Part shown: positions 1 through 37,349 of the stretch, one piece after another
How positions within the stretch are numbered: position 1 is the first letter of the stretch
Layout of the letters: each line of letters starts with the position of its first letter
DNA from: an uncultured Saprospiraceae bacterium
GTDB lineage: Bacteria > Bacteroidota > Bacteroidia > Chitinophagales > Saprospiraceae
Assembly: GCA_937944245.1 (NCBI GenBank)
Contig: CALDYY010000046.1
Coordinates: 1-37,349, forward strand
Length of the DNA stretch: 37,349 bases
Direction of reading: 5' to 3'
Program-made: the position numbers and the translations under genes
The notes under the pieces: model-generated
Database searches by the model: none
What the model was told of the DNA's origin: nothing
Seen by the model: the letters and a program-made list of their open reading frames with translations, nothing else

Positions 1-133
1 AAAAAGAATACAAATTAATATTAGTGAACAAACGTAACAAAATCTCTACATTCGTTTAAAAAGAAATTCCTTAAGTTTTTTGGAATGCTTGCTAAGAATA
101 TGGTACTTCGCTACGGAATAAAAACAAAATTAA

Positions 134-1852
134 ATGAAGTATTATCAAAAAATTGCCTTAGATTCTATTTTCCTTTTGACCCTATTATTTACCAATACTG
201 GCTATGCTCAACAAATTTATTTTCCTGAGCGTGGACTTTGGCAAGAAAAACCTGCTTATCAGTTAGGATTTAGTGAAAGCAAAATAAAGACTGCTATTGA
301 TTTTGCTCAGCAAAACGAATATAGTGGCGAACGTGATTTGCGTGTTGCCATCTTAAAAGGATATGCGCAAGAGCCTTTTCACGAAATTACTGGACCGACA
401 AAAAAACGAGGCGCACCTGCGGGTGTTATCATAAAAAATGGCTACATTATTGCCAAATGGGGCGATGTAGAACGCGTGGACATGACTTTTAGCGTCACCA
501 AAAGTTTTCTTTCCACAATAGCAGGATTAGCACAAGATGAAGGCTTACTCGATGTGGAAGATAAGGTAAAGGACTACATATGGGACGGTACATTTGCAGG
601 TGCACACAACAGTAAAATTAAGTGGTCGCATTTACTTTATCAGTCTTCTGATTGGCAGGGAACGCTCTTTGGCATGGAGGATTGGGCAGACCGACCACCC
701 AAGCAAGGCGACCTCGACGATTGGAAATACCGCACACTTAATGAACCAGGCACAATATATGAGTACAACGATGTACGTGTAAATCTATTGGCGTATTCAC
801 TTTTACACGTTTGGCGAAAACCGCTACCTGTTGTGTTGAAAGAAAAAATAATGGACAAAATAGGGGCTTCCTCAACTTGGCGTTGGTTTGGTGCTGATAA
901 CGCTTATGTAAATGTAGATGGTCAGCAGGTACAGTCTGTAACGGGTGGCGGTCATTCAGGGGGAGGCATTTTCATTAACACGCTCGACATGGCGCGCTTT
1001 GGTTTGCTATTTCAACAAAACGGCAAGTGGAAAGCGCAGCAACTCCTTTCAGAAGAATGGATACAACGAATACGACAACCCTCTAAAGCTAACCTTAGCT
1101 ATGGCTATCTTTGGTGGCTCAACAATAAAGCAGGCAACCAATATATGGAAGGCGTTCCCGATAATTTGTACTACGCTGCTGGTTTTGGGGGTAATTTTAT
1201 TGCTATTGATCCAACCAACGATTTAGTTATTGTTACACGTTGGCTAGAACCCAACAAATTGGCTGACTTTTTGCGTTTAGTTGTTGCTGCCAAAGATGAA
1301 AAAGCTACAAAAGAGTCTGTTTCGCTCTTTAATGGCAAAGATTTAAGGGGTTGGAAAATACATGGCACAGAAAAATGGTATGTCAAGGATGGGCTATTAG
1401 TCTGTGAAAGCGGAGCAGACAAAGGCTATGGCTATTTGGCAACCGAAAAATCCTTCAAAAATTTTGACCTTACCTTAGAGTTTAAGCAAGAAGCAAATGG
1501 CAACAGTGGTGTATTCTTCCGCTCCTCTTTAGAAGGCACAAAAATCACAGGTTGGCAGGCTGAAGTTGCGCCACCAAGAAACAATACAGGTGGCATTTAT
1601 GAATCCTATGGCAGGGGTTGGCTCATTCAACCTAAACCTAGTTTGGACAAGGCTTTAAAAATGGGCGAATGGAACACCATGCGCGTTCGCGTAATTGATG
1701 ATGAAGTAACTACTTGGCTCAATGGCGTAGAAATGATTCACTTAAAAGATGAAAAAATAGGACAAGCCACTGGACAAATTGCCTTGCAAATACATGATGG
1801 AGGCGGTATCAAAGTCAACTGGCGCAACATTAAAATCATTACTTTGGACTAA
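134..1852 (+). CDS. Secreted beta-lactamase-family serine hydrolase fused to a DUF1080 domain
   Basis: The 572-residue product starts with a signal peptide (about residues 1-25, ending GYAQQ). Residues 95-385 form a class C beta-lactamase/esterase-type serine hydrolase. The nucleophile motif is S120-V-T-K123, a YND motif sits at 211-213 where the family has YxN, and H274-S-G-G277 replaces the KTG box. Residues about 397-572 form a DUF1080 / 3-keto-disaccharide hydrolase domain (begins SLFNGKDLRGWK), a concanavalin-like sandwich usually found in secreted carbohydrate-active proteins. The protein should act in the periplasm or outside the cell on an ester, amide or glycan-linked substrate; the actual substrate cannot be read. 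Glycerol kinase begins 15 bases after the stop, so the two are probably cotranscribed. The fold calls are firm, the role is open. Confidence 0.88.
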   Translation: MKYYQKIALDSIFLLTLLFTNTGYAQQIYFPERGLWQEKPAYQLGFSESKIKTAIDFAQQNEYSGERDLRVAILKGYAQEPFHEITGPTKKRGAPAGVIIKNGYIIAKWGDVERVDMTFSVTKSFLSTIAGLAQDEGLLDVEDKVKDYIWDGTFAGAHNSKIKWSHLLYQSSDWQGTLFGMEDWADRPPKQGDLDDWKYRTLNEPGTIYEYNDVRVNLLAYSLLHVWRKPLPVVLKEKIMDKIGASSTWRWFGADNAYVNVDGQQVQSVTGGGHSGGGIFINTLDMARFGLLFQQNGKWKAQQLLSEEWIQRIRQPSKANLSYGYLWWLNNKAGNQYMEGVPDNLYYAAGFGGNFIAIDPTNDLVIVTRWLEPNKLADFLRLVVAAKDEKATKESVSLFNGKDLRGWKIHGTEKWYVKDGLLVCESGADKGYGYLATEKSFKNFDLTLEFKQEANGNSGVFFRSSLEGTKITGWQAEVAPPRNNTGGIYESYGRGWLIQPKPSLDKALKMGEWNTMRVRVIDDEVTTWLNGVEMIHLKDEKIGQATGQIALQIHDGGGIKVNWRNIKIITLD

Positions 1853-3358
<1,506 letters not shown>

Positions 3359-3495
3359 GATGAATTTGCTAAATTTTTTTACTTTAAGTAACTGGTAATT
3401 AGTTTAAAGTATGCTAATAAATAGTTCAATGCTTTATTGATACGCCTTAATCTTCATTAAAATTGACATTAAGACGTAAAATGTGAAAGCAATAA

Positions 3496-3526
3496 TTTAT
3501 TATCGTAAGCAATTCTACTATATTTG
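3496..3526 (+). promoter_or_regulatory. Candidate Bacteroidota promoter for the GCS2-CBS gene
   Basis: TATATTTG at 3519-3526 fits the -7 consensus TAnnTTTG exactly. TTTA at 3496-3499, 19 bases upstream, matches the -33 TTTG in three of four bases. The start codon is about 60 bases downstream. Assigned by pattern only. Confidence 0.5.
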
Positions 3527-3585
3527 ATGTGAAATAATTGTAAAATCGGAATTTTCTTTTAGTAAAGAACACCATCAATTAAAAT

Positions 3586-5499
3586 ATGGGCGAGCAACAA
3601 GTATCTATCGTGAAGTCTGACGTGCAAATGCAGCACTTTGTCCGCCAACTGCTCAACGATTTGCAGGCGTTTGAATATATGTTGGATAACGATTGGTTCG
3701 AATCGGGCATCACTAAAATTGGTGCAGAGCAAGAAATGTGTATTGTTGATAGCGGTACATTCAAACCAGCGCCTATTGCTATGCAAGTGCTAGAAGAACT
3801 TGGGCACTATCCTTGGCTAGAAACGGAGCTTGCCAAATTTAATTTGGAAACCAACCTCACACCGCGACTATTTGAGCAAGATGCACTGCGAAAAATGGAG
3901 GAAGAGGCACTTTATACACAGCAAATCATCAGAACGCATTTAAAGAAGTTTGATGCTAAAATCATACTTACTGGTATCTTGCCCACATTGCGCAAATTTG
4001 ATTTGGAAATACACAATTTAACCCCTAAGCCTAGATATTTTGCGCTTATTGATGCTATCAATAACCAACTTAGCAAAAGTGCCTACGAATTGCATTTGGA
4101 AGGTATTGACGAATTGCATATCAACCATAACTCACCACTCTTGGAAGCCTGCAACACCAGCTTTCAAGTACATTTACAAGTAAGTCCTCATAATTTTGTA
4201 CAATATTACAACATCGCTCAAGCATTGGCTGCTCCAGTAATGGCGATTGCTGCCAATTCTCCGCTTGTGTTTGGTCGCCGATTATGGCACGAAAGTCGAA
4301 TCGCACTCTTTCAGCAATCATTAGATACGCGAAAAACTAATAATCACCTTCGAGAAAGTAGTCCAAGAGTACAGTTTGGAAAAAACTGGCTTAATGAATC
4401 TATTTTAGAAATTCATAAAGAAGACATTGCTCGATTTAGGGTGCTACTGGCTACGGAAATTGAAGAAAATTCGCTTGAATCCATTGCACAAAATAAAGTA
4501 CCTCGCTTGCGTGCTTTACAAGTGTTCAATTCAACCATTTATAGATGGAATCGCCCTTGTTATGGCATTAGTCCTAGTGGGAAACCGCACTTGCGCATTG
4601 AAAACCGAGTGTTACCAGCGGGACCAACCATAGTAGATGAAATGGCAAATGCTGCTTTTTGGCTAGGGACGATGATTGGTTTAGCAGATGAAATTCAAGA
4701 TATTCGCAAAGCTGTTTCTTTTGATGATGTGCAGGATAATTTTTTAAAAAGTGCTAAATTCGGTATAGATTCGAGTTTTAACTGGATTGGCGACCGAAAA
4801 ATTGGGGCTTGTGATTTGATTATCAATGAGTTACTACCGATAGCGAAAAAAGGATTACAAAACCAACATATTCAACAAGAAGACATTGACCGTTACTTGG
4901 GCATCATAGAAGAGCGTGCTAAACACCATATGAATGGTGCACGCTGGCAATTACGCGCTTTTACGAACTTGCGCAAGCAAGTAACGCAAGACGAAGCAGT
5001 ATCTATTTTAACAGCTTCCATCATTAAAAATCAAGAAAAAGAAATTCCTGTTCACCTTTGGACAAATCCAGAAATAGAAGACTTAGAAAAGTATGAACCT
5101 TCCAAATTAAAAGTGGTAGAGTTCATGCGAACAGATTTATTTACCGTTCAAAAAGATGATATTATTGAGTTGGTGGCAGAGTTAATGGACTGGCATAACA
5201 TTCGATATATGCCTGTCGAGGATAAAGAAGGAAATTTGAGTGGATTGGTAAGCTCACAACAACTCATCAAATATTTTGCTAGAAAAGCAGAGGGTCCAGA
5301 AATTATGGTAAAGGATATTATGATAACTCATCCAATTACTGTTGAACCTGAAACGACAATTATCGAAGCAATGGAATTAATGAGGGAAAACAATATTGGC
5401 TGTTTACCTGTCATTCAAAATGGAGAATTGATTGGTTTAATAGAAGAATTAGATTTCTTGAAAGTAACTGTTCGGTTGATTAACCGCTTGGAACGATAG
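3586..5499 (+). CDS. Glutamate-cysteine ligase-like (GCS2) protein with two C-terminal CBS domains
   Basis: The 637-residue product has two parts. Residues about 25-480 resemble carboxylate-amine ligases of the glutamate-cysteine ligase GCS2 family, with the metal/ATP-site motif KIGAEQEMCIVD at 44-55 and a late RIENRVLPAGPT motif that fits the family core. Residues 508-568 and 574-632 are a tandem CBS pair (VVEFMRTDLFTV and VKDIMITHPITV), which in other proteins binds adenosine nucleotides and controls activity. A nucleotide-gated amino-acid ligase is therefore the natural reading; whether it makes gamma-glutamylcysteine or another gamma-glutamyl product is not visible. It stands apart from the gene upstream by 227 bases, and a membrane-protein gene follows after 65 bases. 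ATG start, no clear ribosome binding site. Confidence 0.85.
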   Translation: MGEQQVSIVKSDVQMQHFVRQLLNDLQAFEYMLDNDWFESGITKIGAEQEMCIVDSGTFKPAPIAMQVLEELGHYPWLETELAKFNLETNLTPRLFEQDALRKMEEEALYTQQIIRTHLKKFDAKIILTGILPTLRKFDLEIHNLTPKPRYFALIDAINNQLSKSAYELHLEGIDELHINHNSPLLEACNTSFQVHLQVSPHNFVQYYNIAQALAAPVMAIAANSPLVFGRRLWHESRIALFQQSLDTRKTNNHLRESSPRVQFGKNWLNESILEIHKEDIARFRVLLATEIEENSLESIAQNKVPRLRALQVFNSTIYRWNRPCYGISPSGKPHLRIENRVLPAGPTIVDEMANAAFWLGTMIGLADEIQDIRKAVSFDDVQDNFLKSAKFGIDSSFNWIGDRKIGACDLIINELLPIAKKGLQNQHIQQEDIDRYLGIIEERAKHHMNGARWQLRAFTNLRKQVTQDEAVSILTASIIKNQEKEIPVHLWTNPEIEDLEKYEPSKLKVVEFMRTDLFTVQKDDIIELVAELMDWHNIRYMPVEDKEGNLSGLVSSQQLIKYFARKAEGPEIMVKDIMITHPITVEPETTIIEAMELMRENNIGCLPVIQNGELIGLIEELDFLKVTVRLINRLER

Positions 5500-5564
5500 G
5501 AATTGGGTGTTAAATCGAATATTAGAAATGAGATAATTTTTTAATGAAATAATAAAAGATAGCT

Positions 5565-6230
5565 GTGCCAAAAATTTTAGCGCAAATACTTACCGTTTTT
5601 TTTCATCCTTTGCTTATTGCAACGTATATGCTCGTGCTACTACTACTTCTAAACCCTTATTTATTTGGTGTCGGAAATATTGCAGGTCAATTTTCCCTTA
5701 TCATGATTCTTTTTTTTAGCACTTTTTTCATGCCTATGGTTATGATATTGATGTTGAAGCAACTTGATTTTATTTCTTCCCTAAAATTAGAAAATAGAGA
5801 AGAGCGCATTGCCCCATTCATTTTTGCTGGCTTTTTCTATATTTCAATGACTGTATTTTTTATGTATCATCATCCTGACATACCGAATGCTTTTTCTGCC
5901 TTTCTCCTAGGAGCTACTATTGCCTTATTTGCTAGTTTCTTGCTTAATCTTTTCATTCCTATAAGCACTCATGCAGTGGGAATGGGCGCATTACTCGCAA
6001 TGGTATTTGTCACAATTTGGCAGTTCAGTCATGGCTTAGTCTTTATTAATCTCGGAAGTTGGGGAGTAATACAAATTAATGCTATTATTATCTTTATACT
6101 GATTTCGCTATTGACTGGTCTAGTAGGAAGTGCAAGAATGCAACTTCGCCATTACACACTACAAGAAATGTACGGTAGCTATCTCATAGGCTTTTTTGCA
6201 CAAATTGTTGCATTAAGAATATTATTCTGA
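5565..6230 (+). CDS. PAP2-like integral membrane protein, divergent
   Basis: The 221-residue protein is almost entirely hydrophobic, with six or seven predicted membrane segments. Three short polar patches echo the phosphatidic acid phosphatase (PAP2) signature: NREERIAPF at 77-85 where the family has a Lys/Arg-to-Arg-Pro motif, PISTHAVG at 132-139 in place of PSGH, and SAR191 then LRH196 in place of SRx5H. The order and spacing fit PAP2 but several catalytic positions differ, so it may be a divergent lipid phosphatase or a non-enzymatic relative. The GTG start at 5565 is the only usable one, because TAA lies in frame at 5553-5555 and no ATG precedes the first membrane segment. It follows the GCS2-CBS gene on the same strand. 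Confidence 0.65.
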   Translation: MPKILAQILTVFFHPLLIATYMLVLLLLLNPYLFGVGNIAGQFSLIMILFFSTFFMPMVMILMLKQLDFISSLKLENREERIAPFIFAGFFYISMTVFFMYHHPDIPNAFSAFLLGATIALFASFLLNLFIPISTHAVGMGALLAMVFVTIWQFSHGLVFINLGSWGVIQINAIIIFILISLLTGLVGSARMQLRHYTLQEMYGSYLIGFFAQIVALRILF

Positions 6231-6573
6231 TTTTCTACTAACCTTTTTTTTACAGCTTACCTGTTCAATGACTCAAATTATTGTAGAGATTAGGAAGTCA
6301 TAAACAGCTCATTAACAAATAGTTAAGTAAAAAAGATGGTAAATAAAAGCAAAATAGCGGTGGACTTGAAACAAAAAACAGTCTATTGAAGGAAAAAAAA
6401 AGGCCATAGATTTGTGCTAGACACTTGTAGATAGAAAACACTAGACACAGACTATGACCCAAACACCTACTTTATTGACACTAGTTATGCTCTTTCATTG
6501 GCATTTGCACCTTACATAGATTGTGACGTGAGTTGCTTCTTAATAGTTCCTTTCATATAATTTACAAATATAC
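6231..6573. other. Intergenic region without recognised gene
   Basis: The gap between the PAP2-like gene and the HMG-CoA reductase terminator is A+T-rich. The longest ATG-initiated reading frame noticed is 21 codons (6453-6518) and has no supporting feature. No RNA gene, repeat or clear promoter was seen. Confidence 0.5.
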
Positions 6574-6623
6574 AAAAAACTATTTTATTCGCAATAAATA
6601 ATCTTAACTTTTGTGAATAAAAT
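6574..6623 (-). terminator. Intrinsic terminator downstream of HMG-CoA reductase
   Basis: The arms 6582-6594 and 6611-6623 form a 13-base inverted repeat with one mismatch and a 16-base loop. On the minus strand the hairpin is followed by AG and six T (plus-strand A run at 6574-6579). It lies 85 bases past the reductase stop codon. Confidence 0.55.
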
Positions 6624-6707
6624 TGCCAAATTTTGTGGTTCTCTAGTTTTCAATTTTTGTCCTTTCTTGTTTCGTTAGAAATACAACTATACTACAAAAA
6701 TACCAGT

Positions 6708-8057
6708 TTATTGATGCTTGTTAGTACGAAAAGATTCCAAAAAGTTGCGTACTTCATTAAAAGAAACCACTTTATCAGCAAAGTAAGCTTCAGTAACCTC
6801 TCTTTCGCCATTACGCGCATTGAGATGATGTAAGATATTTTTTAGGTGCATTTTCATGTGTCCTTGTTGTATCCCTGTGGTAATTAGCGATTTGATAGCT
6901 GCAAAATTCTGAGCTAAACCCACTGTTGCAACGATTTCCATTAGTTGTATTGCACTTGGATTACCTAATATTTCGAGTGCGCGTCGGGCTAAGGGATGTA
7001 GATTAGTCAAGCCGCCTACTGTACCCAAAGCCATAGGTATTTCCAACCAAAATTTAAAATTGCCATCCTCTAAAGTACAGTAACTCAGACTTTTATATTG
7101 ACCACTTTGTGCTGCATGGGTATGTCCACAGGCTTCTACTGCCCTAAAGTCGTTTCCAGTAGCCAACACTACTGCATCTATACCATTAAAAATACCTTTG
7201 TTATGGGTACAGGCACGATACGGATCTACATGAGCAATACGCACTGCCGTATGAAATTTTTGCGCAAAACTAAAGGCATCATTGCGAGGACAGATACCTT
7301 CTAATTCAGTAATCGGACATTCCACCCAAGCACGAACAAGACATTCTGGCGTATAATTTGACAAGATAGCCATGATAATGCTCAGTGGTTGCTGTTGCAA
7401 TTCTTTTTGCTGGCTAAAAAATTGAAGTAGGGTCTTAGAAAACTGCTCCAACACAGAATTAATAAAGTTCGCGCCCATGGAATCGCAAGTTTCAAAAGTT
7501 ACTTTGAGTTGGTAGTAATGCGGTTCGAGATGTGTTAGGTCTAGTAATTCAATCTCTTTTATTCCGCCCCCTCTAGCTTCCATCCGCTCTGTGATTGAAG
7601 CAGCTTCCTGACGCAAAGTTTGCTTCAGCAACTGCTCAAAAGGTAGCAACTGCACTATTGAGCCTTCCCACGTGAAGTGCACTTGCCCAACTTTAACAGT
7701 AGAAACAACTTCCGCATGAAATCCACCGCGCTCCATCCATGTTTTAGCAGCACTAGCAGCGGCCGCCACTACGGAACTTTCCTCAATAACCATAGGAATA
7801 GCATAGGTTCTGCCATTAATAACAAAGTTAGGTGCAATCCCAAAAGGCATAGGGAAATTTGTTAGTGTATTTTCACTAAATCCATCAAGTATTTCTTGTT
7901 GGGCAGCATCAGGATGCCAATACTTTTTCCATTCTTCGATGGCTTTCTTTGGGTCGCTTAAAAATTGATTGGCTACCCATTCCATTTTTTGGATTTTGGT
8001 CAACTTAGAAAATCCTGTTATGATTTTCATTGGTGCTGTTGCTATTTTTCTTATCAT
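6708..8057 (-). CDS. mvaA: Hydroxymethylglutaryl-CoA reductase, class II
   Basis: This 449-residue protein catalyses interconversion of HMG-CoA and mevalonate with NAD(P)H. The class II residues known from the Pseudomonas mevalonii enzyme are in place: E62 in SENTL, K287 in THNKGIFNG, D303 in TGNDFRAVEA and H400 in QQGHMKMHL. The Lys-to-Asp spacing of 16 equals that of the reference enzyme. Other signatures are EESSVVAAA (92-100) and CDSMGANF (191-198). Class II enzymes are often labelled degradative, but the upstream neighbour on the same strand is IPP isomerase (146 bases away), so a biosynthetic role in isoprenoid precursor supply is more likely. Mevalonate kinase and later enzymes are not in the window. 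A terminator follows at 6574-6623. Confidence 0.95.
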   Translation of the reverse strand: MIRKIATAPMKIITGFSKLTKIQKMEWVANQFLSDPKKAIEEWKKYWHPDAAQQEILDGFSENTLTNFPMPFGIAPNFVINGRTYAIPMVIEESSVVAAAASAAKTWMERGGFHAEVVSTVKVGQVHFTWEGSIVQLLPFEQLLKQTLRQEAASITERMEARGGGIKEIELLDLTHLEPHYYQLKVTFETCDSMGANFINSVLEQFSKTLLQFFSQQKELQQQPLSIIMAILSNYTPECLVRAWVECPITELEGICPRNDAFSFAQKFHTAVRIAHVDPYRACTHNKGIFNGIDAVVLATGNDFRAVEACGHTHAAQSGQYKSLSYCTLEDGNFKFWLEIPMALGTVGGLTNLHPLARRALEILGNPSAIQLMEIVATVGLAQNFAAIKSLITTGIQQGHMKMHLKNILHHLNARNGEREVTEAYFADKVVSFNEVRNFLESFRTNKHQ

Positions 8058-8203
8058 GCTATGATTTGCTGTTCACACTCGACGTACACAAAACATTTAT
8101 TGATTTGTACAATATTGGTTTATAAATAATAGATAGGCAAAAATGTTGAAATTTGCAATTTGATTATTTTGTTTATTGAACTGAACGCAGGTCAAAATGG
8201 AGT

Positions 8204-9241
8204 TTATCTTACGTTTAAAAAAGCATTTGCCAATTCTAATCCCTTTATTTGAGCGCTAATGTACTGAAATAAAGTGTCATAATCACCTCTTGCATGTTTA
8301 AGGAAAGCGGATGCTTGTCCATAAATAGAATTGAGTTGTAATTTCTGCATCAGATAGTACCCGTCCATGAAGTTCTGTATGCCTCCAGATATAATAATTT
8401 GTCGGCAAAGAACCTTATCCCCTAGCATTTGTAAAATGTGGTTGGTCATATCTACCATTTCTGCTGCACTGTGCCCAATAAGGGCAATTTGTTCATAAAT
8501 AGCTTGCTGTGTATTATCGCTGCGCAACAATTCGAGTTTTGCAAAGTTTGTTCCACCACTAGCCGCAAAATCAATAGCATCAAGTGGAAGTTGTAATAAT
8601 GCCTTCAAACTCTCATACCCCATACCCTGCCCTACTTCTTTGACAATAAGTTTGGTTGAAGTAACTTCTAACAGTCGTTGAATAGTCTCAATAGGTGGGT
8701 ATTTAATTTGGTCGCCTTCCGGTTGAAGCCATTCTTGTAAAGGATTAACATGAATAATCAACCCATCAGCACGCAGTTTATCTAACAAGGCATCAATTCG
8801 CCAGAGTTCATTGGCTTCTAGCAGTTGTTCTAGCTGTGCTATACCCAGATTGGCAAACAACGGCAAGTCGTCCCCTATGATATGTCGAACATCAAAGTCC
8901 TGTATTCTTTCATTACTAAAGAGCAACGCTCTGCAAGAGCCTAAGCCCATACCCATACCAAAGTCGCGACAAGCACGCGCCAAATTATGATTAATTGTAA
9001 GGGCAAGAGCTGTCCCACCCGTCATACTAGACACCCAAATAGGCGCTTTTAATTTTTTTTCTAGGAAGGTTATTGGTGCTAAACTAGCTGGTCTGGGATG
9101 TGCAGCCAATATAGGTTCGTAATAAAAACGATTATCTAGCTGACTCTGTGTAATTTGCGACTGAAACGCAAGTTCAATATGATCCTTCTTACGCTCCTCA
9201 GCGGTTGGATCAGCGTTCTGATAAGGCAATTTATTATTCAA
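8204..9241 (-). CDS. fni: Type 2 isopentenyl-diphosphate delta-isomerase (FMN-dependent)
   Basis: The 345-residue protein interconverts isopentenyl and dimethylallyl diphosphate, using reduced FMN. Family motifs are visible: RKKDHIELA near residue 17, SSMTGGTA near 71, MGLGSCRALL in place of the usual GxGSQRAAL, HVNPLQEWLQPEGD (His, Asn and Gln-Glu of the active site), VKEVGQGM and the phosphate-binding ASGGTNFAKLE. It pairs with the HMG-CoA reductase gene downstream, giving two mevalonate-route steps in one likely transcript. The start is TTG at 9241: a stop lies four codons upstream (TAA, 9251-9253) and no in-frame ATG occurs before the conserved RKKDH motif. A TTG at 9229 is the only close alternative. 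Confidence 0.94.
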   Translation of the reverse strand: MNNKLPYQNADPTAEERKKDHIELAFQSQITQSQLDNRFYYEPILAAHPRPASLAPITFLEKKLKAPIWVSSMTGGTALALTINHNLARACRDFGMGMGLGSCRALLFSNERIQDFDVRHIIGDDLPLFANLGIAQLEQLLEANELWRIDALLDKLRADGLIIHVNPLQEWLQPEGDQIKYPPIETIQRLLEVTSTKLIVKEVGQGMGYESLKALLQLPLDAIDFAASGGTNFAKLELLRSDNTQQAIYEQIALIGHSAAEMVDMTNHILQMLGDKVLCRQIIISGGIQNFMDGYYLMQKLQLNSIYGQASAFLKHARGDYDTLFQYISAQIKGLELANAFLNVR

Positions 9242-9299
9242 ATTTGTAGATTAAGTACAACTTTCCAACACTAAGAATAAAAAATGGTTTTCATTGTTT

Positions 9300-9333
9300 T
9301 TTGCAGAAATCAAAAAAATCGGATATATCTTTG
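9300..9333 (+). promoter_or_regulatory. Candidate promoter for the transglycosylase gene
   Basis: TATCTTTG at 9326-9333 fits the -7 consensus TAnnTTTG. TTTG at 9300-9303 could be the -33 element, although the 22-base spacing is longer than the usual 19-20. It would give a leader of about 120 bases before the ATG at 9459. Confidence 0.4.
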
Positions 9334-9458
9334 AACGAAACAAACGTTAAGGTTTTAGTTTATTGTTCTGGCTTTTGTACATTTGTAATGTTCCAGTAAA
9401 TGATATGTAATATTCACTATAGATACTTAAACCATTGATAGTAAACAACATAAGTTGT

Positions 9459-10898
9459 ATGAGAATTAACACAAGCCTATTTTTGACTACACTATTGAGT
9501 TGCCTTTTTTTGTATTTCACTCCAAATACTAGTCTAGCAAATGATCCTGAATTTGATGAAGTTTCTGTTATCAATCGCATCAAAATAATGTCTTCTGATG
9601 TCGTCCAACCGAGATATACCAGTGTGGTAAAAGGTTATTTAAAGGGTTATACAGTTTGGAATAGGGAAAAATCGGAGCGCATTTTAGGACGTGCTGTACT
9701 TTATTTTCCCATTTTCGAGGAATATCTAAAAAAGTACAATTTACCAGATGACTTAAAATATTTATCAGTACTAGAATCTGCACTAGACCCCAAAGCATTG
9801 TCACGCGCTGGTGCTATTGGACTTTGGCAGTTTATGCCTGAAACAGCTAAAGAAATGGGGCTACAAGTTACTCCTTATGTTGATGAACGACAAGACCCAC
9901 ACAAATCAACTGATGCCGCAATGCGTTATTTGAAGCGACAATACACTCGTTTCGGAAGTTGGGAATTGGCTTTAGCTGCGTACAATGGTGGTTCAGGAAG
10001 GGTAAGTCGTGCCATGAAACGTGCACGTAGTGATAATTTTTGGGTAGTACAACGCTATTTACCTACGGAAACGAGTAATTACATCCCTGCTTTTATCGCC
10101 GCTTGTTACTTAGGTAAGTATTATGATGAGCATAGTATTTCGCCAAGTTATCCCGACTTAGATATCCAAATTACAGAAACCATTACCATCTATAACTACT
10201 TTACTTTCATTAAATTACAATATTTAACAGGTCTTTCGATAGAAGAAATCGAATTACTCAATCCTTGTTATGTCAAAGGGTTTATACCTAGTAATGTACT
10301 AGGCAATCCACTTACTTTACCCAAGCGCGTGATGCCTGTGGTTAAGCAATTTTTAGAAACTAAAGGCATAGACCAAGAACTAGCAGACAGTGCTATGCTT
10401 TCTAAACGCATTGAGCGTTTGGCAGCCTTTGTACCTAATAAAGAAACGTTTTATACCAAGACAATGTACCGTGTTGGGGCAAGTGAAACACCGGCAAAGT
10501 TAGCAGCATCCTTTAATATTTCCCCTCATCTATTAATGGCTTGGAACGGACTAAAATACAATGCCAAGCTAAAAGAAGGTCAGGAGCTACTGATCTATCG
10601 CTGGGACTTACCTGTTGTTGAAGAAGAAGTAATTCCAGTGCGCATGAGTGTAGCCAGATTTGATCAACTACCTACCAAACCTGTCGAAAGAATTGAAGAA
10701 GAAATTCTGCCTCCTAATACCTTCAAAAGAGATAACTATCTCTACTATGTTGTCAAAGCTAAAGAAACATTGTCAGATATTGCTGCCAAATTTAGTGGCA
10801 TTACCGTTTCTGATATTATGATTCTCAACAATTTTAGAGGTACACAAATACCAGAAGCAGGTAGAGAAATAAAAATTAAGAAGATAACAGAACGCTAG
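9459..10898 (+). CDS. MltD-like lytic murein transglycosylase with two LysM domains
   Basis: The 479-residue product has a signal peptide (about residues 1-27) and a lysozyme-like SLT domain (about 80-200). The catalytic glutamate is E106 in SVLESALDPKA, followed by GAIGLWQFMPETA and the AAYNGGSGRV motif. Two LysM peptidoglycan-binding domains lie at the C-terminus (YRVGASETPAKLAASF... and YVVKAKETLSDIAAKF...). It should cleave glycan strands in the periplasm, forming 1,6-anhydro ends. ATG 9459 was chosen because the signal peptide begins there; the frame extends to a TTG at 9435, which would add eight unlikely residues. The gene converges on the lectin-OmpA gene with only 18 bases between stops. 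The mltD symbol is not given because several MltD-like paralogues are usual. Confidence 0.92.
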   Translation: MRINTSLFLTTLLSCLFLYFTPNTSLANDPEFDEVSVINRIKIMSSDVVQPRYTSVVKGYLKGYTVWNREKSERILGRAVLYFPIFEEYLKKYNLPDDLKYLSVLESALDPKALSRAGAIGLWQFMPETAKEMGLQVTPYVDERQDPHKSTDAAMRYLKRQYTRFGSWELALAAYNGGSGRVSRAMKRARSDNFWVVQRYLPTETSNYIPAFIAACYLGKYYDEHSISPSYPDLDIQITETITIYNYFTFIKLQYLTGLSIEEIELLNPCYVKGFIPSNVLGNPLTLPKRVMPVVKQFLETKGIDQELADSAMLSKRIERLAAFVPNKETFYTKTMYRVGASETPAKLAASFNISPHLLMAWNGLKYNAKLKEGQELLIYRWDLPVVEEEVIPVRMSVARFDQLPTKPVERIEEEILPPNTFKRDNYLYYVVKAKETLSDIAAKFSGITVSDIMILNNFRGTQIPEAGREIKIKKITER

Positions 10899-10916
10899 TT
10901 GTAACTCTAGAGCTTT

Positions 10917-12005
10917 TTACGCTTGCGGTACATATACATAGATGTCCACACGTCTATTTTGCTTACGTCCTGCTTCCGTTTGGTTGGAAGCAGTTGGGTA
11001 CTTTCCGCCATAGCCGCCATATTTTATTCTGTCTGCCTCAATACCTCGCTTTTTTAAATAGTCCGCTACTGCTTTTGCTCTTTGCTCTGAAATAGCTTTG
11101 TTGGTACTAGGATTTCCAGAGCTGTCCGTATGTCCACTAACAGATATGCTATGTTTTGGATTGTCTTTCAAGAATCGGTATAATTTATCTAACTCTTCCG
11201 TAGAATTATCCGAAAAACTGCTACTACCAGAATTAAATTCTACGCCTTTCAAAGAAACGATTTGACCTTGTGTCAAATTCCTTTTAGTCACTATGTCAAA
11301 ATCCTTTTCAGAAACAGTAACAACTTTGTTTTCAATTTTTTCCAAGCAAAATTCATGTTTGTTCGTGTACCTTCCTGTGGCAGCAGTAATACCCCAGTAA
11401 ATTTTGCTATCTCCCATAAAAATATCTTTCACCACATCGCCCTTGTAAGAAAGTTTCATTTTGCCATCTATATATACCTCTATTTGTTTAGAGGAGGGTG
11501 ACCAAATAATTTTCAATAAATGAAATCGGCAATCTTCTATATTTGGAATAGCCACAGGACCTGCCAAACTAGAGGCATGATGCAAATATCCATTTGCCAT
11601 AATGGCGATGTGATCTGACTCAAGGTCATCTAAATGTGTATTGTAGTAAGTATCTATTTCTATCCCAAGTGAATGAGGCAACCCTCTGAATCCCATGCCC
11701 TCACCTGTGTAGCCCGTTCTTGCCATGTAAGGTACAAAAGCAAGCACAATACCATCTGCCCCCCAGCGATCATTACAACCCATCATTATTTTGAGTTCCA
11801 TTTCAAAAGGCAGGTTAAAATCCAATGCCTGTTTGTGCCAAATAGAACCTGAAACCCATTGCTCATCCGGCACGAGTTGAAAACAGCTTTCTCCTATCTT
11901 AGAAGCAGCTCCTGATATTCGGAAATCTTCTGATTTAAAGCCACTTTGAGCTACACTTACTAAAAATAATAACGCAGCAATGAATGTGAGTATAATTTTT
12001 TGCAT
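10917..12005 (-). CDS. L-type lectin-like domain fused to an OmpA peptidoglycan-binding domain
   Basis: The 362-residue protein has a signal peptide (about 1-19). A legume/L-type lectin-like sandwich covers about residues 24-225, with WGADGIVLAFV at 81-91, HSLGIEIDTYYN at 111-122, IEVYIDG at 175-181 and KIYWGITAATGR at 201-212. An OmpA C-terminal domain follows at about 245-360, with GHTDSSG at 291-297 and NRRVDIYV at 350-357, the residues that normally contact diaminopimelate. It would sit in the periplasm or on the inner face of the outer membrane, held to peptidoglycan, with a sugar-binding head. The acidic and aromatic residues suggest a calcium/sugar site but the ligand is unknown. It faces the murein transglycosylase gene tail to tail. 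Single gene with its own start; no clear promoter seen. Confidence 0.85.
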   Translation of the reverse strand: MQKIILTFIAALLFLVSVAQSGFKSEDFRISGAASKIGESCFQLVPDEQWVSGSIWHKQALDFNLPFEMELKIMMGCNDRWGADGIVLAFVPYMARTGYTGEGMGFRGLPHSLGIEIDTYYNTHLDDLESDHIAIMANGYLHHASSLAGPVAIPNIEDCRFHLLKIIWSPSSKQIEVYIDGKMKLSYKGDVVKDIFMGDSKIYWGITAATGRYTNKHEFCLEKIENKVVTVSEKDFDIVTKRNLTQGQIVSLKGVEFNSGSSSFSDNSTEELDKLYRFLKDNPKHSISVSGHTDSSGNPSTNKAISEQRAKAVADYLKKRGIEADRIKYGGYGGKYPTASNQTEAGRKQNRRVDIYVYVPQA

Positions 12006-12127
12006 AATAGGCTGTTTAAATGGAAGAAATAAATGCCATGATATTATCCTATCTTATTAAAAAGGTAAACACTAAAATAGGTTTTATTTTATGTCCATTT
12101 TAAACGCAAAAATTACACTACTGTGTA

Positions 12128-12331
12128 CTAAAGTTTTACCGAAATTACATTTTCCTTAATGGGAGAATTAAGTTTTTTATGTTTTTCATTGGCTGTTTGC
12201 TCTACATCAGTGGTAGTCGTGGCAAAGTAACTCCTGATGGTTTGTTCGCTCACCTTTAAAGTTTTAGCAATTCTAGAGATGCTATTTTTGGAGATAGGGT
12301 TGCCTCCTTTTTGCTGATATTCGGATTTCAT
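12128..12331 (-). CDS. Small putative helix-turn-helix protein
   Basis: This 67-residue frame contains SISRIAKTLKVSEQTIRSYF, which reads like a helix-turn-helix pair (IAKTLKVS as first helix and turn, EQTIRSYF as recognition helix). The remainder is hydrophilic, with a Lys/Thr-rich tail. ATG 12331 was chosen; the frame continues eleven codons further upstream but those residues are hydrophobic and unlike the rest. A TAnnTTTG-type -7 element on the minus strand (12354-12361, CAAAAATA on plus) lies 22 bases upstream of the ATG and supports expression. No family is recognised, and a chance frame of this length is possible in A+T-rich DNA. If real, it may be a small regulator; no target is suggested by the neighbours. 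Confidence 0.5.
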   Translation of the reverse strand: MKSEYQQKGGNPISKNSISRIAKTLKVSEQTIRSYFATTTTDVEQTANEKHKKLNSPIKENVISVKL

Positions 12332-12533
12332 ATGATAAAAAATTAGATGAATACAAAAATACATTAATCTAATTTTGAAGATACGTTCTTTTTATCGGAC
12401 AAACAAGTGTTTTAGTAAAAAATTCAAAATATTATTCCAAAATAAAAGATAGAGTAAAAAATATACACTATTAATTTATGTGGCGCTAGAAAAACTATTG
12501 TTTTAGTTTAATTTTGTAAGCAAAATAATGATG

Positions 12534-12650
12534 ATGACAAAAATATACCGTCAGAAAAAAAAATACCGCAATTATCTGAAGTTCATACTCCTAATTGCGG
12601 TAATCTTTTTTGTCGCCGCTTGCAGAGCTACAAAGTGCGGGTGTCCTTAG
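12534..12650 (+). CDS. Tiny putative lipoprotein with a C-terminal KCGCP motif
   Basis: A 38-residue frame reads Met-Thr-Lys, a basic stretch, then a hydrophobic run FILLIAVIFFVAAC that ends in a lipobox-like VAAC, and finally RATKCGCP before the stop. Basic N-terminus, hydrophobic core and Cys make it look like a complete type II signal peptide with only eight mature residues after the lipid-bearing Cys. Very short lipoproteins ending in KCxCP or GCP occur in Bacteroidota as far as I recall, which raises confidence. Two further ATG codons at 12528 and 12531 could also start it. The stop is 7 bases from the RNase G stop, tail to tail. The RNase G terminator hairpin lies inside the frame, so the apparent coding could be partly coincidental. 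Confidence 0.5.
   Translation: MTKIYRQKKKYRNYLKFILLIAVIFFVAACRATKCGCP
12555..12602 (-). terminator. Intrinsic terminator of RNase G, possibly bidirectional
   Basis: TACCGCAATTA (12564-12574) and TAATTGCGGTA (12592-12602) are a perfect 11-base inverted repeat with a 17-base loop. On the minus strand nine T follow (A run at 12555-12563), placing a textbook terminator about 55 bases past the rng stop. On the plus strand ATCTTTTTTG follows, so it could work both ways. Confidence 0.8.
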
Positions 12651-12657
12651 GGCTTAT

Positions 12658-14247
12658 TTAAAGTATTTCTAATGGCTCTACATCTATTTCTTCCTCCACA
12701 TTGATGCGAATTTCATCTTCATTTTCATCAAAAAATCGGTATTCCATTAACTGATAGTTGCTATTAGCTCTTATGCGTATCCATTTTTGATATTCGAAGT
12801 ACCAACGAATAGCCTTATTGATAAACCCTTTTTTCAAAAAGGCTTCCACATAGGGATGTACATGAAGCGAAACTTTAGAGCTAAGTCGAGACTGGATGAT
12901 GAAATTGAGGTCGCGCTCAATAATATCTACGAGTAAGATAGATGCACTAATTTTTCCGGAACCATTACAACTGGGACAAACTTCCGCAGTGCTGATTTTC
13001 ACTTCTGGGCGCACGCGCTGACGTGTAATTTGCATGAGTCCGAATTTGCTCAAAGGCAGTATGGTATGCTGAGCGCGGTCGTTTCTCATGTAATTTTTCA
13101 TCTCTCGTTGCAGCACTTTCCGATTTTCGGGATTGCGCATGTCAATAAAATCAATAATAATAATGCCTCCAATATCTCGAAGTCTTAATTGGCGAGCAAT
13201 TTCTTCTGCTGCTTCTAAGTTTACTGCCAATACGGCATCTTCTTGATTTTTGTTACTCATCTTATGCCCACTATTAACATCAATAACGTGCATGGCTTCA
13301 GTTGCCTCAATAACGATGTACGCACCACTACTCATTGTGGGCGTTCTATCAAAAGCAGATTTTATTTGCCTTGTAACACCATTGGCATCAAATATGGGTT
13401 TATTGGAACGATACAACTGCACAATATTGGCTTGACCTGGCACATTAGCCTCTAGATAGTCTTTTATTTTGTGGTACACGTCCTTGTCATTCACTACAAT
13501 ACGATTGAAGGAATCGGTAACTAAATCCCTTAGTAGGCTAGTAGTTTTATCTAATTCACTCAATAGCTTAGTGGGTGGTTTAGACTTACAAAGTTGGTTG
13601 TACATCTTTTCCCATTTATCCATGATGCGACTCAACTCCTCATGCAACTCAGCAGAGTTTTTTCCTTCCGCTGCGGTGCGTACAATCACCCCAAAATTTC
13701 TAGGTTTAATGCTTTCAATCACTTTCTTTAAGCGTTTTCGCTCTTCTGCATTCGCAATTTTCTTGGAAACTGCCACCACATCTGTAAATGGAGAAAGCAC
13801 CAAAAACCTACCAGGTATCGTAATTTCACAAGTCAATCTTGGTCCTTTTGTACCAATAGGCTCTTTCAAGATTTGTACCAAAATTGGCTGCTTTTTCCCT
13901 AGAACTTGATCTATACGACCTGTTTTTATAATTTCAGGCTCTATCTCAAAATGGTCTAAGCGATGCGTTTTTAACTTTTCGGAAATGGCATCACGAGTAA
14001 ACTTAGCCACTGATTGTAACTTAGGGCTTAAATCTGTGTAGTGCAAAAATGCATCTTTACTGTGTCCAATTTCAATAAAACAAGCGTTCAGAGCAGGCAT
14101 CAAGCGTTTGACTTGACCTAAGAAAATATCCCCTACCGCAAATTGAGAGTCGTTGAGTTGATTGTGCAACTCAACTAATTTTCCATCTTCTAGCAAAGCA
14201 ATGGCTACTTCACTAGAGGTGGAATTAATGATTAATTCTTTTTCCAC
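12658..14247 (-). CDS. rng: Ribonuclease G (RNase E/G family)
   Basis: The 529-residue product matches Bacteroidota RNase G in length and start (MEKELIINS). It is a single-strand-specific endoribonuclease used in rRNA maturation and mRNA decay. An S1 RNA-binding domain covers about residues 38-115. The catalytic metal-binding aspartates are D323 in HVIDVNSGH and D366 in IIIDFIDM; their spacing of 43 equals that of E. coli RNase E D303/D346. The zinc-link motif CPSCNG places C424 and C427. The start is GTG at 14247, because a stop (TAG) lies in frame two codons upstream and the conserved N-terminus begins here. It follows HU, TPR and the COX24-type gene on the same strand, but a 700-base gap makes separate transcription likely. 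A strong terminator follows. Confidence 0.96.
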   Translation of the reverse strand: MEKELIINSTSSEVAIALLEDGKLVELHNQLNDSQFAVGDIFLGQVKRLMPALNACFIEIGHSKDAFLHYTDLSPKLQSVAKFTRDAISEKLKTHRLDHFEIEPEIIKTGRIDQVLGKKQPILVQILKEPIGTKGPRLTCEITIPGRFLVLSPFTDVVAVSKKIANAEERKRLKKVIESIKPRNFGVIVRTAAEGKNSAELHEELSRIMDKWEKMYNQLCKSKPPTKLLSELDKTTSLLRDLVTDSFNRIVVNDKDVYHKIKDYLEANVPGQANIVQLYRSNKPIFDANGVTRQIKSAFDRTPTMSSGAYIVIEATEAMHVIDVNSGHKMSNKNQEDAVLAVNLEAAEEIARQLRLRDIGGIIIIDFIDMRNPENRKVLQREMKNYMRNDRAQHTILPLSKFGLMQITRQRVRPEVKISTAEVCPSCNGSGKISASILLVDIIERDLNFIIQSRLSSKVSLHVHPYVEAFLKKGFINKAIRWYFEYQKWIRIRANSNYQLMEYRFFDENEDEIRINVEEEIDVEPLEIL

Positions 14248-14947
14248 AATCTAATATTTTAGATCAGGATATGCCTATAATAGCCTTTAATGAGGAATAA
14301 AGTAGAAGTGTATATAGGTGTATGAACATATATATATGTGAGAATGTATTCAATTAATCCCAAGAAGACACAAAAGGGCTTTAATTATTGTTGTTTGCAA
14401 TTTCTTTGTTTAACTTTTTGCTAATTACAATATCTTTGAGATTAGAGTAATTACTACAAAGTTTTTTCCTTTTCTTCTTTGACACATCTTGTATTGGAAC
14501 ACTCTCTTTTTATTGACTTTTCAATTTACATCCTTGTTTTACATTGTTCTAGGTTACTTTAGTCTTTCGCTCTTTTGTTACTGCACATTTTCTATAGAGC
14601 ACACTTTCTTGCTAGGCTTTTTACGATTCAAAGTTTTGTTTTTGAGCGAGTAAAATTATTTCTTCTAGCTTACCACTACTTTAATCTACTGAAGGATAAC
14701 TACTTACAATCCTGATATTATGTTAAAATTAATACACGAAACAAAGTTTATGAGTATCAAATAAAAATTTTATTCAAAATTCATGCTAAGATAATAACTT
14801 TATTGACTCGTGTCATAAAAATTTAATAATCAGTATTAAAGTTTTTTGCACTTGCTTATAAAAAAAGAAGGACCCACTGTATGAATAAAGAATATAAGGG
14901 GAAGAAGGAACTCTATATTCAATACATAGCTCCTTCTCCTAGAGAGA
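14248..14947. other. Long intergenic region upstream of RNase G
   Basis: About 700 bases with no convincing gene. It holds a self-complementary 14-mer ACATATATATATGT at 14326-14339, about 80 bases upstream of the rng start. A pyrimidine-rich stretch at about 14460-14640 on the plus strand becomes purine-rich in the rng-sense transcript. The rng promoter should lie here, but no TAnnTTTG match stood out. Confidence 0.5.
14903..14937 (-). terminator. Weak terminator-like hairpin after the COX24-type gene
   Basis: AGAAGGA (14903-14909) pairs with TCCTTCT (14931-14937), and CTAT/ATAG add an inner helix. It lies 11 bases past the stop of the 30-residue gene on the minus strand. The T tract after it is poor, so termination is uncertain. 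Confidence 0.35.
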
Positions 14948-15040
14948 TTATTTCTTCTTTTTATGTCTATTCTTTCTTAATCTTTTCTTTCTCTTGTGTG
15001 TCGAAATCTTATGGCGCTTACGCTTTTTTCCACATGGCAT
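14948..15040 (-). CDS. 30-residue AURKAIP1/COX24-domain (mS38-like) ribosome-associated protein
   Basis: The frame encodes 30 residues, beginning MPCGKKRKRHKISTHKRKKR and ending in a Lys/Arg-rich tail. It is extremely basic and matches my recollection of the small Bacteroidota proteins annotated as AURKAIP1/COX24 domain-containing, related to the mitochondrial small-subunit protein mS38 and to mycobacterial bS22. Such proteins bind rRNA in the 30S subunit, so a structural ribosomal role is likely. It begins 30 bases after the TPR gene stop on the same strand, placing it in an HU-TPR-COX24 transcript. The gene is too short for most gene finders. The composition and the conserved GKKRKRHK pattern make a chance frame unlikely. 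Confidence 0.88.
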   Translation of the reverse strand: MPCGKKRKRHKISTHKRKKRLRKNRHKKKK

Positions 15041-15070
15041 AATTTTACTATCTTTTAAAATTTAAAAAAA

Positions 15071-15862
15071 TTATTTCTCTATCAATGATTTACAACGATT
15101 TATGTAAGGCTGAGCTTCCTGAGGACGACTCAACTGTTCATACACTTGTGCTAAAAGACAATTTGCATCCACGTTGCTAGGCTCAATCGCTAGAATACTG
15201 GATAAACGTTCTACTGCTTTTTCATACTGCCCCGTTCTTATTCCTTGTCGCGCCAAAGTTAGCAATACAAGTACATCTTGTGGATGTTTTTTGTTCAGAT
15301 CTAATAAAATTTGAACACCTTGCATTGGGTTTTGCTTGGGCGGATTTTCTAAATATACCAACGACAAATTCACTTGATGTTGCAAATTCGTTGGGTTTAT
15401 GGAAGTTGCATTTTCAAAAGCATCTGCTGCTCTGTTGGTACAAAACTGTTTTGTCTTGTCGTCGCTTACCTTCTGTACGCAGATAGCATAGCTTGTACCC
15501 GCAATAGACCATGCTCCTTCTGTATCTTCCAACTCTGCTACCTGCTGAGCAAAGTACCCTGCTAAAGCATATTTTCCTAAGCGATACCATCCACCAGATA
15601 ATTCTTTCAAAGCCTTACTTTTCAAAGAATCAACATCTGCCAAAGCTAACTGCTGCTCAAGCACGAGAATGGTGTTTGCTTCCTCTACTTTCAATGTTTT
15701 TTTTGCTTCCGCAAGTAAAATATTTATGTCAGTAGATTCTATAGCAAGTATCCTTGTTTTTTCTGCTTCTTTTATAGTGCTAGGCTTTCTATCAAAACCT
15801 AAGTATAAAATCACAAAAAATACAGCAGCGACAGCGACAGTACCTAATTGTAATTTAGTCAT
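15071..15862 (-). CDS. Membrane-anchored TPR-repeat protein
   Basis: The 263-residue protein has one N-terminal membrane segment (about residues 5-22, no cleavage site evident) and a soluble part containing tetratricopeptide-like repeats. The clearest repeats are around 85-125 (GGWYRLGKYALAGYFAQQV), 150-175 (AFENATSINPTNLQHQVNLS) and 210-255 (GQYEKAVERLSSILAIEPSN, then LLAQVYEQLSRPQEA). TPR arrays serve as protein-protein scaffolds; no enzymatic motif is present. It lies 21 bases after the HU gene and 30 bases before the COX24-type gene on the same strand, the usual Bacteroidota order between HU and RNase G. The partner is unknown. Confidence 0.85.
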   Translation of the reverse strand: MTKLQLGTVAVAAVFFVILYLGFDRKPSTIKEAEKTRILAIESTDINILLAEAKKTLKVEEANTILVLEQQLALADVDSLKSKALKELSGGWYRLGKYALAGYFAQQVAELEDTEGAWSIAGTSYAICVQKVSDDKTKQFCTNRAADAFENATSINPTNLQHQVNLSLVYLENPPKQNPMQGVQILLDLNKKHPQDVLVLLTLARQGIRTGQYEKAVERLSSILAIEPSNVDANCLLAQVYEQLSRPQEAQPYINRCKSLIEK

Positions 15863-15883
15863 ATTTGACTATTATTTATTGTT

Positions 15884-16198
15884 CTAATCCTCATCGGTTA
15901 CGTCTTCAGGCATGGAGTGTACTTTGTCTTTTACCTGCTCTACAAACACTTTTGCAGGCTTAAAAGATGGGATAAAATGCTCTGGTATCTCAATTGCTTC
16001 ATTTTTCTTAATGTGACGACCTATTTTTTTAGCTCTTTTCTTGATGACAAAACTGCCAAAACCCCTAATATAGACATTCTCACCATCAGATAATGAATCC
16101 TTAACTTCTTTAAAAAATGCCTCCAACGCGACAAGTACATCTACTTTTGGTACTCCTGTTTTTTCAGAGATAGCTGAAACCAAATCGGCTTTCCTCAT
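15884..16198 (-). CDS. HU/IHF-family DNA-binding protein
   Basis: The 104-residue protein is a histone-like DNA-bending protein. Its N-terminus MRKADLVSAISEKTGVPK and the signature region VYIRGFGSFVIKKRAKKIGRH are typical of HU/IHF, with the beta-arm residues and the following NEAIEIPEHFIPSFKPAK in the normal places. The C-terminus carries a short acidic tail (EDVTDED). The start is ATG 16198, the only in-frame ATG in front of the HU fold; the open frame extends upstream to a TTG at 16285 but those 29 residues are not HU-like. It is the first gene of the HU-TPR-COX24 cluster. Non-specific DNA binding and nucleoid organisation are the expected roles. Confidence 0.95.
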   Translation of the reverse strand: MRKADLVSAISEKTGVPKVDVLVALEAFFKEVKDSLSDGENVYIRGFGSFVIKKRAKKIGRHIKKNEAIEIPEHFIPSFKPAKVFVEQVKDKVHSMPEDVTDED

Positions 16199-16453
16199 GC
16201 TAGTTACTGGTTTATAATTAGTTACAAATGAATTTAATCGTTTTTCAAAAGTGTGGCAAATTTCGCAAAAATCTTCATGTTTCAAAATCTAATGTGCATT
16301 TTATTTCTATTTTTTTATTAATATTCAATGGGTTATGCAAAAATGTTAGTTTAAGTGCAAATAATTAGGGAATTTCTACAAAAAAAAGTAAAAACGAGTT
16401 ACCACAACTTTACGACAAACGGCTCAATCAAACTGACCATTTACTCAGTGCAA
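16199..16453. other. Upstream region of HU, with an inverted-repeat arm
   Basis: No gene was found here. The HU promoter should be in this stretch. GGCTCAAT at 16421-16428 has an exact inverted copy, ATTGAGCC, at 16484-16491; the pair flanks the plus-strand -7 box described next. Confidence 0.4.
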
Positions 16454-16461
16454 TAACTTTG
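16454..16461 (+). promoter_or_regulatory. Candidate -7 element for an unannotated plus-strand RNA
   Basis: TAACTTTG matches TAnnTTTG exactly. No good TTTG was found 19 bases upstream, so only half the promoter is recognisable. It is the one -7 match noticed between the HU gene and the orphan terminator at 16775. Confidence 0.35.
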
Positions 16462-16467
16462 CTTCAA

Positions 16468-16817
16468 TAATATTCATACATTTATTGAGCCAAATGAAAA
16501 CACCTTTTCTTTTAAGGTGCTCATTAGTAAAAGGTTTTTTAGTGGTAGTTTAGGTTAATTAAGTTTTATATGCTACTTATTGACCATTTTGCCCAAACAC
16601 TGATGCGTTTTGAAAGTTCTTTTTATCAGACATTAATGCTTGATGTTATCATACTGCTGAGTGGTATGGCAACTCAATGATGCGTTTTTCAAAAGTTTGA
16701 TACAACTAAGGGCTATTCAGAAACCGATTGCCACTATTTATGCTAGGACACACCTTAAGTCCGTTATTGCTTTTGGCAGGAAATTATCTCAAAAGACATT
16801 TCCTGCCATTTTTTTTT
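16468..16817 (+). ncRNA. Putative intergenic RNA of about 350 bases ending in a strong terminator
   Basis: A textbook plus-strand terminator ends this interval, yet the flanking genes for about 4 kb upstream are nearly all on the minus strand, so some plus-strand transcript must begin in the gap. A -7 box at 16454-16461 would start it near 16468. Inside are a hairpin CACCTT/AAGGTG (16501-16519), two copies of TGATGCGTTTT (16601-16611 and 16678-16688), and a possible long-range helix TGGCAA/TTGCCA (about 16667 and 16727). A 19-codon frame at 16494-16553 (MKTPFLLRCSLVKGFLVVV) could be a leader peptide. It lacks tmRNA and RNase P hallmarks. A 6S-type RNA, an antisense RNA or a leader for the downstream gene are all possible. 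Start and identity are guesses; the terminator is solid. Confidence 0.4.
16775..16817 (+). terminator. Strong intrinsic terminator without an upstream plus-strand gene
   Basis: GGCAGGAAA (16775-16783) and TTTCCTGCC (16799-16807) are a perfect nine-base inverted repeat with a 15-base loop, followed by A and nine T (16809-16817). On the minus strand no T run follows, so it is directional. Confidence 0.82.
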
Positions 16818-16945
16818 GCTACCAATCAAGCATTTCACTGTTTGCATATCTTCCAACTAACAAGAGCCGACTCAATTAACTGATATTTAATTACATTTTA
16901 ATTTATAACTAAATCTGGCTTAATGATTAGTTAATCACACGCCCC

Positions 16946-16953
16946 TACCTTTG
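16946..16953 (+). promoter_or_regulatory. Candidate -7 element for the frameshifted gene
   Basis: TACCTTTG matches TAnnTTTG, and no convincing -33 box was found. Transcription would begin near 16960. The leader would contain a small hairpin, GTGTC/GACAC with an AAAA loop (17013-17026), 20 bases before the ATG at 17046. Confidence 0.4.
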
Positions 16954-17045
16954 ATATCAAGAGGAAGAAAGATAACGAAATCTTAACCTCCGTACATTTA
17001 TTTTTTTAACTCGTGTCAAAAGACACTTCTAAAACCAATAGAATC

Positions 17046-17518
17046 ATGCCTATGATGGAATTTGCATTAAGCCCAAGCAGCCCCTTTCAATCAATGCTAA
17101 TATTGATATTGTTGAAGGCAACTCTACATCTGGCTACTCTGGCGTAGCAGTAGGTAACACACCAACGCCTGGATTGTCTAACCAGATCATCCAAAGCGAC
17201 CAACCATTTTCAATCAATGTTAAATGGACAGAAAATGGTATTTTTGTTCTTTTTCTAGCTGGTGGTACTTGGAAAGTTGACGTTTTGTTTGAGCAAATGG
17301 GGGAGGCAGAAGTTAACTTCAACCCATCAGTAACTGTCATGAGTATTGGCAAGCCTGGAAACAACTACTCAGCCACGGTTAATGTTCCTGCTTCCACACT
17401 TAAGCCAGGTATTTACAGAATTATCTTCAGAATGCAGTGGCGCTTTGCCGCAGGAAAACCTAGACCAATTGTAATGTTCAAAGATTTAGGACTTACACAA
17501 ATTTATCAAGAGTTATAA
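17046..17518 (+). CDS. Unknown beta-rich protein, interrupted by an apparent one-base frameshift
   Basis: ATG 17046 starts a frame (MPMMEFALSPSSPF) that continues sensibly only if one base is added within CCCCTTT at 17081-17087. It then joins a frame open from 17042 to 17518 that reads SINANIDIVEG..., SGYSGVAVGNTPTPG, PFSINVKWTENG, VPASTLKPGIYRIIF and ends GLTQIYQEL. The corrected product would be about 157 residues, without signal peptide or membrane segment, rich in alternating hydrophobic residues as in a beta sandwich. I do not recognise the family. Without correction the only starts are TTG 17174 (114 residues) or a 33-codon stub. The break could be a sequencing error in a homopolymer, a real inactivating mutation or a regulated shift. 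A strong terminator and then the BTAD gene follow. Confidence 0.6.
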
Positions 17519-17533
17519 TTGGTTTCATTCAAA

Positions 17534-17575
17534 AAAAGAAGGGGTTGCCTTTGGCTAACTCCTTCTTTTCTATTT
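17534..17575 (+). terminator. Strong intrinsic terminator between the unknown gene and the BTAD gene
   Basis: The arms 17534-17546 and 17557-17569 pair over 13 bases with a single G-U, the loop contains a further GCC/GGC pairing, and TTTTCTATTT follows. It ends about 16 bases before the ATG of the BTAD gene, so it may limit rather than abolish readthrough. Confidence 0.8.
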
Positions 17576-17591
17576 ATTTATAATCATCAAT

Positions 17592-18872
17592 ATGAAAAAT
17601 AACCTTAAAACACCAATAGCTGAAAAAGATAAGGAAGGATTTGAATTGTTTGACAAAGAGAATGTTTATTTTTTTTACTACAAAGATGAATATGAGAATA
17701 TTTTGCTCCAAAGCAAACCTTTTGAAAATGAGGATGATAGAGCATATGCAATGGAAGAAGTTCTACAAATATTTACCAATGAGAAAAACATACAAATAAA
17801 GAATAATAGTAACTTATTTTATTTTGTAGTGAAAGATAGTAAGGACTTACCCATTGCAAGAAGCACTATTTTTGACACGCAAAATCAAGTAGAAAAAGCA
17901 TTAGTTGTTTTTAAGCAAAAAATGGTAGCTATAGCCTTTCCACAATCTGAACCTACCAAAGAAATAGAAAGATTTTCTGCAAAATCAATAATCCCTATTT
18001 ACGAAACAAACATACCCAACCGATTTTCATTTAGGGTTGATGTATATCGTTCCGAAGATGATCAAACGATATTTGGTAAAATTGAGTATTCGCTCACTCA
18101 AGAACGAATTAATTTTAATGGATTAGATGGAGAAAAAATTACGCATTTTATGCGATCTAAAATATGTATTCCTACAAGCACTTTATCGCTCGATACTTAC
18201 TTAGATTCAAACGGTACAGATACTAGAATAGAAAGTCATGATAAGCGTAGCCCAATCAATACGCTTCCCAAGCCAGCAACAACCAATAAAATAGCTTTCA
18301 GTCATCAAGTTCAAAAAAGTAATCTGGAAATTAGTCTGTTGAAAGATAATTTCATTTTATCAAATCAGTGTCTTGTCCAAAATGAACAGTATCATCTTGA
18401 AATAGCAATCGAAAACATCAGGGAAGAGTCCTGTTTACTTAATATTTTTGTGAAATCATTAAGCAGTAATTATAGAAATACAATAAACGAAATCCAATGC
18501 AAGACAGATAGTTTCAGAGCATACGCTAATTATCGAAGTGATTTTATGGAAGGATTAATTCAAGAAGAATGGGTAGAATGCGAGCGGTATAACCTACTAG
18601 AGTCCTTTTTAATTGTTCTGCAAAAGTTAACTGAATTTTTTATCCATGAGCAGTATTATGAAATCGCATTAAAAACCGCTTCAAAAATGGTTTATCTGGA
18701 CAACTGTTTAGAAAACGCTTACAGATTTATGATGATTAGTTACTGGAAAAATGGAGATAGAATAAATGCACTCCGTCAATTTGAGCGTTGCAAACAAGCC
18801 CTAAAGCGAGAGTTGGGCATTAATGTCAGTAAAAAAACGGTTGAACTTTATGAGGAAATTCAAAAAGAATAG
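17592..18872 (+). CDS. YegP-like repeats plus C-terminal BTAD domain, no visible DNA-binding domain
   Basis: The 426-residue soluble protein has three recognisable parts. Two YegP/DUF1508-like repeats lie at about 24-60 (YFFYYKDEYENILLQSKPF) and 74-110 (LFYFVVKDSKDLPIARSTIF). A middle section (about 140-305) has FSFRVDVYRSEDDQTIFGKI and looks mostly beta. Residues 317-424 form a bacterial transcriptional activator domain (BTAD), recognisable from DFMEGLIQEEWVECERYNL, LENAYRFMMISYWKNGDR and LRQFERCKQALKRELGI. BTADs normally follow an OmpR-like winged helix in SARP/AfsR regulators; none is visible here, so it may act through partners rather than by binding DNA itself. It follows the frameshifted unknown gene after a terminator. 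The BTAD call is firm, the function unknown. Confidence 0.8.
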   Translation: MKNNLKTPIAEKDKEGFELFDKENVYFFYYKDEYENILLQSKPFENEDDRAYAMEEVLQIFTNEKNIQIKNNSNLFYFVVKDSKDLPIARSTIFDTQNQVEKALVVFKQKMVAIAFPQSEPTKEIERFSAKSIIPIYETNIPNRFSFRVDVYRSEDDQTIFGKIEYSLTQERINFNGLDGEKITHFMRSKICIPTSTLSLDTYLDSNGTDTRIESHDKRSPINTLPKPATTNKIAFSHQVQKSNLEISLLKDNFILSNQCLVQNEQYHLEIAIENIREESCLLNIFVKSLSSNYRNTINEIQCKTDSFRAYANYRSDFMEGLIQEEWVECERYNLLESFLIVLQKLTEFFIHEQYYEIALKTASKMVYLDNCLENAYRFMMISYWKNGDRINALRQFERCKQALKRELGINVSKKTVELYEEIQKE

Positions 18873-18989
18873 AGAAAAAATTCGTTCTAAGATATTTGAA
18901 AAATAGACTTTGGGGTCTTTGTTTCCTTTTCAACTTTCTGCAAAAATATATCCTCTATGGATAAGGAATAAAATCATTATAGTCATCAA

Positions 18990-19029
18990 AATAAAAAGGG
19001 CAACCGATGTTAAACACAAGTTGCCCTTT
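18990..19029 (-). terminator. Intrinsic terminator of the nqr operon
   Basis: AAAGGGCAAC (18995-19004) and GTTGCCCTTT (19020-19029) are a perfect ten-base inverted repeat with a 15-base loop. On the minus strand the hairpin is followed by TTATTTTGATG. It lies 24 bases past the nqrF stop codon. Confidence 0.82.
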
Positions 19030-19052
19030 CATCAATTCAAGATTTTGTTACA

Positions 19053-20363
19053 TTATCCTCCAAAATCGTCAAAAGAAATGTTTTCTTCTGGAACGCCTAA
19101 GTTATCTAACGTCTTCAATACAGAAGCATTCATCGCTGGCGGACCACAGAAGTAATATTCTACTTCTTCTGGCTCAGGGTGGTTTTTCAAGTATTGTTCA
19201 TACAGTACATTCATAATGTATCCTTTGAAACCATCTCCTTGATTATCTTCTATACTTCCTTTAACAACCCAGTTATCTTCTGGTAATGGATTGTCTAATG
19301 CTATATGGAATTTAAAATTAGGAAACTCTTTTTCAATTTGACGGAAATCCTCGACGTAGAATAGCTCGCGTTTTGTACGACCACCATACCAGTACGATAC
19401 TTTTCTATCTGTTGTTTTCAGAGTATGAAATAAATGGAACAAATGCGAACGCAAAGGCGCCATACCTGCACCACCACCGATGTAAACCATTTCCTTCTTA
19501 GTTGGCTTAATGAAAAACTCACCATAGGGACCTGAAATAGTTACTTTGTCACCTGGCTTTTGCGCAAAAACGTATGAAGAACAAACACCTGGATTCACGT
19601 CCATCCAACCATTTTTTGCCCTATCAAAAGGTGGCGTTGCAATACGAATATTCAACATGACAATGTTTCCTTCTGCTGGGTGATTTGCCATAGAATAAGC
19701 ACGGAACACAGGCTCTTTATTTACCATTTTTAAATCCCACAGTTTGAACTTATCCCATTCTTCTTGAAACTCATCTGGTTTTTTCCCCATTTTAGGATGT
19801 GAAGTGATATCTATAGTTTTGTAATCCACTTCAACTGGTGGTACATCTACCTGAATATATCCACCTGCTTGGAAATCTAGGTTTTCACCTTCAGGCAACC
19901 TCACCACAAACTCCTTAATAAAGGAAGCCACGTTATAGTTGGATACGACTTCGCATTCCCACTTCTTAATTCCAAAAATTTCTTCAGGAATACCAATGCG
20001 CATATCTTCCCTTACTTTAACTTGGCAAGCCAAACGTTTATGTTCCGCTACCTCTTTTCGGGAAAGGTGATTCAACTCTGTTGGAAGTACATCGCCCCCA
20101 CCTTCATAAATATGGCACTCGCACATTGCACATGTACCACCACCACCACAAGCAGAAGGTAAGAAGATGCTCTTATCAGAAAGAGCCGTTAATAAAGAAG
20201 AACCCGGCTGGACAAGCATCGGATTTTCCTCATCACCATTAATGATGATTTTTACTTCTCCCTGAGGCACTAATTGTTTTCTAGCGTAAAGCAGTAGGAA
20301 AGCCAGCAATAATATAACTGTCATAAACACCACAACTGCAAATACTAATGTCGTTATACTCAT
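19053..20363 (-). CDS. nqrF: Na+-translocating NADH:quinone reductase subunit F
   Basis: NqrF is the NADH-oxidising entry point of the sodium-pumping complex. The 436-residue product has one N-terminal membrane segment (about 4-26), a [2Fe-2S] ferredoxin domain with ligands C72, C78, C81 and C113 (spacing 6-3-32, as in the Vibrio enzyme), then a ferredoxin-reductase domain with the FAD motif RAYSMANHP and the NADH motif [12 protein letters not shown], and the C-terminal [10 protein letters not shown] 20363 is preferred, since the frame extends only four codons further to a TTG at 20375. It is the last gene of nqrABCDEF and is followed by a strong terminator. Confidence 0.97.
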
Positions 20364-20398
20364 GTTGTATATCAATATTTAAGTGAGCAATTTTTTTA

Positions 20399-21010
20399 CT
20401 ATTTAGCAGCCGTTAAAGCTGCTGGATCAATACCTGTCAAACTTAAAAATGCCAATCCCATTAATCCCGTCAGGATAAAAGCCATACCCAGTCCTCGTAA
20501 TGGTGCAGGCACATTAGAGTATTTAATTTTTTCGCGGATAGCTGCAATAGCTATAATTGCTAAGAACCATCCAAATCCACCACCTAAGCCGAAAGCCAAA
20601 GAATCGCTGAAGTTATATTCGCGAGAAACCATAAATAAAGAACCTCCTAGAATGGCACAGTTTACCGTGATAAGCGGTAAGAAAATACCTAGTGCGTTAT
20701 AGAGTGATGGGGAAAATTTTTCTACTATCATTTCCACTAATTGTACCATAGAAGCGATGACGGCAATGAACAGAATAAATCTCAAAAAGGTTAAATCTAT
20801 CCCAAACACGCCTGACTCACTCAACAAAAAGGTATTAATCAACCAATTAATAGGCATTGTTACACCTAGTACAAATATAACGGCTAATCCTAAGCCAAAA
20901 GCTGTTTTCACTGTCTTGGAAACTGCTAAGTAAGAACACATTCCAAGAAAGTAAGCTAACACTAAGTTCTCTACGAATGCTGCTTTGATGAATATATTAA
21001 TAAATTCCAT
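20399..21010 (-). CDS. nqrE: Na+-translocating NADH:quinone reductase subunit E
   Basis: The 203-residue protein is one of the two homologous six-helix membrane subunits (NqrD/NqrE) that hold an iron centre between them. Typical pieces are FVENLVLAYFLGMCSYLAVS near the N-terminus, with a helix Cys, and LPLITVNCAILGGSLF in the second half, with the second conserved Cys. ATG 21010 was chosen: it gives the usual NqrE start MEFINIFIKAAFVEN and is preceded by AAGGA eight bases upstream; the frame also runs back to a GTG at 21043 but the eleven extra residues are not NqrE-like. Lies 38 bases after nqrD. Confidence 0.96.
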   Translation of the reverse strand: MEFINIFIKAAFVENLVLAYFLGMCSYLAVSKTVKTAFGLGLAVIFVLGVTMPINWLINTFLLSESGVFGIDLTFLRFILFIAVIASMVQLVEMIVEKFSPSLYNALGIFLPLITVNCAILGGSLFMVSREYNFSDSLAFGLGGGFGWFLAIIAIAAIREKIKYSNVPAPLRGLGMAFILTGLMGLAFLSLTGIDPAALTAAK

Positions 21011-21048
21011 AATTTTTCCTTGTTGTAGAATAATACTATTCACTTGTG

Positions 21049-21777
21049 TTAAGAAATATCAATCAATTTTTGATTATAAGAACGTTGTAACCAGATTAGG
21101 ATACCAATGACAAACATCGCTGCTGCTGGAAGTACCATCAGGTTATTGTTGCTATACCAAGCAAAAAGCGAACCAAAACCACTTTCTGCGGCGGTGTTTA
21201 TTAAGTAGGAAGCCTGTTCGTTACTCGGTCCTATTAATCCAAAGCCTAACAATGTTCCTTTACCAAATATTTCTCTAACAATAGCTATCAGAATAAGAAT
21301 AGCACCATAGCCTAGTCCATTGCCAATGCCGTCAACAAAAGCGCGCCAAGGTTTATTCGCCATAGCAAATGCCTCTAAACGCCCCATTACAATACAATTT
21401 GTAATAATTAGACCAATGTAAACAGATAATTGACGATAAATCGGATAATTCAAATACTTTAATGCTAGTTCTACAACAGTTACTAAAGAGGCAATAATAA
21501 TCAACTGAGCAATCAAACGCACAGATTTCGGAATATAATTGCGTAACAAAGAAGTAAATAGACTAGAGAAACCTGTTACAAAAATCACTGCAACAGACAT
21601 TACAATAGAAGGAGCGACCAGTGAAGTTACCGCCAAAGCAGAGCAAATACCCAGTACCTGTACAGTAATTGGATTATTGTCATTCAATGGATCAACCAAT
21701 AATTTTTTTTCTTTTGCACCAAATAGCGGCTCACGCTCTTGCACTTTTGGTTTGTCTTTAACTGCTACATCTGCCAT
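21049..21777 (-). CDS. nqrD: Na+-translocating NADH:quinone reductase subunit D
   Basis: The 242-residue membrane subunit is homologous to NqrE. The hydrophobic core holds LGICSALAVTS and YIGLIITNCIVMGRLEAFA, each with the conserved helix Cys of the inter-subunit iron site, and the GNGLGYGAILILIAIVREIFG region. It is slightly longer than the usual 205-210 residues because of a 30-residue hydrophilic N-terminal stretch (KDKPKVQEREPLFGAKEKK). The ATG at 21777 is the only reasonable start for that stretch. An ATG-less start closer to the first helix is not available. Fourth gene of the operon. Confidence 0.96.
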   Translation of the reverse strand: MADVAVKDKPKVQEREPLFGAKEKKLLVDPLNDNNPITVQVLGICSALAVTSLVAPSIVMSVAVIFVTGFSSLFTSLLRNYIPKSVRLIAQLIIIASLVTVVELALKYLNYPIYRQLSVYIGLIITNCIVMGRLEAFAMANKPWRAFVDGIGNGLGYGAILILIAIVREIFGKGTLLGFGLIGPSNEQASYLINTAAESGFGSLFAWYSNNNLMVLPAAAMFVIGILIWLQRSYNQKLIDIS

Positions 21778-21818
21778 GACTGATGTTTTCTTGTTTATAG
21801 TAGTGAATCAAAAAAGTT

Positions 21819-22535
21819 CTAACTCTTTGCCTTTGATAAGTAAGGCTCATAATAACGAATCCCTCTTTTTAGCATTTCCGTTACACCATCAGCGGTTACT
21901 GTTGCCCCAGAGATACCATCTACTTCGTGATTCTTATCTCTAGCACCTCCTTTTCGGACAACCACAGATGTATATTCTCCTTGTTCATCATAGATTTTCT
22001 TTCCTCTAAATTGAGCAGGGAATGTAGGGTTATCTTTGATTTCGGCACCTAGACCTGGAGTTTCTCCTGCATGGTCAAAAGCCACACCTGCTATTGTTTT
22101 TAAATCATCTTGAAGTGCAACAACCCCCCAGATTTCGTCCCAAAGTCCGTTTCCTCTGACAGAAAGAATATAAAATTTATTACCATCAGTAGCATTATAA
22201 ATATAGAGTGGCAAAACACGCTCTGCCTCTGGCTTTTTGCGCTCTTTCGCCAAATCTACTTGCGCTGCTGTCATGCCATCCACTAAGTTTCCGTCCATAT
22301 CAACCACCTTTTGCTCCATTCTTTCAGAGAAAATGGTTTGCACTTCTGCATCCGTTAATTGAGCAGTAGGCTTATCTAAATACTTGTCAATAGCCGAAAG
22401 AATCGCTCTTTTATTGAAAACAGATTCATTAATAGCTGCTTGAGACTTTGTTAACTCCCTTAGACCAGTTAGTGATACTGCTACTATTGAAGTTATTATG
22501 AGTATAAATGTTACAATTTTACCTGTTGATTCCAT
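21819..22535 (-). CDS. nqrC: Na+-translocating NADH:quinone reductase subunit C
   Basis: The 238-residue subunit has one N-terminal membrane helix (about 8-27) and a periplasmic FMN-binding domain. The covalent flavin attachment motif is DGISGAT at 206-212, with T212 as the expected phosphoester-linked threonine. The upstream AGETPGLGAEI segment at 156-166 is also typical of FMN-binding domains of the NqrC/RnfG group. Flavinylation requires an ApbE-type transferase, which is not encoded in the window. Separated from nqrB by 41 bases and from nqrD by 41 bases. Confidence 0.97.
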   Translation of the reverse strand: MESTGKIVTFILIITSIVAVSLTGLRELTKSQAAINESVFNKRAILSAIDKYLDKPTAQLTDAEVQTIFSERMEQKVVDMDGNLVDGMTAAQVDLAKERKKPEAERVLPLYIYNATDGNKFYILSVRGNGLWDEIWGVVALQDDLKTIAGVAFDHAGETPGLGAEIKDNPTFPAQFRGKKIYDEQGEYTSVVVRKGGARDKNHEVDGISGATVTADGVTEMLKRGIRYYEPYLSKAKS

Positions 22536-22576
22536 GCTTTAGTTTGTTTATAGCATATTAAAAATACCGCTTTTAA

Positions 22577-23848
22577 TTATGCAGTTGCTGTAACTACTGC
22601 TCTCTTCATTCTTCTCTTCATGTTTGCCTCTAACACATAGTGGTCAATTAATGCAGAGAAGGTATTCATAAACAGGATGGCTAACATCCAACCTTCTGGA
22701 TATGCTGGGTTAAGTACACGCACGACCATACCGATAAAACCAATCATAAAGCCGTAAATTAATTTGCCCGTTGGTGTTGCGGAAGCCGTTACAGGGTCAG
22801 TAGCCATAAAAGCTGCTGCAAAAAGCAAACTTCCCATGATAAATTGGTTGTACCAAGGCACTTGCATAAATACAGTTACACCCCAAAGATTCATTAACAT
22901 TCCCGTTACCGCTGCACCCACAAGAAAAGAAACAATAATCCTCCAGTCAGCAATTTTAGTAACGATTAGGAAAATGATACCTAGCACTACTAAAACTTTG
23001 GATGTTTCACCAACAGAGCCTGGTATTGCTCCCCAGAGCATAGCAGAGGAAGAATAGGTTGCGGTAACGTTTTCCCAACCTCCTTGAGAAGCTAAACTTA
23101 ATGGAGTCGCACCTGTATAGCCATCCACTATGGCAGATTGAACATTAAAAGTCGCACTTCCAATGGTAGCTAATATCGGATTAAGCACGCTAGTTACAAA
23201 CCAACCATACTCTACCACGCTACCTGGAGTAGTAGAAGAAAAGCCTGCAACCCAAACGTCATCACCAGAGATGGTTGTTGGATAAGCAAAAAAGATAAAC
23301 ACACGAGAAAGTAGTGCAATATTCCAAATGTTCATGCCTGTACCCCCAAATGCCTCTTTGCCAATAATGACCGCAAAAGCCACAGAAATACCTAGAATCC
23401 ACAACGGAATGTCTGGTGGCATAATTAAGGGTATTAATGCACCCGATACCAGAAAGCCTTCTTCCACAGAGTGCCCCTTACGTGCAGCATAGAAAAATTC
23501 GATTCCAAGTCCTACCACGTGGGCAACAATAAATATTGGAATCAACTTAACTAATCCATATAAGATTTTTAAATGTAGCCCTGCAAGTGGTGCAGTATGT
23601 TCACCTAATGCGACAAAGTGCTGATGACCAATATTCCAAGTACCAAAAACATAGCACAACTGCAACGCCAAAACCACATGCACCATAGTACGCTTTAAAT
23701 CCATGCCATCTCGGATATGCACCCCTCCATGCGTGGTTTCGTTAGGTGCAAATGCAAAGGTAAAGAAGGCATCGTAAGCCGTGTGTAGCAATTTCTTTTC
23801 TTTGCTGGGTTCTATTTTTCTGAATAAATTTAATAAAGCCTGTTTCAT
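22577..23848 (-). CDS. nqrB: Na+-translocating NADH:quinone reductase subunit B
   Basis: The 423-residue polytopic subunit carries the second covalent FMN and the sodium pathway. The flavinylation motif is DGYTGAT at 242-248, so T248 corresponds to Vibrio T236. Other typical stretches are HIRDGMDLKRTM near 44-54, IPLIMPPDIPLW at 139-150 and GKEAFGGTGMNIWNIALLSR at 163-182. It starts at ATG 23848, after an unusually long 270-base gap from nqrA. The downstream genes nqrC-F follow closely. Confidence 0.97.
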   Translation of the reverse strand: MKQALLNLFRKIEPSKEKKLLHTAYDAFFTFAFAPNETTHGGVHIRDGMDLKRTMVHVVLALQLCYVFGTWNIGHQHFVALGEHTAPLAGLHLKILYGLVKLIPIFIVAHVVGLGIEFFYAARKGHSVEEGFLVSGALIPLIMPPDIPLWILGISVAFAVIIGKEAFGGTGMNIWNIALLSRVFIFFAYPTTISGDDVWVAGFSSTTPGSVVEYGWFVTSVLNPILATIGSATFNVQSAIVDGYTGATPLSLASQGGWENVTATYSSSAMLWGAIPGSVGETSKVLVVLGIIFLIVTKIADWRIIVSFLVGAAVTGMLMNLWGVTVFMQVPWYNQFIMGSLLFAAAFMATDPVTASATPTGKLIYGFMIGFIGMVVRVLNPAYPEGWMLAILFMNTFSALIDHYVLEANMKRRMKRAVVTATA

Positions 23849-24118
23849 ATTTTAGTTAAGATTCTTTTTTCTTTTAGTAAGTTTTTTTACTACATCTCAC
23901 CTTAGAGCATGTTTAAATTTTTAATTACTGAAAACTAATATTTTATGAACCTAACTTCAGTAATGCTTAGTCATTTAGCCCGCTAAATTCCCTCGCCTTC
24001 CTATTGTAAGAACCACAAACTATTGATTTTCACTTAAAGAAAATTTTTAAACAATCTCTTAATATAACAAGGGTTTTCAGTATGAGTTGCCTTGTTTATT
24101 GTCAAAAAAATATAACAA
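23849..24118 (-). promoter_or_regulatory. Long nqrA-nqrB intercistronic spacer with inverted repeats
   Basis: The other nqr genes are 36-42 bases apart, whereas nqrA and nqrB are 270 apart. The spacer has no gene. It contains a perfect nine-base inverted repeat ATTACTGAA (23924-23932) / TTCAGTAAT (23956-23964) with a 23-base loop, enclosed by a weaker GTTTAAA/TTTAAAC pair (23911-23917 and 24046-24052). No T run makes it a terminator. It could be a processing site or an internal promoter region. Confidence 0.4.
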
Positions 24119-25756
24119 TTAACTTTGCTCGCGAATAGCTTCTAACCCTTCTCTCAATAACTGTTGCAAAGGCATTTTTGAGGTACAAACAAATTCGCAC
24201 AATGCAACGTCTTCTTCTGTTAACTCTAATAAACCTAAGCCTTCCATACGCTCTAAATCATTGGTCATTATAGCCTTCATCAAAGGCTGCACTAATATGT
24301 CCATTGGCATCACTTGCTCATAGTCTGTAGTTACCACAAATGCCCTCTTTTCTCCGTGTGTATTGGTGTTTGCCTTAAATTTCTGTTCTGGGAACAAAAA
24401 ATTTGGAAAAGTATTGGAAATAGATGGTCGCGGTGCCAAAGGCAATAACCAACCAAACAATTCATAATCATCTCCCTCCTCAATTACCGTTACTTGGTCA
24501 TCATAGTAATTTAAGAACTGTTTTTCTGACTTTTGCTTTCCAGAAAGTACATCCCCAGAAATGATACGAATGTGATCGTTTGCTAGATTATCTTTAAGCA
24601 ATTCTGAGATGTTGGCACCGATATATGTTTTAACATATTTTGGCTCTTTCAATTCTGCTCCTGTTAGAGCTACAATCCTAGAAGCATCAAAACGATTTTC
24701 CAAAAACAGTGCACCCAGCGTGATAACACCCTGAACATCTAAAGTCCATACTTTATCTTTTGCGCTAATGGGCTTAATGTGATGGATTTGTACCCCAACA
24801 TTGCCCGCTGGATGTTTACCTTTAAAATAGACTTTTTCTACACCTTGCGCATCTCGGAATGCAGGTGAAGGTAATTGTCTTCCATTTAAGCCTAGATAAA
24901 CCTTACCATTAGTCAATTTATTGAGCACATCCAAACCTTTTTGAAAAGATTTTTCTCTTCCCGCTACCAAAACGTTACTGTCTGGTGCTAGCGGTGCGGA
25001 GTCAAAAGTGCTGATAAAAATATCTCTAGGTACGACATCTGATTCTGCTACTAAATCAAATGGACGCTGACGAAGCATTGTCCAAGCACCAGATTCCAAT
25101 AAATAATGTACCAGTTCCTCTCTGCTGCTATTTTCTAAGTCAAATGCAGGGAATACTTTATAGGTTATTTCTGCATCCGATAAAATAACAACTTCGTTAA
25201 TAGCACGCTTTGCAGCTCTATTGATAGCAACTATCTCACCGCTTACAGGAGCAACATATTTGATTTCGGGTCTTTTTTTGTCAAAAAACAATTCTTCGCC
25301 TGCTTGTACTTTTTGTCCAATCTCTACCACTAGTTTTGGAATGGGCGACATACCAATAAAATTTTGAGGTTGCACCGCAAAGGAACGCACTGATATGTTC
25401 TGAACAACACCTTTTGCCTCTCCCTCCAACAAAATATCGTGTCCTTTTCTTAATTTTTTTACTTCTTGACCTTTTAAAAAAGACGGCTGATTGCTAGTAC
25501 CTACTATTTCATTCCATTTTGGAAATATAGAAACATTTACAGCCTCTGTATCCACCCCCACAGTCTTAGCTTGCATTGCTAGGAAGCTGTCTGCTACTTG
25601 AATCACAAAAAATAAGGCAATGAAACCCACCAAACCGATAATGGCGTAAGTAATCCAGTTGGCACCGTCCAGTAATCCCGGTGTTTGCGCAAATGCTTGG
25701 TTAGCTAGAGAAACCCAAATAAACACAAGAGAAATCTTAATCCCTAATTTTTTCAT
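24119..25756 (-). CDS. nqrA: NqrA with an N-terminal signal and membrane-anchor extension
   Basis: The 545-residue protein contains the whole of NqrA from about residue 102 onward (RKGHDILLEGEAKG, then PVSGEIVAINRAAKRA and QVQGVITLGALF-like core), a part matching the usual 446-residue subunit. NqrA is the cytosolic subunit implicated in quinone binding. In front of it are about 100 extra residues: a signal-peptide-like start (1-23, ending QAFA), a hydrophobic segment at about 34-55 (WITYAIIGLVGFIALFFVIQ) and a polar linker. If the signal peptide is cleaved, the segment would cross from outside to inside and leave the NqrA core in the cytoplasm, which agrees with its known site. No in-frame ATG with an NqrA-like start exists near residue 100, so the extension is probably real. 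First gene of the operon. Confidence 0.93.
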   Translation of the reverse strand: MKKLGIKISLVFIWVSLANQAFAQTPGLLDGANWITYAIIGLVGFIALFFVIQVADSFLAMQAKTVGVDTEAVNVSIFPKWNEIVGTSNQPSFLKGQEVKKLRKGHDILLEGEAKGVVQNISVRSFAVQPQNFIGMSPIPKLVVEIGQKVQAGEELFFDKKRPEIKYVAPVSGEIVAINRAAKRAINEVVILSDAEITYKVFPAFDLENSSREELVHYLLESGAWTMLRQRPFDLVAESDVVPRDIFISTFDSAPLAPDSNVLVAGREKSFQKGLDVLNKLTNGKVYLGLNGRQLPSPAFRDAQGVEKVYFKGKHPAGNVGVQIHHIKPISAKDKVWTLDVQGVITLGALFLENRFDASRIVALTGAELKEPKYVKTYIGANISELLKDNLANDHIRIISGDVLSGKQKSEKQFLNYYDDQVTVIEEGDDYELFGWLLPLAPRPSISNTFPNFLFPEQKFKANTNTHGEKRAFVVTTDYEQVMPMDILVQPLMKAIMTNDLERMEGLGLLELTEEDVALCEFVCTSKMPLQQLLREGLEAIREQS

Positions 25757-25815
25757 TTCGTTTATAGTATTAACCTCAAAAGATTATTTTAATTGCTTTC
25801 GCATCTATTTTTTTG

Positions 25816-25851
25816 ATAATCAAGCACTTTGATTATTTTAATGCAAATATA
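25816..25851 (-). promoter_or_regulatory. Candidate nqr promoter with an adjoining palindrome
   Basis: On the minus strand TATATTTG (25844-25851) matches the TAnnTTTG -7 box. Immediately downstream, where transcription would begin, lies the perfect eight-base inverted repeat ATAATCAA/TTGATTAT (25816-25836) with a five-base centre. It may be an operator or a 5'-end hairpin. No clear -33 box was found. Confidence 0.4.
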
Positions 25852-25994
25852 TAAACCTTACGGCTTAAATAAAACCTTAACACATTTGATTTTTATTTGA
25901 CTTCACATTATTTAGATTTATTCTAATTAAGATTCAATTCAAAACACTATTCAATAAGATATTAGTCGCTATCTCTAGTATATTCATTCGTTTT

Positions 25995-27176
25995 TTACAA
26001 AAACTTAATGCAAACTGGTGTTGGTACTTCCGATTTAAAGCCAGTTGCCGTAAGTGCGCCTGTGGTTACATCAATCTTAAAAGAAAGTATATTTCCGGTG
26101 CCTTGGTTTGCCACAAGTAAGATTTGTCCGGTTGGGTCAATCTCAAAGTCTCTTGGCGTTTCGCCTTGTGTAAGCTCATGCTCTACAAGAGTCAATGTAC
26201 CATCATTGTTCATTCCATACACTGCTATACTTTGATGGTCTTTCCTGTTGGAAGCATATAAAAACTTCCCGTTAGGATGAATTTTAATAGCAGCACAGTT
26301 ACCCTCGCCTTCATAACCTTCTGGCAATGTACTAATAGTTTGTATGTTCATCGCCTTGTCATTTTCTATTTTAGCTACTTCAATCGTGCTGTTCAATTCA
26401 TTGAGTACATATATAATATCTCCTTTTTTTGAGGAAATGTAATGTCGAGGACCTGCTTCTTTAGCTGTTTGATAGAAAGCAGTGGAATCTGGAATGAGCT
26501 CCCCTTTAGCGGTCAATTTGTAACGTAGCACTTGATCCAGCCCTAAATCTACTGCCAAAATATCGCCATTTGGCAATGCACTAATAAAGTGAGCATGTGG
26601 CGCAGTTTGTCTCGGATGTGTGTTACTCCCAACGTGTTGTATCATACCCGTAGGTACGCCAAGTTGACCATCCTCAAGTATAGGCAGTGCGGCAATATTA
26701 CCTCCGACATAGTTTGCTACGAGTACAAATTTTTTATTTGCGTCAAAACTGATATGGCAGGGCGTTGCGCCTAATGCAGACTGCTTGTTTATAAAAGTCA
26801 ACGTTTTTGTTGCTCGGTCTATCTTGTAAACACTGACTGCGCCTGTTGTATCTTGATTGGTTACTCCATGTTGATTCACGGTGAATAGTAAATCTCTTGA
26901 CGGTTCTATCGCCAAATAACTTGGATTGATCATTCCCTCTGTTGTGTTCAAATAAGTTAGTTCTCCTGTCTGTGGATTAAGTTGATAAGCATAAATGCCT
27001 TTTCCCTTTCCTGTGCCAAACTCATTATCGGTGTATGTTCCAACGAAAAAATACTGTGTTTCATTTACAGGCACATTTTCTGGCATTTGGCAAGCAGATA
27101 GCATAAGTAGTGCAAATGCCACACAAGCCGTCGTTAGTTTCAAGATGTTGTAAGAATTGTCGTTGGTATTTTTCAT
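25995..27176 (-). CDS. Lipoprotein lactonase of the 6-phosphogluconolactonase (YbhE/Pgl) beta-propeller family
   Basis: The 393-residue product is a seven-bladed propeller of the lactonase family. Family stretches include FFVGTYTDN, CHISFDANKKFVLVANYVGGN, HPRQTAPHAHFISALPNGD, GPRHYISSKKGDIIYVLNEL and RDFEIDPTGQILLVANQGTGN. Unlike the cytosolic E. coli enzyme it has a lipobox LMLSAC with C29, so it should be lipid-anchored in the periplasm or at the surface. Its substrate may thus be an extracytoplasmic sugar lactone rather than 6-phosphogluconolactone. It diverges from recQ, sharing a 50-base region that contains the recQ -7 box. No partner genes of the pentose pathway are next to it. Confidence 0.88.
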   Translation of the reverse strand: MKNTNDNSYNILKLTTACVAFALLMLSACQMPENVPVNETQYFFVGTYTDNEFGTGKGKGIYAYQLNPQTGELTYLNTTEGMINPSYLAIEPSRDLLFTVNQHGVTNQDTTGAVSVYKIDRATKTLTFINKQSALGATPCHISFDANKKFVLVANYVGGNIAALPILEDGQLGVPTGMIQHVGSNTHPRQTAPHAHFISALPNGDILAVDLGLDQVLRYKLTAKGELIPDSTAFYQTAKEAGPRHYISSKKGDIIYVLNELNSTIEVAKIENDKAMNIQTISTLPEGYEGEGNCAAIKIHPNGKFLYASNRKDHQSIAVYGMNNDGTLTLVEHELTQGETPRDFEIDPTGQILLVANQGTGNILSFKIDVTTGALTATGFKSEVPTPVCIKFL

Positions 27177-27194
27177 AATGTTGATTTATCAAAT

Positions 27195-27202
27195 TAGCTT
27201 TG
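27195..27202 (+). promoter_or_regulatory. Candidate -7 element for recQ
   Basis: TAGCTTTG matches TAnnTTTG; TTTC at 27171-27174 is a poor -33 match at 20 bases. Transcription would begin near 27209, about 18 bases before the TTG start. Confidence 0.45.
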
Positions 27203-27226
27203 TAAAGGCTAACAAATTATATAGCA

Positions 27227-29125
27227 TTGAATTCCGCACTACAAATATTGCAAAAATATTGGGGTTATTCTAACTTTCGCGAGCCGCAAGAACAAATTAT
27301 TCAATCGGTACTGGAAGATAAAGACACCCTTGCGTTGATGCCAACGGGTGGTGGAAAGTCCATTTGCTTTCAAGTGCCAGCTTTATGTCGGGAAGGTGTT
27401 TGTATTGTCGTTTCGCCATTAATTGCCTTAATGAAAGACCAAGTGTATCAACTCAAGCGCAGAAATATTGCTGCCGAAGCCATTTATACAGGGATGCACT
27501 ACAAAGAAATTGACCGAATTTTAGATAATTGTATCTATGGTGGTGTCAAACTGCTTTACCTTTCGCCAGAACGTCTGTTGAGCGAATTAGCACAACAGCG
27601 CATTGCTCAAATGAAAGTTAATTTATTGGCGGTGGACGAAGCACATTGCATTTCTCAATGGGGTTACGATTTTCGTCCACCTTATTTGCAAATTGCAGAT
27701 ATTAGAGCCTTGCACCCAAAAGTTCCTATATTGGCATTAACCGCCACCGCTACAAAAGAAGTAGAGAAGGACATCCAAGAAAAACTGAAATTCACAGCAA
27801 AAAATGTTTTTCGCACTAGCCATGCGCGTGCCAATCTTGCCTATGTGGTGCTGCAAGAGGAAGCAAAGGAAAATAAATTGCTTCAAATGGTGCAAAAAAT
27901 AAAAGGCTCAACTATTATTTATGTGCGCAATAGAAAGAAAACCAAAGACTTAGCTTTGTTTTTGCAGCAAAAAGGCGAAAAAGCAGATTTTTATCATGCA
28001 GGCTTGAGCAGTGAAGAACGCAACCGCAAACAAGAGGATTGGATTAACAATAAAACCCGAATTATAGTCAGCACTAATGCTTTTGGTATGGGCATTGATA
28101 AGCCTGATGTACGCTTAGTAGCACACATAGACCTACCGGACAGTTTGGAAGCCTATTTCCAAGAAGCAGGTCGAGCGGGTCGCGATGGCGAAAAAGCCTA
28201 CGCTGCATTGTTGTATTGCGAATCTGATAAATTTAATTTGGAACGTAGTTACGAGCAGTCTTTTCCTCCTTTTAGCTTCATTCAGCAAGTTTATCGAGCA
28301 TTGGGTAGCTATTTTCAACTAGCCGTTGGAGCAGGTCAGGGGCAAAGTTATGATTTCGATTTAGTGGATTTTACAAAGAAGTTTTCTCTGGACATAGTAA
28401 AAACACACACTGCGCTAAAGATTTTAGAACAAGAAGGTTGGATTGTACTCACAGAAGCCGTGTTTGTACCGTCGCAATTTACTATATTAGTCAATAAAGA
28501 CGAGCTTTTTAGCTACCAACTAGAGCATCTGAACTATGATAAAATCCTGAAAGCATTATTGCGCACCACACAAGGTTCTTTTTTGCATTACACCAAGATA
28601 AAAGAACAAGGTCTAGCAAAAGCCTTAAATATGGACATTGCTACACTCAAAAAAGCCTTATTAAAAATGCAGCAGGATAAAATTATTGACTATATCCCTC
28701 AAAAAGACAAACCGCAAATTGTGTTTACAAAAGAGCGCACTTCGGCGGATAACCTGACGATTGACCACGAGCAATATGAGTTTAGAAAGCAACGCTACCG
28801 CTATCGCACAAAAGCTGCCATTCGTTACGCCGAACACATTCAATGTAGAAGCCAACAATTACTTGAATACCTTGACGAAGAAAATGCTCCTACCTGTGGC
28901 GTTTGTGATGTTTGCTTAGGCAGGCACGAGGATAAACTCAGCCAGGAAGAACTCAATAATTACAGAGAAAAAATTCGTGCCTTATTGCAAAATCAACCGA
29001 GTACGCTAAAGTTACTCATAGAAAATTTTACGCCAAAACGTCAAAAGAAGGTATTAAAAGTAATTGAGTATCTTGTTTCCGAAGGCATTATTGAGCAACA
29101 AGCCGATGAATTAAAGTGGCGGTAA
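27227..29125 (+). CDS. recQ: RecQ-family ATP-dependent DNA helicase
   Basis: The 632-residue superfamily 2 helicase has motif 0 (YWGYSNFREPQEQII), Walker A PTGGGKS with K44, the VDEAHCISQWGYDFRP block with D137-E-A-H140, and a motif VI of QEAGRAGRDG. Four zinc-ligand cysteines lie at C540, C557, C560 and C563, much later than the 380-403 of E. coli RecQ; winged-helix-like sequence comes before them and there is no HRDC domain. This fits the ~630-residue RecQ type common in Bacteroidota. It unwinds DNA 3'-5' in repair and recombination. The start is TTG 27227, since TAA is in frame at 27203-27205 and the next Met is inside the Walker A region. Confidence 0.93.
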   Translation: MNSALQILQKYWGYSNFREPQEQIIQSVLEDKDTLALMPTGGGKSICFQVPALCREGVCIVVSPLIALMKDQVYQLKRRNIAAEAIYTGMHYKEIDRILDNCIYGGVKLLYLSPERLLSELAQQRIAQMKVNLLAVDEAHCISQWGYDFRPPYLQIADIRALHPKVPILALTATATKEVEKDIQEKLKFTAKNVFRTSHARANLAYVVLQEEAKENKLLQMVQKIKGSTIIYVRNRKKTKDLALFLQQKGEKADFYHAGLSSEERNRKQEDWINNKTRIIVSTNAFGMGIDKPDVRLVAHIDLPDSLEAYFQEAGRAGRDGEKAYAALLYCESDKFNLERSYEQSFPPFSFIQQVYRALGSYFQLAVGAGQGQSYDFDLVDFTKKFSLDIVKTHTALKILEQEGWIVLTEAVFVPSQFTILVNKDELFSYQLEHLNYDKILKALLRTTQGSFLHYTKIKEQGLAKALNMDIATLKKALLKMQQDKIIDYIPQKDKPQIVFTKERTSADNLTIDHEQYEFRKQRYRYRTKAAIRYAEHIQCRSQQLLEYLDEENAPTCGVCDVCLGRHEDKLSQEELNNYREKIRALLQNQPSTLKLLIENFTPKRQKKVLKVIEYLVSEGIIEQQADELKWR

Positions 29126-29156
29126 GTTAATTTTTGAGGATGGGTTCTAGGTATTC

Positions 29157-29181
29157 GGTGTTGGGTTTGAGGTGTTGGGTT
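29157..29181 (+). repeat. Tandem pair of GGTGTTGGGTT
   Basis: Two exact 11-base copies (29157-29167 and 29171-29181) are separated by TGA, just after the recQ stop. The stretch is unusually G/T-rich for this DNA. Its function is unknown. Confidence 0.6.
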
Positions 29182-29301
29182 ATATTTTTAAAATCTTCGA
29201 TACTTGACAGTATCTGGCTTAAATCTTGGACAGGCATTTAGTAAAATTTCAAAAAAAATTAAATTTTTAAAAACCAAATGAATTATGCTTCTCGTAAATG
29301 G

Positions 29302-29400
29302 GGTAACTGATGAATAATACAATTACTTTCACTTTGATTGTAAGTGAAATACAAATAGCAATTTAGTCTATTTGTATTAAATTCAAAGAAATCAGTTATC
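29302..29400 (+). promoter_or_regulatory. Structured leader or small palindromic element upstream of the barrel-FAS1 pair
   Basis: The 99-base segment can fold as a three-way junction. The outer helix is GGTAACTGAT (29302-29311) with ATCAGTTATC (29391-29400), ten pairs with one G-U. Inside are TTTCACTT (29327-29334) / AAGTGAAA (29342-29349) and AATACAAATAG (29348-29358) / CTATTTGTATT (29368-29378), the latter an 11-base perfect repeat; the two share two bases. It ends 34 bases before the ATG at 29435. It may be a cis-regulatory RNA, or a tiny palindromic repeat element with terminal inverted repeats. It matches no riboswitch that I recognise. Confidence 0.5.
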
Positions 29401-29434
29401 AAAAAATATCTATAATCTAAAACGTATTTTTTTT

Positions 29435-30313
29435 ATGCAAAAAAATGGTCTTTTAGGCACATTGGTGCTTATGTTACTGTGCTTTTCGATGCAAGCACAA
29501 AGCCCACTAAGTGGATTTATGAATGGAAAAGGGAACGGAGCTATTGCAGTTTCTCAATCGGTAGAGCAATATGATGAAGTTTTGCTTGTACCCAACGATG
29601 CTAAAGGTGTACCCGTTTTTGAAGAAGTGGAACTTAACAGCACTTCTATTTATGCTTCTTACGGTATCAGCGACCGCTTGGATGTAGTGATGGGTTTGCC
29701 TTACATCAAAACAACAGGAAATGCAAGCGAAGCCGTATTAAACCGATTAGGATTTGAAAACACCAGAAGCGGTATTCAAGACCTTTCCCTATTTGTAAAG
29801 TACAATCCATTTAACATTCAGATGGGTGAAAGTAACTTGAATTTCTTAATTGGCGCAGGTGTAAGAACGCCACTTGGCGACTACAAAGTGGATGAAGGGC
29901 TGCAATCTATTTTAGCTATTGGCAACCGAGCCACCAGTTTAAATGGTTTAGCGATTGCTCAACTACGCACACCGTCAGGTATTTTCTTGACAACACAGGC
30001 AGGTTATAGCCTCCGTAACAATGAAGTTCCGAATGCATTATTAGGAGAAATCAAATTGGGTTATGCTGGTAGTCGCATCTATGCAGATGTGTGGTATGCT
30101 GGTCAGGTATCCAATGGTGGCGTAAACATCTTGGGCGAAGGTTTTGTAGGCTTTTTCCCGGCTACTGATGTAACTTACACTCGTGCAGGTGCAAGTGTTT
30201 ATGTGCCAATTGTTGGTGGTTTTGGGATTTCTGGTGGCATTAATCAATATCTTACAGGACGTAACATCGGTAAATCTACTGGCTATTTTGGTAGCTTGGT
30301 ATTGAATTTCTAA
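29435..30313 (+). CDS. Outer-membrane beta-barrel protein (transporter-like, MetA-pathway-type)
   Basis: The 292-residue product has a signal peptide (about 1-22, ending MQAQS) and a series of alternating amphipathic strands such as STSIYASYGISDRLDVVMGLPYI and GFGISGGINQYLTGRN, ending GSLVLNF with a terminal Phe as in barrel proteins. The pattern resembles the putative phenol-degradation MetA transporter group of outer-membrane proteins, but the family assignment is tentative. The double-FAS1 lipoprotein gene follows after 62 bases, probably in the same transcript, and a structured leader precedes it. Likely outer membrane; substrate unknown. Confidence 0.75.
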   Translation: MQKNGLLGTLVLMLLCFSMQAQSPLSGFMNGKGNGAIAVSQSVEQYDEVLLVPNDAKGVPVFEEVELNSTSIYASYGISDRLDVVMGLPYIKTTGNASEAVLNRLGFENTRSGIQDLSLFVKYNPFNIQMGESNLNFLIGAGVRTPLGDYKVDEGLQSILAIGNRATSLNGLAIAQLRTPSGIFLTTQAGYSLRNNEVPNALLGEIKLGYAGSRIYADVWYAGQVSNGGVNILGEGFVGFFPATDVTYTRAGASVYVPIVGGFGISGGINQYLTGRNIGKSTGYFGSLVLNF

Positions 30314-30375
30314 TCCATACTACACTTTAATCATTCTATTTTCAAAGCAATTTTTAATATTTAAAATTCCATATT

Positions 30376-31365
30376 ATGTTATTCAGTAAAAGAATTTTTC
30401 TGGCAGTATTATCTGCTGTTGTTATATTTTCACTGTCTTCTTGCGAAAAAGAAGATGAGAATTTACTACCCACTATTGCTTCCATTGCAGTCACTAACGG
30501 TGATTTCAGCACACTAGAAGCTGCTGCTATACAAGGTGGCGTAGCCGTAGTGCTTTCCAATCCTAATCCAAACGACCCATCAGGTGCATATACTGTATTT
30601 GCTCCTACCAATGATGCTTTTGCTCGATTAGGGTTGAATAATGCAGATGCTCTAACCGTATTAAATGACGGTTTTCTAACCAGTACATTATTATATCATG
30701 TTTCCAACGGTAATCTGAATGGCAATACCATTATGCCTGGCATGACTTCTGGTTCTGCTTTAGGACCAAACCGTAGATTTATCAGAAGAGGAAATGACCT
30801 TTACATCAACGGCTCAAAAATATTAGCTACTGATGTTAAAGCAGACAATGGAACAGTACACGTCATTGACAAAGTGCTATTGGCGACAGGGGCAGACATT
30901 GTACAATCGGCATTAGCCTTGAAAAATGCTCAAGTGTTTGTTGTTCCTGAACTTTCTTTCTTAGTAGAAGCATTATTATATGCAGAGTTAGCAGGTGCTT
31001 TAGTCGCAACACCTGAAGGTAGTTCTTTCACTGTGTTTGCACCAACGGATGCTGCTTTCATGCAGTTGGGTAAAGATTTGGGTGTACCACTCACTGTGCC
31101 TGCTGACGTGCGAAAGTTGCCAAAAGATGTAGTAACCGCAGTCTTGTTGAATCATGTAATTGCAGATGGTGGCAAATTCACTTCTGAAATGAATGGTGGT
31201 GTAGTATCACCACTTGGAGGTACTAATCTTACACTTGGAGCATTCAATAACGGAACGCTTACTATAAGAGGAAACGGAAATAGTAATCTTGCAAACATGG
31301 TTATTCCAGATGTATTAACAACTAATGGTGTTGTTCATGTTATTGACAGAGTATTGCTTCCATAG
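30376..31365 (+). CDS. Lipoprotein with two fasciclin (FAS1) domains
   Basis: The 329-residue product has a lipobox SLSSC with C23. Two FAS1 domains follow, at about 32-172 and 178-329. Each has the H1 motif (YTVFAPTNDAFARLG and FTVFAPTDAAFMQLG), the central YHV/NHV and the closing GTVHVIDKVLL or GVVHVIDRVLLP. FAS1 domains mediate adhesion or protein contacts on cell surfaces. The lipid anchor suggests an outer-membrane or surface location. It is the second gene after the barrel protein and ends at an intrinsic terminator, so the two form a two-gene unit; a joint surface complex is a reasonable guess. Confidence 0.93.
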   Translation: MLFSKRIFLAVLSAVVIFSLSSCEKEDENLLPTIASIAVTNGDFSTLEAAAIQGGVAVVLSNPNPNDPSGAYTVFAPTNDAFARLGLNNADALTVLNDGFLTSTLLYHVSNGNLNGNTIMPGMTSGSALGPNRRFIRRGNDLYINGSKILATDVKADNGTVHVIDKVLLATGADIVQSALALKNAQVFVVPELSFLVEALLYAELAGALVATPEGSSFTVFAPTDAAFMQLGKDLGVPLTVPADVRKLPKDVVTAVLLNHVIADGGKFTSEMNGGVVSPLGGTNLTLGAFNNGTLTIRGNGNSNLANMVIPDVLTTNGVVHVIDRVLLP

Positions 31366-31421
31366 TCATATTATAAACAAGCAAAATCAATCAGAGTAAA
31401 ATAGTTGTGTAATTAATCTTT

Positions 31422-31457
31422 GATGTCGGATAGCTTTTGGCTTCCGACATCTTTTTT
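31422..31457 (+). terminator. Intrinsic terminator after the FAS1 gene
   Basis: GATGTCGGA (31422-31430) and TCCGACATC (31443-31451) pair perfectly, AGC/GCT extend the helix inward, and six T follow (31452-31457). The T run is on the plus strand only. Confidence 0.88.
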
Positions 31458-31459
31458 GT

Positions 31460-31954
31460 TTATCCTTTTACTGATTTTATTAGAAAGAACATTATTGGTA
31501 GGAATATCAACCCCATTACTAAAAATATAAACCATGCGCCAAGTCCATCTTTTTGACCGTTCGCAGTTTGGATGGTTTGAAATACAATTAATCCAAAAAT
31601 AATAACGATAGCAAGTTTTAAATATCGAATCATTCTGGTTGCATTCGTGTATTGCATCAATGCGTTAGTCTTGGTGATTGGTGTTGGATAATTCAAAACA
31701 TGAGGAAACCTATTCAAAATAGTTGATGCAACAAATAAAATAGTTGCTATAAATGGTAAAGCTAAGATGTGATTTTTACTTCCGAATCTATCTGCTGCTC
31801 CCGATAAGTCGTAATGGACAGGAATAATGTCTGGTAAATTATTGTAATTCATCACCGTAAATGCCCAAACTGTTAATAATGAAATCCATCCTAACGCTTC
31901 CACTATTTTATCCGCTGGCGATAGTTTTAATTTGATGATGGGTCTTGGCTGCAT
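31460..31954 (-). CDS. DUF1648-domain membrane protein
   Basis: The 164-residue protein has four predicted membrane segments (about 18-36, 63-81, 109-127 and 138-158). The loop after the first contains LPDIIPVHYDLSGAADRFGSKN, the DUF1648 signature found at the N-terminus of SdpI-like immunity proteins and in stand-alone membrane proteins. The role is unknown. It lies downstream of the beta-oxidation gene on the same strand, with a 66-base spacer, and its stop is 3 bases from the end of the FAS1 terminator. Confidence 0.82.
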   Translation of the reverse strand: MQPRPIIKLKLSPADKIVEALGWISLLTVWAFTVMNYNNLPDIIPVHYDLSGAADRFGSKNHILALPFIATILFVASTILNRFPHVLNYPTPITKTNALMQYTNATRMIRYLKLAIVIIFGLIVFQTIQTANGQKDGLGAWFIFLVMGLIFLPIMFFLIKSVKG

Positions 31955-32020
31955 ACGTTTTTATTTAGTCTTAAATGTAGGATGACTTTATGTTTTTTCA
32001 GGTTTGATAATATTTTATTT

Positions 32021-34120
32021 TCACTCTATTTTTGTCAGAAACGAAGGTATTTGAAATCTTTGCCCATATTTTTTTTCAAAAAATTGGCAACGCTCCAAGA
32101 ATTGTGCCTTGCCGTAATCCCAAATAAACTGAATAACACCGCCTTTGTGCGCAGGAAATCCCCAACCATAAACACTGGCTAAGTTAGCTTCGGCGGTGGT
32201 TTGAATGACTCCTTCTTGCAAACACCAACCCGCCTCTATAACTTGCGCAAATAAAAAACGCTCCATTAATTCAGTGCGGTCATATTGTTGTTTTATGACT
32301 GGGAAATAATCCTTCAACTCCTGCCACAGCTTGCGTTCATCATTTTCGTAGTATTCATAAAATCCTTGATTATTAATTCGCCCTTTGCGATTCAATTCTT
32401 CAATTAGTTGATTTAATACCGTCACAGCGGGATGTTGAATATATTTGTTGCCATAGTGTGCAGCCGCAAGTTGCTCATAACGCAACACAAGTGGCAGACC
32501 TAAATCATCAGCAAAAGCTAAGCCACCTTTTGGCATACCTACTTGTAAACCTAAATTTTCAATCAATGCAGGGGCATAACCTTCTAAAAGCATAGTAATG
32601 CTTTCTAAAATGAAGGTATTTTGTACTCTCGAAACGTAAAAGCCCCAAGTATCTTTAACAATAATTGGAATTTTACCAATCGCGCGTGCAAAATCGTACG
32701 CACGTGCAATGGTTTCCTTAGAAGTTTTTCTGCCTTTCACGATTTCAATGAGCGGTACTTGTTGAGCAGGGTGAAAAAAATGCAATCCAACATAATTTTC
32801 AGGTCGGTTGGCAGCTTCCGCTAATTGAGAAATAGGGACAGAAAGGGTATTGCTACCAATGAAAGCGTATTCATCCAGATACTGTTCAGCTTCTTGTGTT
32901 ACTTTTTGCTTGACCGCAATATTTTCAAATACTGCTTCGATAACTAAATCGCAGTCCTCAAAATCTTTTGTATTTTCTGTGGTCTGAATGCGGTTGATGA
33001 TGCTTTTCTTTTCTTCTACACTAATTTCATTTCTGTCGAGTAATTCTTGCACATTGCGCTCTACCATGCGCTTGCCTTGCGCCGCAATGATTCGTGAAAC
33101 ATCCTTTAGTACAACTTCTAGTCCATTTACAGCGCAACTGGTGGCAATACCTGATCCCATAAGACCTGCACCAATAACCCCTACTTTTTTAGGTCGAAAT
33201 TTGCCGAAGCCTTTAGGTCTAATTTCACCACTTTCAATCGCCTGGCGGTCAAACCAGAAAGTGCGAATCATATTTTTAGCGGTTGTGCTACACACCAACT
33301 CTGTGTAATATCTACTCTCGATGGAAAGAGCCGTATCAAAATCGAGGCGAAAACTTTCTGCTAATATGTTCAAAATAGCGTGTGGTGCAGGAAAAAGTAT
33401 TTGCTTTTCCTTCACCAATTCAATATTTAATCGGCGAATAATTTCCAATATTTGTTGAGAAGATTTATTGGACGTTTTGTTTTTGGTATCCCAGGGTTTT
33501 GCAGTTGATGGCGACTTGAGCAGCCATTGCCTTGCCTTTTCAATTAACTCTTTATGGGAATGTGCTACATCATCAATAATGCCTGCTCTAAGGGCTTCTT
33601 TGGGTTCGTAGGTGCGTCCTTGTGCCAGTAAATGAAAGGCTTTCTCAACGCCCAATAACCACATTAAGCGAATGACACCACCGCCGCCAGGAATCAACCC
33701 GAGACTAACTTCAGGCAAGCCTAGTCTAATTTTAGGTTGGTCGAGCGCAATTCGATAATGGCAAGCCAATGCTAATTCAAATCCACTGCCTAACGCATTT
33801 CCATTTATAGCCGCTGCCACAGGTGCGCCAGGATATTCTATATCTCTAAAAATTTGCTTGAGTTTGTTGGTAAAAGTCAACACCTCTCTGGGGTCGTTGG
33901 CACGATAAAGGTATTCCCAGTTGCCTCCCTCCAAAAAATTGCGCTTAGCAGAAGTAATGATTACGCCTTTAAGAGCATCTCGACTGCGTTCTTTTTTAAG
34001 GTATTGAATGACAGGCACAAAAGCATCAACAATCTCATGGTTTATTACATTGAAGGGTTCGTCTTCCATATCCAAAATCAAGGTGGCGATGTTATCCCTA
34101 TCTTTTTTGTACCTAATCAT
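32021..34120 (-). CDS. fadJ: Bifunctional enoyl-CoA hydratase / 3-hydroxyacyl-CoA dehydrogenase
   Basis: The 699-residue fusion handles two steps of fatty acid beta-oxidation. The N-terminal crotonase domain (about 1-200) has E115 in GSGFELALAC and E137 in LGLPEVSLGLIPGGGG, matching FadB E119/E139. The NAD-binding domain (about 311-490) begins KVGVIGAGLMGSGIA, with IEAVFEN at 394-400 and catalytic H447 and E459 in GLHFFHPAQQVPLIEI. In most relatives HFFNP is seen, here Asn is His (H450). A C-terminal dehydrogenase domain follows with VKDTWGFYVSR and WGFPAHKGG. Partner thiolase FadA/FadI is not in the window, which is unusual for a fad operon. Symbol by similarity; fadB is an alternative. Confidence 0.92.
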   Translation of the reverse strand: MIRYKKDRDNIATLILDMEDEPFNVINHEIVDAFVPVIQYLKKERSRDALKGVIITSAKRNFLEGGNWEYLYRANDPREVLTFTNKLKQIFRDIEYPGAPVAAAINGNALGSGFELALACHYRIALDQPKIRLGLPEVSLGLIPGGGGVIRLMWLLGVEKAFHLLAQGRTYEPKEALRAGIIDDVAHSHKELIEKARQWLLKSPSTAKPWDTKNKTSNKSSQQILEIIRRLNIELVKEKQILFPAPHAILNILAESFRLDFDTALSIESRYYTELVCSTTAKNMIRTFWFDRQAIESGEIRPKGFGKFRPKKVGVIGAGLMGSGIATSCAVNGLEVVLKDVSRIIAAQGKRMVERNVQELLDRNEISVEEKKSIINRIQTTENTKDFEDCDLVIEAVFENIAVKQKVTQEAEQYLDEYAFIGSNTLSVPISQLAEAANRPENYVGLHFFHPAQQVPLIEIVKGRKTSKETIARAYDFARAIGKIPIIVKDTWGFYVSRVQNTFILESITMLLEGYAPALIENLGLQVGMPKGGLAFADDLGLPLVLRYEQLAAAHYGNKYIQHPAVTVLNQLIEELNRKGRINNQGFYEYYENDERKLWQELKDYFPVIKQQYDRTELMERFLFAQVIEAGWCLQEGVIQTTAEANLASVYGWGFPAHKGGVIQFIWDYGKAQFLERCQFFEKKYGQRFQIPSFLTKIE

Positions 34121-34492
34121 AACTTACTTTATAAAGTCCGTTGAATGAATTTATTCTGGTCGCTAAGTTCGATAACCTTTATTGTTATTCCAACTTTTTC
34201 ACTTCGTTTGGTCGCGATGATTTTTTTTTGTCCTTTTAAACTGTTAAAAAATTCTTAAAATTTGTTAAAACACTGCTATCCCTTTTCATAAAGCCGTCTG
34301 CTATTTGGGTACTTTGATTGAGTGAATGACACATCAAAAGTGTAAATGGAAAACAACTCTTAACAAAGTATTAAAATGCTCATTTCCATTAACATCAGCT
34401 TAAAATATTGGACATAACAAACAAACACCAAATTCAGTTATATCATCAAAAATTAGAATATTTAGAGAACACATGAAAACAACAAATGCACT
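34121..34492. other. Divergent intergenic region
   Basis: It lies between the fadJ start (minus) and a small plus-strand gene, so promoters for both are expected here. No exact TAnnTTTG was found on either strand; GTACTTTG occurs near 34310. No RNA gene or repeat was seen. Confidence 0.5.
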
Positions 34493-34768
34493 ATGAACTT
34501 AAAGCAAATTAAAATTGACCTAACAGTAAAACTGATGAACCTTAAAAATCAGTCAAATACATTACAAATCATTCAAGAAAGTATGGTGGGCTTCAAAGAA
34601 GAAATTGGAAATTTTTTAGATGTAGTGATGTTAAACGATTTGGGGCTATCGCCAAGCATTGTAAAAAGAACCTATGCTATGCGTTTTGAGAAATGCACAC
34701 TAAACGTGGACTTAGTCGTTAATCAAACAACGAAAAGCGAATATATTAATGGATTCAACATGAATTAA
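34493..34768 (+). CDS. Small hypothetical protein
   Basis: The 91-residue product (starting MNLKQIKIDLTVKLMNLKNQ) is mixed helix, without signal peptide or membrane segment. The middle (QESMVGFKEEIGNFLDVVML) is amphipathic. No family is recognised. Support for its being a gene is indirect: it is open from a clear ATG, fills a gap between divergent and convergent neighbours, and its stop lies within a ten-base stem-loop (34764-34794) that would end its transcript. It could be a lineage-specific gene; a chance frame is not excluded. Confidence 0.5.
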   Translation: MNLKQIKIDLTVKLMNLKNQSNTLQIIQESMVGFKEEIGNFLDVVMLNDLGLSPSIVKRTYAMRFEKCTLNVDLVVNQTTKSEYINGFNMN

Positions 34769-34794
34769 CGTAGCAAATGAATTACTACGTTAAT
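34764..34794. terminator. Hairpin between convergent genes
   Basis: ATTAACGTAG (34764-34773) and CTACGTTAAT (34785-34794) are a perfect ten-base inverted repeat with an 11-base loop. It includes the stop codon of the upstream small gene and lies 11 bases from the response-regulator stop. The T tract is weak on both strands. Confidence 0.5.
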
Positions 34795-34804
34795 CTTATA
34801 TAAC

Positions 34805-35491
34805 TCAGGCCTCCACAACAAATTTGTAACCTACTCCACGTACAGACCTAAAATAGTTCGGATTCTTAGGATCATCTTCAAAATACTTTCTGAAGGAAAG
34901 TATAAAATTATCAATCGTTCGCGTTGACGGATACACGTCGTATCCCCATACCGATTGTAGAATTTGTTGCCTTGAAACCACCTCATTCTCCCTGTCAATC
35001 AACAGTTTAAGCAACATTGCTTCTTTCTTCGTTAGAGTAAAATCTCCATTGTTTCCCGTTGCCTCGAAAGTAATGAAGTTAACTTGATTATTGCCGAAAC
35101 GGAATATTTCAGGCTTGTTTTCAGGTGCTTTACTTGTTCGCTTGATTAGATTACTAACGCGCAGCAACAATTCTTCCAAGTTAAAAGGTTTGGTCAAATA
35201 ATCATCCGCACCTCTTTTCAATCCGGCAATTCTATCCAAAGGCGTATCCTTTGCTGTTAGAAAAATGATGGGTACATCCATGTTGGTCAAGCGCACCTGC
35301 TCACATATCTGAAAACCATCAATTTCGGGAAGCATAACATCCAGCACCAACAAATCAAAATGTTGCTCGCGGAAATATTTTAAAGCATCCTTTCCATTTC
35401 TAGCCTCCACTACTTCAAAACCCTCCATTTCTAGATTGAGCTTCACCACTTCTCTGATATTTTCCTCATCTTCTACAAACAATATTCTCAT
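34805..35491 (-). CDS. OmpR/PhoB-family response regulator
   Basis: The 228-residue protein has a receiver domain (1-115) with D8 and E9 in the acidic pocket, phosphoacceptor D51 in LLVLDVMLPEIDGF, T79 and K101 in DDYLTKPF, followed by a winged-helix DNA-binding domain (about 128-226) with the typical LTKKEAMLLKLLID and VWGYDVYPSTRTIDNFI recognition region and a closing VRGVGYKF. Phosphorylation should change its DNA binding at promoters. The partner histidine kinase, normally adjacent, is absent: upstream is the divergent AAA+ gene and downstream the convergent small gene. The regulator is therefore an orphan at this locus. Targets are unknown. Confidence 0.93.
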   Translation of the reverse strand: MRILFVEDEENIREVVKLNLEMEGFEVVEARNGKDALKYFREQHFDLLVLDVMLPEIDGFQICEQVRLTNMDVPIIFLTAKDTPLDRIAGLKRGADDYLTKPFNLEELLLRVSNLIKRTSKAPENKPEIFRFGNNQVNFITFEATGNNGDFTLTKKEAMLLKLLIDRENEVVSRQQILQSVWGYDVYPSTRTIDNFILSFRKYFEDDPKNPNYFRSVRGVGYKFVVEA

Positions 35492-35598
35492 AAATTCTTT
35501 ATTTTGATAGCGAAAAAGAAAGCAATAACTTTCAATGCAAAGTGAAACCAGTTAATAATCAAAGGGTTCACGAAATATGACAAACTTAACAGAATAAA

Positions 35599-36687
35599 AT
35601 GACAGAAAATAATAACATCCTTCGGTTGAATGCGGAAATGGCTTATGCCGAAGAACTGGAAGCCTTAAAAAAGGCGGATAATAGCCCTAAACCTACTAAT
35701 TGGCTCTTATCCCCTTCGGCAGTAGTAACTTACCTATTGGGCGGAAAATTGAGCAACGGCGCAGTGATAGAACCTAAATATTTTGGCAACAAACAAGTGA
35801 TTGAAATTGCGGTAGCGACCTTAGCTACAGACAGAGCTTTGTTATTGATTGGTGTGCCAGGAACTGCAAAAACTTGGGTTTCAGAACATTTAGCTGCCGC
35901 CATTTCTGGCGATTCTAGCCTTTTGGTGCAAGGCACAGCAGGCTTGGATGAAAACTTGCTGCGCTATGGTTGGAACTATGCCCGCCTACTAGCAGAAGGT
36001 CCAAGTGAAGCAGCCCTTGTGCCAAGTCCAATTATGAAAGCCATGCAAGCAGGCAAAATAGCAAGACTAGAAGAATTAACGAGAATCCCCTCTGATGTGC
36101 AAGACACGCTAATTACACTACTTTCTGAAAAAATATTGCCTATTCCAGAACTTAATACAGCAGTGCAAGCGCGTAGAGGCTTTAACATTATCGCTACCGC
36201 TAACACACGCGACAAGGGCGTGAATGAACTTTCGAGTGCCTTGCGTCGCCGATTCAATACCGTGCTGTTAGGATTGCCTAAAACATTAGAAGAAGAAGTA
36301 AGTATTGTCGCTAATAGAGTACAAAAACTAGGCAAATCCTTAGAGTTGCAGGATGTAAAAACGCCGATTGAGGAAATTCGTCGCTTGGTCACTATTTTTA
36401 GAGAACTTCGCAACGGAATAACCGAAGACGGGCAAAACAAACTCAAATCCCCCTCTGGTACACTAAGTACCGCCGAAGTTATTTCTGTGATTAATAATGG
36501 AATGGCAATGGCAGCCTATTTTGGCGACGGGCAGGTGAAGCCCAATGATTTAGCTGCTGTCTTAACAGGAACAGTGATACAAACCCACACACAAGACCGC
36601 CAAATTTGGTTGGAATATCTCGAAACAGTGCTAAGGGTTAGAAAAGATTGGACAACTTGGTATGAGGCATGTAAAGCATTGGTATAG
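35599..36687 (+). CDS. MoxR-type AAA+ ATPase
   Basis: The 362-residue ATPase has Walker A GVPGTAKT (G85-T92, Lys91). The Walker B region reads IARLEEL (154-160) with Glu where Asp is usual. Sensor 1 is N202 in IATANTRDKG, and ALRRRF (214-219) is the likely arginine-finger region. The sequence around ALLLIGVPGTAKTWVSEHL and RYGWNYARLLAEGP is like the MoxR ATPases that normally accompany a VWA-domain protein, a SWIM-domain protein and DUF5682. Those partners are not within this window: the next element is SRP RNA. MoxR proteins act as chaperone-like ATPases for assembly of other complexes. It diverges from the response regulator gene by 107 bases. Confidence 0.9.
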   Translation: MTENNNILRLNAEMAYAEELEALKKADNSPKPTNWLLSPSAVVTYLLGGKLSNGAVIEPKYFGNKQVIEIAVATLATDRALLLIGVPGTAKTWVSEHLAAAISGDSSLLVQGTAGLDENLLRYGWNYARLLAEGPSEAALVPSPIMKAMQAGKIARLEELTRIPSDVQDTLITLLSEKILPIPELNTAVQARRGFNIIATANTRDKGVNELSSALRRRFNTVLLGLPKTLEEEVSIVANRVQKLGKSLELQDVKTPIEEIRRLVTIFRELRNGITEDGQNKLKSPSGTLSTAEVISVINNGMAMAAYFGDGQVKPNDLAAVLTGTVIQTHTQDRQIWLEYLETVLRVRKDWTTWYEACKALV

Positions 36688-36761
36688 CAGCACTTCGCTT
36701 GCATTAGCCTAGTGAAAACAAGCTAGTGAACTCAATTTTTTTCAAACTATATGAAATATAA

Positions 36762-36792
36762 TTTGAAAATTAACCTAGAGTTAATACCTTTG
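36762..36792 (+). promoter_or_regulatory. Promoter of the SRP RNA gene
   Basis: TTTG at 36762-36765 and TACCTTTG at 36785-36792 are separated by exactly 19 bases and match the Bacteroidota -33/-7 consensus without mismatch. Transcription would start about 36799-36801, at the first base of the RNA. Confidence 0.85.
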
Positions 36793-36799
36793 TACTTAG

Positions 36800-36882
36800 T
36801 GGGCAACGACCAGCTCCCTTTGAACCCCCCCAGGTCAGAAATGAAGCAAGGGTAGGAGGTCGTAGTAGGTGTGTTTGCCCCT
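36800..36882 (+). ncRNA. ffs: Signal recognition particle RNA, small bacterial type
   Basis: The RNA is closed by GGGCAA (36801-36806) and TTTGCCC (36874-36880), with inner ACGACC/GGTCGT pairing. The apical domain has the SRP core AGGTCAG (36832-36838), followed by AAATGA and then AGCAAGGG, in the places where the family has the symmetric and asymmetric loops that bind Ffh. It would bind Ffh and direct nascent membrane proteins to the translocon. The exact ends are estimated. The perfect promoter in front and T run behind support it strongly. Confidence 0.9.
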
Positions 36883-36891
36883 TATTTTTTC
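36881..36891 (+). terminator. T tract ending the SRP RNA
   Basis: CTTATTTTTT directly follows the closing helix GGGCAA/TTTGCCC of the SRP RNA, so that helix plus the T run can act as an intrinsic terminator. Confidence 0.6.
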
Positions 36892-36892
36892 A

Positions 36893-37269
36893 CTGTAAGT
36901 GCTTTTCTTTCAATAAATCAGATTATTTTACTTAGCATACTTTGACAGTTTTATTCACAAACTATCTTTTAGCGACGTTTGAAAACACTTGTGATAGTTT
37001 TCAAAATGGAAAAGTAAGGTATGAAAAGTATGACAGGTTCACAGATTTAATAGATAGCACCATAAAAATAGGAGTAGAAAAGTATTTGAAGATATTGATT
37101 AAATTACCCTCTACCCTACCCAAAGGCTCAGCTCCATTGCTTGTATGAACACTATTCTTGTCTTTTGTCCTATTTTGTCCAAATAATTTCGGTTAAAAGT
37201 ATAATTTTGCCAGAAGATGAGCAGTTTCATCTGAAGTTGATATTAACGTTGAACACAAAATGATTCACT
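36893..37269. other. Intergenic region before transaldolase
   Basis: No convincing gene. A 68-codon frame at 36942-37148 without ATG start and without protein-like composition was discounted. A candidate promoter box is listed separately. Confidence 0.5.
37202..37209 (+). promoter_or_regulatory. Candidate -7 element for transaldolase
   Basis: TAATTTTG matches TAnnTTTG. The nearest TTTG (37174-37177) is 24 bases upstream, longer than the usual 19-20, so confidence is low. Confidence 0.35.
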
Positions 37270-37349
37270 ATGAAATTTTTTATTGATACAGCGAGCCTCG
37301 CTCAAATCAAAGAAGCAAAGGATTTAGGTATCCTTGACGGCGTAACCAC
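37270..37349 (+). CDS. Transaldolase / fructose-6-phosphate aldolase family protein, partial
   Basis: The window ends 80 bases into this gene, so only the N-terminus is present: MKFFIDTASLAQIKEAKDLG then ILDGVT. This is the characteristic start of the short transaldolase type (about 220 residues; TalC/Fsa) in Bacteroidota, with FIDTA forming the first strand of the TIM barrel. Transaldolase moves a dihydroxyacetone unit between sugar phosphates in the pentose phosphate pathway through a Schiff-base lysine that lies beyond the window edge. The ATG at 37270 is the natural start. Confidence 0.88.
   Translation, partial: MKFFIDTASLAQIKEAKDLGILDGVT

What the first reader, a model, noticed from the sequence alone, without database searches (positions are those of the whole stretch)
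29302..29400. Folded 99-base leader before the beta-barrel/FAS1 pair
Seen: a ten-pair outer helix closes around two nested stem-loops (eight and 11 pairs), together a three-way junction ending 34 bases before the ATG. The inner two share two bases, so alternative pairings are possible, as in switches. Alternatively the ten-base ends are terminal inverted repeats of a small mobile palindromic element; no clear target duplication was seen.
Basis: partly seen in the sequence, partly recalled or inferred. Interest (0 to 1): 0.62.

Follow-up and report, generated by a model that had tools for sequence, protein, structure and literature searches.

The report
Folded leader behind a conserved promoter
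The folded stretch is real but was seen only in this one genome; what its relatives share is a promoter-like element just ahead of it, so the fold is most likely an ordinary structured start of a messenger RNA rather than a conserved switch or a mobile element.

Summary
The fold at 29302-29400 is real: a 10-pair outer helix around hairpins of 8 and 11 pairs that share two bases, z -4.3 to -4.5. It is not unique in the window: five other places score about as well or better, and both strands fold alike. No second copy was found in its genome or in three congeners. The nearest relative with the gene pair (78% identical) has an unrelated leader of about 290 nt. Eight ortholog leaders run from 29 to 294 nt; the window's folds best (z -3.78, next -2.99, the rest -1.78 to +1.85).

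Conserved instead is AACC-N17-CGTA at 29272-29296, by its form an ECF-sigma promoter. A[AT]CC-N17-CGTA precedes 9 of 13 orthologs, only 1 of 5 in the later set; a looser, unspecific form precedes 13 of 13. A two-box search without a preset pattern recovers it. It would start transcription near 29301-29306, the first bases of the fold. The fold would then be the mRNA's 5' end, at most a stabilising stem. No terminator, conservation or covariation supports a switch.

The parts
29265..29300 (+). upstream block shared with sister species G001/L009: TTTAAAAACCAAAT ... CGTAAATG
   Evidence: pairwise alignment; pattern
29272..29296 (+). proposed ECF-sigma-type promoter, AACC (29272-29275) - 17 nt - CGTA (29293-29296)
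   Evidence: sigma class inferred (CGT -10 box of SM6 promoters, PMC9723704, passages seen)
29301..29306 (+). inferred transcription start region
   Evidence: inference from the distance to the CGTA box; no RNA data
29302..29400 (+). folded leader segment, three-way junction
29302..29311 (+). outer helix, 5' arm (pairs with 29391-29400)
29391..29400 (+). outer helix, 3' arm
29327..29349 (+). hairpin 1, 8 pairs (6 in the energy minimum)
29348..29378 (+). hairpin 2, 11 pairs, shares 29348-29349 with hairpin 1
29310..29366 (+). 18-codon ATG reading frame inside the fold; length not beyond chance
   Evidence: 14.5% of 2000 shuffles have one as long
29401..29434 (+). A/T-rich spacer with T8 before the ATG; no terminator-like site; the T-tract tends to pair with A-tracts on either side
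29435..30313 (+). 292-aa protein, no family match at a cut-off; low-confidence model rich in long beta strands (an outer-membrane barrel is possible, not shown)
30376..31365 (+). FAS1 (fasciclin, PF02469) protein, partner gene

Best explanation
The stretch is the 5' end of the mRNA of an operon for a beta-strand-rich protein and a FAS1 protein. Transcription starts at an ECF-sigma-type promoter (AACC-N17-CGTA, 29272-29296), recurrent before orthologs of the operon, at about 29301-29306. The RNA therefore begins at or within the outer helix and folds as drawn, with a 34-nt spacer before the ATG. The fold itself is a lineage-specific filling of a variable leader. If it does anything, it works passively as a 5'-terminal stem that slows decay of the mRNA from its 5' end, not as a ligand or temperature switch. 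Shown: the fold in silico, the recurrent promoter-like element, the absence of the fold in the relatives examined. Inferred: sigma class, start site, stabilising effect.
For: A[AT]CC-N17-CGTA begins 58-323 nt before the ATG in 8 of 8 orthologs first examined, window included (shuffle probability 0.0005-0.009 each; the pattern was phrased on this set). With five further orthologs strict matches are 9 of 13, and the looser A[AT]C[CT]-N16/17-CGT[AG] 13 of 13. A count of all 4-mer/gap/4-mer pairs in 11 upstream regions gives AACC-N17-CGTA and its one-base shift 6 of 11 each. All six pairs with 3 or more G/C found in 4 or more regions are frames of this element, while 40 shuffled sets peak at 3 (31 sets) or 4 (9 sets). 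No full primary-sigma -7 box (TAnnTTYG) lies on the plus strand of 29126-29434. [quoted passage not shown] Seventeen sigma-70 region-4 matches above cut-off exist in the genome. 5' stem-loops that stabilise mRNAs are known in other bacteria (PMC7509114, passages).
Against: No RNA data; the start site is inferred. Strict matches in the later set were only 1 of 5. The looser pattern is also found on the opposite strand in 6 of 13 regions and reversed in 1 of 13, so it is unspecific; one of the six opposite-strand matches (G102) fits the strict form. In the two-box count the G/C condition was my choice: without it A-rich pairs also reach 6 of 11, and one of 60 shuffled sets reaches 6. Some of the 11 regions come from the same genus. 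In the whole genome the near-strict pattern has 9 places against 18 for the reversed control, 8 of the 9 inside reading frames; an earlier form had 8 against 31. So no regulon is visible. No sigma gene was found in the fetched stretches around the ortholog operons with own-genome sigma queries (the one hit outside the own genome, in L082, lies near a distant paralog). Nothing here bears on mRNA stability.
Confidence: 0.55

Rival explanations
1. The fold has no function: an A/T-rich intergenic stretch whose hairpins arose by chance or by slippage between arms, tolerated because leader sequence is free to vary.
For: Leader length and sequence vary widely in eight orthologs (29-294 nt). The other seven score z from -2.99 (G001, a 324-nt fold) to +1.85 against -3.78 for the window. 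Five other places in the window fold about as well or better.
Against: z -4.3 to -4.5, and 0 of 1000 shuffles with both outer helix and 11-pair hairpin.
Confidence: 0.3
2. Riboswitch, thermosensor or other cis-regulatory RNA with exclusive folds.
For: Good fold energy; two hairpins share bases; an alternative rung 29315-29325/29369-29379 exists, a small 5' hairpin forms in chains that end before 29400, and the T-tract before the ATG pairs with nearby A-tracts.
Against: No Rfam family at gathering score in the leader; seven sub-threshold matches at the relaxed threshold, best E 0.5, none credible. No full-length relative in 297 other family genomes, only pieces of 57 bases or fewer (three candidates scored per genome). 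No terminator-like site. The alternative rung is 5-7 kcal/mol worse and the ATG itself is 0.87-0.88 unpaired.
Confidence: 0.06
3. Small mobile palindromic element (terminal inverted repeats of 10 bases).
For: The outer arms are inverted; both strands fold; similarity to sister G001 falls off about where the fold begins.
Against: One copy by BLAST, terminal-repeat pattern and structure model (in one search, 150 of 276 candidates of the own genome were scored). No target duplication seen by eye. The sister's leader is not an empty site but an unrelated stretch of about 290 nt, itself found once in its genome.
Confidence: 0.05
4. Operator DNA: the 8-7-8 dyad at 29327-29349 and the dyad at 29348-29378 bind dimeric repressors just downstream of the start.
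For: Dyads are perfect and strand-symmetric.
Against: They are not seen in the seven other ortholog leaders printed (by eye). The nearest partial copy, C107:8319-8350, keeps 88% of 31 bases but by eye does not keep the dyad.
Confidence: 0.04

Closest known systems
ECF-type promoters of Bacteroidetes (motif SM6 of Flavobacterium psychrophilum, PMC9723704, passages seen)
   Same: [quoted passage not shown] listed SM6 genes include type IX secretion and outer-membrane components
   Different: the AACC box and 17-nt spacing could not be compared (the logo is a figure, not held); which sigma factor is unknown; no regulon visible in this genome
5'-terminal stabilising stem-loops, such as that of E. 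coli ompA (PMC7509114, passages and reference titles seen)
   Same: stem inferred at the mRNA 5' end, upstream of a probable surface-protein gene
   Different: an A/T-rich three-way junction; no half-life data; not conserved in orthologs
Structured 5' regions of F. psychrophilum mRNAs (PMC9723704, section 19 read)
   Same: structured leader of a Bacteroidetes mRNA without Rfam match
   Different: a number of those are reported conserved outside the species, some in other genera; for this one no relative was found

Membership tests
ECF-sigma-dependent promoter | CGT-type -10 box and AAC-type -35 box at fixed spacing, recurrent before orthologous genes | tested here: met
   strict 9 of 13 (8 of 8 in the set used to phrase it, 1 of 5 later), two-box search 6 of 11 against shuffled maxima of 3-4 under the G/C condition; 'AAC' as the -35 type is recalled
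ECF-sigma-dependent promoter | dependence on a named ECF sigma factor | not testable with these tools
   17 sigma region-4 matches above cut-off in the genome, none linked to the operon
ECF-sigma-dependent promoter | mapped start a few bases after the box | not testable with these tools
   no RNA data
riboswitch / conserved cis-regulatory RNA | match to a known family | tested here: not met
riboswitch / conserved cis-regulatory RNA | conserved structure with compensatory changes | tested here: not met
   no homologous fold in the 7 other ortholog leaders, nor a full-length match in 297 other family genomes by BLAST
riboswitch / conserved cis-regulatory RNA | expression platform (terminator or masked start) | tested here: not met
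   no terminator-like site; ATG 0.87-0.88 unpaired, although the T-tract before it pairs
palindromic mobile element (MITE/REP-like) | several copies in the genome | tested here: not met
   one copy found
palindromic mobile element (MITE/REP-like) | target duplication or empty site | tested here: inconclusive
   no duplication seen; the sister has another, longer leader
5'-terminal mRNA stabiliser | stem at or within a few bases of the 5' end | tested here: inconclusive
   inferred start 29301-29306 against fold start 29302
5'-terminal mRNA stabiliser | longer half-life when present | not testable with these tools
   no RNA data

The most novel reading that the evidence does not exclude
A lineage-specific RNA cap: a transcript from an ECF-type promoter whose first bases enter a ten-pair helix, with an 18-codon reading frame (29310-29366) inside the fold so that a ribosome on the leader would open it, coupling leader translation to the stability or translation of the operon.
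Probability: 0.05. Interest if true: 0.5.

Novelty: new member of a known kind. Interest (0 to 1): 0.22.

Why it matters
It moves attention from a fold seen in one genome to a promoter-like element that recurs before a FAS1 gene pair kept together in several genera of the family, and present in divergent order in Pedobacter puniceum. If the element is an ECF promoter, the operon is switched on by one of the roughly 17 such sigma factors of this genome, which is testable. For the fold, the case shows that a good folding score before a gene is weak evidence for a switch when orthologs lack it.

Tried and rejected
Rfam: at gathering score the window's only match is the SRP RNA at 36798; at the relaxed threshold seven weak matches in 29126-29500, best E 0.5, none credible. 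Family-wide BLAST of the 99 bases: 29 of 298 genomes (own included) have matches at E <= 0.01; apart from the query itself these are pieces of 57 bases or fewer at 75-100% identity, treated as A/T-rich chance; only three candidates per genome were scored. Structure model built from the window alone: next best E 0.96 in G002 and 2.3 in the own genome; 150 of 205-286 candidates per genome were scored. Regulon search with promoter patterns: 8 places against 31 for the reversed control and 9 against 18, so no excess. A hit in the 3' end of a sigma gene on contig C15 lies inside that reading frame and the next gene is convergent, so it was dropped. A scan of 300 bases before the own sigma genes that the script recovered found one loose match, AACT-N17-CGTA before L103, not pursued. 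A 31-base partial match on C107 covers hairpin 1 but does not keep the dyad. Other promoters: no complete primary-sigma box; one sigma-70-like site at 29167-29194, where shuffles average 1.8. Literature in the held library: no paper has 'ECF sigma factor' with 'fasciclin', 'Bacteroidetes' and 'promoter', 'fasciclin' with 'ECF sigma' and 'singlet oxygen', 'extracytoplasmic function' with 'CGTA', 'consensus' and 'Bacteroidetes', or 'fasciclin' with 'outer membrane' and 'Saprospiraceae'. Listings led to the two papers cited. Structure of the first protein: low confidence (mean pLDDT 48.6), not searched further.

Rows dropped before the promoter count: L011 and G109/L085 (contig begins inside the gene, no upstream sequence), and 23 distant paralog loci (L014, L015, L022-L042; 26-35% identical). 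For eight of these I looked for a FAS1 partner and found none (L014, L015, L022/L079, L023/L080, L024/L081, L025/L082, L031/L083, L033/L084); the other 15 were not looked at. A wider pattern matched before 5 of the 23 (L023, L024, L031, L033, L039). In the first extraction loci on the minus strand (L016, L018, L019, L024) were read on the wrong strand; one search replaces it.

Full report
Observation. The energy minimum (-24.2 kcal/mol) keeps the 10-pair outer helix, a 6-pair version of hairpin 1 and the long hairpin 2. Against dinucleotide shuffles z is -4.28 (1 of 200 as good) or -4.51 (2 of 1000). The outer helix alone is not remarkable (40 of 300 shuffles of the intergenic stretch contain one like it), but together with an enclosed 11-pair hairpin it is (0 of 1000, tests phrased after seeing the fold). 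In a scan of 2980 stretches of 99 nt on both strands, 61 candidates were re-scored with 200 shuffles. Five other places scored below the -4.31 of the plus strand at 29301 (starts 31401, 14151, 18976, 34701, 12551); 12551, at -4.43, is weaker than the -4.51 of the exact register. By eye 18976 and 12551 look like terminator hairpins, and 14151 lies mostly in a reading frame. The minus strand of the finding folds as well as the plus strand (z -4.77).

Copies and relatives. Within the own genome (3.80 Mb, 147 contigs, 100% complete by the tool) the 145 bases 29290-29434 match only themselves at full length; the next match is 31 query bases at 88%. The pattern of the terminal arms with a 60-90 base gap occurs at this place only. 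A structure model finds no second credible copy in the own genome or the three congeners, with 150 candidates scored per genome. Of 298 family genomes 29, own included, have matches at E <= 0.01; beyond the query itself these are pieces of 57 bases or fewer (three candidates scored per genome).

Orthologs. The downstream protein has no Pfam or NCBIfam match at a curated cut-off, and its partner is a FAS1 protein. The pair is kept: FAS1 follows on the same strand in 14 of the 15 loci that hold a relative of at least 50% identity and were examined for it (window, L009, L011, L074-L078, L085; L114-L118), and it is divergent in Pedobacter puniceum (L010). The closest relative with upstream sequence (L009, the same contig as G001:C286; 78% identical) has a leader of about 290 nt without recognisable similarity to the fold. 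Its own fold score is weak for 301 nt (z -1.20) and -2.99 when taken with the first 30 coding bases. That leader was found once in its genome. The other two congeners have only 31%-identical matches.

The conserved feature. Between window and G001, similarity upstream is concentrated in a block ending at 29300, TTTAAAAACCAAAT...CGTAAATG. The spacing AACC-17-CGTA recurs before other orthologs. With A[AT]CC-N17-CGTA all 8 upstream regions of the first set match, each with a shuffle probability of 0.0005 to 0.009. In five further orthologs found later the strict form matched 1 of 5 and the looser A[AT]C[CT]-N16/17-CGT[AG] 5 of 5; two of these five (L117, L118) are close to one another. Over all 13 the strict form matches 9 and the looser 13. 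The looser form also matches 6 of 13 on the opposite strand and 1 of 13 reversed, so it carries little weight alone; one of the six (G102) fits the strict form. To lean less on a pattern of my own choosing, all 4-mer/gap/4-mer pairs (gap 10-22) were counted in 11 regions, leaving out G001 and the second G513 copy as near relatives: AACC-17-CGTA and AAAC-18-CGTA each occur in 6 of 11. The six pairs with at least three G/C that occur in four or more regions are all frames of this element; shuffled sets under the same condition reach 3 (31 of 40) or 4 (9 of 40). Without the G/C condition two A-rich pairs also occur in 6 of 11, and the shuffled maximum is 3 to 6 (6 once in 60). Some of the 11 regions are from the same genus (genera).

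Reading. A CGT box at -10 with an AAC-type box 17-18 bases upstream is the form of ECF-sigma promoters (the AAC part is recalled; the CGT box in Bacteroidetes is from PMC9723704, passages, where SM6 promoters are ascribed to ECF sigma factors). No complete primary-sigma -7 box lies on the plus strand of the intergenic stretch. By analogy the start would be about 5-10 nt after CGTA, 29301-29306, at or within the first bases of the outer helix. That gives a leader of about 130 nt, longer than the median of 24 nt reported for F. psychrophilum. Over the orthologs the distance from four bases after CGTA to the ATG runs 29, 30, 51, 63, 81, 93, 134 (window) and 294 nt, and the fold scores of leader plus 30 coding bases are, in that order, -0.01, 0.86, 1.57, 0.60, 1.85, -1.78, -3.78 and -2.99. 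A leader of such variable length and content is not a conserved regulatory RNA.

Mechanism. No terminator-like site follows the fold. The ATG is unpaired at 0.87-0.88 probability, but the T-tract just before it (29425-29432) is mostly paired, with A-tracts on either side, so the ATG sits in the loop of a small stem; some effect on initiation cannot be excluded. The two partitions of the shared bases differ by 0.8 kcal/mol and are the same shape; a competing rung costs 5-7 kcal/mol; a growing chain first forms a weak local hairpin of the 5' arm, which the outer helix displaces at 29400. This leaves a passive 5'-terminal stem, of the kind reported to protect mRNAs in other bacteria (PMC7509114, passages), or no function. 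I put the ordinary-leader reading with promoter at 0.55, of which the stabilising step is pure inference, and no function at 0.3. An 18-codon reading frame lies inside the fold but is of chance length (14.5% of 2000 shuffles).

Verdict.

Noticed in passing
window 29127-29237 (-): 36-codon minus-strand frame between recQ and the promoter (MPVQDLSQILSS...); no family above cut-off in Pfam or NCBIfam and no credible relative in the fetched loci; may be a remnant or nothing.
   Followed up: partly
window 36798-36886 (+): Bacterial small SRP RNA (RF00169, 46.4 bits against a gathering score of 40), an ordinary gene.
   Followed up: no
window 31401-31499: Lowest fold z of the re-scored stretches (-6.3 on the minus strand). 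The hairpin lies between FAS1 and the convergent DUF1648 gene, and on the plus strand a T-run follows it (by eye), so it may be the terminator of the FAS1 operon.
   Followed up: partly
L010 1756-2760 (-) and 2986-3882 (+): In Pedobacter puniceum the FAS1 and barrel genes are divergent, with ATCC-N17-CGTA before the barrel gene; a looser element (ATCT-N16-CGTA) faces FAS1.
   Followed up: partly
L115, L118 (G513) and L117 (G502): Genome G513 holds two FAS1/barrel pairs, 65% and 53% identical to the window's first protein; the second resembles the pair of G502.
   Followed up: no
window 24119-25756 (-): Frame that looks like NqrA with an N-terminal signal-like and membrane segment (recalled, not tested).
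   Followed up: no
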